Source: Tumebacillus sp. BK434 (GTDB lineage Bacteria > Bacillota > Bacilli > Tumebacillales > Tumebacillaceae). From it: a stretch of DNA of 64,000 nucleotides. The DNA lies in assembly GCF_004340785.1 (NCBI RefSeq), contig NZ_SLXS01000006.1, positions 1 through 64,000 on the forward strand, in the 5' to 3' direction. The notes under the pieces are model-generated. The model searched no databases, was not told the origin of the DNA, and saw only the letters and a list, made by a program, of their open reading frames with translations. Both the position numbers and the translations under genes were made by a program. Positions within the stretch are counted from its first letter, which is position 1, and each line of letters starts with the position of its first letter. Shown one piece after another: positions 1-64,000 of this stretch.

Positions 1-89
1 CCCCTTGTAGAAGACAAGGTTGATAGGCTGGAGGTGGAAGCGCCGCGAGGCGTGCAGCTGACCAGTACTAATCGGTCGAGGGCTTATCC
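1..89 (+). rRNA. 23S ribosomal RNA, 3' end (partial)
   Basis: The window opens inside the last helices of a bacterial 23S rRNA. The stretch GGTTGATAGGCTGGAGGTGG, followed by the GACCAGTACTAATCGGTCGAGG segment in the usual place, is the diagnostic 3' terminus. The mature end is estimated by analogy at about position 89. The rest of the gene lies upstream of the window. Confidence 0.93.
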
Positions 90-203
90 TAAGTATTCTT
101 TGACTCACACTCGCTATTCAGTTTTTGAGGAACACAGCGGTAGATCGCCTAAAATCAGCGACGTCCTGTCGCAACGGCGATCGACTGTACATCCTGTATG
201 TCT

Positions 204-278
204 GGAATCGTAGCTCAGAGGGAGAGCACCACCTTGACACGGTGGGGGTCGGAGGTTCGATTCCTCTCGATTCCACCA
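204..278 (+). tRNA. tRNA-Val (anticodon GAC), CCA encoded
   Basis: The acceptor strands GGAATCG (204-210) and CGATTCC (268-274) pair fully and are followed by A and an encoded CCA. The anticodon stem CCACC/GGTGG closes the loop TTGACAC, giving anticodon GAC for valine codons GUC/GUU. The T-arm contains GGTTCGATTCC. It lies 114 bp behind the 23S end and a terminator follows at once, so it is probably the last unit of the rRNA operon transcript. Confidence 0.95.
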
Positions 279-290
279 GAAGCAAGACCG

Positions 291-320
291 AAAGACCCGA
301 TCATTCGATCGGGTCTTTTT
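291..320 (+). terminator. Rho-independent terminator of the rRNA-tRNA operon
   Basis: AAAGACCCGATC pairs with GATCGGGTCTTT around the loop ATTC, followed by a T run. It sits 13 bp after the tRNA CCA end. Confidence 0.92.
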
Positions 321-430
321 GCATGCGTATCATCAAAAAAGGCGATTCACACCGGTGATCCGCACAAGAGAGCACAGTGGAGACAAACATACAATATCCC
401 AAACTGTTCTTTCAGGGGAGGATCTAACAG

Positions 431-1663
431 GTGCGAACAATCGTCTTCATTGGAAGCAACAAGTCAGGATCCAGTCGGGAAGCGATACGGGCGGCCGAAG
501 GATTGGGATTTTTTACGGTGTTATTAATCGATCGGCGCTCGTTTGTCAATCAACGGCTGGAGTTTCCCGACGTCCATCGGATGATTCATTGTGACAGCTT
601 ATACGATCTGGAAGACTTGCAAAAAAAGATTGATATGCTAAAGGAACAAGGCAAAGTCATCGAAGCGATCGTTTCATTTCTGGAAGCCCATTCGCAAACG
701 GCTGCCGTGATGGCCGAGCGCAACGACCTGCATTATGTCTCTCAGGAAGCGATCTTGCGCATGTCCGATAAGATCGCCACCCGTGAAGCGCTATCAGACA
801 CCCCTTACTGTCCCTACTACACCGTCTATGATGGGTCGTGCAAGCTTGCCGATTTCATCGATGATCTTACCCCGCACTTGCCGCTCGTCGTCAAATCCCC
901 GCAATCGACAGGCTCCAAAGACGTGCTGAAAGCGAACACCTCAGACGAACTTCTTGTCCACCTGACGAAGCTCCGCGACAAATATCCGGAGAAGCCGGTG
1001 CTGGTTGAAGAATATCTGGACGGACCGCAATATCTGGTCGAAGTGCTTGTCGATGACCGCGGCATTCATCTGGTCGCCGTCATCGAGCAGGAGATCATGA
1101 AAAAGCGGCGTTTTATTGTGATCGGCTACATGGTGCTCGCTGAGATGCCGCGCTCCTTAGAAAGATCGCTCACTGAGGCCGTCTCTGAGATCGTGAAGCA
1201 GATCGGACTGGAAAAAGGCGCCTGCCATCTTGAACTGCGTCTCGTGCACGGCGAGTGGAAATTGATCGAAATCAACCCCCGCATCTCAGGTGGCGCGATG
1301 AATCGGATGATCGAAGTGGCGACCGGCATCAACCTGGTGCAAGAGACGATCCGCCTGATGGTCGGAGAGCGCCCGCGCTTAAAGCGGGAGCACAACCATT
1401 ACGTCTACACCCACTATCTGACTGTACGGGAGACCGGCTATCTCGAACGCGTCACCGGCAAAAAAAGGGCCGCTCGCCTCGACGGCGTGCGTGAGGTGTT
1501 CGTCAAGCCGCGCAAAGGGCAGAAGCTCTATGTACCGGAATCGATGGGGCACCGCTATGCCTATATCATCGCCGTCGGGGACAGCAAAGAAGCAGCCAAA
1601 GCAACGGCCAAACGCGCCGGAGATGAGATCAAGTTCTCGCTGACAAGGAAGTGGAGCGGATGA
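431..1663 (+). CDS. ATP-grasp domain carboxylate-amine ligase-like protein
   Basis: This 410-residue protein has an ATP-grasp fold: an N-terminal Rossmann-like pre-ATP domain (about 1-110), an ATP-binding segment around LVVKSPQSTGSKD (about 151-163), VLVEEYLDGPQ (about 184-194), and the Mg-binding LIEINPR motif with Glu280 and Asn282. The family couples a carboxylate to an amine or thiol nucleophile through an acyl-phosphate; the substrate here is not evident. The GTG start follows a GGGGAGG Shine-Dalgarno at 415-421. CATACAAT at 388-395 resembles a sporulation sigma-E -10, but I see no convincing -35. The stop overlaps the next start (ATGA), so translation is probably coupled to the YheC/D-type gene and a spore-related role is possible. 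Confidence 0.85.
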   Translation: MRTIVFIGSNKSGSSREAIRAAEGLGFFTVLLIDRRSFVNQRLEFPDVHRMIHCDSLYDLEDLQKKIDMLKEQGKVIEAIVSFLEAHSQTAAVMAERNDLHYVSQEAILRMSDKIATREALSDTPYCPYYTVYDGSCKLADFIDDLTPHLPLVVKSPQSTGSKDVLKANTSDELLVHLTKLRDKYPEKPVLVEEYLDGPQYLVEVLVDDRGIHLVAVIEQEIMKKRRFIVIGYMVLAEMPRSLERSLTEAVSEIVKQIGLEKGACHLELRLVHGEWKLIEINPRISGGAMNRMIEVATGINLVQETIRLMVGERPRLKREHNHYVYTHYLTVRETGYLERVTGKKRAARLDGVREVFVKPRKGQKLYVPESMGHRYAYIIAVGDSKEAAKATAKRAGDEIKFSLTRKWSG

Positions 1664-2685
1664 CACTGGTCGGATTTTTACACACGCGCAAGGACCCGCG
1701 CAAGATCTTAAAACTCTATGCCTTCGCTGCCGCAGCCAAAGCGGAAGGGGTCGAATTCTTCTACTTCACCGCCGGCCGCGTCAACTTGAACGAACGGACG
1801 GTCCGCGGACTCGTGCTGGAAAACGGCACCTGGGTGGAGCACAATTTTCCGTTACCCGATGTTGTGTACAACGACAGTTCGCCCAGCGGTCCGGGCGAGG
1901 ACATCATCGACGAGCTGCGCGAGATCATCCCCTTCACCTCCCGCTCGGTCGGCGACAAAATGACCGTCTACGAACGCATTCAGGATGGCAGGCGCTTCGA
2001 GCAGTACTTGATTCCGTCGCTGGAGGTGCGAGACCCGCGGGAGGTGCTGCGCTATCTGAACAAGCACGAAACGGTGATCTTCAAGCCGGTCTGGGGGCAC
2101 CAAGGCATCGGTGTGGTGCGCTTGGAGAAAAAAGGCGGCGATTATACGTGCCTGGAGAAGGGCGTATCCGTCACCTGCAACAAGCAGGAGCTCACACAGT
2201 TCCTGCAAGAGCGGCTTGATGAGGTCGTCCACCTCGTGCAGCCGTTTATCACCACAAAAACGCAGTCCGGCCATGCCTACGATTTTCGTCTGCACGTTCA
2301 AAAAAACGGCTCGGGCAACTGGGTGATCACCTCGATCTATCCCCGGGTCGCGCCGTCGGGAAGCATCATCGCAAACTTGAGCAGCGGCGGGTATGCGGCG
2401 ATCCTGCACTCGTTTTTAGAGCGTGAGTTTGCAGAGCAGGCGTACGACATTCAGCGCGACTTGGAGCAGTTTGCGCTGGGGATGGCGGAGCATATGGATG
2501 AGATCTACGAGGAGTCGTTTGACGAATTGGGCATCGACATCGGGCTCGATGAAAAACAAAAGATCTGGCTGTTCGAGGTCAACTGGAAGCCAGGCGTGCC
2601 GCCCGTGTTTTATCTGGAGCTCGATGTGGCGAAAAACTCCATCGGCTACGCAGCATACCTCGCGAGAAGGAAGGGACGAAAGTGA
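1660..2685 (+). CDS. YheC/YheD family ATP-grasp protein (spore coat-associated type)
   Basis: This 341-residue protein resembles the YheC/YheD family, whose B. subtilis members are associated with the forming spore. The N-terminal MTLVGFLHTRKDPRK and the pre-ATP region are followed by an ATP-grasp core, with VIFKPVWGHQGIGVVRL near residues 138-154 and a C-terminal metal-binding FEVNWKPG near 303-310. ATG at 1660 is preferred over the in-frame GTG at 1651 because AAGGAAG at 1645-1651 lies at proper spacing from the ATG. It overlaps the upstream stop by 4 bp and its own stop overlaps the GNAT start by 4 bp. The substrate of this family is not established. Confidence 0.85.
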   Translation: MTLVGFLHTRKDPRKILKLYAFAAAAKAEGVEFFYFTAGRVNLNERTVRGLVLENGTWVEHNFPLPDVVYNDSSPSGPGEDIIDELREIIPFTSRSVGDKMTVYERIQDGRRFEQYLIPSLEVRDPREVLRYLNKHETVIFKPVWGHQGIGVVRLEKKGGDYTCLEKGVSVTCNKQELTQFLQERLDEVVHLVQPFITTKTQSGHAYDFRLHVQKNGSGNWVITSIYPRVAPSGSIIANLSSGGYAAILHSFLEREFAEQAYDIQRDLEQFALGMAEHMDEIYEESFDELGIDIGLDEKQKIWLFEVNWKPGVPPVFYLELDVAKNSIGYAAYLARRKGRK

Positions 2686-3227
2686 AAAAACGTCAGCCCA
2701 AACCGGCCTCAAAATCCTTGCGAGCAACACCCGCCCAAAGCAAAAAGAAAACTGCTGCCCAGCCCCCAACCCAGTCCATGGCCCGCCTGCATTTTCGTCC
2801 GCGCACAGATGAAGACGACAGCTTCATCTCCAGCATCACCTTGCTCACCCTAAAAGACGTCTTCGAAGCGTCCACCAACCAGCCGCTCACCGAAGCGATC
2901 ATCCTGCAACTGGTCAACCAGACCGACACCTGTGTGATCATCGAACAGCGTGGCAAACCGATCGGCTACTACTGCTATGACAAAACGTCGGCCGACCGCA
3001 TCTACTGGGGATCGCTCGTCCTCGTGCCGTCCAAGCAGGCAAAGGGCCTTGGCAGAAAAGTCGTTGAGCATTTCGTCGCCGAAGCGAAAAAACAAGGCGT
3101 GCGCCGCATCGACGGCCATGTGCAGGTGAAAAATGAGGAAGCCTACCACTTCTGGATGAGCAACGGCTTCCAAGTCGCCGGCCGGGAGCAAAACGGCTCG
3201 GTGCCAATCCTGTTCCAAATCAACTAA
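2682..3227 (+). CDS. GNAT family N-acetyltransferase
   Basis: This 181-residue protein has a lysine- and proline-rich N-terminal extension (about 1-38), then a single GNAT domain. The acetyl-CoA pyrophosphate-binding segment is SKQAKGLGRKVVEHFV (about 119-134), and a C-terminal NEEAYHFWMSNGF segment typical of motif B follows. The GTG start overlaps the preceding stop (GTGA), which makes this the third member of a tightly coupled trio with two ATP-grasp proteins. It could acetylate a product of those ligases, but that is inference from context; the acceptor cannot be read from the sequence. Confidence 0.83.
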   Translation: MKKRQPKPASKSLRATPAQSKKKTAAQPPTQSMARLHFRPRTDEDDSFISSITLLTLKDVFEASTNQPLTEAIILQLVNQTDTCVIIEQRGKPIGYYCYDKTSADRIYWGSLVLVPSKQAKGLGRKVVEHFVAEAKKQGVRRIDGHVQVKNEEAYHFWMSNGFQVAGREQNGSVPILFQIN

Positions 3228-3322
3228 AAATGTCGGTTGGAAGAAAATAATGCAAGATACACTATTGTCCTTTTCGAAGCCATCCATTAAAATCTTCTAT
3301 AGATATAAGGGGGTGGCTTCAC

Positions 3323-3487
3323 ATGGCACAAATCGGCAACCCGAACCCGGTAACCGATAACACGGCGAAGCAAAAAGGTCTGCTGGACGTTGTTCTCGCA
3401 CCTTTGCTCGTTGTTGGCGTATCGATCGGCCTCATCGCGATCTTCGCGCAAAACGTTTCGCACGTATCGACGACTGTCGGTCATTAA
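3323..3487 (+). CDS. Small single-span membrane peptide, 54 aa, unknown function
   Basis: A short reading frame begins with ATG at 3323 behind the strong Shine-Dalgarno AAGGGGGTGG (3308-3317). It encodes a polar N-terminus (MAQIGNPNPVTDNTAKQKG), a hydrophobic helix (about residues 20-42, LLDVVLAPLLVVGVSIGLIA) and a short polar tail ending in VGH. A bidirectional terminator follows immediately. I do not recognise the family. Small one-span peptides of this kind are common among sporulation and envelope genes. Coding is supported by the ribosome-binding site, the coherent membrane pattern and the terminator. Confidence 0.6.
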   Translation: MAQIGNPNPVTDNTAKQKGLLDVVLAPLLVVGVSIGLIAIFAQNVSHVSTTVGH

Positions 3488-3490
3488 TTC

Positions 3491-3548
3491 AAAAATCCCT
3501 GGTGGCAGATTGACAGGAACGTGCCAATTTGCCGCCAGGGATTTTTTT
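3491..3548. terminator. Bidirectional terminator between the small peptide and the hydroxylase gene
   Basis: AAAAATCCCTGG (from 3491) pairs with CCAGGGATTTTTTT (to 3548) around a long loop. The A-rich and T-rich flanks let it serve both convergent genes. Confidence 0.85.
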
Positions 3549-3555
3549 GTGAAAA

Positions 3556-4164
3556 TTAGCCTTGCAGTTTGCGGGCGGTCGGGCTGAGCTCGACGCCTTT
3601 TTCTTGTTTGAACGTGCCGATCAGGTAGTCCATCGAAGGATTGCTCACGCCAAACCAATAGTTCTCGTTTTTGTAGTGGTGCCATTGATGCACTTTCTTC
3701 ATCCACCGGCCCCATGCCGTCAACGGCTTGATCGGGCGATGTGCCACGAAGTGCACCCACTCGTAATACAGCAGCATGCCAATCGCTCCGCTCACCACGG
3801 CAAACGCGGACATCGGGTCGCTCGTCAGCAAATAGGTGATCACGCCGAGCAGCCCGTAGTTCGGAATGCTGTACCAGACCGGCAAGAACAGCAGGTTCAG
3901 GTCGTTCGGCAGCTCATGATGATCGTAATGCAGCTTCTTCATCATTTTCAAAAGAACGGGATGTTTCGGCGGCTTCATATGGAACAAAAAACGGTGTGTC
4001 AAATACTCGCTGATCAAAAAAAGCACGGCGCCGAGCGCAATCAGCAGCCAGACCGAACCGGCAGCCAGACCTCCTCGCCCGGCCACAAAAGCGAAACAGG
4101 AAAGAAAGAGAAGTCCCATGATCCAAACGCTGGAATGGCTGACAAAGTCTCGAAGATGTTTCAT
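3556..4164 (-). CDS. Fatty acid hydroxylase / sterol desaturase superfamily protein
   Basis: This 202-residue protein has several hydrophobic segments and the histidine clusters that bind a di-iron centre in this superfamily: HRFLFH (about 57-62), HYDHH (about 79-83), HFVAHR (about 138-143) and HQWHH (about 159-163). Members are membrane oxygenases that hydroxylate or desaturate acyl chains, carotenoids or sterols. The substrate here is unknown; a fatty acid or carotenoid is plausible. It is a single gene convergent with the 54-residue peptide and divergent from the NUDIX gene. The ATG start at 4164 follows an AGGGGGGA-type ribosome-binding site on the minus strand. Confidence 0.88.
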   Translation of the reverse strand: MKHLRDFVSHSSVWIMGLLFLSCFAFVAGRGGLAAGSVWLLIALGAVLFLISEYLTHRFLFHMKPPKHPVLLKMMKKLHYDHHELPNDLNLLFLPVWYSIPNYGLLGVITYLLTSDPMSAFAVVSGAIGMLLYYEWVHFVAHRPIKPLTAWGRWMKKVHQWHHYKNENYWFGVSNPSMDYLIGTFKQEKGVELSPTARKLQG

Positions 4165-4240
4165 CTGCGCTGTCCCCCCTTGCTTTCATTATATTGGCTC
4201 CTATATTAAAATGGGAAGAGATAAAGGAGCGTGAGGGCAG

Positions 4241-4951
4241 GTGCAACAACAGGAAGAGATCGTGCAGGCAGCGACGGCTGTTTTTGTGCGGGACAGGCAG
4301 GCGGGCGGCGGTGTGGAGACGTATTTGACCAAGCGGCCGGACACGATGCGGTTCTTGCCGGGGCATTATGTGTTTCCGGGCGGCACGATGGACGAGAGCG
4401 ATAACGATCCGCGTTTTGCGGCGCGCGCCGTTCCCGTCACGGCGGAGCAAAATCCGGCCGGGCTGCCCCTCGGCTACTGGGTGACCGCTTTGCGCGAGTC
4501 GTTTGAAGAAGCCGGGGTCCTGCTGGCGCGCGATGCGAACGGACGATTTCCTGCGCCGGATGAGCTGGCGGAACAGCGCGAGCAACTCTTGCGGGGCGAC
4601 ATGTCCTTTTACGACGTGATCGCAGCGGCGGGTCTGGTGCTGGCGACCGATCGCCTGCGCTATTTCGGCCATCGCATCACGCCGCGCCGCCTGTCCAAGC
4701 GGCGCTTTGAGACGCGCTTTTTCCTGCTGGTGCTGCCGGAGGGAATGGAGCCAGATCCGCACGCAGGCGAAATCGCCGAAGCAGGCTGGACCGATGCGGC
4801 TTCCGCTTTGGCCCAATACGACGCCGGCGCCTACGACATGGTGCCGCCGACGGTGAAAGCATTGCAGACGATCGGGAGTTTTTCGGACGCAGCGAGCCTC
4901 TTTCGCTCCACGGCAGGCGTCGGCACTCCGACGGCGATGGAACTGGAATAA
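4241..4951 (+). CDS. NUDIX hydrolase
   Basis: This 236-residue protein carries a NUDIX core RESFEEAG at residues 85-92, which matches the REx2EExG catalytic helix, preceded by the glycine-containing FLPGHYVFPGGTM segment (about 36-48). It is longer than single-domain NUDIX enzymes and has an insertion between the PGG strand and the NUDIX helix, as in the NUDT19-like CoA or nucleotide diphosphatase group. The specificity is not clear from sequence. The GTG start at 4241 uses AAAGGAG (4223-4229) at 11 nt spacing. It is divergent from the hydroxylase gene. Confidence 0.85.
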   Translation: MQQQEEIVQAATAVFVRDRQAGGGVETYLTKRPDTMRFLPGHYVFPGGTMDESDNDPRFAARAVPVTAEQNPAGLPLGYWVTALRESFEEAGVLLARDANGRFPAPDELAEQREQLLRGDMSFYDVIAAAGLVLATDRLRYFGHRITPRRLSKRRFETRFFLLVLPEGMEPDPHAGEIAEAGWTDAASALAQYDAGAYDMVPPTVKALQTIGSFSDAASLFRSTAGVGTPTAMELE

Positions 4952-4954
4952 GCA

Positions 4955-4998
4955 AAGGAACCGTGCGTGCAACAGGCACCCGGTTCCTTTTTTGCTGA
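4955..4998 (+). terminator. Terminator after the NUDIX gene
   Basis: AAAGGAACCG (4955-4964) and CGGTTCCTTTTTTG (4981-4994) form a hairpin with a T tract just after the stop. It also lies immediately behind the convergent MBL-fold gene. Confidence 0.75.
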
Positions 4999-5004
4999 TC
5001 ACAA

Positions 5005-5832
5005 TCAGATCGCTTCGTACCGATCCCCGTCCGTTTTCCGCACGCGGCCGTCTCCGGCCAGCTTCAGCAGATGCCCTTGGATCGTCCGCTCCGCCACCCA
5101 GATCACGCTGGGATGCACCGTGTCGCGATAGACCGCCTGCACCAGATCGTCCACCGTCCGCGGGCACTCCGCGACCAGGGTGTAGATCTGCTCTTCACGC
5201 TCCAGGCGGCGGCCGATGAAGAAATCGATCTTCTCCTGCACCTCGGCGATCATCTCGCCATGCCCGGGAGCAATCAAGCGGGCCGGGTAGCTTTTCAGAC
5301 GCTGAAGCGTATGCAGATACGCCCGCAGATCCCCGTCCGGGGGCCCGATCCACGTCGTGCCCTCACCGACGATGTTATCGGCGGTGAACAGCACCTCATC
5401 TTCCGGCAGCCAGAAGTTCAGGCAGCCGTGCGTATGCCCTGGCGCGTGCAGCACCTGCAGCGCGAGCCGTCCGACCTGCACCACATCACCGTCGAGCAGT
5501 GTATGTTCCACGCGCACAGGCGCGATCTCCTTTTCGATAAAAGCCGTTTCGGCCGGATGGGCGTAGACCGGGCAGTCAAAATGCGCCGTGAAAAATTTGG
5601 CACCCGGCGAGTGGTCGCGGTGGTAGTGAGTGAGCAGGATGGCTTCGACAGTTGGCGAGCCGATTTTTGCCAAGTAGTCGACCACCGTTTGATGTGCACC
5701 TTCGAATTCGTAGCCGGCGTCGATCAATACGGCCGAGCTCCCGTCGGTCACCACATAGACGTTGGTGGTGGTAGCCGGAAACAGCGTCGGCGTCGACACC
5801 GGCAGGCGGTGTACGTGCTGGGTCACTTTCAT
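5005..5832 (-). CDS. MBL-fold metallohydrolase with C-terminal winged helix
   Basis: This 275-residue protein has the metallo-beta-lactamase signature HYHRDH with His69, His71, Asp73 and His74, plus His133 (HAPGHTHG), Asp152 (FTADN) and His191 (APGHG), the full di-zinc ligand set. The region after about residue 200 resembles the winged-helix tail of LACTB2-like or glyoxalase-II-like hydrolases. The substrate is not determinable; thioester hydrolysis or RNA cleavage are the known activities of close families. The ATG at 5832 follows AAAGGGG on the minus strand. It is convergent with the NUDIX gene and divergent from the cobalamin adenosyltransferase gene. Confidence 0.87.
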   Translation of the reverse strand: MKVTQHVHRLPVSTPTLFPATTTNVYVVTDGSSAVLIDAGYEFEGAHQTVVDYLAKIGSPTVEAILLTHYHRDHSPGAKFFTAHFDCPVYAHPAETAFIEKEIAPVRVEHTLLDGDVVQVGRLALQVLHAPGHTHGCLNFWLPEDEVLFTADNIVGEGTTWIGPPDGDLRAYLHTLQRLKSYPARLIAPGHGEMIAEVQEKIDFFIGRRLEREEQIYTLVAECPRTVDDLVQAVYRDTVHPSVIWVAERTIQGHLLKLAGDGRVRKTDGDRYEAI

Positions 5833-5933
5833 CTGAGCAGCCCCTTTCGATTCCCCGATTTCTGTTTTCCATTATATCGAAAACGTTCCATTTTCGTATA
5901 TGATAAAAGGAGATGGAAGGAGAGTGGCAGTTG

Positions 5934-6494
5934 ATGAAAATCTATACCCGTTCTGGCGATAAAGGGGAAACCAGCCTCATTTATGGGCACCGCATTCCGA
6001 AGGATTCGATCCGCGTGGAAACGTACGGCACGATCGACGAAGCCAATTCGATGATCGGGCTTGGCGTCTCGTACCTCCGCGACGCAACCTTTCAGGCGGA
6101 CGACCTGATCGAGCAGCTGTTGATCATCCAACGCGAGCTGTTCGACCTCGGCCGCGACCTCGCGACACCGGTGGAAAAAGTGCAGGAGAGCGGCTACCAT
6201 GTCGGCAGCGAGAAGACGGCGCGTCTGGAGACGTTTATCGACTCGTTTGACGCAGAAGTGCCGCCCTTGACCAAGTTCATCCTGCCAGGCGGTCACACCG
6301 CCGCGTCGGCTCTGCAGACGGCCCGCACGATCACCCGCCGCGCTGAGCGCATCGCCGTGTCGCTCAGCAAAGAGGAGCAGGTCAATCCGGAGATTCAGCG
6401 CTATCTCAACCGCCTGTCCGACTACCTGTTTGTCGCAGGCCGCGCGATCAACTATCGGGCAGGGATCGTGGAACCGGAGGTTGATTTTTCTTGA
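5934..6494 (+). CDS. PduO-type cob(I)alamin adenosyltransferase
   Basis: The 186-residue protein begins MKIYTRSGDKGETSL, the typical PduO-type N-terminus that binds ATP, and contains RTITRRAERIAVSL and LNRLSDYLFVAGRAIN, the conserved C-terminal helices. It transfers the 5'-deoxyadenosyl group of ATP to cob(I)alamin and makes adenosylcobalamin. ATG at 5934 is chosen over the in-frame ATG at 5913 because GGAAGGAG (5917-5924) fits it and the protein then starts as in its homologues. Its product is the cofactor of the ribonucleotide reductase encoded 2 kb downstream. It is coupled to the HAD gene by a 4-bp overlap. Confidence 0.92.
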   Translation: MKIYTRSGDKGETSLIYGHRIPKDSIRVETYGTIDEANSMIGLGVSYLRDATFQADDLIEQLLIIQRELFDLGRDLATPVEKVQESGYHVGSEKTARLETFIDSFDAEVPPLTKFILPGGHTAASALQTARTITRRAERIAVSLSKEEQVNPEIQRYLNRLSDYLFVAGRAINYRAGIVEPEVDFS

Positions 6495-7285
6495 GCGACA
6501 CCGCTTGGTTACAAGAGACGGAGGCGTTTCTGATCGATTTGGACGGGACGCTGTACCGGGGCAAAGACGTGATCCCCGATGCGCCCGCCTTCATCCGCTG
6601 GCTGGAAGCGACCGGCCGCAAGTACCTCTATGTCACCAACAACTCATCTCGCCGTCCGGAGCAAGTGGCCGAACATCTCCGCGCGCTGGGCATCCCGGCG
6701 GAGACGGAACACGTGTTCACTTCGAGCATGGTCGCCGCCCAGTACATCAAGGAGCATGGCGGTGCAGGCAAGAAGGCGTTTGTGATCGGGGAAGAAGGGC
6801 TTCGCGATGCGCTGACCGACGTGGGGATCGAGCTGACCGATCAGCACCCCGACTATGTGGTGCAGGGCATCGACCGCTCGTTTTCGTATGACAAATTGAA
6901 AACCGCTTCGCTCAGCATTCAGGCGGGCGCCGTCTATCTCGCCACCAATGTCGACAAAGCCCTGCCGACCGAACAGGGCTTGCTGCCCGGCGCCGGGTCG
7001 CTGCTTGCCGCTGTGAAAACAGCCTCGGGCGCCGACCCGGTCGTGATGGGCAAACCGGAGGCGCGGATGATCGACTACGCGGTGGAACTGCTAGGCGTGG
7101 CAAAGGAGCGCGCCGTCGTCGTCGGCGACAACCTGGAGACCGACATCCTCGCCGGTGTCAACGCCGGGGTGCGCACGGTGCTCGTCCTGTCCGGGTTTTC
7201 CAAACAGGAGCACGTGGGAGCCGCGGAAGGCAAGCCGACGGTGATCGTCGACAGTTTGACCGATTTGATGAGAGTGGCCGAGTAA
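6491..7285 (+). CDS. HAD-IIA family hydrolase (NagD/p-nitrophenyl phosphatase type)
   Basis: This 264-residue protein has HAD motif I DLDGTLYRG (Asp16 nucleophile, Asp18), motif II in YVTNNSSR, a lysine in VVMGKPEA and motif IV GDNLETDILAG. The order and the cap placed between motifs II and III identify the subclass IIA (NagD-like) sugar or nucleotide phosphatases. The physiological substrate is unknown. It starts at TTG 6491 with GGAGG (6476-6480) ten bases upstream and overlaps the stop of the adenosyltransferase gene, so the two are probably cotranslated. Confidence 0.88.
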   Translation: MSDTAWLQETEAFLIDLDGTLYRGKDVIPDAPAFIRWLEATGRKYLYVTNNSSRRPEQVAEHLRALGIPAETEHVFTSSMVAAQYIKEHGGAGKKAFVIGEEGLRDALTDVGIELTDQHPDYVVQGIDRSFSYDKLKTASLSIQAGAVYLATNVDKALPTEQGLLPGAGSLLAAVKTASGADPVVMGKPEARMIDYAVELLGVAKERAVVVGDNLETDILAGVNAGVRTVLVLSGFSKQEHVGAAEGKPTVIVDSLTDLMRVAE

Positions 7286-7292
7286 TGCAAAC

Positions 7293-7331
7293 AACCGTCC
7301 CGTTCGCACTAGCGAATCAGGGACGGTTTTT
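7293..7331 (+). terminator. Terminator after the HAD gene
   Basis: AACCGTCCC pairs with GGGACGGTT, and an inner GTTCGC/GCGAAT extends the stem. TTTTT follows. Confidence 0.9.
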
Positions 7332-7345
7332 GATTCACGTCGAGC

Positions 7346-7533
7346 GTGAGCAAGGTGCTGGCGGAGATTGAGCGCCATCTGCGGACCTGGCGACCGCGCT
7401 GTATGGACCGGGACTTTTGAAGAATGCCCATGCGGTCGATGAGCATTGCGATTTGCAGGAGATCGTGAGCACAGCTAAAGTTCTGGCGCATACCATTTCA
7501 CAGTGGTGCAATCAAAAACGAGACCCGACCTGA
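7346..7533 (+). pseudogene. Possible decayed coding fragment
   Basis: GTG at 7346 opens a helical stretch (VSKVLAEIERHL). An open frame from 7372 to the stop at 7533 then reads protein-like (DLATALYGPGLLKNAHAVDEHC and on to CNQKRDPT), but in a different phase and with no start codon of its own. Joining the two needs one frameshift near 7380. The fragment is bounded by terminators on both sides. I do not recognise the family. It may be a gene remnant, or chance openness in GC-rich DNA. Confidence 0.3.
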
Positions 7534-7557
7534 ATTGGCCGGGTTTTTGCGTGTAAA
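7522..7557 (+). terminator. Weak terminator-like hairpin
   Basis: GACCCGACC and GGCCGGGTTTTT form a short stem with one mismatch, followed by five T. It ends the putative decayed fragment. Confidence 0.5.
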
Positions 7558-7611
7558 TAGGGGATTTGGGACTTGTTTTTTGCCGTCTAGGTCTTTCTTC
7601 CTGAATTGCAA

Positions 7612-7639
7612 TGTCGAAAAATTTTTCTCATTTGTCGAA
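7612..7639 (+). promoter_or_regulatory. Tandem Spo0A-box-like heptamers (TGTCGAA)
   Basis: TGTCGAAA occurs at 7612-7619 and again at 7633-7640, in direct orientation with a 21-bp repeat distance (two helical turns). A one-mismatch copy, AGTCGAAA, lies at 7692-7699. TGTCGAA is the core Spo0A-binding sequence known from Bacillus. The boxes lie about 140 to 170 bp upstream of the nrdR promoter. The 300-bp region holds no other gene. Confidence 0.4.
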
Positions 7640-7779
7640 ACTGAGCCCTGATGCGGTCTCCTCTCCGTCAATTACCTCTACTAACCGCCACAGTCGAAAT
7701 AGAGGATTTAAGGCGAGTCTGGCAAGGATACCTCCAATCTAGCACTCTCTCAGACGTTATTTCGCCGTATTTGGTTATC

Positions 7780-7809
7780 TTGACCAGCTCAAAATCTAGT
7801 GGGTATAAT
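7780..7809 (+). promoter_or_regulatory. Sigma-A promoter of nrdR-nrdJ
   Basis: TTGACC (7780-7785) and a perfect TATAAT (7804-7809) are separated by 18 bp. The predicted transcription start near 7816 puts the NrdR box just downstream of it. Confidence 0.8.
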
Positions 7810-7829
7810 CACCTTTGTTGTCTACCGAG

Positions 7830-7845
7830 ACACTATATATAGTGT
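7830..7845. promoter_or_regulatory. NrdR box (operator)
   Basis: The 16-bp perfect palindrome ACACTATATATAGTGT matches the NrdR-box consensus. It lies about 14 bp after the predicted start of transcription and 30 bp before the nrdR start codon. I see no clear second box at the usual spacing. Confidence 0.88.
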
Positions 7846-7875
7846 TTGCTTAGGAGAAGGGAGTTGTCGGGCACC

Positions 7876-8334
7876 ATGAATTGCCCCTACTGTTCGCATG
7901 ACAGCACAAGGGTGATCGAATCCCGCTCGACAGACGAAGCGGTACGACGCCGCCGGGAATGCGACAATCCTGAGTGCCAGCGCCGCTTTACTACATACGA
8001 GAAAGTAGAGATGGCGCCGCTTTTGGTAGTAAAAAAAGATGGCAAGCGGGAGGAATTCTCCCGGGAGAAGCTCTTGCGGGGCATCATTCGCGCCTGCGAG
8101 AAGCGTCCGATTGCCGTCGAAGAGATGGACAGTCTGGTCGATGCGGTCGAGCGCGAAGTGCGCCGGGAATTTGAAAAAGAAGTCCCGGCCGATCGAATCG
8201 GCGAAAAAGCGATGGACAAGCTCCGCACGATCGACGGGGTCGCCTATGTGCGATTCGCCAGCGTATATCGTCAATTCAAAGACGTAGAAACTTTTGCACA
8301 AGAAGTGCTGGGGCTCTTAAACCATAAATCATAG
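7876..8334 (+). CDS. nrdR: Transcriptional repressor NrdR
   Basis: This 152-residue protein has an N-terminal zinc ribbon with Cys3, Cys6, Cys29 and Cys34 (MNCPYCSHDSTRV), then an ATP-cone domain (about 46-136, KDGKREEFSREKLLRGI). NrdR senses the nucleotide state through the ATP-cone and represses ribonucleotide reductase genes by binding NrdR boxes. ATG 7876 matches the family N-terminus, with GGAGAAGGGAG upstream. Its own promoter carries a perfect NrdR box, so autoregulation and control of the downstream nrdJ, which starts 19 bp after the nrdR stop, are likely. Confidence 0.96.
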   Translation: MNCPYCSHDSTRVIESRSTDEAVRRRRECDNPECQRRFTTYEKVEMAPLLVVKKDGKREEFSREKLLRGIIRACEKRPIAVEEMDSLVDAVEREVRREFEKEVPADRIGEKAMDKLRTIDGVAYVRFASVYRQFKDVETFAQEVLGLLNHKS

Positions 8335-8353
8335 AAATCGAGGGGATACGGTG

Positions 8354-11300
8354 ATGACAGCAGAGATTCAAGGCAGCATACTTCCGTTTAACGAAGAGGA
8401 CTACTTGGCGCCCACCGGGGAGCGTATCGTGTCGGACCGCTATTTGCTGAAAGACACCAAGAAAGAAACGCTTTCCGTCGGCTCGCTGGTAGTTGCGGTC
8501 ATCGACAAGAAGCGCGCGTTCCATGAACTGGCGCGCGTGATCGAAGTCGATGCGGCCGGCAAAGAGGTCAAAGTGGAACTGCGCGACGGCTTCCAGTTGG
8601 AGCTGCCGGTCGATCAGATCGACGTGCTGCAGGAGACGGTGCCGCGCCAGATGTGGCAGCGCATCGCCCGCGGGGCGTCGGTGGTGACGAACGATCCCAA
8701 GCGTTGGGAAGAGCGTTTCTACAACCTGCAAGCCGGTTGGAAGTATGTGCCGGGCGGCCGCATCAACGCGTCGCTGGGTACGGGGGTGCAGACCACCTCG
8801 TACAACTGCTTTGTCATCCCGAACGTCGGGGCAACCCCGCGCGACTATGCGAACTCGTTCGGCCAGACGCTGGAGATTCAAGCGCGCTCCGGCGGCGTCG
8901 GCATGAACCTGTCGCAAGTGCCGCCGCAAGGGTCGCTGACGCCGGTCCGCGACGTGCGCAAAGCGGATCTGCAGCTGGTGCTGGACGTTTGGCATGCCGA
9001 TCTGCTCGACTTTTTGAAGGAAGGCTATCAGAACTCGACCAAGGTCGTCCGCGTTTCCCGCGAGTTTTTGCGTGCCGTGGAAGAGGATGCGGAGTGGACG
9101 TTCGTCTTCCCGGACACGAGCGTCGAGAACTATGACGAGCTCTGGAACGGCAACCTGACCGAATGGCAGGAAAACGGCTACCCGGTGCAGATCGGCGAAA
9201 CGGTGCAGGCCGAATACCTGTACGAGCAGATCTTGGAAAGCGGTGTCATGGTCGTGCAGGACGTGATCGGCATGACGCTGGTGCCGGGCGACCGCCGCGG
9301 CACGATCGCAGGCACCTTGGCCGACATGTGGGAAGCGCTGGAGCGCGGCAAGCGCGTCTCGGTCATCCTGTCTTCCTTGCGCCCGCGCTACAGCTATGTG
9401 CGCGGCGTCAATGGCCGTTCTTCCGGGGCGTACTCCTGGGGCAACCTGTTTGACAAAGGGAACTACGTGTTTGCGAACGGCTTTGGCCCGGTCGGCGTCG
9501 GCGAGATCATGAGCGTCGGCTGCCAGCTGACCCTGCAGGGCGGTTCCCGCCGCGGTGCGCTGATGCTGATCCTGAACGACCGCCACGCGGACATCAAGAA
9601 GTTCATCACCTGCAAGCAGGTCGACGGCGTGATCACCGGAGCGAACTTGTCGGTCGGCGTTTCGGAAGAGTTCATGGCGGCGAAGGCGAGCGGCAGCACG
9701 TGGCAGATCGGGTACCCGCATCTGGAGGAGATGTCCGGCTTCGACGGCGACTTCCACAAGTGGGAAGCGAATGGCCGCGAACTGAACGTAAGCGAAGAGA
9801 TGAAAGCGGAAGACCTGTGGGATGAAATGATGGAATCGGCGTGGAAGTCGGCTGAGCCGGGCGTCGTGTTCCTGGGCCGCTACAATGCGATGTCCAACTC
9901 CAACTACTTCAACCCGATCATCGCGACCAACCCGTGCGGCGAGCAAGGCTTGCCGGCATACGGCATCTGCAACCTCGGCGCGGTGGTGCTCTCCCGATTT
10001 GCAGCGGGCTTCAAAGGGGCTTCCGCACCGGTGGCGTTCGGGAACCCGTTGCTGGAAGCGCAGATTCGCGACGAGCTGAAGAAGCAGTTTGCGGACGAAC
10101 AGGCTGAATTTTTGCTGCATCACATCAAGTGGGAAGAGCTGGAGACGGCGATCCGCACCGGTCTGCGCTTCCAGGATGCGGTGATCGATGCGACCTACTA
10201 TCCGTTTGAAGAGAACCGCGAGAACCAACTGGCTGAGCGCCGCGTGGGCCTGGGCATCATGGGTCTGCATGACCTGATGATCTTCAGCGGCATCACGTAT
10301 GGTTCGGACGAGTCGACCCGCTTCATCGAGGTGCTGCTCGGCATGATCGCAGAGTGGACGTATCTGGAGTCGGTGGAACTGGCGAAGGAGAACGGTCCGT
10401 TCCCGATGTTTGATGCCGATCTGTACCTGCAATCCGGTTACATGCAGCAACTGGCGAAAGAGAAGCCGCATGTGACCGATGCGATCCGCAAATACGGCGT
10501 GCGCAACGTCACGACGATGACGATCGCCCCGACCGGGACGACCGGCACGATGGTCGGCTGCTCGACCGGCTGTGAGCCGTACTACGCGTGGTCGTACTAC
10601 CGCAACTCGCGCCTCGGCATGTTTGAAGAGAACGCGAAGATTGTGGATGATTTCTACGGTGCGTTCCCGGGCGTGGAACAGCTGCCGGAGTACTTTGTGA
10701 CGGCGATGGATCTGTCGCCGGTCGACCACGTTCGCGTGCAGGCGGCGCTGCAGAAGTGGATCGATTCGTCGATCTCCAAGACTTGCAACGCGCCGAACTC
10801 CTACACGGTGGAAGACACGAAGAAGCTGTACGACCTCGCCTACGAGCTCGGCTGCAAAGGCGTGACCATCTACCGCGACGGTTCCCGCTCGGAACAGGTG
10901 CTGTCGCTGAAAGAGGAAAAGGCGGACGAGCAGGAACAAGCGGGGGAAGAGCAGAACGTGCTGTCGCCGGAAGAGATCCTCGCGCTGACCAACCAGACCT
11001 ACAAGCGCCAGCCGCGTCCGGACGTGCTGTACGGTGCGACGTATAAGAAAGACACGCCGCTCGGCTCGGCGTACATCACGATCAACGACGACCCGGAACT
11101 CGGCCTCGCGCGCGAAGTGTTCGTGAACATCGGCAAGGCCGGCTCCGACGTCTACGCGTCCAATGTGGCGCTGGGCCGCGCGATCACCTTGTATCTGCTC
11201 GACTCCCAAAACCCGAACAAAGAAGCCGAACTCGTCAAAACGTTCTCCGGCATTGGCGGTTCCTCTTCGGTCGGCTTTGGCGAGCGCCGCATTACGTCTG

Positions 11301-11542
11301 TCCCGGATGCGATCGCCAAATCGCTGATCGAGCACTCCGAGACCTTCCCGCTGCGCCATCTCGATGAGCTGCTGGCCGGGAAAGAAGTAGCATGCGGGCA
11401 TGATCACCATGCGAACGGCAATGGCAAGTCGCTGCGCGAATACAACGTGGGCAAAGACTACTGCCCGCAATGCCACCAGCATACGTTGGTGCGTCAGGGT
11501 GGCTGTTCTGAGTGTGAGGCATGCGGGTTTAGCAAGTGTTAG
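8354..11542 (+). CDS. nrdJ: Adenosylcobalamin-dependent (class II) ribonucleotide reductase
   Basis: This 1062-residue enzyme reduces ribonucleotides to deoxyribonucleotides with a thiyl radical generated from adenosylcobalamin, without oxygen. Visible features are the first redox cysteine in TTSYNCFVIPN (Cys152), the finger-loop NPCGEQGLPAYGICNLG with Cys528, and TIAPTGTTGTMVGCSTGCEP. A C-terminal cysteine-rich tail (CPQCHQHTL to CSECEACGFSKC) is typical of the B12-dependent group and shuttles electrons or binds zinc. ATG 8354 is preferred over GTG 8351 (GAGGGG at 8340-8345). It follows nrdR in one operon, and a PduO-type enzyme making its cofactor is encoded upstream. No class I nrdAB or class III nrdD is in the window. 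Confidence 0.96.
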   Translation: MTAEIQGSILPFNEEDYLAPTGERIVSDRYLLKDTKKETLSVGSLVVAVIDKKRAFHELARVIEVDAAGKEVKVELRDGFQLELPVDQIDVLQETVPRQMWQRIARGASVVTNDPKRWEERFYNLQAGWKYVPGGRINASLGTGVQTTSYNCFVIPNVGATPRDYANSFGQTLEIQARSGGVGMNLSQVPPQGSLTPVRDVRKADLQLVLDVWHADLLDFLKEGYQNSTKVVRVSREFLRAVEEDAEWTFVFPDTSVENYDELWNGNLTEWQENGYPVQIGETVQAEYLYEQILESGVMVVQDVIGMTLVPGDRRGTIAGTLADMWEALERGKRVSVILSSLRPRYSYVRGVNGRSSGAYSWGNLFDKGNYVFANGFGPVGVGEIMSVGCQLTLQGGSRRGALMLILNDRHADIKKFITCKQVDGVITGANLSVGVSEEFMAAKASGSTWQIGYPHLEEMSGFDGDFHKWEANGRELNVSEEMKAEDLWDEMMESAWKSAEPGVVFLGRYNAMSNSNYFNPIIATNPCGEQGLPAYGICNLGAVVLSRFAAGFKGASAPVAFGNPLLEAQIRDELKKQFADEQAEFLLHHIKWEELETAIRTGLRFQDAVIDATYYPFEENRENQLAERRVGLGIMGLHDLMIFSGITYGSDESTRFIEVLLGMIAEWTYLESVELAKENGPFPMFDADLYLQSGYMQQLAKEKPHVTDAIRKYGVRNVTTMTIAPTGTTGTMVGCSTGCEPYYAWSYYRNSRLGMFEENAKIVDDFYGAFPGVEQLPEYFVTAMDLSPVDHVRVQAALQKWIDSSISKTCNAPNSYTVEDTKKLYDLAYELGCKGVTIYRDGSRSEQVLSLKEEKADEQEQAGEEQNVLSPEEILALTNQTYKRQPRPDVLYGATYKKDTPLGSAYITINDDPELGLAREVFVNIGKAGSDVYASNVALGRAITLYLLDSQNPNKEAELVKTFSGIGGSSSVGFGERRITSVPDAIAKSLIEHSETFPLRHLDELLAGKEVACGHDHHANGNGKSLREYNVGKDYCPQCHQHTLVRQGGCSECEACGFSKC

Positions 11543-11574
11543 GCTTTCGAAAATAGGTTGCAGGAATAGGGTTT

Positions 11575-11608
11575 AGGGCATATGCACATGCATATGCCCT
11601 TTTTATTT
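11575..11608 (+). terminator. Terminator of nrdR-nrdJ
   Basis: AGGGCATATGC and GCATATGCCCT form a perfect 11-bp stem around ACAT, followed by TTTTTATTTT. Confidence 0.93.
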
Positions 11609-11706
11609 TGTAGTAGGGTGGATACAATCGAAGATGTCTCGTAGATCCGAGTTGTTGAAATAGACTTGCATTGGGTATGATTTACAAAGGAAGGATGTGC
11701 AGAACG

Positions 11707-12414
11707 ATGGATCTCGAAATGGTGATGCAGGAATTGGAGTCGCTCGGCAAGGAACGTATCAAGAAGACGTATCTAAACAATGGTGCACACGAGCCGCTTT
11801 TTGGCGTGGCGACAGGCGAAATGAAGCCACTTGCAAAGAAAATCAAGAAAAATCAACCTTTAGCCGAACAGCTTTACGCCACCGGGAACTACGATGCCAT
11901 GTATTTTGCTGGTATCATTGTGGACCCAATGGCAATGACGGAGGCAGATTTTGAGCGCTGGATGGATGCGGCGTATTTTTATATGTTGTCCGATTTTGTG
12001 GTTGCCGTAACTTTGGCAGAAACCGATATGGCGCAAGCTGTTGCCGATAAATGGATCGCAAGCGGTGAAGAACTTAGAATGTCCGCGGGCTGGAGCTGTT
12101 ACTGCTGGCTGTTGGGGAATCGCCCGGATGGTGAATTTACCCTCAGTAAGTTGGCCCGTATGCTTGAGCAGGTGGAAAAAACGATTCACGATTCTCCTGA
12201 TCGAACGAAGTCGGCGATGAATACTTTCATCTACACCGTCGGGATTTCATATGTACCGCTCCATGAGCAGGCAGTTGAAACCGCAAAGGCAGTAGGCCAA
12301 GTCGAAGTCAGGCGGGGCAAGAAAAAAAGCAGTCTCGCGCTCGCTTCTGAAAAAATTCAAAAGGATGTAGATCGCGGGCAGCTTGGTTTCAAACGCAAAC
12401 ATGTAAGGTGTTAG
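11707..12414 (+). CDS. DNA alkylation repair protein (AlkD-like)
   Basis: This 235-residue, mostly helical protein matches the AlkD-like HEAT-repeat glycosylase fold. Recognisable segments are the N-terminal LESLGKERIKKTYLNNGAHE, FGVATGEMKPLAKKIKKN and the C-terminal YVPLHEQAVETAKAVGQVEV. The family removes bulky or cationic alkylated bases without flipping them; substrate preference differs among subfamilies. ATG 11707 is favoured because an AAAGGAAGG ribosome-binding site ends at 11694. It is a single gene between two terminators and is AT-richer than the neighbouring nrdJ, which could indicate separate acquisition. Confidence 0.8.
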   Translation: MDLEMVMQELESLGKERIKKTYLNNGAHEPLFGVATGEMKPLAKKIKKNQPLAEQLYATGNYDAMYFAGIIVDPMAMTEADFERWMDAAYFYMLSDFVVAVTLAETDMAQAVADKWIASGEELRMSAGWSCYCWLLGNRPDGEFTLSKLARMLEQVEKTIHDSPDRTKSAMNTFIYTVGISYVPLHEQAVETAKAVGQVEVRRGKKKSSLALASEKIQKDVDRGQLGFKRKHVRC

Positions 12415-12465
12415 CTCGTTTGTAGTGGAGTCAGTAAGAACCTTAACGAAAGGTTGTTCGTGCAA

Positions 12466-12503
12466 AAGAGAGGCCGGGCAGATGACGCTCGGCCTCTTGT
12501 TAT
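12466..12503 (+). terminator. Terminator after the AlkD-like gene
   Basis: GAGGCCG and CGGCCTC form the stem core with flanking A/T pairs, followed by TTGTTATT. Confidence 0.75.
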
Positions 12504-12530
12504 TGACAAATACAAACATGATCATATAAT
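12503..12530 (+). promoter_or_regulatory. Consensus sigma-A promoter
   Basis: TTGACA (12503-12508) and TATAAT (12525-12530) are both perfect, with a 16-bp spacer. It drives the HTH/GIY-YIG gene. Confidence 0.82.
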
Positions 12531-12566
12531 GTCTATATAAAACCAAACGAATTTGAGGTGCGTCTA

Positions 12567-13376
12567 TTGGAGTCTGTTTCGGATTTGTTTTGGGAGGCCT
12601 CGGTGGAAGAGATGAAGCGGGGGTACAGGCACCGGGCGGCAGACAGCGAATACGTGTGCCTGATCTGCGGGGAGACGTTTGAGGAAGGCTTGATCTACCC
12701 GTCTGACGGGCGGCTGTACGAAGCGGGCAAATACGCCGGGGTGCATGTGGAGCGGGAGCATGGGTCGGTGTTTGAATTTCTGCTGGGACTTGGCAAGAAA
12801 CTGACCGGCCTCACCGACTTGCAACGCAAGCTCCTGCACTATTTCTACTATGGCTACACCGACAGCGAGATTGTGGACGCGATGGATGGCGGGAGCACGT
12901 CGACGATTCGCAATCACCGCTTCTCGCTGCGGGAGAAAGAAAAACAGGCCAAAGTCTTTCTGGCCATCATGGCCGCGATTGACGGCAAATCGCAAAAAGA
13001 GAGGAAGGCGGAGCTGATGTCTCGGGAACGTCGCGCGAAATTGAAACAGGAATATTTGAACACACCGAAAAAGATGGGGATCTTCCAGATTCGCAATCTG
13101 GTCAACGGGAAAATTTTTCTCGGCAGCTCGCCGAACTTGCCCGGCAAGGAGAACTCGGTGCTGTTCCAGTTGCGCATGGGCAGCCATTACAACAAAGCCC
13201 TGCAGCAGGAATACCAAGAGTTTGGCGCGGACAATTTTGTCTTCGAAACGGTGGCTGAGATCAAACACCGCGAGGAGGCGACGCAGGAAGAGTATAAGCA
13301 GGAACTTGAAGACTTGCTGGAACTGTGGATGGAAGAACTCCAGCCGTACGGGGATCGCGGGTATCATAAAAAGTAA
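12567..13376 (+). CDS. Zinc-finger/HTH protein with C-terminal GIY-YIG-like nuclease domain
   Basis: This 269-residue protein has a C2H2-like knuckle near the N-terminus (CLICGETFEEG then HVEREH), a LuxR-like helix-turn-helix (LTDLQRKLLHYFYYGYTDSEIVDAM, about 85-110) and a linker rich in Lys and Glu. The C-terminal segment GIFQIRNLVNGKIFLGSSPN resembles the GIY-YIG fold, with FELQMGSH-type continuation and a C-terminal LEELWMEELQPYG helix. Related Bacillales proteins carry this HTH plus GIY-YIG arrangement, and their role is unknown. TTG 12567 is preferred over GTG 12558 because GAGGTG (12555-12560) precedes it suitably. It is a single gene with a consensus promoter. Confidence 0.68.
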   Translation: MESVSDLFWEASVEEMKRGYRHRAADSEYVCLICGETFEEGLIYPSDGRLYEAGKYAGVHVEREHGSVFEFLLGLGKKLTGLTDLQRKLLHYFYYGYTDSEIVDAMDGGSTSTIRNHRFSLREKEKQAKVFLAIMAAIDGKSQKERKAELMSRERRAKLKQEYLNTPKKMGIFQIRNLVNGKIFLGSSPNLPGKENSVLFQLRMGSHYNKALQQEYQEFGADNFVFETVAEIKHREEATQEEYKQELEDLLELWMEELQPYGDRGYHKK

Positions 13377-13386
13377 AATCCTTACA

Positions 13387-13424
13387 AAAAGACAGGTATT
13401 CCATGCTGAATACCTGTCTTTAAT
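13387..13424 (+). terminator. Terminator after the HTH/GIY-YIG gene
   Basis: AAAGACAGGTATTC pairs with GAATACCTGTCTTT around CATGCT. Confidence 0.88.
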
Positions 13425-13494
13425 GATGTGAATATGCGATGTTGTGAAGGGCAAGCTACGTGTAGTTGGGCATGGTATTGGAGGTACATACAGG

Positions 13495-14466
13495 ATGGCA
13501 CATACTCATGTAAAACTCACTTCGGCTGAAATTTCGCTCTTATGGGGCAGTTACATAAGCGACAGCATGACCAGGCAGATGTTTGATTATTTTCTGGGGA
13601 ATGTGGAAGACCCGGATGTGCAACAGCTTCTGCAACAGGCGCACACCCATTGTGAGGAAGATATGTGCGCGGTGGCAGCCCTTTTTCGCGAGGAAGGGAT
13701 TCCGGAGCCGTTGGGGTTTACCGCAGCGGATGCACGCCGGGATGCGCCGCGGCTGTATTCGGATGTCACGCTGCTGTTCTTTTTGAAAAACAGGACGATG
13801 ATCGTGCAGACGCTCAACGCGATGTCCGCCTCGCTGTCAGCCAGGGAAGATGTTCGGGAGTTCTTTTCGGAGCGGCTGCTGCGGTTCAATGAGATGAACA
13901 ACCGGCAGATTTCGATGATGCTGGAAAAAGGTGTCTATACGCGCCCGCCGTTCGTCACGTTGCCGGAAAAGGTGGACATGGTGAAGGATGACAGCTTCTT
14001 GAGCGGCATCTGGGACAAGCGCCCGCTGCTCGCTCAGGAGGCTGCGAATCTGTTTTTGAATCAGGAGATCAATGCGCTGGGCGCAACGGTGCTGAAAGGG
14101 TATCTCCAGACCGCACAGGACAAGGACGTGCGCAAGTATCTGGAGCGCGGGTATGAGCTGGCGATGAAGTTTGCCTCGTTGTTTGCTGATGAACTGCGGC
14201 AGGCAGGAGTGGTCTTTGCGGTCAACCCTTATTTTGAAGTCACCAACTCAAACGTGCCGCCGTTTTCAGACAAGCTGATGCTCGCTCATGTGGACGCGCT
14301 GAACACGGCCGGGATCAGCAATTACGGGGTCGGGCTGTCGTCTTCGATGCGGCGGGACTTGGTGTCGATGTACACGAAATGCATCGCTCAGACGCTGGAG
14401 TTCGCTTCGGACGGTGCACAGCTGGTGATCGAAAAAGGCTGGCTGGAGCAGCCGCCGCAAGTGTGA
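13495..14466 (+). CDS. DUF3231 family protein
   Basis: This 323-residue protein looks like the DUF3231 family of Bacillales, made of two repeated helical units: residues about 1-160 with LTSAEISLLWGSYISDSM, and about 165-320 with RPLLAQEAANLFLNQEINALG. The helical, ferritin-like repeats resemble spore-coat-type proteins of the CotF kind, but no function is established. ATG 13495 has GGAGG at 13480-13484, ten bases upstream. It is flanked by terminators on both sides, so it is monocistronic. I see no signal peptide or membrane span. Confidence 0.82.
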   Translation: MAHTHVKLTSAEISLLWGSYISDSMTRQMFDYFLGNVEDPDVQQLLQQAHTHCEEDMCAVAALFREEGIPEPLGFTAADARRDAPRLYSDVTLLFFLKNRTMIVQTLNAMSASLSAREDVREFFSERLLRFNEMNNRQISMMLEKGVYTRPPFVTLPEKVDMVKDDSFLSGIWDKRPLLAQEAANLFLNQEINALGATVLKGYLQTAQDKDVRKYLERGYELAMKFASLFADELRQAGVVFAVNPYFEVTNSNVPPFSDKLMLAHVDALNTAGISNYGVGLSSSMRRDLVSMYTKCIAQTLEFASDGAQLVIEKGWLEQPPQV

Positions 14467-14470
14467 AGCA

Positions 14471-14508
14471 AAAAGGCAATGTACATTATCGTACATTGCC
14501 TTGTTTTT
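14471..14508. terminator. Bidirectional terminator (DUF3231 gene / sdpI)
   Basis: AAGGCAATGTAC and GTACATTGCCTT form a perfect 12-bp stem around ATTATC, followed by GTTTTTT. The left arm overlaps the 3' end region of the convergent sdpI-like gene. Confidence 0.92.
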
Positions 14509-15127
14509 TATGGAAGTAATAGGAGCTGACCAAGATCAGCAGCGAGCTGCCGAGGACGAGGATCAGCAGGAACGGGAACATCCACGCAGCGGGCAGGAAC
14601 AGGCTGAGCAAAAGCAGCGCCCCGGTGATGACAAACACGCGGCCGGCGAAGATATGGGTCTTGCGCCAGACTTCCGGGCTGGACAGGGTCCACGGCGTTT
14701 TGATGCCAAAATAATAGTTCTGCTGGAAGCGCGGCATATAGTTGCCGAGGAGCAGGAACAGCAGGCCGATCAGCCCCGGGACAAAGCGCGCTATGTTGAA
14801 GTCGTAGCCGAGCCAGTTGGAGATCACGACCGCTTGGATGCCGAGGAAGAAGAGCATCAGCAAGTTGTTGACGAGGTACAGGCTCGAAGCGAAACGCGGG
14901 TAGTTGGCGCGTTTGGGGTCGATCTTCGGCATCAGTTGGAGCACGGCATAGACGATGATCATGAGCACCGGAGCCAGCCAGATGCCGGTCAATTTGGAGG
15001 AGTAGTCGTCCGGTTCTCCATTCACTCCCCAGTGCGTGGGAATCTGGTCGGGCAGCTGCGGGTAGACCCAGATGCTTGCTCCGATGGAGATGAGGATGAT
15101 CAGAAACGGAAGAATGTGTTTTTTCAT
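14486..15127 (-). CDS. sdpI: SdpI family membrane protein
   Basis: This 213-residue protein has six predicted membrane segments. The N-terminal DUF1648 unit includes LPDQIPTHWGVNGEPDDY, and the C-terminal SdpI unit includes GNYMPRFQQNYYFGIKTPWTL and VWRKTHIFAGRVF. In B. subtilis SdpI gives immunity to the SdpC killing peptide and also acts as a signal receptor that sequesters SdpR at the membrane. The start is ATG 15127 or the adjacent GTG 15130, with AAAGGA upstream of both. It follows an ArsR-type gene by 14 to 17 bp, which is the sdpRI arrangement. No sdpC-like toxin gene is in the window. Confidence 0.9.
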   Translation of the reverse strand: MKKHILPFLIILISIGASIWVYPQLPDQIPTHWGVNGEPDDYSSKLTGIWLAPVLMIIVYAVLQLMPKIDPKRANYPRFASSLYLVNNLLMLFFLGIQAVVISNWLGYDFNIARFVPGLIGLLFLLLGNYMPRFQQNYYFGIKTPWTLSSPEVWRKTHIFAGRVFVITGALLLLSLFLPAAWMFPFLLILVLGSSLLILVSSYYFHKKQGNVR

Positions 15128-15143
15128 CACGGTATCAGTCCTT

Positions 15144-15413
15144 TCAGTCCTTGTCTGCAGAAAATTGGAGAACCCATTTGAGCAGGTCTTGGAAGACGGT
15201 GGTATTCAAGGAGTAGTAGATATGCTGGCCTTGGCGCTCATCCCAGACGAGGTCGGCCTGTTTGAGCAGGCTGAGGTGGTGGGAGATGCTCGGTTTGGTC
15301 ATCCGAAACTGGTCGGCGATCTCGCCGGCCGTCATGTCCCGCTCTTTGAGCAGATCGAGGATCTTGCGGCGGGTCGGATCGGACAGAGCCTTGAAAGCTT
15401 GGTTTAAAGTCAA
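15144..15413 (-). CDS. sdpR: ArsR-family HTH repressor (SdpR-like)
   Basis: This 89-residue winged-helix protein begins with the conserved FKALSDPTRRKILDLLKE and contains the recognition-helix region AGEIADQFRMTKPSISHHLSLLKQADLV. It has no cysteine metal-sensing motif, unlike true ArsR or SmtB metal sensors, and fits the SdpR autorepressor group. The start is TTG 15413 behind GAAGGGAAG on the minus strand. It forms an operon with sdpI. A perfect 7-6-7 palindrome between its promoter and start codon is the likely operator. Confidence 0.85.
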   Translation of the reverse strand: MTLNQAFKALSDPTRRKILDLLKERDMTAGEIADQFRMTKPSISHHLSLLKQADLVWDERQGQHIYYSLNTTVFQDLLKWVLQFSADKD

Positions 15414-15433
15414 TAGGTTCGCTTCCCTTCGAG

Positions 15434-15453
15434 ATTTAGAAAAGTGTCTAAAT
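15434..15453. promoter_or_regulatory. Probable SdpR operator
   Basis: ATTTAGA (15434-15440) and TCTAAAT (15447-15453) form a perfect inverted repeat with a 6-bp spacer. A further TGTCTAAT follows. It lies 21 to 40 bp upstream of the sdpR start codon and just downstream of its predicted promoter. Confidence 0.6.
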
Positions 15454-15463
15454 GTCTAATTCC

Positions 15464-15492
15464 ATAAAAACATATTTTCTGCAAAGTGTCAA
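15464..15492 (-). promoter_or_regulatory. Promoter of sdpR-sdpI
   Basis: On the minus strand, TTGACA (15492-15487) is followed after 17 bp by TTTTAT (15469-15464). Confidence 0.5.
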
Positions 15493-15676
15493 GGCGGGAA
15501 GTGGCGAGGCGATCGTCGGTACGGGAGCAATTGCAAGGCTGTTCATAGGGAGCGGCCTGATGTGATGCCTATTTTGGGGGGACAGGTACAAGTGCCTTTC
15601 CGAAAAGGCGGGTTGACGCATTAGATAGCAGTGTGAAGTGATACACAAACATTTTTGATTGAAGGAGTGTTGTGAA

Positions 15677-15799
15677 ATGTACGGTGCTTTTGGCGGTTAC
15701 ACCCGTTGGGCGGTTGTATTCCTGATCATCTTCGTTCTGTTCTTCCTGCTCGTACCTATCTGCTACCCGGTGCAAACTACGCAAGTTCGCTGCGACTAA
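15677..15799 (+). CDS. YjcZ-like small sporulation peptide, 40 aa
   Basis: A short frame starts at ATG 15677, nine bases behind GAAGGAG (15661-15667). It encodes MYGAFGGYTR, a strongly hydrophobic helix rich in Phe, Ile, Val and Leu (about residues 12-28), and a short Cys-containing tail ending QVRCD. A glycine-rich, aromatic N-terminus plus one transmembrane helix fits the YjcZ family of small spore-associated peptides. A strong terminator follows 17 bp after the stop. The family match is by composition and pattern only. Confidence 0.65.
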   Translation: MYGAFGGYTRWAVVFLIIFVLFFLLVPICYPVQTTQVRCD

Positions 15800-15816
15800 T
15801 CCATCCATCTTCCTGC

Positions 15817-15855
15817 GGGAGTCCCCGAGTGATCGGGGGCTCCTGTTGGTTTTTG
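15817..15855 (+). terminator. Terminator after the YjcZ-like gene
   Basis: GGGAGTCCCCGA pairs with TCGGGGGCTCC around GTGA, followed by TGTTGGTTTTT. Confidence 0.85.
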
Positions 15856-15859
15856 GGAG

Positions 15860-15874
15860 TGATAAAGATTATCA
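15860..15874. promoter_or_regulatory. Fur-box-like site 1
   Basis: TGATAAAGATTATCA matches the 7-1-7 Fur consensus TGATAATNATTATCA at 14 of 15 positions, counting the central N. It lies upstream of the CDF exporter gene. Confidence 0.65.
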
Positions 15875-15901
15875 ATGTCAATTATCGACTGAAAATGACG
15901 A

Positions 15902-15916
15902 TGACAATCATTCTCG
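15902..15916. promoter_or_regulatory. Fur-box-like site 2
   Basis: TGACAATCATTCTCG matches the Fur 7-1-7 consensus at about 12 of 15 positions. It is 42 bp from site 1, four helical turns, in the same intergenic region. Confidence 0.45.
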
Positions 15917-15997
15917 GTTGAAAATATAGGGTCTACCTTTTGTTTTTGTGGAATTACGGCTGTTATCGTGGTAATATGATGATAATAAGGAGTTGGG

Positions 15998-16954
15998 ATG
16001 AGGAGGTTGAGGCAGATGCAGCTGTCGGCAAGATCGGAGAAGTTGATTCGGTACGGAATGATTCTGACATTTATCGTGTTTTTGATTAAGATCATCGGGG
16101 GTTATATGACCGGCTCATTGGCCTTGATTTCGGACGGATGGCATCTGGCCGGGGATCTGGTCACACTTGCGCTGTCGTGGTGGGGGCTGAAGCAGTCGGT
16201 GAAGCCGGCGACCCGCAAGCAGTCGTTTGGCATGTATCGGGCGGAGATTGTGACGGCGTTTATGGCCAACCTGCTCTTGGTCGGTGTCGGAGTCTATATT
16301 GTGATCGAAGCGGTGCAGGCGTTCTTTCATCCGGTCGCGGTGCAAGGCGGCTGGGTGTTTGGGCTGACGGCGGTCGGGTTGGTGATCTATACGGCGCTGA
16401 CCTGGCTGCTCGGTCAGGAGAAGGACAATATGAATGCGAAGTCGGCTTGGCTGCACTTTTTGGGCGATGCATTGGCTTCGGTGGCGATTCTGATCGGTGC
16501 GGCGGTGATCTATTTTACCGGCTGGTATTGGGTGGACGCCATTTTGGGCGGTCTGGTCGGCGTGGTGATCATGGCCGGAGCGGCGAAGATGGCGTGGGAA
16601 GGGGCTCATATTTTGCTGGAGTTCGCTCCGCAGCACATCGAACCGGAAGAGGTGGAACGGGAGCTGCTGGCGATTGAGGACGTGACGGCGGTGACCGACC
16701 TGCATCTGTGGAGCTTGACGCCGACGCAGCATTTTATGAGCGTGCATTTGGCGGTCGCTGTGGAAAGGATTTCCGAAGGGGAACTGGTGATCCGCAAGGC
16801 GCAGCAGATGATGCTGGAAAGGTTTGGCGTGCATCATGTGACGGTGCAGTTGGAGACGGGGTCTTGCCGAACTTGTTTCCATACGGTGGTGGAGATGAAC
16901 GGGCACTGTGTGGCTTGTCCGGAGATGCGCGATGAATTGATTGTGATGCAGTAA
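15998..16954 (+). CDS. Cation diffusion facilitator (CDF) family metal exporter
   Basis: This 318-residue protein has six transmembrane helices and a cytoplasmic C-terminal ferredoxin-like domain. The metal site is HxxxD in TM2 (SDGWHLAGD) and HxxxD in TM5 (HFLGDALAS), the pattern of zinc or cobalt exporters such as CzcD, not the DxxxD of FieF/YiiP. A C-terminal extension is rich in Cys and His (CRTCFHTVV then HCVACPEM) and could bind metal. ATG 15998 (AAGGAG, spacing 5) is used; ATG 16016 with GGAGG at 16002 is an alternative. Fur-like boxes upstream suggest metal-responsive control. Confidence 0.9.
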   Translation: MRRLRQMQLSARSEKLIRYGMILTFIVFLIKIIGGYMTGSLALISDGWHLAGDLVTLALSWWGLKQSVKPATRKQSFGMYRAEIVTAFMANLLLVGVGVYIVIEAVQAFFHPVAVQGGWVFGLTAVGLVIYTALTWLLGQEKDNMNAKSAWLHFLGDALASVAILIGAAVIYFTGWYWVDAILGGLVGVVIMAGAAKMAWEGAHILLEFAPQHIEPEEVERELLAIEDVTAVTDLHLWSLTPTQHFMSVHLAVAVERISEGELVIRKAQQMMLERFGVHHVTVQLETGSCRTCFHTVVEMNGHCVACPEMRDELIVMQ

Positions 16955-16959
16955 ACGGT

Positions 16960-17036
16960 CGCAGGAAGGGGTGAGGAGCTCCTCCCTGCGAGGGAGACCC
17001 CATGTGCTGCTGAGCGGGAAACGTCGCGCATGGGGT
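16960..17036. repeat. Two nested inverted repeats between convergent genes
   Basis: GCAGG with GAGGAGCTCCTC and CCTGC (16961-16990), then ACCCCATG (16997-17004) with CATGGGGT (17029-17036), form two adjacent hairpins. Neither has a T run, so termination of the CDF or uvsE transcripts here is possible but not certain. Confidence 0.4.
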
Positions 17037-17064
17037 GCCGGGAGAGGGCAACTTCGTGCGTTGC

Positions 17065-18033
17065 TTATTTTTGATAAGTGAAGGTGGCGCCGTCATGTCG
17101 GGTGATGCCGGGGACTTGGGACAAGTCTTCAGCGAGCCGCATGGCGGCGTCGTCTTTTTGTTTGGCTTCGACCATGATGTCGAGGTCGCTGCCGCCGAGC
17201 TCGTGGACGAGGTCGAGGAAGGGCAGCAGGTCGCCTGGGTCGATGTAGTCGGCGTGATGTGTGGGCTTGTCCGCGTCCTTGGGGGAGGAAACGTGGATTT
17301 TCGGCGGCAGGCCGGTGTGTTCCCAGAGACGGAAAACGCGGGGGACGAGGTCGCGCAGGTCTTCGTTCCCCGGATTGCAGCGGTGGTGGTGGATGTCGAG
17401 CACCATCGGGATGTTGAGCTGCTCGCACAGCTGCAAGGTCTCCGCGGCCGTGTAGGTTTTGTCGTCGTTTTCGAGGGTGAGGCGGGCTTGGACGTGTGGC
17501 GGCACGAGCTGCCAGTTGGCGGCGAAGCGGGCCAGCGATTCGCTTTTGTCTTTGTAGCTGCCTCCGACGTGCATGACGAGCTTGGCCCGCTCGTCGAGGC
17601 CCATCATGGTGAACATGCGGACGTGGCGCTCGAGGTCGCGGACAGAATTGGCGACCACATCTTGGGACTTGGAGTTGAGCAAGGTGAAGTGGTCGGGGTG
17701 GAAGGAGACGCGCATCGCTTTGGCTTTGATATAATCGCCGACTTCGGCGAATTCGGGGCCGAGCTTGCCCCAGAAATCCCAGTCGGCCGTCAGCTCATGG
17801 CCGAGCAGCGGGATCAGCTTGGAGGTGAAGCGGTAGACGTGCAGACCGTGGGCATGGGCATGGCGCAGCACGCGCAGGGAGTTCTGGATGTTGGAGGCGG
17901 CGATGCGGGTGAGCTTGCGCAGGCCCGCTTCGCGGTTGATGATCTTTTGGAAGTTGGTCACCGTCATCGTCTGGGACGGCGAGGCATTTTTGAGATGCTG
18001 GGACATGGCGACAAAACCTAAGCGGATTTTCAT
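17065..18033 (-). CDS. uvsE: UV DNA damage endonuclease
   Basis: This 322-residue protein matches the UVDE TIM-barrel family. It begins MKIRLGFVAMSQHLKNASPS and contains the metal-binding histidines and acids in VSFHPDHFTLLNS, LVMHVGGSYKDK, LTLENDDKTY, MVLDIHHHRCNP, IHVSSPK and HHADYIDP. It nicks 5' to UV photoproducts and starts an excision pathway independent of UvrABC. In Bacillus its orthologue protects spores. The ATG at 18033 has GGGGGAAA upstream on the minus strand. It is convergent with the CDF gene and divergent from ndh. Confidence 0.94.
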   Translation of the reverse strand: MKIRLGFVAMSQHLKNASPSQTMTVTNFQKIINREAGLRKLTRIAASNIQNSLRVLRHAHAHGLHVYRFTSKLIPLLGHELTADWDFWGKLGPEFAEVGDYIKAKAMRVSFHPDHFTLLNSKSQDVVANSVRDLERHVRMFTMMGLDERAKLVMHVGGSYKDKSESLARFAANWQLVPPHVQARLTLENDDKTYTAAETLQLCEQLNIPMVLDIHHHRCNPGNEDLRDLVPRVFRLWEHTGLPPKIHVSSPKDADKPTHHADYIDPGDLLPFLDLVHELGGSDLDIMVEAKQKDDAAMRLAEDLSQVPGITRHDGATFTYQK

Positions 18034-18099
18034 AACGTTTCCCCCATTTTGGTTGTGAAAAAAGGAACATTCTGTGACAACGCTGTGTATATTGGTAGT

Positions 18100-18117
18100 G
18101 GGTGAATGATTTCACAA
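18100..18117. promoter_or_regulatory. Rex-box-like operator upstream of the NADH dehydrogenase gene
   Basis: GGGTGAA-TGAT-TTCACAA matches the Rex consensus TTGTGAA-N4-TTCACAA in one half-site completely and in five of seven bases of the other. It lies 77 bp before the ndh start codon. Confidence 0.6.
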
Positions 18118-18193
18118 GTTGATACGGCATGACTTTTCTAGGATGATGCAACACTAGATGATAGAGAGTCTTGACGGATAGGAGTGGTGTGTG

Positions 18194-19381
18194 ATGGCGA
18201 AGATCGTGATTCTGGGTGCCGGCTATGGCGGCATGGCCGCAGCGGTGGAGCTGGAGCAGGCCGGGCTGCCGTTTACGCTGGTCAACAAGCATGAGTATCA
18301 CTATTTTACGACGCTTTTGCACGAGCCCGCGGGCGGGCGCAATGAGTTTGAGCAGTACTATGTCAATCTGCACGATGTGCTGCGCCGGGAGTCGTCGACT
18401 GTGCAGCTGGATGTGGTCAAAGAGCTGCGTCCCAAGGAGAACAAGGTGCTGACCGAACGGGGCGAGCTGACGTACGACTACGCAGTGGTCGCCCTGGGCA
18501 ACGCGCCGGAGTTCTTTGGGATTCCCGGCATGAAGGAGCATGCGCTGCTGCTGCGCTCGCTGGAGACGGCGCGGCAGATCCACGATCATGTGGAGCGGGC
18601 GTTTGCAACGTATCATGAAGATCGGGACGAGAGCAAGCTGCGCGTTCTCGTCGGCGGCGCCGGCTTGACCGGTGTGGAGCTGTGCGGCGAGCTGGCCGAA
18701 TGGCTGCCGGAGCTGGCCGGGCGGTACGGGGTGCCGTTTTCGAAGGTGGAGCTGGTGAACATTGAAGCGGCGCCGACGATTCTGCCGATGCTGTCTGACG
18801 AACTGCGCGCGGCGGCCGAAAGCGCGCTGCAGAAAAAGGGCGTCAAACTGCTGACCGGCGTGGCGATCACCAAGGTGCTCCGGGACCAGGTGGAACTGAA
18901 GACGGGCGAGGTGATCGACGCGAAGACGATCATCTGGACGGGCGGCGTCCGCGCCAACCCGCTGCTCGCCGCCGCCGGACTGCAGACCGACCCGCGGGGG
19001 CGGGCGGTGGTCAATGCGTACCTGCAGGCGGTCGAGCACGCCAACGTTTTTGTGATCGGCGACTCTGCTTCATTTCCCGGCGAGGACGGGCGTCCGCTGC
19101 CCCCGACCGGTCAGGCGGCAACACAGATGGGCGACCATGCGGCAAAGAATCTGGCGAACCTCTTGCATGGCCGAGCACTGGAGCCGTTCCGCTTTGTGAA
19201 TCTGGGGACGCTCGCTTCGATCGGGCATGAGTTTGGCGTCGGCAGCGTCAAAGGCTTGCACGCGGTCGGCGTATCGGCGTCGCTGATGAAGGAAGCTTCA
19301 AAAGTGAAGTACCTGTGGAGCCTCGGCGGGCTGCGCATGGTGTCGTTGAAACGCGGCCAGTTGAAGCGCAAAGGCTCGTAG
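18194..19381 (+). CDS. ndh: Type II NADH dehydrogenase (NAD(P)/FAD-dependent oxidoreductase)
   Basis: This 395-residue flavoprotein has two dinucleotide-binding folds: FAD-binding ILGAGYGGMAA at the N-terminus and NADH-binding VGGAGLTGVELCGELAE near residue 152. The C-terminal FAD contact FVIGDSASFP and the quinone-side TGQAATQMGDHAAKNL follow. The basic C-terminal stretch suits membrane association. It passes electrons from NADH to menaquinone without pumping protons. ATG 18194 is preferred to GTG 18191, with AGGAG (18180-18184) upstream. A Rex-like operator upstream agrees with the known Rex control of ndh in B. subtilis. Confidence 0.88.
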   Translation: MAKIVILGAGYGGMAAAVELEQAGLPFTLVNKHEYHYFTTLLHEPAGGRNEFEQYYVNLHDVLRRESSTVQLDVVKELRPKENKVLTERGELTYDYAVVALGNAPEFFGIPGMKEHALLLRSLETARQIHDHVERAFATYHEDRDESKLRVLVGGAGLTGVELCGELAEWLPELAGRYGVPFSKVELVNIEAAPTILPMLSDELRAAAESALQKKGVKLLTGVAITKVLRDQVELKTGEVIDAKTIIWTGGVRANPLLAAAGLQTDPRGRAVVNAYLQAVEHANVFVIGDSASFPGEDGRPLPPTGQAATQMGDHAAKNLANLLHGRALEPFRFVNLGTLASIGHEFGVGSVKGLHAVGVSASLMKEASKVKYLWSLGGLRMVSLKRGQLKRKGS

Positions 19382-19389
19382 GCGAGAAC

Positions 19390-19425
19390 AAGCTCTCTTT
19401 TGTCATTGGCAAAAGAGGGCTTTTT
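19390..19425 (+). terminator. Terminator after ndh
   Basis: AAGCTCTCTTTTG and CAAAAGAGGGCTTTTT form a stem around TCATTGG with a T tract. Confidence 0.85.
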
Positions 19426-19535
19426 GCTGCCGTCCATTAGTTTGCTCACCTGTCGCAATTTATTACGCATGGTGTCTGATATTGTCCACTATAATTTGAC
19501 AGAAGACCGGGAAGCGAGTGAGGAGGAGGAGAAGC

Positions 19536-20966
19536 ATGTCTGTGATCAAGTTTGGCACCGACGGTTGGCGCGGTGTGATTGCGAAGGAGTTTACGTTTGC
19601 CAATATTGCGATTGTGACCCAAGCGGTCGCCAGCTATATCAAGGCGCACGGACTGGACGGGAAGCCGGTGGCGATCGGGTTTGACAACCGCTTTTTAGGC
19701 CATTTGTTTGCGGAGCGGGCGGCGGAGGTGCTGGCCGGGAACGGGATCGCAGTGCGGCTCTGCGACGCCCCTGCGCCGACGCCGGCGGTGGCGTCGATGA
19801 TCGTCACAGCGGGCTTAGCGGGGGCGCTGATGGTGACGGCGAGCCACAACCCGCCGGAGTATAACGGGATCAAGTTCATCCCGCAGTATGCCGGGCCGGC
19901 GACGCCGGAGATCACAGATGAGATCACCCGCTATGTACGGGAGGTCGAATCGGGTCGCATCGACGTGCATGTAACACCGTATGCGCGGGCGTCGCGGACG
20001 GGTACGATTACGGCCGTTTCTCCGCGCGAAAGTTACGGGCAGTTGCTGAAACGGGCGGTCGACGGGGACCTGATCCGTAAGGCCTGCCTGAAGGTGGTGC
20101 TCGACCCGATGCACGGGGCGGGGATCGGGTATCTGGAGCCGATCTTGCAGGAGCTCGGCGTGCAGGTGCTGGCTGCGCTGCGCAACACGCCCGACCCGAT
20201 GTTTGGCGGGGGCTTGCCGGAACCGTCGGCCGAGCGGTTGCAGGAGCTGGCCCGGCTGACGAGGGAGCAGGGCGCCGACCTCGGGCTGGCGTTGGACGGG
20301 GATGCGGACCGCTTTGGGATTCTCGACCCGAGCGGGGCGTATGTGACGCCCAATGAAGTGTTTGCGCTGCTGACCCACTCGCGTTTGGCGCGTCAGGGCA
20401 TGATGAAAAAAGTGGCGCGGACGGTGGCGACGACGCATCTGATCGACCGGATCGCGGCGGCGCACGGGGTGCCGGTCGTGGAGACGCCGGTCGGGTTTAA
20501 GTACATCGGGCAGGAGATTTTGAGCGGAGCGGGCATCGGCGGCGAGGAGAGCGGCGGGCTGTCGGTGGCGGAGCATCTGCCGGAGAAGGACGGCCTGCTC
20601 GTGGCCCTGCTGATGCTGGAGCTCCGGGCGCGCACCGGGCGGTCGCCAAAAGAGCTGTTGACGGAGCTTGGTGCGCTGTACGGGTCGTTCGTCAATGAGC
20701 GCCTAGACGTCAAAACGACGCCGGATCAAAAGGAGCTGGTGCTGCAGGTGATGCAGGACTGGAGCGATGCGCGGCTCGGGCTGTGGGACGTGACGGGCAA
20801 GACGGCGACAGACGGAGTGAAGCTGACGTTCGCATCCGGGGCGTGGGTGTTGGTGCGCCCGTCGGGGACGGAGCCGCTGTTGCGGATTTATTTGGAGGCG
20901 CAGGATGCCAGGGAGCTTGCCGGGCTGAAAAGGGCGCTGCTGGAGGCGCTGGGGCTCTCCTTGTAA
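19536..20966 (+). CDS. Phosphoglucomutase/phosphomannomutase family protein
   Basis: This 476-residue alpha-D-phosphohexomutase has four recognisable domains: N-terminal FGTDGWRG, catalytic phosphoserine loop TASHNPPEYNGIK, metal loop DGDADRFG, sugar-binding GGEESGG and C-terminal phosphate loop RPSGTEPLLRIY. It interconverts 1- and 6-phosphates of glucose, mannose or an amino sugar. The short length and the arrangement match the archaeal-like GlmM/PMM group, so the exact sugar is uncertain. ATG 19536 has a GGAGGAGG ribosome-binding site close upstream. It lies just before holA and may share its transcript. Confidence 0.9.
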   Translation: MSVIKFGTDGWRGVIAKEFTFANIAIVTQAVASYIKAHGLDGKPVAIGFDNRFLGHLFAERAAEVLAGNGIAVRLCDAPAPTPAVASMIVTAGLAGALMVTASHNPPEYNGIKFIPQYAGPATPEITDEITRYVREVESGRIDVHVTPYARASRTGTITAVSPRESYGQLLKRAVDGDLIRKACLKVVLDPMHGAGIGYLEPILQELGVQVLAALRNTPDPMFGGGLPEPSAERLQELARLTREQGADLGLALDGDADRFGILDPSGAYVTPNEVFALLTHSRLARQGMMKKVARTVATTHLIDRIAAAHGVPVVETPVGFKYIGQEILSGAGIGGEESGGLSVAEHLPEKDGLLVALLMLELRARTGRSPKELLTELGALYGSFVNERLDVKTTPDQKELVLQVMQDWSDARLGLWDVTGKTATDGVKLTFASGAWVLVRPSGTEPLLRIYLEAQDARELAGLKRALLEALGLSL

Positions 20967-21041
20967 GCGGAGGGCTCGTTTGACGGAGGTGCTGTCTTCT
21001 CTTACAATTCTTCTATTGGGGTCTGTGAGAGGTGGAGAGAG

Positions 21042-22076
21042 ATGGGCGCACTCAGTTTTCGCGATGTGATGGGGGAACTCAAGAAGGGTGTCTTGCGCGA
21101 GGTGTATCTGCTGTACGGCACCGAGGCGCTTTTGATCGATGATCTGGTGCAGGCGATCCAGCAGCAGGCGTTGCCGGGCGGGATCGACGATTTTAACTAT
21201 ACGCGGATTCATTATGATGAAACGCCGATACAGCTCGCCGTGCAGGAAGCGGAGACGATCCCGTTTCTGTCGGAGCAGAAAGTGGTGCATGTGCAGAACT
21301 GCCTGGCTTTTACGTCCGGCAAGTCGCCGCGGGTCGATCATGATCCGGATGCGCTGCAGCGCTATCTTGAGCATCCCGCTCCGTTCACGACGCTGATCCT
21401 GACGGTGAATGCGGAGAAGCTCGACGAGCGGAAAAAGCTGACCAAGGCGGCGCAGAAAAACGCCTGTGTGGTGCAGTTCACGGCGCTCAAGGAAACGGAA
21501 TGCCGGGACTGGATCGGCGCGGAGGTGCGCCGCCAAGGCGTGGGGATCACGCCGGACGGGATCGCGCGGCTGATCTTGTCGGTCGGGACCAACCTGCGGC
21601 TCTTGCGCAGCGAGATCGAGAAGCTGGCGTTGTACGCGGGCGAAGGCGGCATGATCGAGGAAGCGTCGGTCGATGCGCTGGCGACGCGGACGATGGAGCA
21701 GAATATTTTTGTGTTCATCGACGAAGTGGTGCGCGTCCGCATCGACAAGGCGATGCGGATGATGTATGACCTGTTGAAAAACAAGGAAGAGCCGATCAAG
21801 CTGCTGTTCATGATCACGCGCCAAGTGCGGATCATGCATCAGGTGAAGGTGCAGAGCGGGCGCGGGTATTCCCTGCAGCAGATCGCCCAGCAGGTCGGCG
21901 CTCACCCGTACGCGACGAAAGTGGCGAAAGAGCAGGGCAACCGTTTTTCGGTGAAAGTGCTGGAGAGGCTGTTGCAGGAGCTGGCCGAGATCGACTACAA
22001 GATCAAGACCGGGCAGTTGAACGACCGGACGGCGCTGGAGATGTTTTTGCTGTCTTTGCCGCAAAAGGTGAGTTAA
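21042..22076 (+). CDS. holA: DNA polymerase III subunit delta
   Basis: This 344-residue protein fits the delta clamp-loader subunit. It has YLLYGTEALLIDDLVQAI at the N-terminus (Walker-A-like but degenerate, as is normal for delta), a middle AAA-like domain, and C-terminal LLFMITRQVRIMHQVKVQSG with HPYATKVAKEQGNRFS, diagnostic of HolA. It opens the beta clamp for loading on DNA. The gene precedes rpsT as in B. subtilis (yqeN). ATG 21042 follows GGTGGAGAG. Confidence 0.94.
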   Translation: MGALSFRDVMGELKKGVLREVYLLYGTEALLIDDLVQAIQQQALPGGIDDFNYTRIHYDETPIQLAVQEAETIPFLSEQKVVHVQNCLAFTSGKSPRVDHDPDALQRYLEHPAPFTTLILTVNAEKLDERKKLTKAAQKNACVVQFTALKETECRDWIGAEVRRQGVGITPDGIARLILSVGTNLRLLRSEIEKLALYAGEGGMIEEASVDALATRTMEQNIFVFIDEVVRVRIDKAMRMMYDLLKNKEEPIKLLFMITRQVRIMHQVKVQSGRGYSLQQIAQQVGAHPYATKVAKEQGNRFSVKVLERLLQELAEIDYKIKTGQLNDRTALEMFLLSLPQKVS

Positions 22077-22117
22077 AGGCGGCGTTTCGGGGACACTACG
22101 GGTGGAGGTGACGGTGA

Positions 22118-22402
22118 ATGGCACGTCGCAAACGCAGACGGCTTCTCGTACCGGAAGCCCGCAGTGCGCTCGATCAGCTCAAGGCGGATGTGATGAACAC
22201 GATGACGCCGGAAGCTGCCAAGTTCGAATCGGCACAGCGTCAGCAGATCCCGCTGCAAAAGGACGGCGACAACGGCGAGCTCACCGCGCGTGAAGCGGGC
22301 AAAGTCGGCGGTCCGATCGGCGGGCAGATGGTGAAGAAGCTGATCGCCATGGCCCAGATGCAAATGATGAACGAACAGCAGCAAGATCGTTCGAACCAAT
22401 AA
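22118..22402 (+). CDS. Alpha/beta-type small acid-soluble spore protein (SASP), divergent
   Basis: This 94-residue protein shows the two SASP blocks: LLVPEARSALDQLKADV near the N-terminus and GELTAREAGKVGG then GGQMVKKLIAMAQMQM at the C-terminus. Alpha/beta SASPs coat spore DNA and protect it from UV and heat; they are degraded at germination by Gpr. The middle is longer than usual, a basic KRRR leader is present, and a three-residue insertion splits the GG-MVK motif. The usual Gpr cleavage context (E-F/I-A-S-E) after the first block is not visible. ATG 22118 follows GGAGGTG. The gene sits where B. subtilis has yqzM, between holA and rpsT, with gpr next. Confidence 0.78.
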   Translation: MARRKRRRLLVPEARSALDQLKADVMNTMTPEAAKFESAQRQQIPLQKDGDNGELTAREAGKVGGPIGGQMVKKLIAMAQMQMMNEQQQDRSNQ

Positions 22403-22403
22403 A

Positions 22404-22440
22404 AAAACGACCCTTCCTCATGAAAGGGTCGTTTTCTTGT
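22404..22440. terminator. Bidirectional terminator (SASP gene / rpsT)
   Basis: AAACGACCCTT and AAGGGTCGTTT form a stem around CCTCATGA, with an A run on the left and T-rich sequence on the right. Confidence 0.9.
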
Positions 22441-22501
22441 TACAGTAAAAGCCTCACTGCTTTGGCGCCAAAGCGATAAAGCCATCACTATCAATACGCC
22501 A

Positions 22502-22768
22502 TTACGCGATGTTCGATTTGTTGAACTTCTTGGTCAGGCGGGACTTCTTGCGAGCTGCAGTGTTCTTGTGAACCAGGCCTTTGGTTACAGCCTTGTCCAG
22601 GGAACGCATTGCTTGCTTCAAGAATTCAGCGGTGTTCGCATCGTTGGAAGCCAGGGCTGCTTCGAACTTCTTGATGGAAGTGCGCAGAGCAGATTTAGCA
22701 GCAGCGTTGCGGAGCGTGCGGACGCTAGTGGTCTTTACGCGTTTTACAGCGGACTTGATGTTCGGCAT
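22502..22768 (-). CDS. rpsT: 30S ribosomal protein S20
   Basis: This 88-residue basic helical protein begins [20 protein letters not shown] and ends with [20 protein letters not shown], the S20 signature region. It binds 16S rRNA early in 30S assembly. ATG 22768 is preceded on the minus strand by GGAGGTG at ideal spacing. It is transcribed divergently from gpr, as in B. subtilis. Confidence 0.97.
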
Positions 22769-22941
22769 CTATTTTCACCTCCATATCGAGTGCAATATCC
22801 ATAAAAAGCACAAGTGATATTTTATCATGGGCATTGCTAGAATGCAACCGTTCTGCCGATTTGCATATTTTCGCAGGGGTTTTGTTACTCTACTGGATAA
22901 GTTTGTTGCATCGAATCTATCTGGATGATGAGGTGAAGTCT

Positions 22942-23973
22942 GTGGCAAGAGAGTTTCGTTTTCCAAGACAAGCGGAGCAGACGGAGATCGATTGGAATTC
23001 GTACAGCGTGAATACAGACCTGGCGCTGGAGGCGCATCAGATTTTTTCGCCGCAGCACGGCGGCACGATTCCCGGCGTCAAATCGTCGAGCGAAGAGCTT
23101 GACGGGATCACGATCACCCGGCTGTCGATCGAAGATGAGGTCGGCTCAAAGATTATGGGCAAGATGGTCGGCAACTACCTGACGTTTGAAGTGCCGGGGC
23201 TGCGCTATAAAGACCCCGATCTGCAAAAGCGGGTCGCAGAGCAGTTTGCCGAGGAGCTGAAAAAATTCGTCTCGCTGCCGGAGGAGGCGACCGTGCTGGT
23301 GATCGGGCTTGGCAACCGCAAGGTGACGCCCGACGCGCTGGGGCCGCTGGTGTGCGACAACCTGTTCGTGACCCGCCATCTGTTCGACCACATGCCGGAG
23401 CTGGTCGAGCAGGGCGGCTACCGTCCCGTCGCAGCGGTGGCGCCCGGCGTGCTCGGCATCACCGGGATCGAGACGAGCGAGATCGTGCACGGGATCGTCA
23501 AGAAAATCAAGCCGGATCTGGTGATCGCCGTCGATGCGCTGGCCGCCCGGTCGCTGGAGCGGGTGAACACGACGATCCAGGTCGCCGATGTTGGGATCTC
23601 GCCCGGTGCCGGTGTCGGCAACAAGCGCAAAGGATTGAACAAAAAATCGCTCGGGGTGCCGGTGATCGCGGTGGGCGTGCCGACGGTGGTCGATGCGGTC
23701 ACGATCACGTCCGATGCGATGGACCTCCTGGTGCAGCGTCTGGAGCGTGACGTGCCGGGGAACGGGATGACCAAGCTGCTCGGCGGCTTTGACGAAGGGG
23801 AGAAGAAGCAGCTGATCTTCGAACTGCTCCAGCCGCTCGGGCAGAACCTGATGGTGACGCCAAAGGAAGTCGATACGTTTGTGGAAGATATCGCCAACGT
23901 GTTGGCCAACGGGCTGAATGTCGCGCTGCACGACGCGATCTCGATGGATGATGCGAGTCTGTTCACACATTAG
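22942..23973 (+). CDS. gpr: Germination protease Gpr (spore endopeptidase)
   Basis: This 343-residue proenzyme is the aspartate-like protease that cleaves SASPs at germination. The N-terminal WNSYSVNTDLALEA, ATVLVIGLGNRKVTPDALGP, VAPGVLGITGIETSEIV, PDLVIAVDALAARS and DVGISPGAGVGNKRKGLNK match the family throughout. GTG 22942 is chosen because GAGGTGA (22930-22936) precedes it; a GTG at 22933 is less well placed. A sequence resembling a sigma-G promoter (TGCATA at 22862, TACTCTA at 22886) lies upstream, which would fit forespore expression. A candidate substrate gene lies 540 bp away on the other side of rpsT. Confidence 0.95.
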   Translation: MAREFRFPRQAEQTEIDWNSYSVNTDLALEAHQIFSPQHGGTIPGVKSSSEELDGITITRLSIEDEVGSKIMGKMVGNYLTFEVPGLRYKDPDLQKRVAEQFAEELKKFVSLPEEATVLVIGLGNRKVTPDALGPLVCDNLFVTRHLFDHMPELVEQGGYRPVAAVAPGVLGITGIETSEIVHGIVKKIKPDLVIAVDALAARSLERVNTTIQVADVGISPGAGVGNKRKGLNKKSLGVPVIAVGVPTVVDAVTITSDAMDLLVQRLERDVPGNGMTKLLGGFDEGEKKQLIFELLQPLGQNLMVTPKEVDTFVEDIANVLANGLNVALHDAISMDDASLFTH

Positions 23974-24042
23974 AATTTTTCGAGTCCGCCCTGTAACCGA
24001 ACGCCGGCTCTGCGCGTCAGATCAGGCAGGAGGTGTAAAAAA

Positions 24043-24495
24043 ATGAGAAAGATGGTTGTAGCGCTGGCGTTTGCCGTGGTGCTGAGCGGATGCTTTGATG
24101 AAGAATTGGGGCTGAAGGAACCGCAGGCTGCTGTGACCGACAGTGACGGATGGACGGAGAGCCCTGTGTTTACGGCAGGGAATTATAAAATGCGCGGCAT
24201 TGAAGGCAAGGTCGCGTACATAGATGCGACGATAACTTCGGACGGGCAGAAGCTGATGTGGCATTTCTGGGGCGATCCGAAGGCGCTGACCGGGTCGTTT
24301 CGCGTCGTGGCGGTGAGCAAGGAGACCGGCGCGCAGACGGAGGTCTTCCAAGGGCTCTTGGGCGGCCCGCTGAACGGCGCGACGGCGCACGCCCCGTCGC
24401 TGGTGAAATTGCCGGGGAAAGGGATCTGGCGGCTCGATGTGTACGTTGGGGAAAAAGCGGATACTCACTATGGGAGCATTGTGATCCATGTATAA
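24043..24495 (+). CDS. Lipoprotein, DUF4871-like
   Basis: This 150-residue protein has a lipoprotein signal peptide (MRKMVVALAFAVVLSGC, lipobox LSGC with Cys17). The mature part contains SPVFTAGNYKMRGIEGKVAYI and MWHFWGDPKALTGSFRVVAV, a pattern seen in the DUF4871 family of Bacillales lipoproteins of unknown function. It likely sits on the outer face of the membrane. A ribosome-binding site (AGGAGGTG, 24028-24035) precedes ATG 24043. It lies between gpr and spoIIP, where B. subtilis has no such gene. Confidence 0.72.
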   Translation: MRKMVVALAFAVVLSGCFDEELGLKEPQAAVTDSDGWTESPVFTAGNYKMRGIEGKVAYIDATITSDGQKLMWHFWGDPKALTGSFRVVAVSKETGAQTEVFQGLLGGPLNGATAHAPSLVKLPGKGIWRLDVYVGEKADTHYGSIVIHV

Positions 24496-24501
24496 CTGAA
24501 C

Positions 24502-24543
24502 AGGAGGAGGTGAGAGCAGCGCTCTCGCCTCCTCCTTTTCTTG
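24502..24543 (+). terminator. Terminator after the lipoprotein gene
   Basis: AGGAGGAGGTGAGAGC and GCTCTCGCCTCCTCCT form a perfect 16-bp stem around AGC, followed by TTTCTT. Confidence 0.93.
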
Positions 24544-24615
24544 CGGGCTTGTCATATCTAGCAAGCAAAGTTCATAGAGTAGGGATAAGAACAAGCCAAA
24601 AGGAGGCCGGCCGAG

Positions 24616-25782
24616 ATGAAACGGGACGAAGACCGCAAGCGGCGCTTTCGCTACTATACGCTGAATTTTTCCGGGCACAAGGCCCGGACGACGATCGTGA
24701 CGATGACGCTGGCTGTGGCCGCGTTTGCGATCATCACCGGGATTCTGTCGGTGCAGCTGATCGCGGGCGGCGGGCAGAAGGGCATCGCCGGTCGCATCCT
24801 GCACAGCATCTCCGGGCAGTCGCTCGGGACGATGCTCTCCCAGGAGATCCCGATGTTTGCCGCCTCGGTGCCGATGGCGGCGGAGGGCGCTCCCTATCCG
24901 AAAAGCATCGCCAGCATGCTGCTCTATGTGTTTACCGATATCGACACCTCCAATCCGCTGACCTTGCTCGGCTATCAGATTCCGGGCATGGCGGTCGCAG
25001 ATTTCAAACTTTTGACACCCGACCCGGCGTACGACACGCCGCCGTCCGATCATGACTTCGGCGAACTGCCGCCGAACTTGAACCCGAAACCGCGTGAAAA
25101 AGTGGAGCCGGTGCAAAGCGACAAGCCCCAGGTGTATGTCTACCATTCGCACAACCGCGAGTCGTTCTTGCCGGACATCGGCAAGACCAACCCGAACCTC
25201 GCATACGACGGGGTGAAGAACATCGAGCAGGCCGGCAAATGGCTGCTTGGCGAACTGCAGACCGCCGGGATTCAAGGGATGCAGACGACGGAGGACTATT
25301 GGCAGTTCCCGTTTGATGATGCGTATGACTACTCGCGCAAAACGGTGCAACAGGTGCTTGGCGAGCAGAAAGACCTCAAGCTGGTCTATGACATTCACCG
25401 CGACGCGGGCGAGCGCGAAGCGACAACGCGCAAAGTGAACGGCGAAGAGTACGCGGCGGTGTACTGGATCGTCGGCGGCGGCAACCCGAACTACAAACAG
25501 AATGCGGAAGTCGCCGCCAAGCTGGACGGCTACCTGAAAACGATGTACCCGGGGCTGTCCCGCGGGGTCTGGGCGCGGCCGTACAATGCGAATTTTGACA
25601 CGCGCTACAACCAGGACCTCAGCCCGAACATGGTGCTGATCGAAATCGGCGGTCCGTACAACACGCTGGCCGAAGTGGAGCGCACGTCCAAAGCGCTGGC
25701 CAAGGTGACCGAAGCGTATCTGAAAGATTTGCAAGAATCGGACTCCGGCGTGACGGTGGAGGAAGCACCGGCGCAGAAGTAG
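24616..25782 (+). CDS. spoIIP: Stage II sporulation protein P
   Basis: This 388-residue protein has an N-terminal membrane anchor (about 27-57, TIVTMTLAVAAFAIITGILS) and the SpoIIP amidase/endopeptidase domain from about residue 170 onward, with VYVYHSHNRESFLP, KLVYDIHRDAGER and NMVLIEIGGPYNTLAEVERT. SpoIIP cleaves septal peptidoglycan with SpoIID and SpoIIM during engulfment. Histidines in YHSHNRES and DIHRDA and the late Glu fit the zinc amidase site. ATG 24616 follows AAGGAGG. The gene follows gpr in the conserved order. Confidence 0.95.
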   Translation: MKRDEDRKRRFRYYTLNFSGHKARTTIVTMTLAVAAFAIITGILSVQLIAGGGQKGIAGRILHSISGQSLGTMLSQEIPMFAASVPMAAEGAPYPKSIASMLLYVFTDIDTSNPLTLLGYQIPGMAVADFKLLTPDPAYDTPPSDHDFGELPPNLNPKPREKVEPVQSDKPQVYVYHSHNRESFLPDIGKTNPNLAYDGVKNIEQAGKWLLGELQTAGIQGMQTTEDYWQFPFDDAYDYSRKTVQQVLGEQKDLKLVYDIHRDAGEREATTRKVNGEEYAAVYWIVGGGNPNYKQNAEVAAKLDGYLKTMYPGLSRGVWARPYNANFDTRYNQDLSPNMVLIEIGGPYNTLAEVERTSKALAKVTEAYLKDLQESDSGVTVEEAPAQK

Positions 25783-25861
25783 GCCGGGAAGCAGGGTATA
25801 GAGGCAGCTTTTGACTGGGGATACTGATGTACCAAGGGATGAGAGAGGAGCTGAGCAGACG

Positions 25862-26218
25862 TTGAAAAACGCAATCGAACAAACCGCGCTGTACGGCGTG
25901 CTGCTGGTGCTGCTGGCACTGATGGTGCTGTTTGGCATTGCGACGGCGGAAAAAGGCGTAAACTCGCTCGTCGGTACGGACGATCCTCAGGCCTTGGCGG
26001 TGCAAAGCACGAAGAGCGGCGAGGTCGACCTGAAGATCTTGGGCAAAAACGTCACCGGCACAAAAGTGCCGTGGGCCGATGAGTTGAGCAACTCGCTGGA
26101 AGGCCGTGAAAGCGCGGTCGCCGACTCGCTGGACGAACTGTCGATGAACATCGGTAACTGGATGCAGTCCGGGGCGAAGTCGGTGCTCGGGAAGCTGGAA
26201 GAGTGGGTGTTGAAGTAG
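25862..26218 (+). CDS. YqxA-like (DUF3679) membrane-anchored protein
   Basis: This 118-residue protein has one N-terminal transmembrane helix (LYGVLLVLLALMVLFGIATA, about 9-28) followed by GVNSLVGTDDPQ and a charged extracytoplasmic helix-rich tail. Its length, topology and position between spoIIP and lepA match B. subtilis YqxA. TTG 25862 is used with AGAGGAG at 25844-25850; an in-frame TTG at 25811 would add 17 residues. Its role is unknown; sporulation is likely from the context. Confidence 0.68.
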   Translation: MKNAIEQTALYGVLLVLLALMVLFGIATAEKGVNSLVGTDDPQALAVQSTKSGEVDLKILGKNVTGTKVPWADELSNSLEGRESAVADSLDELSMNIGNWMQSGAKSVLGKLEEWVLK

Positions 26219-26237
26219 AAGTGAAAACCGGAAGCCA

Positions 26238-26272
26238 GACAAGCTCTGCAGATCGCTGCGGGGCTTTTTTTC
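26238..26272 (+). terminator. Terminator-like hairpin after the yqxA-like gene
   Basis: AAGCTCTGCAG pairs imperfectly with CTGCGGGGCTT, followed by TTTTTT. Confidence 0.6.
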
Positions 26273-26331
26273 CCGTCTTCAAAAGTTCCCAACATTGTGC
26301 TGGTACAGTAGGGGCAAAGGAGGCGAAAAGA

Positions 26332-26838
26332 ATGACAAAACGACTGACGCTGCAGCAGAAAAACTGGCTCTTGACGCTGCACCTCTTGTTTATCGTCGCC
26401 TGGATGGGCGGCGCGATGTGCATGCTGGTGCTGGGGATCTACGGATTGAATGTGGAGGAAGGGGAACGGCTGGCCTTTACGTATGAAATCATGCATGTGG
26501 TGGATGAGGCGATGCTGAAATACTCGGCGCTGGGGACGCTGCTGACCGGCGTGATCTTGTCGGTGAAAACGCACTGGGGGCTGACCAAGCATTACTGGAT
26601 CATCGTCAAAGAAGTCGTGACGGCGGGGCTGATATTGCTTGGCATCTTCGGGCTGTCGAACTGGCTCGGGGATGCGGTGCTGATCTCAGGCGCGGAAAAA
26701 GCGGGGGCGCTGCAGAACGACGATTTCGTGCTGAACAGCAGACGGCTGGTCGGCGGGGCGGCGATCAACATTCTCTGGATGTTCGCGCTGATCCTCATCT
26801 CCTATTTCAAGCCGTGGGGCAAGCGGAAGCAAGGCTGA
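26332..26838 (+). CDS. DUF2269-like integral membrane protein
   Basis: This 168-residue protein has four predicted transmembrane helices, including WLLTLHLLFIVAWMGGAMCM, a second span after KYSALGTLLTGVIL, and a final INILWMFALILISYF. The first helix, with His17 and Trp-Met-Gly-Gly, resembles haem or copper membrane proteins of the DUF2269/CopD-like kind, where that histidine can be a ligand. No function is assigned. ATG 26332 follows AAAGGAGG. It lies between the yqxA-like gene and lepA, an insertion relative to B. subtilis. Confidence 0.68.
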   Translation: MTKRLTLQQKNWLLTLHLLFIVAWMGGAMCMLVLGIYGLNVEEGERLAFTYEIMHVVDEAMLKYSALGTLLTGVILSVKTHWGLTKHYWIIVKEVVTAGLILLGIFGLSNWLGDAVLISGAEKAGALQNDDFVLNSRRLVGGAAINILWMFALILISYFKPWGKRKQG

Positions 26839-26871
26839 CTTTGACCAGTGGTGCTACCCTGACTTATCGTG

Positions 26872-26877
26872 TATAAT
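26872..26877 (+). promoter_or_regulatory. Possible -10 element for lepA
   Basis: A perfect TATAAT is preceded by GTG, with TTGACC 25 bp further upstream. That spacing is too long for a standard promoter, so the -35 is unclear. Confidence 0.35.
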
Positions 26878-26918
26878 GATGTGCAGTATTCTTTGACACG
26901 AATGAAGGAGTGCACTCG

Positions 26919-28727
<1,809 letters not shown>

Positions 28728-28740
28728 CTTTGTAGGCAAG

Positions 28741-28769
28741 AGACGCTCCTTAAGCGGAGCGTCTTTTTG
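28741..28769 (+). terminator. Terminator of lepA
   Basis: AGACGCTCC and GGAGCGTCT form a 9-bp stem, followed by TTTTT. Confidence 0.93.
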
Positions 28770-28846
28770 TCTGAAATGCGGGGAATCTTCTGAAAATTAC
28801 CGTCCGGCAGCCGCCGGCAGAACTGGATTCTGGCTGCGATGTGCCC

Positions 28847-28852
28847 TATAAT
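28847..28852 (+). promoter_or_regulatory. Possible -10 element for the TPR gene
   Basis: TATAAT lies 36 bp before the start codon. No clear -35 is visible at the right distance. Confidence 0.35.
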
Positions 28853-28887
28853 ATTCCGTAACGGTTAGGGAAAGGGGATCACCCACG

Positions 28888-30207
28888 ATGGCTGAACAAG
28901 AAAAACGCGTGATGGACAAGCAGCAGATTGATGAGATGTTGCGTTACATAGAGGACTTGATGGCGGAAGAAAATTACGAGAAAGCGCAGGACGTGCTGCA
29001 CACGGCGATGCGCTCCGACTTTTATGACATCCGCATCTACGAGCGCTATTCGTTTGTCCTGCGCATGATGGATCTGGACAAAGGCGCCGAAGTGTTCGAA
29101 TACTGCGTGATGAATCCGGGCGACCCGGAAGCGTTTTACAAAGTGGCGCACACGCTGATGGCCGACCAGCAGTTTGGTCCGGCGCTGAACCCGCTGTCCC
29201 GCGTCATCGAGCTGGTGCCGATGGCGGCGAACGCGATCTTCGAGCTGGGCTACTGCCTGATGAAGGAGTTCCATCTGGAAGCTGCTGTGGAGCATTTCAA
29301 ACACGCGCACGAGATGGCGCCGTCGCCGAACACGGCGTTTTACGTCGGCTACATCTCCATGCTGCTCAAAGACATCGACGCGACGAAAGCGGTCGTGCCG
29401 TTTATCGAAGAGGAGTATCAAAAAGCGGCGCAGGAGCCGGTCACGCTGAACATCCTCAAAGGCATGATCGAGCGCTATGAAGCGTTCCCGCCGCGCGACA
29501 ACAATTTGCGCGACTGGCACTTTGTACAGTACGGCACGCCGTTGTTGCGCCTGTCTGACGAAGATCTGGAGAAGCAGACCGACCTGAACGGCCGCTATGT
29601 GTTTATCAACTACGGTTTCCTGAACGTGGCGATCGTGCTGGAGACGTTCCGCCGCATGGTACAGGAAGTGCCGGGCTTCACGAAATTTGACTACATCGTG
29701 CCGACTTCGATGACGGCCGCCCCGGTCGCATTTGCGCTGTCCGAGATGCTCGGCGTGCAGCTCGCCAACCCGCAAGCGCTGGAATCGCCGATGAAAGGGC
29801 TCGTCGTCGCGACGTGGACGAACGAAGTGGACATGATCGCGCCGCGCATCGCTGGCAACCCCAATGTCACCTTGTTCTCATTTGCGCTTGGCTTCACCCA
29901 GCAGGCAGGCTTGTGCCCGGAAATGGTCGGCTACCTCGACCAGGCGCACCGCATGCCGTGGGAAGAGACGGTACAGGTGACGGAGGAGGGCGAACGCAAG
30001 CATCGCCCGGCGATGACGGCGCCGCCGGAAGTGATCGGACATGCGATCCTCGACCGCCTGGAAGCGGTCAATCAGGCGGAGCTCGACCGCGTGATCACGT
30101 ACTACAAAGAGCGCGCCCATCTCCTGAAGGTCGGCGAGAACATCAACGCGCCGCGCCTCGGCTTCCAGATCGAGTCGCCGGTGCAGTCGCTGCGGATGTT
30201 TGTGTAA
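28888..30207 (+). CDS. TPR-repeat protein with an unassigned C-terminal domain
   Basis: This 439-residue soluble protein has helical repeats in the first half that read as tetratricopeptide units (about 12-190), for example YEKAQDVLHTAM, NAIFELGYCLMKEFHLEAAVEHFKHAHEMAP and TAFYVGYISMLLKDIDATKA. After a linker, residues about 215-439 form an alpha/beta domain with FDYIVPTSMTAAPVAFALSE and MKGLVVATWTNEVDM. I do not recognise this domain; it recalls a phosphoribosyltransferase-like fold only faintly. ATG 28888 follows AAAGGGG. It lies 13 bp before hemW, so the two are probably cotranscribed. Confidence 0.75.
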   Translation: MAEQEKRVMDKQQIDEMLRYIEDLMAEENYEKAQDVLHTAMRSDFYDIRIYERYSFVLRMMDLDKGAEVFEYCVMNPGDPEAFYKVAHTLMADQQFGPALNPLSRVIELVPMAANAIFELGYCLMKEFHLEAAVEHFKHAHEMAPSPNTAFYVGYISMLLKDIDATKAVVPFIEEEYQKAAQEPVTLNILKGMIERYEAFPPRDNNLRDWHFVQYGTPLLRLSDEDLEKQTDLNGRYVFINYGFLNVAIVLETFRRMVQEVPGFTKFDYIVPTSMTAAPVAFALSEMLGVQLANPQALESPMKGLVVATWTNEVDMIAPRIAGNPNVTLFSFALGFTQQAGLCPEMVGYLDQAHRMPWEETVQVTEEGERKHRPAMTAPPEVIGHAILDRLEAVNQAELDRVITYYKERAHLLKVGENINAPRLGFQIESPVQSLRMFV

Positions 30208-30220
30208 GGTGCAGAAGCAG

Positions 30221-31357
30221 ATGCGCGTTTCTTCTTTGTACGTACACATTCCGTTTTGCGCGTCGAAATGCTACTACTGCGATTTCAACTCCTATGTCTC
30301 GACGTCCGACGTGATGGACCGCTATCTGGACGGTCTGGATCGCGAGATGGAGCTGGTCGCCGCCGCCTATGATCATGAGCCGCTGCAAACGGTGTTTTTC
30401 GGCGGGGGGACGCCGACGATGTTTGACGCCCGGCAGACTGAGCGGATGATGCAGATGCTGCACCGCCACTTTCCGCTGCGCGAGGGCGTGGAGATCTCCG
30501 TCGAAGCCAATCCGGGCACGGTCGATCCCGACAAGCTGAGCGTGCTGAAAGACCACGGCGCGAACCGGCTGAGCTTCGGTGTGCAGAGCTTCGAGAACGA
30601 CCTGCTGGTCAAGCTCGGGCGGCTGCACGACCGCGATGCCGTCTACCGGTCGTGGGAACTGGCCCGCCAGGCCGGGTTCAACTCGATCAACCTCGATCTG
30701 ATGTTCGGCCTGCCCGGACAGACGCTGGAAGCGCTCGACCGCACGCTGCGGGCGCTGATCGATCTCGGGCCGGAACACGTGTCGTCCTATTCGCTCAAAG
30801 TCGAGGAAGGCACTCCGTTCTACACGTGGCACAACCGGGGGCAACTGATCCTGCCGCCGGAGGAGGAAGAGACGCAGATGTACCAGATGGTGATCGACGG
30901 CTTCCGCGGCGCGGGCTATGAGATGTATGAGATCTCCAACTTCGCCAAGCCGGGGCACCGCTCGCGCCACAATCAGGTCTACTGGCGCAACGAGCCGTAC
31001 ATGGCGGTCGGCTCGGGCGCACACGGCTATGTCGGCGGCCTGCGCTACATCAATCAGAAAAATGTGCCGGAGTACATCGAGACCACCGTGCAAGGCGGCC
31101 GCCCCGTCGTCGAGCAGGAAGTGATCGACGAGCGGATGCAGCAGGAAGACACGATGATCCTCGGCCTGCGCCTGATGGAAGGCGTCTCCTTCGCCCGCTT
31201 CCGGGACAAGCACGGCGTGGCGATGCAAGACGTGTTCGGGGACATCCTCCTCCGCTTTGAAAAATTGGGCCTGCTGCAGGTCGACGCCGCCGGGGTGCGC
31301 CTGACGCAGCAGGGCATCTTTTTGGCGAACGAGGTGTACGCGGCGTTTTTGGAATAA
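30221..31357 (+). CDS. hemW: Radical SAM haem chaperone HemW
   Basis: This 378-residue protein begins SSLYVHIPFCASKCYYCDFN, with the radical-SAM CxxxCxxC cluster and the HemW-type fourth residue context. It continues with FFGGGTPTMF, VSVEANPGT, LSFGVQSFENDLLVKLGR, NLDLMFGLPGQ and EISNFAKPGHRSRHNQVYW. HemW binds haem and delivers it to respiratory enzymes; earlier annotations called it HemN-like coproporphyrinogen oxidase. ATG 30221 matches the family start and follows AAGGTG. It lies upstream of the hrcA region as in B. subtilis. Confidence 0.93.
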   Translation: MRVSSLYVHIPFCASKCYYCDFNSYVSTSDVMDRYLDGLDREMELVAAAYDHEPLQTVFFGGGTPTMFDARQTERMMQMLHRHFPLREGVEISVEANPGTVDPDKLSVLKDHGANRLSFGVQSFENDLLVKLGRLHDRDAVYRSWELARQAGFNSINLDLMFGLPGQTLEALDRTLRALIDLGPEHVSSYSLKVEEGTPFYTWHNRGQLILPPEEEETQMYQMVIDGFRGAGYEMYEISNFAKPGHRSRHNQVYWRNEPYMAVGSGAHGYVGGLRYINQKNVPEYIETTVQGGRPVVEQEVIDERMQQEDTMILGLRLMEGVSFARFRDKHGVAMQDVFGDILLRFEKLGLLQVDAAGVRLTQQGIFLANEVYAAFLE

Positions 31358-31393
31358 GGGGAGAAGCGCTCGGCACGGGAGAGGGGAAGCAAC

Positions 31394-32326
31394 ATGGCAT
31401 TCGGGAAGTTTCCGGAAAAATCGTGGTCGCACTCGCGCGATCAGTTTTTTCAGGAATGTCCGCGCAAGTATTACTATCACTACTACGGCTCGCACAACGG
31501 GTGGCGGGCCGATGCGCCGCTGGAAGCGCAGACGCTGTACCGGCTGAAAAACCTGCTCAACCTCTATCTCTACTTTGGCGAAACGCTGCACGGCGTCGCC
31601 GAGATGTACATCAACCATTGGGAGCAAAAAGGCGTCGGCTTTCTGCGCGACGAGCTGTACCACCGCATCCGCAATCTGCTCAACCAGGCGTTTGTGGAAT
31701 CGCGCGATGAAGCGCAGTGGTGGGAAGCGCCGAAACGGCGGAAGATGTTTGCGGAGATGTATTACTCGGAGGACAAGCAGCTGCCGAAGCATGGGGTCGG
31801 GGAGATCAAGAAGCGGATGGACATCTGCCTCGATCACTTTCTGCAGTGCGCAAGCCTGTATGAGGTGATCCGTAACCCGGAGTACCGGCTGGTCGAGTCG
31901 GAGCGTCTGAACACCTTTTTTGTGCAGGGAAACAAGGTCTATGTCAAACTCGACGCCTTGTATCGGCATGAGGGCGGGCAGTACGTGATCATCGACTGGA
32001 AGACGGGGCTTGAAGATGAGCGCATCGACGAACAGTTGCAGCTCTACGCCTACTACCTGCACCGGGAGCTGGGTGCTCCGTTGGAGCAGATCGAGATCCG
32101 CACGGAGTATTTGCTGCAGGGCAAGTGCCAGAAGGACACGGTCGACGCAGCGGGGCTGGAAGCGATCGAACAGAAGATCGTCGACAGCGCGCTGGAGATG
32201 GACTTGATGCTGCTCGACGTTCAAGCCAACCAGCCGCGGCCGGAGCAGGATTTCCGTCCGGCGCTGGAGCCGCGCAGCTGCCGGTATTGCAACTATCGCA
32301 AAGTGTGCACCGTTCGCCACAAATAA
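31394..32326 (+). CDS. PD-(D/E)XK superfamily nuclease with Fe-S-type cysteine cluster (RecB/Cas4-like)
   Basis: This 310-residue protein has WSHSRDQFFQECPRKYYYHYY at the N-terminus (first cluster cysteine, about Cys22), a core with KLDALYRHEGGQYVIIDWKTG (Asp and Lys of the DxK motif), a QLYAYYLHRE helix motif, and a C-terminal CRYCNYRKVC triplet. The one-plus-three cysteine pattern is that of iron-sulfur-stabilised RecB-family exonucleases such as AddB and Cas4. It likely degrades or resects single-stranded DNA ends. No cas genes or addAB are nearby. It is 36 bp behind hemW and may share its transcript. Confidence 0.8.
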   Translation: MAFGKFPEKSWSHSRDQFFQECPRKYYYHYYGSHNGWRADAPLEAQTLYRLKNLLNLYLYFGETLHGVAEMYINHWEQKGVGFLRDELYHRIRNLLNQAFVESRDEAQWWEAPKRRKMFAEMYYSEDKQLPKHGVGEIKKRMDICLDHFLQCASLYEVIRNPEYRLVESERLNTFFVQGNKVYVKLDALYRHEGGQYVIIDWKTGLEDERIDEQLQLYAYYLHRELGAPLEQIEIRTEYLLQGKCQKDTVDAAGLEAIEQKIVDSALEMDLMLLDVQANQPRPEQDFRPALEPRSCRYCNYRKVCTVRHK

Positions 32327-32366
32327 AAGCAGACAGGCTGTCTAGGCGGCCTGTCTGCTTCTTTGT
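32326..32366. terminator. Bidirectional terminator
   Basis: GCAGACAGGC and GCCTGTCTGC form a 10-bp stem, with AAAA on the left and T-rich sequence on the right. The stop codon of the convergent AbrB-family gene lies inside the loop. Confidence 0.9.
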
Positions 32367-33439
32367 TTGCCGCGCCCGATCCACCATTTGAGCAGAGGCG
32401 GGACGGCGAACATGATGAAGAAAATGCGGAACAGCTGGTAGGCCGTGACCATCGACAGGTCGGCATGCACCAGCGCTGCGGTGATGCCCATCTCGGCGAT
32501 GCCGCCGGGGGCGGTGGCGAGGAAGCCGGTCGTCACGCCCATGCCGGTCAGCTGTGACAAGACGATGCCGAGCAGCAGAGAGAACAGGACGAGCACGACA
32601 GACGACAGCACGGTGAACGCGGTCAGGCGCTTGATGTTGCCGAGGCTCTGCACGTTCATCTGCAGGCCGATGTGCACGCCGATCAGCAGCTGGGCGACGG
32701 TGATCGCGCCGCCGGGCAGCTGCGGTGCAGGCAGGCCGATCAGCACGATGAGGGCGGTAAAGATCAGCGGCCCGGTCAGCACGGCGGCAGGCAGCTTGAT
32801 CTGTTTGCCCGCCCAGGCCCCAAACAGGGCGACCAGCACATAGCACGGATAGGCGTACCACGGGATGGCAGGCAGGACCGGCAAGCTCTGGGTCAGCATG
32901 GCGTTGAGCGGCATGTCGAGATCGTCAGCCAGCCCGTGCACGGCGAGAAACGGCACGATGAAGATCACGCCGAGCAAGCGGATCATCTGCATGAACGTGA
33001 CCACCGTCGCGTCGACGTCTTCGATTTCCTCCGAGACGAGCACCATCTGGGTCAGCCCGCCCGGCACGTTGCCGAACACGCCGCTGTATACGCCGACCCC
33101 TGCACCTTTGGCAACCCAATAGCCGAGCGTGCAGGAGAAAAAGACGGTCAGGGCGGTGACCACCGCCATCGACGGCAGGTGATGGAGGATCTGCCAGCCC
33201 GTCTCCCGCGTGATCGAAGCGCCGAGCATGTAGCCGAGCACAAGCGACGACAGATCGCGGAAAAAGGGCGGCCAGTAGAGCTGGCGTTTGCTGATCAGCT
33301 GCCAGATCATCACGAACGACAGCGGGCCGAGCATCCACGGCAGCGGGATCTGGATCAAAGTGAACAATGCGCCGCCGGCAAGAGCAATGGCCAGCGTTTC
33401 GAAAAAGGAGACGGCCCGCGGCTGTGCAGAGTTGGTCAT
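32342..33439 (-). CDS. AbrB family transmembrane protein (PF05145-type)
   Basis: This 365-residue integral membrane protein has about ten hydrophobic helices and the duplicated AbrB membrane domain. Repeat one includes LPWMLGPLSFVMIWQLI and GYMLGASITRETGWQI, and repeat two GVHIGLQMNVQSLGNIKR with TGFLATAPGGIAEMGITA. Members were annotated as ammonia monooxygenase by error; the E. coli member AbrB is a regulator of aidB, and the transport function is unproven. ATG 33439 follows GGGGAGGTG on the minus strand. It is convergent with the nuclease gene and divergent from hrcA. Confidence 0.87.
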   Translation of the reverse strand: MTNSAQPRAVSFFETLAIALAGGALFTLIQIPLPWMLGPLSFVMIWQLISKRQLYWPPFFRDLSSLVLGYMLGASITRETGWQILHHLPSMAVVTALTVFFSCTLGYWVAKGAGVGVYSGVFGNVPGGLTQMVLVSEEIEDVDATVVTFMQMIRLLGVIFIVPFLAVHGLADDLDMPLNAMLTQSLPVLPAIPWYAYPCYVLVALFGAWAGKQIKLPAAVLTGPLIFTALIVLIGLPAPQLPGGAITVAQLLIGVHIGLQMNVQSLGNIKRLTAFTVLSSVVLVLFSLLLGIVLSQLTGMGVTTGFLATAPGGIAEMGITAALVHADLSMVTAYQLFRIFFIMFAVPPLLKWWIGRGKQRSRQAA

Positions 33440-33512
33440 AGGCGGCACCTCCCCGGAACGGTGTTGTATCTTCTTACTGTACATGATCTCACAAAAAATT
33501 ACACCGTCTCCG

Positions 33513-33542
33513 TTGACAACGGAAGCGCGTTTTTGCTACATT
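33513..33542 (+). promoter_or_regulatory. Sigma-A promoter of the hrcA operon
   Basis: TTGACA (33513-33518) is followed after 18 bp by TACATT (33537-33542), with an extended TGC directly before it. The CIRCE element begins 12 bp later. Confidence 0.7.
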
Positions 33543-33553
33543 CATTATAGAAA

Positions 33554-33580
33554 TTAGCACTCGGTCACTCTGAGTGCTAA
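33554..33580. promoter_or_regulatory. CIRCE operator (HrcA binding site)
   Basis: TTAGCACTC-N9-GAGTGCTAA matches the CIRCE consensus perfectly. It lies 22 bp before the hrcA start and close to the predicted transcription start, so HrcA should repress the whole heat-shock operon. Confidence 0.97.
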
Positions 33581-33602
33581 CAACAAAGGAGACTGGGCCA
33601 TC

Positions 33603-34643
33603 ATGTTGACGGACCGCCAGAAAATCATTTTACAAATACTCGTAGATGATTACATTCTTACGGCTGAACCGGTTGGCTCCCGTACCATCTCCAAACGGCC
33701 GGATGTGTCGATTTCTCCTGCCACCATTCGCAACGAAATGGCAGACCTGGAGGAATTGGGGTACTTGGAACAGCCGCATACGTCAGCCGGGCGCATTCCT
33801 TCGCAAAAAGGATACCGCTTTTATGTGGATCATCTGCTCACGCCGTCAGATGCGGAGCCTGCGTACAGCTCGAACGATCTGCGCATGGAATTCCTGCAGA
33901 AGATCGATCAGATGGAGCAGGTGGTGCAGCAGTCGGCCACGATCTTGTCGTCGCTGACCAATTATACATCGATCGTGCTCGGTCCGAAGCTGATGTCCGC
34001 CAAGCTGCGCCAGATTCAGTTGGTGCCCTTGCAGGACCGCAAGGCGGTCGCGATCATCGTCATGGACAACGGGCATGTGGAGAACCGCATGGTCTCGATC
34101 CCGGACGGGATCGCCGTCGAGTCGATCACCAATTACATCGAGCTCTTGAACCGCAAGCTGGTCGGTGTTCCGATGCCGGAGCTGAAGGCCCGCCTGCACA
34201 CAGAGATCGCGCAGGAGCTGCAGCGCTACTCGCAGCAGTTTGACTCGGCGATGATGCTGTTCGATCAGATGACCGAAGTGCAGGACACCGAACAGTCCAA
34301 ACTGTATCTGGGCGGCACGACGATGATCATGAACCAGCCGGAGTTCCGCACGGTGGAGAAGCTGAAGCCGCTGCTCGACATGTTTGAGCAGACGGAAGAT
34401 CTGGTGCGCCTCGTCGACCCGGCCCATCACAAACCGGGGATACAGATCCGCATCGGTGCGGAAAATGACCACGAGACGTTCCACAACTGCTCGCTGATCA
34501 CCGCCGCCTACACATTAGACGGCAAGCCGGTCGGCACGATCGGCGTCGTCGGACCTACGCGGATGGACTACGCGCGGACGATTATGGTGATGCAGGGCTT
34601 GGCGAACAATCTATCCGCCTTGCTTCAGCATCTGTATAAATAG
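33603..34643 (+). CDS. hrcA: Heat-inducible transcription repressor HrcA
   Basis: This 346-residue repressor has an N-terminal winged helix (LTDRQKIILQILVDDYILT, GSRTISKRPDVSISPATIRNEMADLEELGYL). A central GAF-like dimerisation domain and the C-terminal TIGVVGPTRMDYARTI are typical of HrcA. It binds CIRCE and is activated by chaperonin, so depletion of free chaperonin derepresses the operon. Here its operon also carries an unusual chaperonin gene. ATG 33603 follows AAAGGAG. Confidence 0.97.
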   Translation: MLTDRQKIILQILVDDYILTAEPVGSRTISKRPDVSISPATIRNEMADLEELGYLEQPHTSAGRIPSQKGYRFYVDHLLTPSDAEPAYSSNDLRMEFLQKIDQMEQVVQQSATILSSLTNYTSIVLGPKLMSAKLRQIQLVPLQDRKAVAIIVMDNGHVENRMVSIPDGIAVESITNYIELLNRKLVGVPMPELKARLHTEIAQELQRYSQQFDSAMMLFDQMTEVQDTEQSKLYLGGTTMIMNQPEFRTVEKLKPLLDMFEQTEDLVRLVDPAHHKPGIQIRIGAENDHETFHNCSLITAAYTLDGKPVGTIGVVGPTRMDYARTIMVMQGLANNLSALLQHLYK

Positions 34644-34694
34644 ATGTCGCGTGTCCATACTTGATACGTGCCGTTTTGCTAGTTGTTGTTGCAA

Positions 34695-34730
34695 ATCAAT
34701 AGGGAAGGCCAACCGCTTTCCCTTCTTTTA
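34695..34730 (+). terminator. Weak hairpin between hrcA and the chaperonin gene (possible attenuator or processing site)
   Basis: AGGGAA pairs with TTCCCT around a 13-nt loop, followed by TCTTTT, inside the operon. The short stem would not stop most transcription but could give partial readthrough or mRNA processing. Confidence 0.4.
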
Positions 34731-34747
34731 AATAAGGAGATGTCCCG

Positions 34748-36298
34748 ATGAGTCAGACCCCTGGCAGTCCGAAAGCAAGCGAACAAGACGAGCGCTTATC
34801 CGCACTCTATTCGAACACCACGGCTGTTCGGGCGATTGCATCGGCTGTCGAAGGCACGATCGGCCCTAAAGGGCTCGATACGATGCTCGTCGACACGCAA
34901 GGCAACGTGATCATCACCAATGACGGCGTGACCATCTTAAACAAGATGGAGGTCGTCCACCCCGCCGCGAAAATGCTGATCAACGTCGCATCCGCCCAGC
35001 AGGAGGAGATCGGCGACGGAACGACCACGGCGACGCTGCTCGCTGCCGCCCTGCTGCAGGAAGGCGTAGCTCAGGTTGAGCGCGGCGTGCCGGTGACACG
35101 GGTGATCGAAGGCATTCAAGAAGGCGTGCAGGTAGCGCTGGAACGGATGCAAAGCCGGGCCCGGACGCTCGAAGAGCTGGACGGGGATGTGCTGTATCAG
35201 GTGGCGATGGTGGCAGGGCGCGAGCATCAGGATATCGCGCGCCTCGTCACCGAATCGGCCGGCCTGATCGGATACGACAAGCTGCGCAGAAGCGAGTTTC
35301 GCCTCGCCGACAGCGTGATGGCTGCCGTCGGCGCACAGTCGCAAGTGTTTCAAGGCGCGGTGATCGACAAGCAGCGCATGTCGCCGCAGATGCCCGACCG
35401 CGTGGAACGCGCGCAAGTGCTGATCATCGATGATGAGCTGGACGCGGAAGAGCTGGACAGCGAAGCGTTGGGCACCGAAGCCGGTTTTCTCTTGTACCGG
35501 CAATATAAAGATCAGTTCAGAGCCAACTTGGAACGGCTGGTCGCAGCGGGCGTGACCGCTGTGTTTACCGACCGGGGAGTGTCTCCTGTCGCGGAAGAAG
35601 TGCTGGGCGAAGCGGGCGTGATGATCGTGCAGCGCGTGGCCTCAAAAGACCTGCGCAAGATCGCCGAACATACGGGCGCACGACCGGTCAAACGCACCGG
35701 GATCGCCAAGGAGACAACGGAACTACATAAGTTTTTGGGCTTTGCAGAACTGATCTACGAAGATGAGCGCATGGAGAACATCCGCATCGTCGGAGGCGCG
35801 GGCAAGCCGATGGCGACGATCCTGATCGGCGCTTCCACCGAAGAGGTGGTCGGCGAGCGGCTGCGCATCGCCAAAGATGCCGCAGCGTCCGTCCAGGCGG
35901 CCGTGCGCGGCGGCGTGGTGCCGGGCGGCGGCGCGATCGAGCTGTGGGCGGCGCGCGAAGTGGAGAAGCGGCGGGAGACGGTGCGCGGCATGACCGGATT
36001 CGGCGTCGAAGCGGTGGCGCGCGCCTTGCGCCGCCCGATGACGCAGATCGTGCAGAACGCCGGCTTCAACCCGCTGGAAAAAGTGGAAGAAGCGAACGTG
36101 GCGCAGATCGAGCAGAGTTCGGACGCGTTGGCGATCGACTGCGAAGACGGCTCGGTGGCCGATATGCTGCACAGCGGCGTCTATGACCCGACGCCGGTCA
36201 AACTGCATGCCTTGCAGGCGGCCGGCGAAGTGACGGTGGCGATCATGCGCATCCACACGATCATCCGGATGAAGGATGAATCGGCACAAGAAGACTAA
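34748..36298 (+). CDS. Group III (archaeal-like, TCP-1/thermosome-type) chaperonin
   Basis: This 516-residue chaperonin is not a GroEL orthologue. It reads like thermosome subunits: equatorial GTIGPKGLDTMLVDTQGNVI, ITNDGVTILNKMEVVHPAAK and ATP motif GDGTTTATLLAA, then the apical domain with FLLYRQYKDQFRANL and VAASKDLRKIAEHTGARPV-like sequence. The second ATP region is GERLRIAKDAAASVQAAVRG and GGVVPGGGAIELWAAREVE. It lacks the GGM tail of GroEL. Group II/III chaperonins have a built-in lid and need no GroES. It lies in the hrcA-grpE-dnaK-dnaJ operon under CIRCE. ATG 34748 follows AAGGAG. Known group III members occur in some Firmicutes in just this context. Confidence 0.9.
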   Translation: MSQTPGSPKASEQDERLSALYSNTTAVRAIASAVEGTIGPKGLDTMLVDTQGNVIITNDGVTILNKMEVVHPAAKMLINVASAQQEEIGDGTTTATLLAAALLQEGVAQVERGVPVTRVIEGIQEGVQVALERMQSRARTLEELDGDVLYQVAMVAGREHQDIARLVTESAGLIGYDKLRRSEFRLADSVMAAVGAQSQVFQGAVIDKQRMSPQMPDRVERAQVLIIDDELDAEELDSEALGTEAGFLLYRQYKDQFRANLERLVAAGVTAVFTDRGVSPVAEEVLGEAGVMIVQRVASKDLRKIAEHTGARPVKRTGIAKETTELHKFLGFAELIYEDERMENIRIVGGAGKPMATILIGASTEEVVGERLRIAKDAAASVQAAVRGGVVPGGGAIELWAAREVEKRRETVRGMTGFGVEAVARALRRPMTQIVQNAGFNPLEKVEEANVAQIEQSSDALAIDCEDGSVADMLHSGVYDPTPVKLHALQAAGEVTVAIMRIHTIIRMKDESAQED

Positions 36299-36329
36299 CG
36301 CCGTGTTTACCACGTGAAGGAGGATGAAA

Positions 36330-36896
36330 ATGGAGCAAGAGAACCAGAACCTGCAGGATGATGCGGTGGAAACCGAATCTTCGCAAGCAGCACATGCAGA
36401 TGAGAACGCAGCAGCGCCGGAAACGGATGCGCGCACCCGCGAAGAGCTGATCGCCGAAGTGGCGCGGCTGACGACGGAAGCGGAGGACTTTAAGACCCGC
36501 TACCTGCGCGCCCAAGCCGATTTTGACAACTTCCGCCGCAGAAGCCGTCAGGAAAAAGACGAGTTTGCCGCCTATGCCAACGTGAAGCTGATCGAGGAGC
36601 TGCTCCCCGTGCTCGACACGTTTGAGATGGCGATGAAAACGAACGCGGAGACCGATGTCAAGTCGCTGCTCACCGGCGTCGAGATGGTCTTCCGCCAGCT
36701 GACCGGCGCGCTGGAGAAACAAGGCTTGTCTGCGATCGAAGCGGTCGGCCAGCCGTTTGACCCCAACCTGCACGAAGGCATCATGCAGGTCGCGTCTGAC
36801 GAATATCCGTCCAACACCGTCGTCCAGGAACTGCGCAAAGGCTACAAAGTCAAAGACAAAGTCGTGCGCCCGTCGATGGTGCAAGTCAGCCAATAA
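36330..36896 (+). CDS. grpE: Nucleotide exchange factor GrpE
   Basis: This 188-residue protein has an acidic, disordered N-terminus (about 1-45), a long coiled coil (EELIAEVARLTTEAEDFKTRYLRAQADFDNFRRR) and the C-terminal beta wing with GQPFDPNLHEGIMQVASDEYP and GYKVKDKVVRPSMVQVS. It exchanges ADP for ATP on DnaK. ATG 36330 is preferred over ATG 36324 because AAGGAGG (36317-36323) is at proper spacing only for the former. It follows the chaperonin by 31 bp. Confidence 0.97.
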   Translation: MEQENQNLQDDAVETESSQAAHADENAAAPETDARTREELIAEVARLTTEAEDFKTRYLRAQADFDNFRRRSRQEKDEFAAYANVKLIEELLPVLDTFEMAMKTNAETDVKSLLTGVEMVFRQLTGALEKQGLSAIEAVGQPFDPNLHEGIMQVASDEYPSNTVVQELRKGYKVKDKVVRPSMVQVSQ

Positions 36897-36944
36897 CACC
36901 GTGCACCCATTCCTTTTCATACACCAAACAACAAACGAACTTAA

Positions 36945-38795
<1,851 letters not shown>

Positions 38796-38805
38796 GTGAG
38801 TGCTC

Positions 38806-39927
38806 GTGAGTAAACGAGATTTTTACGAAGTGTTGGGCGTCGGCAAAGAAGCGACGCCCGATGAGATCAAGAAAGCATACCGCAAAGCGGCCAGGCAATA
38901 CCACCCGGACGTCAACAAAGACGATCCGAGCGCAGCCGACAAGTTCAAAGAAGTGACCGAAGCGTACGAAGTGCTGTCCGACAGCGACAAGCGCGCCCGT
39001 TATGACCGCTTTGGTCATCAGGACCCGAATGCGTTTGGCGGCGGCGGTGCAGACGGCTTCGGCGGCGGCTTTGGCGACATTTTTGACATGTTCTTCGGCG
39101 GCGGTGGCGGCGGGCGGCAGAGAGGCGGCCCGCAGCGCGGCCAGGACCTGCAGTTCCAGATGCAGATCGACTTCAAAGAAGCGGCGTTTGGCGCAGATAA
39201 AGAAGTCGAGATCCCGCGCTGGGAAGAGTGCGACACCTGCCAAGGCTCCGGCGCCAAGCCGGGCACGAACGTCTCGCAGTGCGGCACCTGCCACGGCTCC
39301 GGCCAGCAGGAGCAGGTGATCTCCACGCCGCTCGGCCGGATGGTCAACCGCACGACCTGCCGCACCTGCGGCGGTTCGGGGAAAAAGATCGAGCAGCGCT
39401 GCGGCACCTGCCACGGCGAAGGGAAAGTCCGCAAGCGCCGCAAGATCAAAGTCAACATTCCGGCCGGCGTCGATTCCGGCAACCGCATCCGCATTCCGGG
39501 CGCGGGCGAGATGGGGCAAAAAGGCGGCCCGCAAGGCGACCTGTTCATCGTCTTCGTGGTGCGCGACCATGACTTCTTCGAGCGCGACGGCGAAGATGTG
39601 CACTGCCAGGTGCCGGTGACCTTTGTGCAAGCGGCGCTCGGCGATGAGATCGAAGTGCCGACGATCGACGGCAAGGTGAAGATGAAGATCCCGCCGGGCA
39701 CCCAGTCTGGCAAAGTGTTCCGCCTGCGCGGGCACGGGATTCCGTATCTGAACCGCAACAACACGCGCGGTGACCAGCATGTGCATGTGGTCGTGGTTAC
39801 CCCGACCAACCTGAACGACAAGCAAAAGGACCTCTTGCGCGAACTGGCCGCCTCGATGGGCGAAGAGACGCACGAGCAGGAACGCTCGCTGTTCGAACGG
39901 TTGAAATCAGCTTTTTTAGGCGACTGA
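38806..39927 (+). CDS. dnaJ: Co-chaperone DnaJ (Hsp40)
   Basis: This 373-residue type I DnaJ has a J domain with HPD ([12 protein letters not shown]), a G/F-rich linker ([20 protein letters not shown]), four CxxCxGxG zinc repeats ([42 protein letters not shown]) and the C-terminal substrate domain. It stimulates DnaK ATPase and delivers substrate. GTG 38806 gives the normal N-terminus [13 protein letters not shown] 38800 would add two residues. It starts 10 bp after dnaK. Confidence 0.98.
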
Positions 39928-39934
39928 TCTTTCC

Positions 39935-39990
39935 ATCCACAGGAGAGGAGGATGCTCCGATTTTGGGGCATCCTATCACCTGTGGATTTT
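39935..39990 (+). terminator. Stem-loop between dnaJ and prmA (partial terminator)
   Basis: ATCCACAGG (39935-39943) pairs with CCTGTGGAT (39979-39987), with an inner AGGATGC/GCATCCT stem, followed by TTTT. It may reduce readthrough from the chaperone genes into the translation genes. Confidence 0.5.
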
Positions 39991-40010
39991 CACATGAGGA
40001 GGACGTTTTT

Positions 40011-40955
40011 ATGAAGTGGGCTGAAGTACAAGTCTCCACCACGCAAGAGGTGATCGAAGCGGTTTCGGCGATTCTGGAGCGATACGGCGCGACGGGCGTC
40101 GTCATCGAGGACAGCAGCGACTTGACCCGCACGTGGGAAGATCGCTATGGCGAAATCTACGGGCTGAACCCGGCCGATTTTCCGGAATCGGGCGTGCGTG
40201 TGAAGGCGTATGTCTCGCTGGAGACGTGGCAGGAAGCGATGCTTGCGGAGATTCAGGCGGAAGTGACCGCCTTGGCCGAACTCGGGCTCGACCCGGCGCC
40301 GGGTCTCGTGACAGTTCGCATCGCCGATGAGGAAGAATGGGCGGATGAGTGGAAAAAATACTACCATCCGGTGCGCGTGACCGAGCGCTTGACGATCAAG
40401 CCGACGTGGGAGGAATATGTGCCGGAGCGCGAGGATGAGATCATCATCGAGCTCGACCCGGGCATGGCGTTTGGCACCGGCACGCACCCGACGACCGCGC
40501 TGTGCATGCGCACGCTGGAGCGCGTCCTCAAGCCGGGCGACACCGTCGTCGATGTCGGCGCCGGAACGGGCATCCTTTCCATCGCCTGCGCGAAGCTGGG
40601 GGCAGAGCGGGTGCTGGCGCTCGACCTCGACCCGGTGGCGGTGCAAGTCGCCGGCGAAAACATCGAGCTGAACGGCGAGAGCGGGAAAGTCACCGTCCGC
40701 GCCAACGACCTGCTGCAAGGCGTGACCGAGCGATTCGACGTGGTCGTCGCGAACATCCTGGCCGAGATCATCCTGCTGATGATCCCAAGTGCCGCCGCCG
40801 TGATGAAAGAGAACGCCACCTTGATCACGTCGGGCATCATCAAGGAGAAGGCCGAACTGGTGCGCACCGCCTTGCAGGAGCACGGCTTTGCCATCACCGA
40901 TACGATCACCGAAGAAGACTGGGTTGCGCTCGTGGCCAAACTCGAGAGGAGCTGA
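40011..40955 (+). CDS. prmA: Ribosomal protein L11 methyltransferase
   Basis: This 314-residue SAM-dependent enzyme has the N-terminal L11-binding unit (WAEVQVSTTQEVIEAVSAIL), then EEWADEWKKYYHPVRVTERL, MAFGTGTHPTTALCMRTLER, SAM motif I VVDVGAGTGILSIACAKLGA and the VVANILAEIILLM motif. It trimethylates L11. ATG 40011 follows GAGGAGG. In Bacillales it lies after dnaJ, as here. A stem-loop precedes it, so its level may differ from dnaJ. Confidence 0.96.
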   Translation: MKWAEVQVSTTQEVIEAVSAILERYGATGVVIEDSSDLTRTWEDRYGEIYGLNPADFPESGVRVKAYVSLETWQEAMLAEIQAEVTALAELGLDPAPGLVTVRIADEEEWADEWKKYYHPVRVTERLTIKPTWEEYVPEREDEIIIELDPGMAFGTGTHPTTALCMRTLERVLKPGDTVVDVGAGTGILSIACAKLGAERVLALDLDPVAVQVAGENIELNGESGKVTVRANDLLQGVTERFDVVVANILAEIILLMIPSAAAVMKENATLITSGIIKEKAELVRTALQEHGFAITDTITEEDWVALVAKLERS

Positions 40956-40961
40956 GCAAAC

Positions 40962-41705
40962 GTGCAGCGCTATTTTGTGGAGCCGGAAGGAATTCAAGGG
41001 GATAGGGTGACGATCACCGGTGATGATGTCAAACACATCGTCCGCGTCATGCGCATGGAGCCGGGCGATGAAGTGATCGTCTGTGACGGGGTCGGACACG
41101 CCTACCGCGTGGAGCTGACCGGGCTTGGCAGCGAGCAGGTCACCGGCCGCATCGCGGAACGGCTGGCGGGCACTTCGGAAGCGCGCGTAAAAATTACCTT
41201 GGCGCAAGGCTTGCCAAAAGGTGATAAAATGGATTTGATTGTCCAAAAAGGCACAGAAGCGGGCATTTCCCGCTTCCTGCCCGTGGAGATGGCGCGCTGC
41301 ATCGTGCAGTACGACAACAAAAAGGAACAAAAGCGCCGTGAGCGCTGGCAGAAGATCGCCAAAGAAGCGGCAGAGCAGGCGCACCGCACGATCATCCCAT
41401 CGGTCGGGGTCGGGATGACGTTCAAGCAGCTCTTGAATCATCTCGATGGATTTGACCTGGTGATCGTGCCGTACGAAGGGGAAAAAGCGCGCGGACTGCG
41501 CGACGTGCTGCAGGAACATGGGCAGCCGGAGCACATCTGCGTGGTGATCGGACCGGAAGGCGGGATCGCCGACGGCGAGATCGAAGCGGCGCTGGCGGCG
41601 GGAGCGATTCCCGTGACGCTGGGTCCGCGCATCATGCGCACCGAAACGGCCGGCCTCGTCGCCGCAGCTTGTATCTGCTATCAATTTGGCGAGATGGGAG
41701 GGTAA
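40962..41705 (+). CDS. rsmE: 16S rRNA m3U1498 methyltransferase
   Basis: This 247-residue SPOUT-class methyltransferase has an N-terminal PUA-like part (MQRYFVEPEGIQGDRVTITGDDVKHIVRVMRM), ITLAQGLPKGDKMDLIVQKGTEAG, the trefoil-knot SAM segment VVIGPEGGIADGEIEAALAA, and LGPRIMRTETAGLVAAACI. It methylates U1498 of 16S rRNA. It starts at GTG 40962, six bases after prmA, and ends 3 bases before mtaB, so the three are co-transcribed. Confidence 0.95.
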   Translation: MQRYFVEPEGIQGDRVTITGDDVKHIVRVMRMEPGDEVIVCDGVGHAYRVELTGLGSEQVTGRIAERLAGTSEARVKITLAQGLPKGDKMDLIVQKGTEAGISRFLPVEMARCIVQYDNKKEQKRRERWQKIAKEAAEQAHRTIIPSVGVGMTFKQLLNHLDGFDLVIVPYEGEKARGLRDVLQEHGQPEHICVVIGPEGGIADGEIEAALAAGAIPVTLGPRIMRTETAGLVAAACICYQFGEMGG

Positions 41706-41708
41706 GCC

Positions 41709-43088
41709 ATGAGCACAGTAGCTTTTCATACGCTGGGATGCAAAGTAAACTCGTACGACACAGAAGCGATCTGGCATCTGTTTCGCGAGAAAGGATATGC
41801 GCAAGTCGAATTTGATGACATGGCAGACGTCTATGTGATCAACACCTGCACCGTCACCAACACCGGAGACAAGAAATCGCGTCAGATGATTCGCCGCGCG
41901 ATCCGCAAGAACCCGGAGGCGACCGTCGTCGTCACCGGCTGTTATGCGCAGGTGGCGCCAGATGAGATTTTGGAGATTCCGGGTGTGGACCTCGTCATCG
42001 GCACGCAGGGGCGCGAGCAGATCATCGAGTACGTGGAGCAGGCGCAGTCGGAGAAGAACCCGTTTAAAGTGGTCGCGTCCGTCCGCAAGCAACGTCATTT
42101 CGAGGAGCTCGACGTGCCGTCGTTCAATGACCGAACGCGGGCGTCGCTGAAGATTCAGGAAGGATGTAACAATTTCTGCACCTTCTGTATTATCCCGTAT
42201 TCCCGCGGCTTCATTCGTTCCCGCGATCCGCAAAACGTGATCAAGCAGGCGAAGAAACTGGTCGAGGCGGGGTACTACGAGATCGTGCTGACCGGTATCC
42301 ACACCGGCGGCTACGGCGACGATCTGGAGAACTACAACCTGGCCGACCTGCTGGTCGACCTCGAGCGCGAGGTGCCGGAGATCCGCCGCATCCGCATCTC
42401 TTCGATCGAAGCCTCGGAGCTCGATGACAAGATGATCGACGTGCTGACCCGTTCGAAGAAAGTCGTCCGCCATCTGCACATTCCGCTGCAGTCCGGCTCG
42501 AATCGCGTGCTGGACCGTATGAACCGCAAGTACACCGTCGAGCAGTTCGCCGAGCGCCTGCAAGCGGTGCGCGTGGCGCTGCCGGAGCTGGCGGTCACGT
42601 CTGACGTCATCGTCGGCTTCCCCGGCGAGACGGCGGAAGACTTCGAGAACACGTATCATTTTATTCAAGATCAGCATTTTGCCGACCTGCATGTGTTCCC
42701 GTACTCGGCGCGCAATTTCACGCCGGCGGCGAAATACAAAGATCAGGTGCCGGAGCGGGAGAAAGAGGCGCGGGTGACCCGTTTGATTCAACTGGCCAAC
42801 TCCCTGCAGGTGCAGTATTCGGCCAAGTTCATCGGGCAGACGCTGGAAGTGATCCCGGAAGAGCGCGATGAGACGGGCAAGCTGATCGGCTACACCGACA
42901 ACTACATCAAAGTCCAGTTCGACGGTGATGACGAGCTGCTCGGCGAGATCTGCGCGATCCGCCTTGATGCGGCCGGCCCGGAGCTTTCGCAAGGCACGTT
43001 CGTGGAACGCCTGACCTTCACGGAGCGTGAGGAGCCGGAAGTTCCGGCCAACCCGTTTGCCGGTGCGATGGAGCTGGAGATGATCTAA
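41709..43088 (+). CDS. mtaB: tRNA t6A37 methylthiotransferase MtaB
   Basis: This 459-residue radical-SAM protein has an N-terminal MTTase domain with three cluster cysteines (LGCKVNSYDTEAIW, VINTCTVTNTGDKKS, VVTGCYAQ), the radical-SAM CNNFCTFCIIPYSRG motif and a C-terminal TRAM domain. It converts t6A37 to ms2t6A37 in ANN-decoding tRNAs. It corresponds to B. subtilis YqeV at the same locus. ATG 41709 follows GGGAGGG. A terminator follows at 43098. Confidence 0.95.
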   Translation: MSTVAFHTLGCKVNSYDTEAIWHLFREKGYAQVEFDDMADVYVINTCTVTNTGDKKSRQMIRRAIRKNPEATVVVTGCYAQVAPDEILEIPGVDLVIGTQGREQIIEYVEQAQSEKNPFKVVASVRKQRHFEELDVPSFNDRTRASLKIQEGCNNFCTFCIIPYSRGFIRSRDPQNVIKQAKKLVEAGYYEIVLTGIHTGGYGDDLENYNLADLLVDLEREVPEIRRIRISSIEASELDDKMIDVLTRSKKVVRHLHIPLQSGSNRVLDRMNRKYTVEQFAERLQAVRVALPELAVTSDVIVGFPGETAEDFENTYHFIQDQHFADLHVFPYSARNFTPAAKYKDQVPEREKEARVTRLIQLANSLQVQYSAKFIGQTLEVIPEERDETGKLIGYTDNYIKVQFDGDDELLGEICAIRLDAAGPELSQGTFVERLTFTEREEPEVPANPFAGAMELEMI

Positions 43089-43097
43089 ATCTGCAGC

Positions 43098-43129
43098 AAC
43101 AGCCCTCGTCTTGATTGAGGGCTGTTTTT
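43098..43129 (+). terminator. Terminator of the hrcA-mtaB operon
   Basis: AACAGCCCTC and GAGGGCTGTT form a 10-bp stem, followed by TTTC. Confidence 0.93.
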
Positions 43130-43184
43130 CTTGGAACATGGAAATGATATAATAACGATCGAGTTTGCCAGAGGAGGTAAAATA

Positions 43185-43943
43185 ATGAACGAGATCCTTT
43201 CCCAAGCAAAAGCAGCGGTTGAAGCTGCGATTGGTTCTGTACATATCGAAACAGGCGCGTACACGCCGGTGCCGGCGTCGGAAGCGACGATGATCATCGA
43301 CCACACGCTGCTCAAGGCGGACGCATCCCCGGAGGCGATCGACAAGCTGTGCGAAGAAGCACGCACCTACCACTTCTTCTCGGTCTGCGTCAATCCGGTC
43401 TATGTGCCGCGGGCAGCCAAAAACCTTGCCGGCAGCAAGGTCAAAGTCTGCACCGTCATCGGCTTCCCGCTGGGCGCGAACACGACGGAGGTCAAAGCGT
43501 TCGAAGCGCAGGACGCTGTGGCTAAAGGCGCGCATGAAGTGGACATGGTCATCTCCGTCGGCCTGCTCAAAGCGGGCGAACTGAAAGCGGTCTACGAAGA
43601 CATCAAAGCGGTGGTCGACGCGGTCGGCGATCAGGCGCTGACCAAAGTGATCATCGAAACATCCCTGCTCACCGATCTGGAAAAAGCGATCGCTTCGCTG
43701 CTGACGGCAGCGGCCGGCGCTGATTTTGTGAAAACGTCGACCGGCTTCTCCACCGGCGGCGCGACTCCGGAAGACGTGTCGCTGATGCGCGCGGCTGTCG
43801 GCCCGCACGTCGGCGTCAAAGCTTCCGGCGGCGTGCGCTCGCTGGAAGATGCGGTCAGCGTGATGAACGCCGGCGCCAACCGCCTCGGCTGCTCGGCCGG
43901 CGTGGCGATCGCTCAAGGCCAGACCGCCAAGTCCAGCTACTGA
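43185..43943 (+). CDS. deoC: Deoxyribose-phosphate aldolase
   Basis: This 252-residue TIM-barrel aldolase has [22 protein letters not shown], the catalytic lysine segment [28 protein letters not shown] (Schiff-base Lys) and [15 protein letters not shown]. It cleaves 2-deoxyribose-5-phosphate to acetaldehyde and glyceraldehyde-3-phosphate. About 30 residues precede the usual start. ATG 43185 has GAGGAGGT upstream, and a TATAAT at 43148-43153 may belong to its promoter. The stop lies 3 bp from the convergent transporter stop; no terminator is evident there. Confidence 0.96.
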
Positions 43944-43946
43944 TCG

Positions 43947-44888
43947 CTACGGTTTCACCGTGCGGTCGGGCATCAGCCAGACCACGAGATCGGCGTACCA
44001 TTTCGTAAACGGCCAGACCGCAAGCGACGAGATCACGTTAAACAGCAGGTGTGACGTTGCGACCTGCACGCCGATGTTGTCGGAGAACAGCCGGCACAGA
44101 TCGGCGAGCGCGGAGATGAACGGCAGGAAGATCAGCACGCCGAGCACATTTAAGATCACATGCGCCAGCGCCACCCGCTTCGCATTCAGCGGTTGGCCGA
44201 TCGCGGCGAGCACCGACGTGATGCAGGTGCCGATGTTGTTGCCGAGGATGATCGCGATCGCCCCTTCGAGGCCGATCAGCCCTTGTCCGGCCAAAACGAT
44301 CGTCAGCATCGTCGTCGCCGTCGAGGACGTGATGATCGCCGTCAGCACACACCCGGCGAGCACACCGAGCAGCGGGTGATGTGAAGACTCGGCGAGGATG
44401 TCTTTAAACCACGGCATCTGGCTGAGCGGGGCCAGCGCCCGTTCGATCAGCTCCAGCGCGAGGAAGATCGCCGCAAAGCCGAGCACGGCGAGCCCGATGT
44501 ACTTGTAGGTGCCGCGCAGTACCAGCGACAGGATGACGCCGATGACCACCGACGGAATGATCAGCATGTCGAGGTCGAAGGACAGCATCTGCGTGGTAAA
44601 GGTCGTCCCGATGTTGGTGCCGAGGATGACGCCAAGCGAGTCGGCAAACGTCATCACCCCGGCGGAGACGAGGCCGATCGAGATGATGCTGACCCCGGCG
44701 CTGGAGTGGATCAGCGCCGACAGCGCCGTGCCGGTGACGAGGCCGCGGGTCGGAGTTTTGACAAAGCGGGAGATGATCTGCGGCAGGCGGTCGATCGCCA
44801 TGCGCTCCATCCCGGTGCGCATGATCCACATCCCCGCCAAAAAGCCGGACATGCCGAGCACAAACAGCAAAAGAGACTTCCAAATCAT
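43947..44888 (-). CDS. Na/Pi cotransporter family protein (YqeW-like)
   Basis: This 313-residue integral membrane protein has two inverted Na/Pi-cotransporter repeats: ALIHSSAGVSIISIG with LGTNIGTTFTTQML, and AIITSSTATTMLTIVLA with LGNNIGTCITSVLAAIG. The QSSS signature of the animal and Vibrio transporters appears here as HSS and TSS. Uptake of phosphate with sodium is the family role, but for YqeW-like proteins the substrate is not proven. No PhoU-like domain is attached. It is monocistronic on the minus strand between deoC and an RlmI-type gene. Confidence 0.88.
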   Translation of the reverse strand: MIWKSLLLFVLGMSGFLAGMWIMRTGMERMAIDRLPQIISRFVKTPTRGLVTGTALSALIHSSAGVSIISIGLVSAGVMTFADSLGVILGTNIGTTFTTQMLSFDLDMLIIPSVVIGVILSLVLRGTYKYIGLAVLGFAAIFLALELIERALAPLSQMPWFKDILAESSHHPLLGVLAGCVLTAIITSSTATTMLTIVLAGQGLIGLEGAIAIILGNNIGTCITSVLAAIGQPLNAKRVALAHVILNVLGVLIFLPFISALADLCRLFSDNIGVQVATSHLLFNVISSLAVWPFTKWYADLVVWLMPDRTVKP

Positions 44889-44976
44889 ATCGATTCCCTC
44901 CAGGACGCAGATGTTCTACATGATGCTTATGCAGACTCGTCCACAGACTTGTACGATTTAAAGGAGATCTGTCACT

Positions 44977-46188
44977 ATGGCCAGCGTTTATCTGAACAAA
45001 AAGCGCAAAAAGCGCTTAGAAGCAGGGCACCCCTGGGTGTTCAAAGGCGAGATCGCCCGCATCGAAGGCGAGCCGAATCCGGGCGACATCGTCACCGTCC
45101 ACGCCAACAACGGCATGTTTTTGGCGAAAGGGTATTTCAACCCGCGCTCGCAAATCCAAGTGCGCGTGATGACCTACAACCCGGACGAGGTGATCGACCG
45201 GGCCTATTTCGTCCGCCGCATCCAAGAGGCGTACGACTTCCGCAAGCGCATGCTGCACGACACGGGCGGCTGCCGTCTCGTCTACGGGGAAGCCGACTTT
45301 CTGCCGGGGCTGGTCGTCGATAAATTCGGCGACACGCTCGTCGTGCAGATCCTCTCGCTCGGCATGGAAGTGCGCAAGCAGGAGATCATCGACGCCCTGC
45401 TGCAGGTCGTCCAGCCCAAAGCGATCTATGAGCGCAGCGATGTCGGCGTGCGCGAACTGGAAGGCCTGGAGCAGACGACCGGGCTTCTGCACGGCGAATT
45501 GGACGAGACGATCGTGATTCAGGAAAACGGCCTGAAGATGATCGTCGACGTCGTCGGCGGACAGAAGACCGGCTACTTTTTCGACCAGCAGGAGAACCGC
45601 GCCGCGATCAAAGACTACGTGCAGACCGGCGTGGACGGCCAGCCGGGCGCTGCGGTGCTGGAATGCTTCTCGCACACCGGCTCGTTTACCGTACACGCTG
45701 CGGCGTTCGGCGCGAAGCAGATCACCTGCCTCGACATCTCCGAGCACGCGATCGACACGGCGATTCGCAACGTCGAGATCAACGGGATGGAGGACGACGC
45801 CGATTTTGAATTTGTCGTCGCCGATGCATTTGAGCAACTGCGTGAGTGGGAGCGGGAAGGGCGCCAGTGGGACACGGTGATCCTCGACCCGCCGGCGTTC
45901 GCCAAATCGAAGCATGCGGTGGCCGGCGCGGTGCGCGGCTACAAGGAGATCAACCTGCGCGGGATGAAGCTGGTCAAAGAGCGCGGCTTTTTGATCACCG
46001 CGTCGTGCTCCTACCACATGCACCCGGATCTGTTCCTCGAAACGATTCAGGAGGCGGCGATCGATGCGAAGAAAATTCTGCGCCTCGTCGAGTTCCGCAC
46101 CGCCGGCCGCGACCATCCGAAAATTCACGGCATGGATGAAAATAATTACCTGAAATTCGCCGTTTTTGAAGTGAGAAGCCGAAAATAG
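44977..46188 (+). CDS. Class I SAM-dependent rRNA m5C methyltransferase (RlmI-like)
   Basis: This 403-residue protein has an N-terminal PUA domain (KKRLEAGHPWVFKGEIARIEGEPNPGD) and a Rossmann methyltransferase domain with GQKTGYFFDQQENR, SAM motif I VLECFSHTGSFTVHAAAFGA, DPPAFAKSK (motif IV) and ASCSYHMHP with the catalytic cysteine. It resembles E. coli RlmI, which makes m5C1962 in 23S rRNA; the exact site is unverified here. ATG 44977 follows AAAGGAGAT. It is divergent from the Na/Pi gene. Confidence 0.88.
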   Translation: MASVYLNKKRKKRLEAGHPWVFKGEIARIEGEPNPGDIVTVHANNGMFLAKGYFNPRSQIQVRVMTYNPDEVIDRAYFVRRIQEAYDFRKRMLHDTGGCRLVYGEADFLPGLVVDKFGDTLVVQILSLGMEVRKQEIIDALLQVVQPKAIYERSDVGVRELEGLEQTTGLLHGELDETIVIQENGLKMIVDVVGGQKTGYFFDQQENRAAIKDYVQTGVDGQPGAAVLECFSHTGSFTVHAAAFGAKQITCLDISEHAIDTAIRNVEINGMEDDADFEFVVADAFEQLREWEREGRQWDTVILDPPAFAKSKHAVAGAVRGYKEINLRGMKLVKERGFLITASCSYHMHPDLFLETIQEAAIDAKKILRLVEFRTAGRDHPKIHGMDENNYLKFAVFEVRSRK

Positions 46189-46242
46189 TTTACTTCTACA
46201 GGGCGATGCCCTATAATTGTAGGGCAACGAGCCTGCCGTCAG

Positions 46243-46272
46243 TTGACATTGTTTTTGCCGCTATACTATAAT
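46243..46272 (+). promoter_or_regulatory. Sigma-A promoter of rpsU-yqeY
   Basis: TTGACA (46243-46248) and TATAAT (46267-46272) are both perfect, with an 18-bp spacer. Confidence 0.85.
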
Positions 46273-46357
46273 GTTTTTTGACGGACTATTGTCTGCTCTC
46301 TTGTCTACCGGATGTAGATTCGGTATGTAGTTGCTTGGCGGAGGGAGGGAAATCAAG

Positions 46358-46534
46358 GTGTCAGAAGTCAAGGTTCGCAAAAATGAATCTTTGGATAGCG
46401 CACTTCGTAGATTTAAGCGTGCGACCGCAAAAGACGGTATTCTCGCGGAAGTCAAGAAGCGCAAACATTACGAAAAGCCCAGCGTTGCCCGTAAGAAAAA
46501 ATCCGAGGCTGCTCGCAAGAAGAAGAAATACTAA
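46358..46534 (+). CDS. rpsU: 30S ribosomal protein S21
   Basis: This 58-residue basic protein reads [20 protein letters not shown] and ends in a lysine/arginine tail, the S21 pattern. It helps the 30S subunit recognise mRNA. The start is GTG 46358, with GGAGGGAGGG about nine bases upstream; GTG is unusual for an abundant ribosomal protein but the only start in the right place. It is followed by yqeY, 15 bp away, as in B. subtilis. Confidence 0.96.
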
Positions 46535-46549
46535 GGAGGCAGTTTTACC

Positions 46550-46993
46550 ATGAGTCTAACCGAACGCCTTACCAATGAGATGAAACAAGCGATGAAGGAT
46601 AAAGACAAAGTCCGCTTGTCGGTTATTCGCATGGTTCGGACGGCTATCAAGAACGCTGAGATCGATAGTAAAACGACGCTTTCAGACGATGATGTGATCG
46701 CCGTATTGAATCGCGAACTCAAACAACGTCGTGATTCCCTCCAAGCATTTGAATCTGCAGGCCGCCAGGATTTGATTGATGATGTTAACCAGGAGATCGC
46801 AGTCCTGATGGATTATCTTCCGGCGCAAATGTCCGAAGATGAGGTCCGTGCTATCGTCAAGGAAGTCATCGCGGAGACCGGCGCTGCTGGAAAGAAGGAC
46901 ATGGGGAAAGTCATGTCCGCGCTGATGCCCAAAGTGAAAGGGCGTGCCGATGGCAAGCTCGTGAACCAAGTGGTGCAAGCAGAACTCCAATAA
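46550..46993 (+). CDS. yqeY: GatB/YqeY domain-containing protein
   Basis: This 147-residue helical protein matches YqeY: LTERLTNEMKQAMKDKDKVR, LSVIRMVRTAIKNAEID, a central QRRDSLQAFESAGRQDLID segment and a C-terminal PKVKGRADGKLVNQVVQAEL. It resembles the tail domain of GatB that binds tRNA, but as a stand-alone protein its role is unclear. ATG 46550 follows AAGGAGG. It is cotranscribed with rpsU. Confidence 0.95.
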   Translation: MSLTERLTNEMKQAMKDKDKVRLSVIRMVRTAIKNAEIDSKTTLSDDDVIAVLNRELKQRRDSLQAFESAGRQDLIDDVNQEIAVLMDYLPAQMSEDEVRAIVKEVIAETGAAGKKDMGKVMSALMPKVKGRADGKLVNQVVQAELQ

Positions 46994-47003
46994 CGATTCG
47001 TGC

Positions 47004-47040
47004 AAAAGCCATGTGCCCGATTGGGCATATGGCTTTTTGT
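47004..47040 (+). terminator. Terminator of rpsU-yqeY
   Basis: AAAAGCCATGTGCCC and GGGCATATGGCTTTT form a stem with one mismatch around GATT, followed by T-rich sequence. Confidence 0.92.
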
Positions 47041-47122
47041 GTTTTTCTTGCGAGGTTAGCAACTTTTTGCCAATTGGATCGTATAAAGAGATGCAGATGC
47101 TCAAGAGGAAGGAGGCGCGAAT

Positions 47123-48493
47123 ATGAAACGGCGATTTCGATGTCTGATCATTTGTTTGCTGATGCTGCTGCCGTTTGCGGGACTTTCCGCACCGGACGCC
47201 AAGGCGGCAGCGGAAGGCAGCGTTTTTGTGATCCCGGTGGAAAATGAGATTGAGACCGGCCTGACCGCTTCGCTGCGCCGGGCGTTCAGTCTGGCGGAAG
47301 AAGAGCAGGCGCGGGCGATCGTGCTCGACATCGACACGCTGGGCGGCCGGGTCGACGCGGCAATGGAGATCGGCGAACTGATCCGCAGCACCGAGATCCC
47401 GGTGATCGCCTTCGTGCAGAGCAAAGCGATCTCCGCCGGGTCGTACATCGCGATCAACGCGCCGCAGCTGGCGATGGCGCCGGGCGCGACGATCGGCGCG
47501 GCCGAAGTCAGGCAGAGCGACGGCGAGCAGGCCGACCCGAAAGTGGTCGCTTTCTGGCGGGCGGAGATGATCGCCGCCGCCGAGCATACCGGGCGTGACA
47601 CGAAGATCGTCTCCGGCATGGTCGACCGCAACGTCGAGATTCCCGGCGTGAAAGCAAAAGGCGAACTGGTCTCCTTGTCGGCGGAGCAAGCGGTGGCGCA
47701 CAAACTGGTCGACGGCATTTTCCCCGATCTGAAAGCGGCGCTTGTTCATTACGGCTACGGGGATGTGGCGATGCATGTCTATCAGCCGACGCTGTCCGAG
47801 CAGATCGGCCGTTTCGTCACCCAGCCGCTGGTGATCCCGCTCTTGCTGGTGATCGGGCTAATGGGCTTGACCTGGGAGATCGTCGTGCCGGGCAAACTGT
47901 TCCCGGGCGTGATCGGCGGGGCGAGTCTGGCGCTGTATTTCTGGGGGCACATGGCGGCCGGCTTTGCGGGCTGGGAGTCGGTGATCCTGTTTGCGGCCGG
48001 CTTGGTGCTGATGATCGCGGAGATCTTCGTCGCCGGGTTCGGCATCGTCGGGGCGCTCGGCGTGATCGCGCTCGGTTCCGGCGTCGTGCTGGCGGCGCAT
48101 GACACGTCCTATGGGCTGAAAGCGATGCTGCTGGCGATCATCCTGTCGGTGGTGCTGGGCGCGGTGCTCTTTAAGTATTTCGGCCATCTCGGGATGTGGA
48201 AGAAGATCATCCTCACCGATCAGCAGGAAAAAGCGGACGGCTACGTGCCGGCGAAGAGCAACCGCCACATGCTATACCAGACCGGGCGCACCGTCACGCC
48301 GCTGCGGCCGTCAGGAACGGCTGTGTTCCAAGGGCAGCGCTTCGACGTGGTCAGCGAAGGCAGTTGGCTGCCGGTCGATGCGGAGGTGCAGATCGTGCTG
48401 ATCGAAGGCACGCGGATCGTCGTGCGGCCAGCCTCCGGGGAGTCGAACAAAGTCATTCCGGTACTGCAAGACGAAGAGAAAGAGCAAAAGTAG
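47123..48493 (+). CDS. NfeD-type membrane-bound serine protease (YqeZ)
   Basis: This 456-residue protein has a signal peptide (CLIICLLMLLPFAGLSAPDAKA, about 7-28) and a ClpP-like protease domain with the nucleophile region AISAGSYIAINAPQLAMAPGATIGAAE. Three to four transmembrane helices (about 230-350) and a C-terminal OB-fold NfeD domain (GRTVTPLRPSGTAVFQGQRFDVV) follow. Long NfeD proteins work with flotillins in membrane microdomains. ATG 47123 follows AAGGAGGCG. The next gene is floA, the conserved partner. Confidence 0.9.
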   Translation: MKRRFRCLIICLLMLLPFAGLSAPDAKAAAEGSVFVIPVENEIETGLTASLRRAFSLAEEEQARAIVLDIDTLGGRVDAAMEIGELIRSTEIPVIAFVQSKAISAGSYIAINAPQLAMAPGATIGAAEVRQSDGEQADPKVVAFWRAEMIAAAEHTGRDTKIVSGMVDRNVEIPGVKAKGELVSLSAEQAVAHKLVDGIFPDLKAALVHYGYGDVAMHVYQPTLSEQIGRFVTQPLVIPLLLVIGLMGLTWEIVVPGKLFPGVIGGASLALYFWGHMAAGFAGWESVILFAAGLVLMIAEIFVAGFGIVGALGVIALGSGVVLAAHDTSYGLKAMLLAIILSVVLGAVLFKYFGHLGMWKKIILTDQQEKADGYVPAKSNRHMLYQTGRTVTPLRPSGTAVFQGQRFDVVSEGSWLPVDAEVQIVLIEGTRIVVRPASGESNKVIPVLQDEEKEQK

Positions 48494-48549
48494 AATCAGC
48501 GTTTCGCAAGCCAAGCTTGCAGGCTGTAGCTTGAAGGAGGAGATGTGTG

Positions 48550-49554
48550 ATGGATGCAACGCTCGTCGGGATGTTAGTCCTGGTTGCGATCGGCGTCATT
48601 TTATTGGCAGTTATTTTTACGTTTGTTCCTGTTATGCTGTATATTTCCGCCTGGGCATCCGGGGTGCGGGTGTCGATATTCACCTTGATCGGGATGCGCT
48701 TGCGCCGGGTCATTCCGTCGCGGATCGTCAACCCGCTGATCAAAGCGCACAAGGCAGGTCTGAACCTGACCACCAACCAGTTGGAAAGCCATTTTCTCGC
48801 CGGCGGCAACGTCGACCGCGTCGTCAATGCGCTGATCGCAGCGGAGCGCGCCGACATCAACCTGGCGTTTGAACGGGCGGCTGCGATCGACCTCGCCGGG
48901 CGCGACGTGTTGGAAGCGGTGCAGATGTCGGTCAACCCGCGCGTCATCGAAACGCCGATCGTCGCTGCGGTCGCCAAGAACGGGATCGAAGTAAAAGTCA
49001 GCGCCCGCGTCACCGTGCGCGCAAACATCGATCGCCTCGTCGGCGGCGCCGGGGAAGAGACGATTCTCGCCCGCGTCGGCGAAGGCATCGTCACGACGAT
49101 CGGTTCGGCCGAGTCGCACAAGCAGGTGTTGGAGAACCCGGATGCGATCTCGCAGACCGTTTTGTCCAAAGGTCTGGACGCAGGCACGGCGTTTGAAATC
49201 CTGTCGATCGACATCGCTGACGTCGATGTCGGCAAAAACATCGGGGCGGAGCTGCAGACCGACCAGGCGGAAGCGGACAAGCGCATCGCCCAGGCGAAAG
49301 CGGAAGAGCGCCGCGCGATGGCGGTCGCCCGTGAGCAGGAGATGCGGGCGTACGTGGAAGAGATGCGCGCGAAAGTCGTGGAAGCCGAATCGGAAGTCCC
49401 GCGCGCGATGGCCGAAGCGCTGCGCTCCGGCAAGCTCGGCGCGGTCGACTATCTCAACCTGCAGAACCTGATGGCCGACACAGAAATGCGCTCATCCTTC
49501 TCCAACCTGAACGATGATGACAAATCTGGAGGCGGAGACCTCACCAAGAAGTAG
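48550..49554 (+). CDS. floA: Flotillin-like protein FloA
   Basis: This 334-residue protein has an N-terminal membrane segment ([21 protein letters not shown]), a SPFH/PHB-like region ([47 protein letters not shown]) and a C-terminal coiled coil rich in Ala-Glu repeats ([20 protein letters not shown]). It scaffolds lipid microdomains. ATG 48550 is chosen over GTG 48547; GAAGGAGGAG precedes it. It follows the nfeD-type gene and precedes a proline-rich membrane protein. Confidence 0.96.
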
Positions 49555-49564
49555 GTGAAGCAGG

Positions 49565-50032
49565 ATGGATTTTCTCGAATATGGCTGGGTGATCATCGTC
49601 GCTTCCGGCGTGATCTGGAACATCTTGAAGCGGATCAAGGAGGAGGCCGGCAAAAGCGAAGCGTCCAAGCAGCAGCAGAAACAGCGGCCCTGGCAGGAGA
49701 AACTGGAGGAGCTGATTCAGGCGGCCACCGGCGACCAGCAGCAAGCGGCACCGGTGCCGGCGGCTGCAGCTCCGTCCGAGCCTGTTCCTGCGCCGGCCGC
49801 TGCGCTTGCTCCGGAACCCGCTCCGGAACCAGAACCGGTCCCGCCGATGAGCAGCGGCACGCCCGGCCCGGCCGCGCCGTCCCAGCGCGCGAAGCACCTG
49901 CCCGCGCCTGCGTCAGAGCCTGCTTCCGCGCAGCTGACGAGCAGGAAGAACCTGCGCAACGCCTTGATCCTGCGCGAGGTGCTCAGCGAGCCGCGCGCGA
50001 AGCAGCCGTGGCGTCCGGGAGGGCGCAAGTAA
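49565..50032 (+). CDS. Membrane-anchored Pro/Ala/Glu-rich protein (YqfB position)
   Basis: This 155-residue protein has a short N-terminal hydrophobic anchor (YGWVIIVASGVIWNIL, about 5-20), a basic coiled-coil-like part (KRIKEEAGKSEASKQQQKQRPWQEKLEEL) and a low-complexity linker of Pro, Ala and Glu (about 58-115). It ends with a basic KNLRNALILREVLSEPRAK tail. I do not recognise a family. It lies 10 bp behind floA, in the place of B. subtilis yqfB, and is probably cotranscribed, which suggests a microdomain-related role. Confidence 0.72.
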   Translation: MDFLEYGWVIIVASGVIWNILKRIKEEAGKSEASKQQQKQRPWQEKLEELIQAATGDQQQAAPVPAAAAPSEPVPAPAAALAPEPAPEPEPVPPMSSGTPGPAAPSQRAKHLPAPASEPASAQLTSRKNLRNALILREVLSEPRAKQPWRPGGRK

Positions 50033-50037
50033 GACCA

Positions 50038-50082
50038 GGAGAGACCTTCTTTTCTCAGGAAAAGGGGGTCTCTCCTTTTGTT
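50038..50082 (+). terminator. Terminator after the floA transcription unit
   Basis: GGAGAGACC and GGTCTCTCC form a 9-bp stem around a 21-nt loop, followed by TTTTG. Confidence 0.85.
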
Positions 50083-50142
50083 TGTACACGTACTAGGCAG
50101 TGTGTTTCGAGCATATGTACATAGAAAAGGAGGGTGACCGCT

Positions 50143-50424
50143 GTGCGCACCAAGTGGCGTCAACGAGTACAACAACTGGCAGCTGAAATGTTAGACGTGC
50201 CAAAAGACTCAGTCCTCGATCTGCCCCGCATCACCCTCATCGGTGGACTGCAATTGTATGTGGAGAACTATCGCGGTGTCAAAGAGTTTCGAGATGACTT
50301 GCTTCGCCTGGCGCTGAACCAAGGCGAACTGTACGTGCATGGCAAGGAATTGACGATCAAAGCGATCTTTCCTGCCGAAGTGGTGATCGAAGGAAACATC
50401 TCTGGCATCCAATACAAAGATTAA
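50143..50424 (+). CDS. yqfC: Sporulation protein YqfC
   Basis: This 93-residue protein has the same length as B. subtilis YqfC. It reads MRTKWRQRVQQLAAEMLDVP, LPRITLIGGLQLYVENYRGV and LTIKAIFPAEVVIEG, the YabP/YqfC family pattern. The family is expressed in the mother cell during sporulation; YqfC is linked to the next gene yqfD. GTG 50143 is preferred to GTG 50134 because AAAGGAGG (50126-50133) sits nine bases before it. Confidence 0.9.
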   Translation: MRTKWRQRVQQLAAEMLDVPKDSVLDLPRITLIGGLQLYVENYRGVKEFRDDLLRLALNQGELYVHGKELTIKAIFPAEVVIEGNISGIQYKD

Positions 50425-50445
50425 GCCGTAACAGGAGGAACGCTC

Positions 50446-51654
50446 ATGGTAGGAAGGTGGCTGCTTGATTTTTGGCGGGGCTACGTCGTCGTGACCCTGC
50501 GGGGCGAACGCATCCCGGAACTGCTCAACCGGGCGACCGAACAGGGCATTCTGTTCTGGGAGATCAGACAGGTGCGCGAACACGTTTATCGCCTGCGGAT
50601 GCACCGGGAGGATGTCAAAGCGCTGCGCGGGCTGCTCAGCCGGACGCGGACGCGCATTCATTTTGAACGCAAACTGGGGGTGCCTTTCCTTGCGTGGCGG
50701 GCGTGGCGGCGGAAATTTTTCGTCGCAGGCGCCCTGACCTTCCTCGTCGCGCTCTACACGTTGACCGCGTTCGTCTGGGAGGTGCAGGTGACCGGCGAGT
50801 TGAAAGAGGTGCAGGAAGAGCGCATTTTGCAGGCGGCATCGGAGATCGGAATTCACCCGGGCGTCTTGATCGGCAGACTGCCCGACACCGACATTTTGCA
50901 GAATCAAATTTTGGACAAAGTCCCCGAGCTCGTCTGGACGGGAATCCAGATCCAAGGCACGAAGATCACGATCCAAGTGGTCGAAAAGGTCCCCGGCGTC
51001 GCACCGCCGTCGAACCGGCCGCAGAACATCGTCGCCGCCAAGCAAGGCGTGGTCAAGACGATCCAGGCGCACCGCGGCGTGGCGGCCGTCAAGCGCGAGA
51101 CGTTCGTCAAACCGGGGCAGGTGCTGATCTCCGGCGCCTTGACGGACGGTAAGACCAACGTGCACGCCGACGGCATCGTCAAAGCGGCCGTCTGGTACAC
51201 CTCCAAGCTCACCGTGCCGCTGAACACGACCCGCAAAGCGTATACCGGGGAAAAGGTGGAGAAGCATTTCCTGACCTTCTGGGGGCATCCGGTGCAGATC
51301 TGGGGCTACGGCAAGATCCCGTATCAGCAGATCGAGGAGCTCTCCGAGGACAAGGCGCTGAATATCGGTGACTTTGTCTTCCCGATCCAGTACCGCCATT
51401 CGACGTATCACGAAGTCAAAGAAGAAAAAGTGACGCTGACCAAGGAGCAGGCGGAAAAAGAAGCGCTTCGCCTGGCAAGAATGGATCTTCAGGGCAAAAT
51501 CGGCGAGGACGGCACGTTCACCACACAAAAAGTTTTGCGGAGCACCATAAAAGATGGTAATTTAGAGGTAGAAGTATTCAGTGAAGTGCTTGAAAACATT
51601 GGCAAACCGCAAGGGTATGCGCCGGCAGCTCCGCCGGCCGATCCGACCAAATAG
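50446..51654 (+). CDS. yqfD: Sporulation protein YqfD
   Basis: This 402-residue protein has an N-terminal domain (VGRWLLDFWRGYVVVTLRGERIPELLNRA), a transmembrane helix near residue 95-110 (FVAGALTFLVALYTLTAFVW) and a large extracytoplasmic domain with VEKVPGVAPPSNRPQNIVAAKQG and KTNVHADGIVKAAVWYTSKL. YqfD proteins are sigma-E controlled and needed for spore development. ATG 50446 follows AACAGGAGGAA-type sequence. It follows yqfC by 21 bp and precedes phoH as in B. subtilis. Confidence 0.93.
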   Translation: MVGRWLLDFWRGYVVVTLRGERIPELLNRATEQGILFWEIRQVREHVYRLRMHREDVKALRGLLSRTRTRIHFERKLGVPFLAWRAWRRKFFVAGALTFLVALYTLTAFVWEVQVTGELKEVQEERILQAASEIGIHPGVLIGRLPDTDILQNQILDKVPELVWTGIQIQGTKITIQVVEKVPGVAPPSNRPQNIVAAKQGVVKTIQAHRGVAAVKRETFVKPGQVLISGALTDGKTNVHADGIVKAAVWYTSKLTVPLNTTRKAYTGEKVEKHFLTFWGHPVQIWGYGKIPYQQIEELSEDKALNIGDFVFPIQYRHSTYHEVKEEKVTLTKEQAEKEALRLARMDLQGKIGEDGTFTTQKVLRSTIKDGNLEVEVFSEVLENIGKPQGYAPAAPPADPTK

Positions 51655-51684
51655 AAGCCCACATCAAAGGAGTGGAATCCTGGA

Positions 51685-52647
51685 TTGGACAACCAACCGA
51701 TCGTAAAAAAGCTGGCTTTGCAAGATAACCATGAGGCGACGCAGCTGTTCGGCCCTCATGATGCCCATCTGAAGCAAATCGAAGGCGCATTCGCCACGAA
51801 GATTCATGTGCGCGGCGTCGAGATCACCATGACCGGAGCCGCAGAAGAGATCGAAGTGCTGGAGAGCCTGTTCTCCGTGCTGCTCAAGCTGATCCGCAAA
51901 GGACAGGTGATCAAAGAGCGCGATGTGGCCTATGCGATCAAGCTGGCAGGCACGGGTTCTGCTGAACAGCTCCTCGAGCTGTACAACGAAGAGATCGCCG
52001 TCACCTACAAGGGCAAATCGATCCGCATCAAAACGCTCGGCCAACGCGACTACATCCGCTCGATCAAGAAGCGCGACATCGTCTTCGGGATCGGCCCGGC
52101 CGGGACGGGCAAGACGTACCTCGCCGTCGTCATGGCGGTGACCGCCTTGAAAAAGGGCGAGGTGAAAAAGCTCGTCCTGACCCGTCCGGCGGTGGAAGCG
52201 GGCGAAAATCTCGGCTTTTTGCCAGGCGATCTGCAGGAGAAAGTCGATCCCTACCTCCGTCCGCTCTACGATGCGCTGTATGACGTGCTCGGGCCGGAGA
52301 ACACCGCGAAGTACATGGAGCGCGGCATCATCGAAGTCGCACCGCTCGCCTACATGCGCGGGCGGACGCTGGAGGATTCGTTCGTGATCATGGACGAAGC
52401 GCAGAACACCACGCCGGAGCAGATGAAAATGTTCTTGACGCGGCTTGGTTTTGGGTCGAAAATGGTCGTCACAGGGGATGTGACCCAGATCGACCTGCCG
52501 CGTGGCAAACTGTCAGGTTTGAACGAAGCAGTTCGCATCTTGAAAAAAGTCGAGGACATTTCGTTCATCTTCTTGACCGAGCAGGACGTTGTGCGCCATC
52601 ACCTGGTGCAGAAGATCATCGCGGCTTACGACGTCGAGCAAGGTTGA
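51685..52647 (+). CDS. phoH: PhoH-family ATPase
   Basis: This 320-residue protein has a KH-like N-terminal region (about 30-90), Walker A GPAGTGKTYLAVV, LTRPAVEAGENLGFLPGD and Walker B SFVIMDEAQNTTPEQ, then a sensor-like TGDVTQIDLP. PhoH-type ATPases are linked to RNA metabolism and often pair with YbeY; their exact reaction is not settled. The start is TTG 51685 with AAAGGAG (51666-51672) twelve bases upstream. It lies before pgpH and ybeY as in the conserved cluster. Confidence 0.94.
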   Translation: MDNQPIVKKLALQDNHEATQLFGPHDAHLKQIEGAFATKIHVRGVEITMTGAAEEIEVLESLFSVLLKLIRKGQVIKERDVAYAIKLAGTGSAEQLLELYNEEIAVTYKGKSIRIKTLGQRDYIRSIKKRDIVFGIGPAGTGKTYLAVVMAVTALKKGEVKKLVLTRPAVEAGENLGFLPGDLQEKVDPYLRPLYDALYDVLGPENTAKYMERGIIEVAPLAYMRGRTLEDSFVIMDEAQNTTPEQMKMFLTRLGFGSKMVVTGDVTQIDLPRGKLSGLNEAVRILKKVEDISFIFLTEQDVVRHHLVQKIIAAYDVEQG

Positions 52648-52686
52648 GCGTTTGACCCGGCAAGGAAAAGGTAAGGAGAAGAAGCC

Positions 52687-54786
52687 ATGATGAGGAGCAA
52701 CCTGCTGAGGCACATTCGACAGATCACACTGAGTCCGGAAACCAAAAAAAGCCGCTCCCTGCGGGTGACGATCTATGTCGTTCTCACGGTGCTCCTTTAT
52801 TTTCTTTTTATCGGCAACGTGCTGCCGGAACGATTTGACTACCGTGTCGGTTCGATTGCGGAAAAGCAGATCAAGGCGCCGACAGACGCCGTCGACAAGC
52901 GGGCGACCGAACTGGCCCGCAAAGAGGCGGCGGGCAAGATCACCCGTCAGTACAACCGGGACACCGCCGTGGAGCAGCGGGCGGTCGAGAACCTGAACAA
53001 ATTTTTCGAGACGGTGAAGCGGGTGCAGGACGACCCGGCCTTCACCGAAGCGGACAAGCTGGAAGCGATCCGCAAAGCCAACCTGCAGGCGATGGTCAAG
53101 GAGGAGCCGTTGAAAAGCTTCCTTGCCGCCCCTGTCGAAAGCTTGCCCGGCATGAACAGAGAAGCGGTGCGCATCGTCGAAAATATCTACTCGGAAGAGA
53201 TCTATGAAGAGACGATGCCGGTGATCGACCAGAAGCTTGACGCCCAGCTCGGCTATTCGGAGCTCGGGCGGGATCAGCGGATGATCGTCCGCGAACTGGT
53301 CAAGACGGTGACCCGGCCGAACATGATCTACGACAAGGAAGAGACGGAGAGCAAGCGCCAGGAAGCGATGCAGAACGTCCCGCCAACGATGATCAACATG
53401 GGCGAGGTCATCGTCAAGGAAGGGGAGCGCATCGACGAAGCGTCCTACTCCAAGCTGAAAGACCTCAAGCTGACCGACGAAGAGCCGAACTACCTGATGT
53501 ACTTCGGATTCGCCGGGTTCCTCGTGCTGTCGGTGCTCGTGCTGGCCTTCTATCTGGAGATGACCGGCTCGAAAGTCGGCAAAAACAACCTGCTCCTGCT
53601 CTGCCTCGCGATCATCATCGTGCTGACCGCAGCGGGGATGAAGGTGTTGTCGCTCGGCGAGTCGCTCGGATTCGCCACGATCGGCTACCTGACGCCGGTG
53701 GCGATGGGCACGATGCTGGTGACGATCCTGTTCGACGCCCAGCTCGGCATCCTGCTCGCGTTCCTGTTTGCGATGTTCACAGGCGCCGCGTTCGACTCGA
53801 AGTTCCAGTTTGTATTCGTGTCGTTCATCGCAGGCCTCGTCGGGGCGTTTGCCGTCTCCCGCGTCAAGCACCGCATGGTGATCATGCGCGCCGGCTTTAT
53901 CATCGCCGGGATCAACCTGATCACGATCACGGTGATGCAGGCGCTCGGCTCCTCGGGCACGGAAGTCAGCCAATACTTGCAGTCGCTGCTCTTTGGCATC
54001 ATCTCCGGCGTCTTTACGGCGGTCGTCACGATCGGCGTGCTGCCGTTTTTGGAAAGCTCGTTCGGCATCCTGACGCCGATCTCGCTCTTGGAGCTGTCCA
54101 ACCCCAATCACCCGCTGCTCAAGAAGCTGCTGATGGAAGCACCCGGCACATATCACCACTCGCTGATCGTCGGCAACCTCGCCGAAGCGGCGGCGGAGAT
54201 GGTCGGCGCCGATCCGCTGCTCTGCCGGGTCGGGGCGTACTACCATGATGTGGGCAAGATGAAGCGGCCTTTGTTCTTCATCGAGAACCAGCTGTCCAAA
54301 GACAACCCGCACGACAAAGTCGCGCCGAGCCTGTCGCATCTGATCATCACCTCGCACGTGCGCGACGGGCTGGAGATGCAGGAGGAGCACCGTCTGCCCA
54401 AGCCGATCCGCGACATCTGCGAGCAGCACCACGGGACGACGATCCTCATGTACTTCTACAACAAAGCGTTGGAACAGGACAAGAGCGGGTCGATCAACGT
54501 TGATGATTTCCGCTATGACGGGCCGAAGCCGCAGTTCAAAGAAGCGGCGATCGTCATGCTCTGCGACGCGGTCGAAGCGGCCGTGCGCTCGATGAACCGC
54601 CCGACGCCCAACCGCATCGAGTCGGTGATTCACAAGATTTTCAAAGACCGTTTGAACGACGGGCAGCTCGACGAATGCGACCTGACGCTGAAAGATCTCG
54701 ACAAGATCGCCGATGCATTCCTGCGCACGCTGAACGGCATCTATCACGCGCGGATTGAATATCCGGAACTGCCCAAGACAAACTAA
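52687..54786 (+). CDS. pgpH: Cyclic-di-AMP phosphodiesterase PgpH (7TM-HD)
   Basis: This 699-residue protein has an N-terminal transmembrane helix (YVVLTVLLYFLFIGNVLP), a periplasmic-side 7TMR-HDED domain, about seven membrane helices (275-455) and a cytoplasmic HD domain with HHSLIVGNLAEAAAEM, YYHDVGKM and a later EQHHGTT. It hydrolyses c-di-AMP to pApA. ATG 52687 or 52690 follows AAGGAG. In B. subtilis it is yqfF at the same locus between phoH and ybeY. Confidence 0.93.
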   Translation: MMRSNLLRHIRQITLSPETKKSRSLRVTIYVVLTVLLYFLFIGNVLPERFDYRVGSIAEKQIKAPTDAVDKRATELARKEAAGKITRQYNRDTAVEQRAVENLNKFFETVKRVQDDPAFTEADKLEAIRKANLQAMVKEEPLKSFLAAPVESLPGMNREAVRIVENIYSEEIYEETMPVIDQKLDAQLGYSELGRDQRMIVRELVKTVTRPNMIYDKEETESKRQEAMQNVPPTMINMGEVIVKEGERIDEASYSKLKDLKLTDEEPNYLMYFGFAGFLVLSVLVLAFYLEMTGSKVGKNNLLLLCLAIIIVLTAAGMKVLSLGESLGFATIGYLTPVAMGTMLVTILFDAQLGILLAFLFAMFTGAAFDSKFQFVFVSFIAGLVGAFAVSRVKHRMVIMRAGFIIAGINLITITVMQALGSSGTEVSQYLQSLLFGIISGVFTAVVTIGVLPFLESSFGILTPISLLELSNPNHPLLKKLLMEAPGTYHHSLIVGNLAEAAAEMVGADPLLCRVGAYYHDVGKMKRPLFFIENQLSKDNPHDKVAPSLSHLIITSHVRDGLEMQEEHRLPKPIRDICEQHHGTTILMYFYNKALEQDKSGSINVDDFRYDGPKPQFKEAAIVMLCDAVEAAVRSMNRPTPNRIESVIHKIFKDRLNDGQLDECDLTLKDLDKIADAFLRTLNGIYHARIEYPELPKTN

Positions 54787-54833
54787 ACCCGATCAGCCTC
54801 GTTTCTCAAGTCGCAAGTGAAGGAGTCACAGCT

Positions 54834-55337
54834 ATGGAACCTGTCAATATCACGCTCGAAATCCTTGATGAGTACGGAGAACAGTTCGAATTTGCGCTCA
54901 CCGAAGTGCTGACCAGAGCGATCGAGCACGCGGCGCGACATGAGAACATCCTGACCGGCGAAGTGGTGATCTCGCTGGTCGACGATGAAGCGATCCATGA
55001 ACTCAACCGCACGTACCGCGGCAAAGACGCGCCGACCGACGTGCTGTCGTTTGCGATGATGGAGGAAGGGAATGGCGAGCCGGAGATCTTCTTCGATCCG
55101 GAAGATGCAGAGGGTCTGGAGACGGACGACATGCTCGGCGACATCATCATCTCCGTGCCGACCGCCAAGCGCCAGGCGGCCGAGTACGGGCACAGTGTGG
55201 AGCGCGAACTGGCGTTTCTCGCCGTGCACGGTTTCCTGCACCTCGTCGGCTATGACCACGGCACAGAAGAAGAGGAGAAAGAGATGTTCTCCCGTCAGGA
55301 TGCGATCATGGAGGCGGCAGGAATCACGCGGGGGTGA
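54834..55337 (+). CDS. ybeY: Endoribonuclease YbeY
   Basis: This 167-residue metalloprotein has NRTYRGKDAPTDVLSFAM and the triple-histidine zinc site in HGFLHLVGYDHGTEEEEKEMF. It processes 16S rRNA 3' ends and takes part in ribosome quality control. An acidic insertion (about 74-97) makes it slightly longer than E. coli YbeY. ATG 54834 follows AAGGAG. It lies 7 bp before dgkA. Confidence 0.95.
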   Translation: MEPVNITLEILDEYGEQFEFALTEVLTRAIEHAARHENILTGEVVISLVDDEAIHELNRTYRGKDAPTDVLSFAMMEEGNGEPEIFFDPEDAEGLETDDMLGDIIISVPTAKRQAAEYGHSVERELAFLAVHGFLHLVGYDHGTEEEEKEMFSRQDAIMEAAGITRG

Positions 55338-55344
55338 AGCCCGG

Positions 55345-55827
55345 ATGTGGAATGAGAACAAGCTCCTCAAGAGCTTTGCATACGCGATTGAAGGCATGAC
55401 GCTTGCCTTGACCACCCAGCGCAACATGCGCATCCATTTTGTGGTTGCGCTGGGGGCCATGATTTTGAGTCTGGTGCTTGATCTCAGCAAATTAGAGATC
55501 GTGCTGGTATTCTTTTCGATCATCGCCGTCGTAGCCGCCGAGCTGTTCAACACGGCGATCGAAGCGGTAGTCGACCTTGCGACCAGCGACTATCATCCGC
55601 TCGCCAAAATTGCCAAAGATGTGGCGGCAGCTGCCGTCCTGCTGACGGCAGTGCACGCGGTGATAGTCGGCTTTTTTGTCTTCTTTGACAAATTGTTCCC
55701 GCTGCGGCTGCGCGATTTGGATGACACGGGGGAGATGGCGGTGTACGTCGCCTTCATACCGCTTGGCATGCTCGTGCTGCTCTTGATCTCATGGCGGGCG
55801 TATTCACGATCTAAAAAACAGGGGTGA
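55345..55827 (+). CDS. dgkA: Diacylglycerol/undecaprenol kinase
   Basis: This 160-residue protein has LLKSFAYAIEGMTLALTTQRNMRIH at the N-terminus, the catalytic core ELFNTAIEAVVDL with conserved Glu, and three membrane helices. In Gram-positive bacteria this family phosphorylates undecaprenol. A C-terminal extension (about 118-160) adds a further hydrophobic segment (AVYVAFIPLGMLVLLLISW), which makes it longer than the roughly 120-residue Bacillus protein. ATG 55345 follows GGGGGTGA. It lies between ybeY and cdd. Confidence 0.93.
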   Translation: MWNENKLLKSFAYAIEGMTLALTTQRNMRIHFVVALGAMILSLVLDLSKLEIVLVFFSIIAVVAAELFNTAIEAVVDLATSDYHPLAKIAKDVAAAAVLLTAVHAVIVGFFVFFDKLFPLRLRDLDDTGEMAVYVAFIPLGMLVLLLISWRAYSRSKKQG

Positions 55828-57152
<1,325 letters not shown>

Positions 57153-57271
57153 GCGGTCATTCACACAATCATTTCTGACAGCAATTCCATAGTATAGGGG
57201 AAAGGTCGATTGCGAACTATAGAGTTACGATGCTTGGCAGAACCTCACTCTTGTAAGAAAGGATGAGCTGC

Positions 57272-57421
57272 ATGAGAGATTTTTCGTGGCGATATTTCGA
57301 GAGTACAGGTGAGATTGATGCCTATCTTCTCTATAAAGCATGTCAGAACTTGAACCAGGACTGCGGCGCCGAAACAGCCGAACCGAGCTTCGAAACGGAG
57401 ATGGAGGCACGCACGGAATAG
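57272..57421 (+). CDS. yqzL: YqzL family protein, 49 aa
   Basis: A short frame starts at ATG 57272 behind AAAGGATGAG. It encodes MRDFSWRYFESTGEIDAYLLYKAC at the start, the YqzL pattern (aromatic residues, STGxIDxYLLYK), then a polar acidic tail of about 25 residues that is longer than usual for the family. YqzL lies between era and recO in many Bacillales. The function is unknown. Confidence 0.85.
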   Translation: MRDFSWRYFESTGEIDAYLLYKACQNLNQDCGAETAEPSFETEMEARTE

Positions 57422-57453
57422 CGCTTGCTTGACCAAACGAAAGAGGCTGTCCA

Positions 57454-58206
57454 ATGAAAAAAGTGGAAGCGATTGTGCTGCGCACAGTCGATTACGGGGA
57501 GAGCAACAAGATTCTGACACTGCTGTCCGATACGCAAGGGAAAGTCGGGGCGATGGCACGCGGCGCGAAAAAGCCGCAGAGTCAGCTCAATCCGGTATCC
57601 CAACCTTTCGCTTATGGCACCTACATGATTGCGATCGGCGAAGGGCGCGGGATGGGCACCATTATACAAGCGGAGCTGAATGAGCCGTTTCGGGCGATTC
57701 GGGAGGATTTGTTCAAGGCAGCGTATGCCTCCTATGTGGTAGAGCTGGCAGACCGCTTTGTAGAGGAGCGCGAGCCCTCGCAAGGCGTTTTTCTGTTAGT
57801 GCTGACCTTGCTGACCCATTTGGCTGACGGCAAAGACCCGGAGATCGTCGTGCGGCTTTGTGAGATGAAAATGTTGGATCTGGCCGGGATTCGGCCGGAA
57901 CTGTACCATTGCGCGCATTGTTTTCAGCCGGTGGAGCAGGCGGTGCGCTTTTCCATCCTGCATGGCGGCCCGCTGTGCGGGAACTGCCATCCCTACGATG
58001 AGCGGGCGATCTGGATCAAGCCGGTGGCGCTGAAGCTCTTGCGCACCTTTCAGGCGATGGATGTGCGGCGCTTAGGCGAAGTGAAGGTCGGCGACGATGT
58101 GCGGCGCCAGCTCGGCAAGGTGCTGAAGCAGTACATCGATGAGTACAGCGGTGTGACGTTCAAGTCTCGTGCGTTTTTGGAACAACTCCATAAGTATGAT
58201 CTATAG
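57454..58206 (+). CDS. recO: DNA repair protein RecO
   Basis: This 250-residue protein has the N-terminal OB fold (VEAIVLRTVDYGESNKILTLLSDTQGKVG), the helical domain, and a four-cysteine zinc finger CAHC...CGNC (about 152-174). It loads RecA with RecR on SSB-covered single strands. ATG 57454 follows AGAGG. It closes the canonical gene block; glyQS, which follow in B. subtilis, are absent. Confidence 0.95.
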   Translation: MKKVEAIVLRTVDYGESNKILTLLSDTQGKVGAMARGAKKPQSQLNPVSQPFAYGTYMIAIGEGRGMGTIIQAELNEPFRAIREDLFKAAYASYVVELADRFVEEREPSQGVFLLVLTLLTHLADGKDPEIVVRLCEMKMLDLAGIRPELYHCAHCFQPVEQAVRFSILHGGPLCGNCHPYDERAIWIKPVALKLLRTFQAMDVRRLGEVKVGDDVRRQLGKVLKQYIDEYSGVTFKSRAFLEQLHKYDL

Positions 58207-58235
58207 ACGAAGCCCATTGTGGAGGAGTGAGCAGG

Positions 58236-58763
58236 ATGACAGACCCGATGCTGGAAAAAGTGGACATTTTGCGCAAACGGTTTCAGATTTCCTACCGCGA
58301 GGCGTACAACTTGCTGGAGCAAAATGACGGCAATGTCGTGCGCGCATGCATTGACCTCGAGCACCGCACGGCCGACACTGGCGTGGTCGGGCAGGTCGAA
58401 GAGCGGATGCAGGTGATGGGCAAAGACTTGCTCCACAAGGTGCAGGACATCGTCCGCACCGGACAAGCTTCGAGCATACGTGTCATTCGCGACGGGCAGA
58501 CGGTGCTGACGATCCCGGCGGCGGTCGGCGTGGTCGGCGCCCTGATCTTCCCCTATCTGGCGGTGGCCGGCACGGCAGCCGCTGTGGCCGCGCGCTACGA
58601 GATCGTCATCGACAAGCGAATGAAGCAAGACCCCGATACGGGGCATCAGCCGGCGGTCGTCAATGTGCATCACGAGTCGATCGATACGAGCGCCGTAACG
58701 CCGTCGCTCTCTTCCGGGAAAGCGGGAAGCATGGAGCGCGTCGAAGCATCCTCCAATACGTAA
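58236..58763 (+). CDS. DUF4342 family protein with UBA-like N-terminus
   Basis: This 175-residue protein begins with a UBA-like helical bundle (MLEKVDILRKRFQISYREAYNLLEQNDGNVVRACIDLE, residues 4-42). After a linker comes a DUF4342 segment (VIRDGQTVLTIPAAVGVVGALIFPYLAVAG) with one hydrophobic helix that may insert in the membrane, and a polar tail. The role is unknown. ATG 58236 follows GGAGGAG. It lies 29 bp behind recO and is likely cotranscribed; a terminator follows. Confidence 0.78.
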   Translation: MTDPMLEKVDILRKRFQISYREAYNLLEQNDGNVVRACIDLEHRTADTGVVGQVEERMQVMGKDLLHKVQDIVRTGQASSIRVIRDGQTVLTIPAAVGVVGALIFPYLAVAGTAAAVAARYEIVIDKRMKQDPDTGHQPAVVNVHHESIDTSAVTPSLSSGKAGSMERVEASSNT

Positions 58764-58770
58764 TGGAACT

Positions 58771-58809
58771 GGCAGTTGCTGCAGAAGTTGTGCAGCAACT
58801 GCCTTTTTC
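58771..58809 (+). terminator. Terminator of the era-recO-DUF4342 unit
   Basis: GGCAGTTGCTGCA and TGCAGCAACTGCC form a perfect 13-bp stem around GAAGTTG, followed by TTTTTC. Confidence 0.95.
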
Positions 58810-58901
58810 ATGTCGGGGCAGCAGGAAATAGTTGCCTGTACCTGACCGGCGCTCGGGCTCTTGCATATGGTATTACGAACGAGGAGAGGGGGTGGCCCGT
58901 A

Positions 58902-59255
58902 ATGGATCGCAAGCGTGTGGGCTTGAAATTGGACGCGCAGTCCAAAAAAGAGCTGTTGGAGCTGCTGCAGACTCACGTCAAGCAGGAACATATGCCGAAG
59001 TCGCTTCAAGAACTTCTCCGCAAAGGGATGGACAGCTCGGAAGACGTTTCGGGAGAAAATACGGCAGAAATTGCGGAAGCAATCGCGGAAGCAACCACGG
59101 ATGCAACTGTAGAGGAAACTTTACAGGAAACTATGGAGGACACTGTAGAGACATCTGTGGAGGACGAACAGGATTTAAATCTGGATTCGGATTTAGACTC
59201 GGATCTGGAGTCGGACTCGGAGATGGATCTGGATCTGGAAGAAGCGGACACGTAA
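58902..59255 (+). CDS. Small protein with highly acidic Asp/Glu/Ser tail, unknown function
   Basis: This 117-residue protein starts at ATG 58902 after GGAGAGGGGG. The first 45 residues are basic and helical (RKRVGLKLDAQSKKELLELL then MPKSLQELLRKGM). The rest is strongly acidic, with Glu-Ala-Ile/Thr repeats (about 55-80) and a Leu-Asp-Ser-Asp repeat at the end. I do not recognise a family. Acidic tails like this occur in DNA-mimic and calcium-binding proteins, but there is no direct evidence here. It lies between two terminators. Confidence 0.6.
   Translation: MDRKRVGLKLDAQSKKELLELLQTHVKQEHMPKSLQELLRKGMDSSEDVSGENTAEIAEAIAEATTDATVEETLQETMEDTVETSVEDEQDLNLDSDLDSDLESDSEMDLDLEEADT
59164..59242 (+). 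repeat. Internal GGATTTAG/GGATCTGG tandem repeats in the acidic gene
   Basis: Related 6-bp units of the form gat-ctg/ttg-gac repeat in frame and encode alternating Leu-Asp/Ser-Asp/Glu. They look like a product of tandem slippage. Confidence 0.55.
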
Positions 59256-59262
59256 GCAAACA

Positions 59263-59301
59263 AAAAAGTGACATCCCCAGTCGGGATGCCACTTTTGTTT
59301 T
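59263..59301. terminator. Bidirectional terminator (acidic gene / lgt)
   Basis: AAAAGTGACATCCC pairs with GGGATGCCACTTTT, with one mismatch, and has A and T runs on the two sides. Confidence 0.88.
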
Positions 59302-59310
59302 TCTCAGCCT

Positions 59311-60105
59311 CTAGGCGGTCTCCGTCTGTTTCGGAGCGCTGGTCTTCGCAGGGCGGAAGTGCAGATACACCATAAACACGGCGGCCAGCACCATCACGCT
59401 CAGGCTCGTCCACTGCGCCGCCGTAAGTCCGGCGAAGCGGTCCGAGTCGCCGCGCAGGAACTCCAAAGCGAATCGTCCCGCCGAGTACAGGATGTTGTAG
59501 GCAAGGAACAGGTAGCCGGTCGGCACGCGGCGCATTTTAAACAAGAACAACAGCGCCAGCACGATCAAGTCCCACTGCCCTTCCCAGACTTCGGCCGGCC
59601 AGAGCGGCTGTGAGCCGTATGTCGAATAGGCGACCGTGCCTTCCGGATAGACGAGGCCGAAGTTGCTGCCCGTCGGCGAGCCGAACGCGTCGCCGTTCAT
59701 GAAGCAGGCGATGCGGCCGACCGCTTGGCCCAATATGATGCCAGGCGCCACGATGTCGGCAAACTCCCAGAAGTGGATCTTGTGTTTCCACGTGTACAAG
59801 CCGCCGCCGATAAAACCGCCGACCAGCCCGCCCTGGATCGACATCCCGCCGTTCCAGATCGCAAATACATCCATCAGATGTTGCGAGTAGTAGCCCCATT
59901 CGAAAAAGAGCACCTGCCAGAGCCTCGCGCCCAGCAGCGCGCCGAGAATCGCCCAGATCGCCATCCCCGAGACATGCTCTTCGTATTTGCCTTCCTGTTT
60001 GGCCATGTAGGTGGCCAGTCCGATCGCTAAAAGGATCGCAATCGCGACGATCGTTCCGTAGGAACGGATCGGGAAGTCCCCGATGTAGAACAGTATTTGG
60101 TGCAC
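59311..60105 (-). CDS. lgt: Prolipoprotein diacylglyceryl transferase
   Basis: This 264-residue membrane enzyme has seven hydrophobic segments and the Lgt signature GRIACFMNGDAFGSPT (about 139-154), with LYSAGRFALEFLRGD near the C-terminus. It attaches diacylglycerol to the lipobox cysteine of prolipoproteins. GTG 60105 is used because GGGAGGT lies eight bases upstream on the minus strand and the protein then starts VHQILFYIGDFPIRSYG. It is convergent with the acidic gene. The EamA gene starts 508 bp upstream on the same strand and may precede it in one transcript. Confidence 0.94.
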   Translation of the reverse strand: MHQILFYIGDFPIRSYGTIVAIAILLAIGLATYMAKQEGKYEEHVSGMAIWAILGALLGARLWQVLFFEWGYYSQHLMDVFAIWNGGMSIQGGLVGGFIGGGLYTWKHKIHFWEFADIVAPGIILGQAVGRIACFMNGDAFGSPTGSNFGLVYPEGTVAYSTYGSQPLWPAEVWEGQWDLIVLALLFLFKMRRVPTGYLFLAYNILYSAGRFALEFLRGDSDRFAGLTAAQWTSLSVMVLAAVFMVYLHFRPAKTSAPKQTETA

Positions 60106-60193
60106 AGCACATACCTCCCAAGGGACGATCAACCAGTATTTTCTACCAACATTGTAGCCGACCTGCGGGCAGAAAGGAAGATGTGCGGGGAGA

Positions 60194-60613
60194 CTATGCT
60201 TTGACGATCATGATCGAGCCGATCACGATCAGCACACAGCCTGCTGCGATGCCCAGCGTCACTTTTTCCTTGAGAAAGAGCGCGGCGAGGATCAGCGTGA
60301 ACACGATGCTCAGGCGGTCGATCGGCGCCACTTTCGAAGCGGCCGCCTGTTGCAATGCGCCGAAGTAAAACATCCATGACGCCGCCCCGGCGAGGCCGGA
60401 GAGGATGATGAAGATCATCGGGCGCAGCGCGATGTCTCGCACCTGCCCGATCGTGCCGTTACAGGTGATGAACAGCAAGGTCGCCGCCGCCATCACCACG
60501 GCCCGGACGGCAGTCGCCACGTTGGAGTCGATCCCTTTGATCCCGATTTTCCCGAGGATCGCCACAAAGGAAGCGAACAGGGCGGAAAGCAATCCATAGA
60601 TCAGCCAAGACAC
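60194..60613 (-). CDS. EamA family half transporter (SMR-like)
   Basis: This 139-residue protein has four to five transmembrane helices, a single EamA unit: LIYGLLSALFASFVAILGKIG, AVRAVVMAAATLLF, LSGLAGAASWMFYFGALQQ and SIVFTLILAALFLKEKVTLG. Full EamA proteins have two such units, so this half-size member probably dimerises. The substrate is unknown. The start is GTG 60613 with AAAGGAGG upstream on the minus strand. It is divergent from ccpN. Confidence 0.85.
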   Translation of the reverse strand: MSWLIYGLLSALFASFVAILGKIGIKGIDSNVATAVRAVVMAAATLLFITCNGTIGQVRDIALRPMIFIILSGLAGAASWMFYFGALQQAAASKVAPIDRLSIVFTLILAALFLKEKVTLGIAAGCVLIVIGSIMIVKA

Positions 60614-60714
60614 GAAATTTTGCCTCCTTTGTCAATCAACAGTTTCTGTTGGTATGCGCAGGAAGGGCAGAATTTAAACTTTTTGTGCAAACCTCACCAA
60701 GACTATAGCGGTTT

Positions 60715-60742
60715 TGCTGACATTCTAATAAGATGTACTATA
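60715..60742 (+). promoter_or_regulatory. Possible promoter of ccpN
   Basis: TTGCTG (60715-60720) and TACTAT (60737-60742) are 16 bp apart, in the AT-rich space between the divergent EamA and ccpN genes. Confidence 0.4.
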
Positions 60743-60809
60743 TAGCATATTGAACAGGATATTGTATGTCACATTTTCAGTTGAGCGAACAACGAGCGAA
60801 TAAAAGGTG

Positions 60810-61457
60810 GTGGACACCATCGAACTGACCAAACGCCAAGGGCAGATCCTCGAGATCGTCCGCGAAGAAGGGCCGATCACCGGGGAGCAGATCGCCGACA
60901 AACTGGGGCTGACCCGGGCGACTTTGCGTCCCGACCTGGCGATATTGACGATGGCCGGTTTTTTGGAAGCGCGACCGCGTGTCGGTTATTTTTATGCCGG
61001 AAAGAAATCCGGGCAGATTTTTGGAGAACAGCTGCGCAAGCTGCAAGTGAAGCAATACAAATCGGTCCCCGTCGTGATCAACGAGGAAGCGTCAGTATAC
61101 GATGCGATCGTCACGATGTTTATGGAAGATGTGGGCAGCATCTTTGTGGTGAAGGACGGCGGCATCCTGTCTGGCGTGATCTCGCGCAAAGACTTGCTGA
61201 AAGTCGCCATCGGCAACCAGGAAACGCAAAAAGTGCCGGTGTCGCTGACGATGACGCGGATGCCGAACATCGTCACGCTGTCGCTTGAGGACAGCGTATA
61301 TGAGGCGGCCAAGCGCCTGATCGACTATGCGATCGACTCGATTCCGGTCGTGCGCCCGCTCGATGATGCGGGCAAGCAGTTGGAAGTGGTCGGCCGCTTT
61401 ACGAAAACGACGATCGCCAAGATCTTTGTCGAGCTTGGTGAAGTCAACGAAGTGTAG
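60810..61457 (+). CDS. ccpN: Transcriptional repressor CcpN
   Basis: This 215-residue regulator has an N-terminal winged helix ([43 protein letters not shown]) and two CBS domains (about 82-200) that bind nucleotides. It represses gluconeogenic genes (gapB, pckA) during glycolytic growth in B. subtilis. GTG 60810 gives the usual DTIELTKRQ start; GTG 60807 is also possible. It lies 11 bp before the PPDK regulatory gene, the conserved ccpN-yqfL arrangement, and so at the head of a pyruvate/PEP control unit. Confidence 0.93.
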
Positions 61458-61468
61458 GAGGGATGCGG

Positions 61469-62278
61469 ATGACACCGATCGTGTATGTGATCTCAGACTC
61501 TGTGGGCGAAACGGCCGAATTTGTGGTGCGGGCGGCTGCGAGCCAGTTTAACGGCAGCCGCGCGGAGATCAGACGGATTTCCTACGTGGACGATATGGAG
61601 CCGATTCGGGAAACGGTGCAGGCGGCAAAGGAGATCGGCGCGCTGATCGCCTATACGCTGGTCATTCCGGAACTGAAGGACGGACTGGTGCGTGAAGCTT
61701 TGGAGCACGGCGTGACGGCGGTCGACATCATGGGGCCGATGGTGGCGGCGTTCCAATCGACGTTCCAAGCGGAGCCGAAAAACCGCCCGGGGCTCGTGCA
61801 CAAGCTGGACGATGAATATTTCCGCCGTGTGGAAGCGATCGAGTTCGCCGTCAAATACGATGACGGGAAAGACCCGCGCGGTCTGCTGCGCGCCGACGTG
61901 ATCCTGATCGGCGTGTCGCGCACGTCGAAGACGCCGCTCTCGATGTTTCTGGCGCACAAGCGTTTAAAAGCGGCCAACGTGCCGCTGGTGCCGGAAGTGG
62001 AGCCGCCGGAAGAGCTGTTTGAAGTGTCGCCGCACAAGGTGATCGGGCTGACCATCTCGGCGGGCGAACTCAATCTCATCCGCACGGAGCGCCTGAAGGC
62101 GCTGGGGTTGCGCGAAGAAGCGAACTATGCGGCGTTTGAGCGGATCAAGCTGGAGCTCGAATACGCGGAGCGGATCATGAAGAAGGTCGGCTGCCCGGTG
62201 ATCAACGTCTCGAACAAGGCGGTGGAAGAGACCGCGAGCATCATCGTGGATCAGATCAAGCGCGGGAGCCGCCGCTAG
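61469..62278 (+). CDS. Pyruvate, phosphate dikinase regulatory protein (PDRP, YqfL)
   Basis: This 269-residue DUF299 protein has [19 protein letters not shown] at the N-terminus, [25 protein letters not shown], and the P-loop-like [19 protein letters not shown] (about residues 146-165), all conserved in the family. PDRP is a bifunctional ADP-dependent kinase and phosphate-dependent phosphorylase that switches PPDK off and on through a Thr near its catalytic His. ATG 61469 is preferred over ATG 61463 because GGAGGG lies at 61457-61462. Its stop overlaps the start of the PPDK-like gene by one base. Confidence 0.94.
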
Positions 62279-63711
62279 TGATCTCCGCCTTTGCGGACGG
62301 CAGCCGCGAGCAGCAGCATCTGCTCGGCAACAAAGGAGCGGGGCTCGCCGAGCTTACGCGCCTCGGTTTTCGGGTGCCGGACGGGTTTACGCTGACCACC
62401 GCCGCCTGCCGCGCCTATTACGCGGCCGGGCAAACGCTGACGAGCGGGCTGCGCGAACAGATCGTCGACGCGCTGGCGGGCTTGGAGCGGCGGACAGGCA
62501 AGCGCCTCGGCGACCCGAGCCGTCCGCTGCTGCTCGCCGTCCGCTCCGGTGCCCCGGAGTCGATGCCGGGCATGATGGACACCGTGCTCAACCTCGGGCT
62601 GAATCGCGCGGTGGTGCAAGGGCTGGCCGGGGGAACCGGACATGCGGCCTTCGCCGCCGATTGCGAGCGCCGGTTCCGGGCGATGTACGGAGCGGTCGTC
62701 TCCGCTGAGATTCCCGAGTCGCCGCTGGAGCAGCTCTTGCAGGCGGTCAGCGCGGTGTTCGACTCGTGGAACAATCGCCGGGCGGCCGTTTACCGCCGGA
62801 TTCACGGGATCCCCGAGGACGCTTTCACAGCGGTGAGCGTGCAAGAGATGGTGTTTGGCAACTTGAACGAGCGCTCGGCCGCCGGGGTGGTGTTCTCCCG
62901 CCATCCGGCCAGCGGCGAGCCGGGGTTGCACGGCGAGATCCTGTACGGAGCGCAGGGTGAAGATGTCGTGTCCGGCGCTGTGACGCCGGAGCGGATCGAA
63001 ACGTTGCGCGCACGGATGCCGCTCGTCTATGCGGAGCTGGAACTTGCCGCACAACAGTTGGAAGCGCACTACCAAGATATGCAGGAGATCGAGTTTACTG
63101 TCCAAGACGGAGTGCTGTATCTTCTGCAGACGCGGGACGGCAAGCGCACCACGCAGGCGGCGGTGCAGATCGCCGTCGATCTGGTGCAGGCCGGAGTGAT
63201 CGACCGTGCGGCCGCCGTGCAGCGGGTCGACCTGCCGGAGCTGAACCGGCTCCTGCAGCCCCGCCTCGATCCCGCCGTGCAGATCGCACCGCTCGCAACC
63301 GGCATTCCGGCGGTGCCCGGCGCGGCGGTTGGCCGCATCGCGCTCGACGCCGAGAGGGTGCTTTTGCAGCGCCGCGCCGGACAGGATGTGCTGCTCGTCC
63401 GGCGTGAGACCGACCCCGACGATTATGAGGCGATGACCGAAGCGCAGGGTATCCTGACCGCGTTTGGCGGGACGACGTCACACGCCGCCGTCACCGCGCT
63501 GCCGCTCGGCAAGCCGTGCATCGTCGGCTGCTCCGCCGTGACGATCGACCTCACCGCGCGCACGGTCGAGATCGGTGGCCGGACGTTTGTGGAAGGAGAC
63601 GTGCTGACGTTGGACGGCAGCACAGGAAAGGTCTACGCCGACGCCTTGCCCTTGGCCGCACCGAAAGTTTCCGCCGCTGTCGACGTGTTCCGCAGCTGGC
63701 TTCAAGCGTAA
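62278..63711 (+). CDS. PPDK-like protein lacking the PEP/pyruvate-binding domain
   Basis: This 477-residue protein has the ATP-grasp nucleotide-binding part of pyruvate phosphate dikinase (GNKGAGLAELTRLGFRVPDGF, LAVRSGAPESMPGMMDTVLNLG, SVQEMVFGNLNERSAAGVVFSR, GEILYGAQGEDVVSG, ELNRLLQPRLDP) and the swivelling phosphohistidine domain with GGTTSHAAVTALPLGKPCIVG. The catalytic His and the regulatory Thr two residues before it are present. Usual PPDK has about 875 residues; the C-terminal TIM barrel that binds pyruvate and PEP is missing. A terminator follows immediately, so this is not a window-edge effect. It starts at GTG 62278 overlapping the regulator stop. Confidence 0.9.
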   Translation: MISAFADGSREQQHLLGNKGAGLAELTRLGFRVPDGFTLTTAACRAYYAAGQTLTSGLREQIVDALAGLERRTGKRLGDPSRPLLLAVRSGAPESMPGMMDTVLNLGLNRAVVQGLAGGTGHAAFAADCERRFRAMYGAVVSAEIPESPLEQLLQAVSAVFDSWNNRRAAVYRRIHGIPEDAFTAVSVQEMVFGNLNERSAAGVVFSRHPASGEPGLHGEILYGAQGEDVVSGAVTPERIETLRARMPLVYAELELAAQQLEAHYQDMQEIEFTVQDGVLYLLQTRDGKRTTQAAVQIAVDLVQAGVIDRAAAVQRVDLPELNRLLQPRLDPAVQIAPLATGIPAVPGAAVGRIALDAERVLLQRRAGQDVLLVRRETDPDDYEAMTEAQGILTAFGGTTSHAAVTALPLGKPCIVGCSAVTIDLTARTVEIGGRTFVEGDVLTLDGSTGKVYADALPLAAPKVSAAVDVFRSWLQA

Positions 63712-63740
63712 AAACCCCTGTACAGGCACAGGGGTTTTTC
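63711..63740 (+). terminator. Terminator of the ccpN-PDRP-PPDK-like unit
   Basis: AACCCCTGT and ACAGGGGTT form a 9-bp stem around ACAGGC, followed by TTTCC. Confidence 0.93.
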
Positions 63741-64000
63741 CTTTGTTTGTGAAATTTTGGTCGGAGAGCAGAGAATTTGCAAATCGGAAGGATTTTTTGA
63801 CGAAAGAGGCGTACATATTTAAGAAATGTTGTTTTCGCTCTTGACAAATCAGTCAGCATGCGCTCATGCCCGGAATATTTTTGTAGATGTGCGTCTATAC
63901 TAGGGACGTACTTTAGCGGCTGTCGAGTGATTTTATTGTCGAAAGGTGTCAAAATGTGTTTTTGCGAGAAGGAAATCACTGCGCATCGTAGAATATCTTT
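63740..64000 (+). other. Intergenic region with possible promoter elements; no gene seen
   Basis: I see no convincing reading frame here. TTGACA is at 63841-63846, TATACT at 63896-63901 (not a standard spacing), and TGTCGAG at 63921-63927 with TGTCGAA at 63937-63943, which resemble Spo0A boxes. The region looks like the control segment of a gene that starts beyond the window. Confidence 0.4.

Follow-up and report, generated by a model that had tools for sequence, protein, structure and literature searches.

The L-amino acid ligases BL00235, YwfE/BacD and RizA are known as enzymes that act alone. The ATP-grasp ligases RimK and LysX ligate amino acids to protein tails, and LysW carries a conserved C-terminal tail. 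ATP-grasp proteins of the YheC/D type are recurrent among spore formers. In Bacillus subtilis, yheC and yheD are members of the sigma-E regulon; according to a passage of PMC7911427, YheD coats the spore, and the same passage states its function as undetermined.

Here we describe a locus of Tumebacillus sp. BK434 in which an L-amino-acid-ligase-type ATP-grasp ligase (LAL) adjoins a YheC/D-type ATP-grasp ligase (YHE); the window, i.e. the whole stretch of DNA that was analysed, spans 64 000 nt of contig NZ_SLXS01000006.1. With BL00235 (3VOT), YwfE/BacD and RizA, LAL shares the whole-protein fold, the LAL_C2 domain and conserved acidic and Arg residues, its identity to BL00235 being only ∼20% in structural alignment; it differs from the known ligases in being paired with a second ATP-grasp ligase. 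YHE shares PF14398, over cut-off, with B. subtilis YheC and YheD, but it is a distinct branch, as judged against the matches in its own genome, and is linked to LAL. RimK and LysX/ArgX have the folds nearest to YHE (Z 21–22), yet only 17–22% identity in structural alignment. Some related loci encode a small protein whose C-terminal tail is invariant, as in the carrier LysW; in contrast to LysX/LysW, a coat protein rather than a zinc carrier would be the acceptor, and none was found in the window's genome.

Organization of the locus

Base 1 of the contig is also the first base of the window, and LAL is preceded by the 3′-end of a 23S rRNA gene, a Bacillaceae-1 RNA and a tRNA-Val gene (Table 1). 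Open reading frame coordinates bore out the compact layout noticed in the sequence-only reading: LAL and YHE overlap by 4 bp (ATGA, 1660–1663), as do YHE and the GNAT gene (GTGA, 2682–2685), and a gap of 95 bp separates the latter from the 54-codon gene. In a congener, copies of YHE, GNAT and the small protein (92, 78 and 96% identical, respectively) follow in the same order with the same 4-bp overlaps; LAL there is mostly N and was left out of the comparison. Given this order and these identities, the layout is not a matter of chance.

Table 1. Features of the site and its borders (window coordinates)
Feature	Position	Strand	Details
tRNA-Val(GAC), left border of site	204..278	+	same site in one congener without the ATP-grasp pair
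LAL, L-amino-acid-ligase-type ATP-grasp ligase	431..1663	+	GTG start, 410 aa; PF18603, PF13535
YHE, YheC/D-type ATP-grasp ligase	1660..2685	+	ATG at 1660, 341 aa; PF14398
GNAT acetyltransferase, basic N-terminal extension	2682..3227	+	GTG start, 181 aa; PF00583
Sigma-A-like promoter of small gene	3265..3293	+	TTGTCC-17-TAAAAT; stretch kept in three congeners
54-codon gene, small single-span membrane protein (predicted)	3323..3487	+	ATG start, 54 aa
Intrinsic terminator 3′ of small gene	3491..3546	+	RNA fold −37.3 kcal/mol, z −8.0

Two ATP-grasp ligases of different types

The match of LAL to LAL_C2 scored 70.2 bits (cut-off 29.4). Its nearest sequence in PDB was 3vot, the L-amino acid ligase BL00235, and the same structure came out on top of the Foldseek search with the predicted model of LAL (pLDDT 93.5; 3vot_A, E 6.4e-31, TM 0.83). 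Residues E268, E280, N282, R284 and G287 were invariant in all 58 aligned relatives; in the alignment with 3vot, E268, E280, R284 and a Gly pair matched, while N282 did not. The invariant acidic residues and the Arg we take to be the ATP/Mg-binding site.

YHE matched ATPgrasp_YheCD with 214.8 bits (cut-off 26.8), and its K142, E306 and N308 were invariant in 56 of 56 aligned relatives. Folds nearest to the predicted model (pLDDT 91.0) were, by VIA-align, RimK (Z 22.2), ArgX and LysX/ArgX (Z 21.5) and glutathione synthetase (Z 21.1); as other ATP-grasp ligases score close behind RimK and LysX, the fold alone is not decisive. Foldseek ranked 7mgv_A first, with graspetide ligases among the matches. 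Seven other YheC/D matches in the same genome are 26–31% identical to YHE. Relatives of YheC/D are found also on plasmids of Staphylococcus epidermidis, a species of a non-sporulating genus, which counts against a role in spores.

The YHE reading frame has an alternative in-frame GTG at 1651, upstream of the ATG.

Conservation of the pair

Loci for the survey were the best 80 of 192 LAL relatives, picked by LAL alone with YHE disregarded. YHE was present within the fetched locus in 76 of these 80 (best of 192), spread over many spore-forming Bacillota; the named hosts of the best 80 of 192 loci are, we assume, all Bacillota and mostly from spore-forming genera. The distance between LAL and YHE was ≤200 bp in 63 loci and ≤700 bp in 72 (best 80 of 192). 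Collapsing the LALs from the best 80 of 192 at 70% identity left 31 clusters, and YHE was present in 29 of them. Among the 76 pairs (best 80 of 192), unfused genes lay in tandem in 43 loci and were convergent in 2, fused ones were convergent in 25 and in tandem in 1, and 5 pairs were divergent; since orientation varies, the link between LAL and YHE is not one frozen operon. Within the window's family, the two genes were adjacent in six of seven genomes (G000–G004 and G006, the last showing the LAL end only), in differing contexts and with no common third gene seen.

The functional unit is thus the LAL–YHE pair, 431–2685, and not the four genes. The linkage of two ATP-grasp ligases, already proposed from the sequence, is backed as a functional tie by the occurrence of YHE in 76 of the 80 loci (best of 192).

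The two downstream genes are different in this respect. GNAT (PF00583, 48.6 bits, cut-off 20.7) was found in 7 of 7 family genomes, of which only those from the window's genus have it next to the pair; it was away from the pair in all four sister-genus species that have the pair, and it adjoined none of the 80 loci (best of 192). Its translational coupling to the pair is that of a local neighbour, and it is no conserved member. The 54-residue protein had no Pfam family above cut-off; it was 91–96% identical in two congeners, with relatives of 32–40% identity in three of four sister-genus genomes, on contigs other than those of the pair, and its gene adjoined 0 of the 80 loci (best of 192). With a conserved promoter and a terminator of its own, the small gene is independent. 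One congener, G005, keeps GNAT and the small gene while the LAL–YHE pair is absent. The trio or quartet was therefore rejected as one unit: of the three coupled genes that had been read as acting together, the gene-neighbourhood check kept the pair of ligases and not the trio.

MurF-like ligases and CotZ-like proteins at related loci

In 26 of the 80 loci (best of 192 LAL relatives), YHE was fused to a MurF-like domain, and 48 of the 80 (best of 192) had a MurF-like ligase of any kind; the window and 32 of the 80 were without one. For 29 of these 32 (best 80 of 192; two Tumebacillus loci and the second locus of one strain were left out), the remainder of the genome was checked: a MurF-like match of >300 bits existed elsewhere in 10 of the 29 genomes, and at the 1e-75 threshold 17 of 29 had a match, in part probably ordinary murF. 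Judging from score and neighbours, the best matches in the window's genome resemble ordinary cell-wall murF. A MurF-like ligase as fixed third partner in the window's family was rejected, as >300 bits was reached in just one of seven genomes. A literature search that covered few subscription papers found no account of ATP-grasp proteins together with a Mur ligase in a spore or cyanophycin context, or with YheC.

A CotZ-like protein was encoded in 27 of the 80 loci (best of 192), which are spread over the two deep halves of the LAL tree. Both tested members of the CotZ-like cluster matched PF10612; for one Lysinibacillus CotZ-like cluster member, a Pfam search at E 0.01 gave no family, and its name rests on similarity to members with a match. 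All 27 proteins end in E[P/S]KW (26 EPKW, 1 ESKW; best 80 of 192 loci), and of just seven gap-free invariant columns in their alignment three are among the last four residues. In a set of 398 Bacilli genomes, CotZ near LAL ended in EPK, EPKK or EPKW in 10 of 13 cases, and a terminal E[P/S]K was seen in 12 of 13 CotZ near LAL versus 0 of 17 elsewhere; the CotZ model used includes the tail columns and so favours tail-bearing matches, but 17 tail-less ones were found anyway. The two surveys are not independent, because they share genomes (G004 is L034, G003 is L068, and G215 has a contig of the same length as L064).

The other 53 of the 80 loci (best of 192) had no CotZ-like cluster member and no other EPKW-type tail; the EPK-type candidates there were dismissed as just chance antisense frames. 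In the seven genomes of the window's family we found neither a CotZ-like match (1e-6) nor an EPKW-stop protein, the pattern matches in two of the genomes ending in TGG with no stop; for the window, the tail-acceptor reading is therefore not supported.

Possible link to sporulation

The spore or envelope role suggested in the sequence-only reading is favoured by the CotZ-like proteins (27 of 80) and MurF-like ligases (48 of 80, both from the best of 192), and by two P. megaterium plasmids that carry the pair. In P. megaterium QM B1551 it lies on pBM600 and on pBM300; according to passages of PMC4674009, an exosporium is absent from strains without pBM600. The motif CATANNNTA occurred upstream of LAL in 17 of 80 loci (best of 192) versus 75 of 471 flanking genes, a sigma-K-like pair in 6 of 80 versus 45 of 471 and a sigma-E-like pair in 3 of 80 versus 4 of 471 (the same best 80 of 192). 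By sequence, sigma-E and sigma-K motifs thus appear not clearly enriched upstream of LAL. As a candidate sporulation promoter of LAL itself, CATACAATA at 388–396 resembles a sigma-E/K −10 element; it was set aside, with no −35 seen and the survey not clearly positive.

SpoIVA co-occurred in 35 of 36 genomes versus 232 of 362 (Fisher p 8e-6 by genome, p 0.31 by genus), which is weak support, because significance is lost on collapse to genera. G353 has LAL and the pair, with no SpoIVA match.

Proposed function and alternatives

With a probability of about one half, we consider the pair a two-ligase module of endospore-forming Bacillota forming amide bonds for the spore surface, the tail of a coat protein being its target in some lineages. 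The layout, the conservation of the pair, the fold class, the conserved residues, the MurF-like and CotZ-like associations and the constancy of the tail are results of the analysis; reaction, substrate, timing and spore location we infer as follows. From fold and conserved residues, LAL and YHE would each use ATP to activate a carboxylate as its acyl phosphate and then join that carboxylate to an amine. LAL would most likely condense one amino acid with either a second one or an amine; YHE would most likely take what LAL has made, or else an amino acid, and attach it to the carboxylate at a protein or peptide end, and the product would probably be used in outer spore layers. At related loci, further residues would be added by MurF-like ligases, whether these stand free or as fusions with YheC/D, the likely acceptor being the CotZ-like coat protein with its fixed C-terminal E[P/S]K tail. 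One could speculate further, though we hold this to be doubtful, that in a subset of spore formers LAL, YheC/D and MurF-like ligases make up a non-ribosomal line extending the CotZ-like C-terminus residue by residue, with E[P/S]K(W/K/T) as loading site, a post-translational tailing by which the spore surface would be decorated; the window's pair would then be a two-enzyme version with another acceptor.

A possible, if less probable, alternative is that the pair modifies no protein and instead produces a free small molecule, either kept inside the cell as a spore solute or secreted: a dipeptide or, with Mur ligases, a longer non-ribosomal peptide. By analogy, LAL might form a dipeptide to which YHE would add a third residue in the manner of glutathione synthetase. 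Indeed, LAL is nearest to dipeptide-forming ligases in both sequence and fold, YHE is near glutathione synthetase too (Z 21.1 versus 22.2 for RimK), most loci (best 80 of 192) have no recognisable protein acceptor, and in the window's family no common third gene was seen beside the pair. What speaks against a free product is the repeated linkage to CotZ-like genes whose products end in an invariant tail specific to these loci; moreover, no transporter or biosynthetic family recurs comparably, a membrane-transporter-like cluster being present in 12 loci only (best 80 of 192).

It is unlikely that the product is a cyanophycin-like polymer, serving as spore matrix or reserve, with LAL providing a dipeptide primer, YHE elongating the backbone and the MurF-like ligase adding side chains. 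The fused relatives do share with cyanophycin synthetase (CphA) the order of ATP-grasp followed by Mur_ligase_M/C, and cyanophycin is proposed as spore matrix material in a passage of PMC5532821 that cites Clostridium perfringens work. However, these relatives belong to another ATP-grasp branch and their Mur part is MurF-like rather than CphA-like; one of them, L086, lacks the N-terminal cyanophycin domain PF18921, and the synthetase models match its Mur part only (58.6 bits, cut-off 850). The window's LAL and YHE, in contrast to CphA, are separate proteins without a Mur domain, there is no Mur ligase at the window locus or at 32 of the 80 loci (best of 192), and a cyanophycin-synthetase-like gene exists separately in the window's genome.

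Finally, a graspetide-like (RiPP) pathway, in which the 54-residue protein would be the precursor, with GNAT acetylating it and the ATP-grasp enzymes introducing cross-links, is very improbable: the adjacency of four genes, as of an ATP-grasp ligase and a small gene in graspetide clusters, and the fold kinship of YHE with graspetide ligases (7mgv_A at rank 1) agree with it, but a co-conserved precursor is absent here, because the small protein's sister-genus relatives sit on separate contigs from the pair and its gene is beside 0 of 80 loci (best of 192), and in addition this gene is served by a conserved promoter and a strong terminator of its own, encodes a hydrophobic membrane span and stays with GNAT in the pairless G005, so the earlier idea of the peptide as modification target was abandoned.

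Returning to the module for the spore surface, a fixed partner, a MurF-like fusion and a candidate tail acceptor turn the question of YheC/D function into concrete tests. If the reading with a tail acceptor is true, spores would modify a coat protein by a ligase chain of the cell-wall style. The pair, often found next to spore-coat genes, suggests that the spore surface may be built or decorated in a manner that has been little studied.

Gene layout and the two ligases

All four genes lie where the sequence-only reading had placed them: ATGA and GTGA overlaps join the first three, and 95 bp separate these from the small gene. The family names given there hold as well, and a finer assignment is possible for protein 1. 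Family search assigned protein 1 (LAL) a C-terminal domain typical of L-amino acid ligases; BL00235 was both its closest solved sequence and the best structural match of its predicted model (TM 0.83). Protein 2 (YHE) was identified by family search as a YheC/D ATP-grasp protein, with a predicted structure nearest to RimK, ArgX, LysX and glutathione synthetase. The window's genome (G000) has seven further YheC/D matches; four paralogues lie inside 7 kb of its contig C1. In a sister-genus genome (G002) LAL carries an in-frame stop codon close to its start, with the remainder intact; the gene may be a pseudogene or start later, or the sequence may contain an error.

Coordinates of features in the window (genes on the forward strand) and at fetched loci (L numbers)
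Feature	Location	Remark
Bacillaceae-1 RNA	window 133-200	RF01690, 54.7 bits; between 23S rRNA end and tRNA-Val
LAL	window 431-1663	protein 1
YHE	window 1660-2685	protein 2
GNAT	window 2682-3227	acetyltransferase
Small gene	window 3323-3487	~50-residue one-span family
Small-gene relative	L023 5592-5723	same family
Small-gene relative	L165 1258-1386	same family
Small-gene relative	L166 1090-1224	same family
LAL with stop codon	L016 8001-9221	G002
Unrelated DNA	L020 8901-9990	G005
Cyanophycin-synthetase-like gene	L167 2606-5374	G000, contig C8
Four YheC/D paralogues	L168 4600-11400	G000, contig C1
Pfam-less protein	L163 3626-4159	P. megaterium plasmid
Pfam-less protein	L163 12506-13255	P. megaterium plasmid
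Pfam-less protein	L164 6727-7353	P. megaterium plasmid

Two abutting pieces

Of seven genomes of the window's family (G000-G006), all but G005 have LAL and YHE side by side, with just the LAL end readable in G006. The congener G005 is without the pair, with no YHE match at 1e-40 and no LAL relative above 28% identity; there the rRNA end and tRNA-Val are followed by other DNA, then by GNAT and the small gene. The pair is therefore an insertable or losable unit beside tRNA-Val; as the DNA replacing it in G005 is unrelated, this flank may be prone to frequent gene turnover.

The sequence-only reading had taken the ATP-grasp genes and GNAT as a coupled trio, followed by the small gene. As a conserved unit this trio was not supported: GNAT relatives were separate from the pair in 4/4 sister-genus genomes, small-protein relatives (in three of the four) lay on contigs other than the pair's, and neither gene occurred at any of the best 80 of 192 LAL loci. 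The reported cluster is thus two independent pieces, with the pair on one side and GNAT and the small gene on the other. The small gene, which codes for a one-span protein, is best regarded as independent: its promoter-like sequence is kept in three congeners, and it has a terminator (-37.3 kcal/mol, z -8.0). Members of this membrane protein family in Tumebacillus-type genomes share N-terminal NPN motifs and their own promoter and terminator; the window's protein has no Pfam or NCBIfam match above cut-off.

Conservation of the pair

The LAL alignment was used to scan the genomes of 84 980 species; 192 relatives were confirmed, and the best 80 of them (46-54% identity) were kept. Hosts include Tumebacillus, Bacillus, Neobacillus, Peribacillus, Lysinibacillus, Priestia, Domibacillus, Sporosarcina, Desulfoscipio, Sporotomaculum and others. 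YHE was near LAL at 76 of these 80 loci (within 200 bp at 63, within 700 bp at 72) and present in 29/31 clusters after 70% clustering of LALs. Of the four other loci, two (L037 and L106) run into or stop close to a contig border, L106 still showing the MurF portion of a fusion; the other two (L049 and L057) have no YHE. Orientation varies by clade: tandem, divergent or convergent. In the LAL tree (82 rows) the window groups with Tumebacillus relatives (98/95), within a 40-row half that also contains all fused forms.

These are fusions of YHE to a MurF-like ligase, seen at 26/80 loci; in Desulfoscipio (L066) the two are adjacent separate genes, and any MurF-like ligase was present at 48/80. Such ligases score under the murF cut-off (e.g. 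253.7 vs 288.6), and at E 0.001 the customary N-terminal Mur domain was not matched in them. NlpC/P60 proteins were found at 25/80 loci, mainly in Lysinibacillus and near relatives.

The pair also occurs on two plasmids of P. megaterium QM B1551. Among the Pfam-less proteins near it, the product of L163 3626-4159, small and with a cysteine-rich start, may resemble exosporium surface proteins. On pBM300 a collagen-like protein lies near the pair. Strains without pBM600 are described as missing the exosporium, in a paper that contains neither of the words ATP-grasp and YheC (PMC4674009).

A coat protein with a fixed tail

CotZ-like coat proteins occurred at 27/80 loci. Their sequences vary considerably (29-67% identity to the first row), and all 27 have E[P/S]KW as their very last residues (26 EPKW, 1 ESKW). 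Of 398 Bacilli genomes searched, 46 had a CotZ-like match, and C-termini were read for 30. The 13 near LAL ended in EPKW (5), ESKW (1), EPK (1), EPKK (4), ESKT (1) or VSKT (1); none of the 17 away from LAL (15 in LAL-negative genomes, two in the LAL-positive G257 and G141) ended in E[P/S]K plus at most two residues. A fixed C-terminus, adjoining a ligase with the predicted fold of C-terminal-tail ligases, suggests that the tail could be the acceptor.

Neither a CotZ-like match nor a protein ending in EPKW-stop was found in the seven genomes of the window's family, and the MurF-like model met in G000 just apparent ordinary cell-wall genes and one cyanophycin-synthetase-like gene. The tail model is therefore not transferable to the window, whose pair must have a different acceptor or a free product. 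The cyanophycin-synthetase-like gene is separate, with a PF18921 N-terminal domain, a RimK-type ATP-grasp and a Mur ligase; open frames of comparable length with a Mur match are present in all seven genomes.

Link to sporulation

The CotZ context, the host range, published work on B. subtilis YheC/D and the presence of SpoIVA in the window's genome speak for a spore link. Other observations support it weakly or point the other way. SpoIVA co-occurred in 35/36 LAL-positive genomes (the exception being G353) vs 232/362 others, with significance gone when counted by genus. Upstream of LAL at the 80 loci, sporulation-promoter motifs showed no clear enrichment relative to flanking genes. Plasmids of Staphylococcus epidermidis (H35, H36, H38) bear YheC/D-type ATP-grasp genes 30-33% identical to the window's YHE; this host does not form spores.

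Both enzyme families are already known; in the literature searched we found no account of their fixed pairing, of YHE fused to a MurF-like ligase or of a coat protein with such a tail. The ligase pair is real and widely conserved, and it probably acts in the spore surface.
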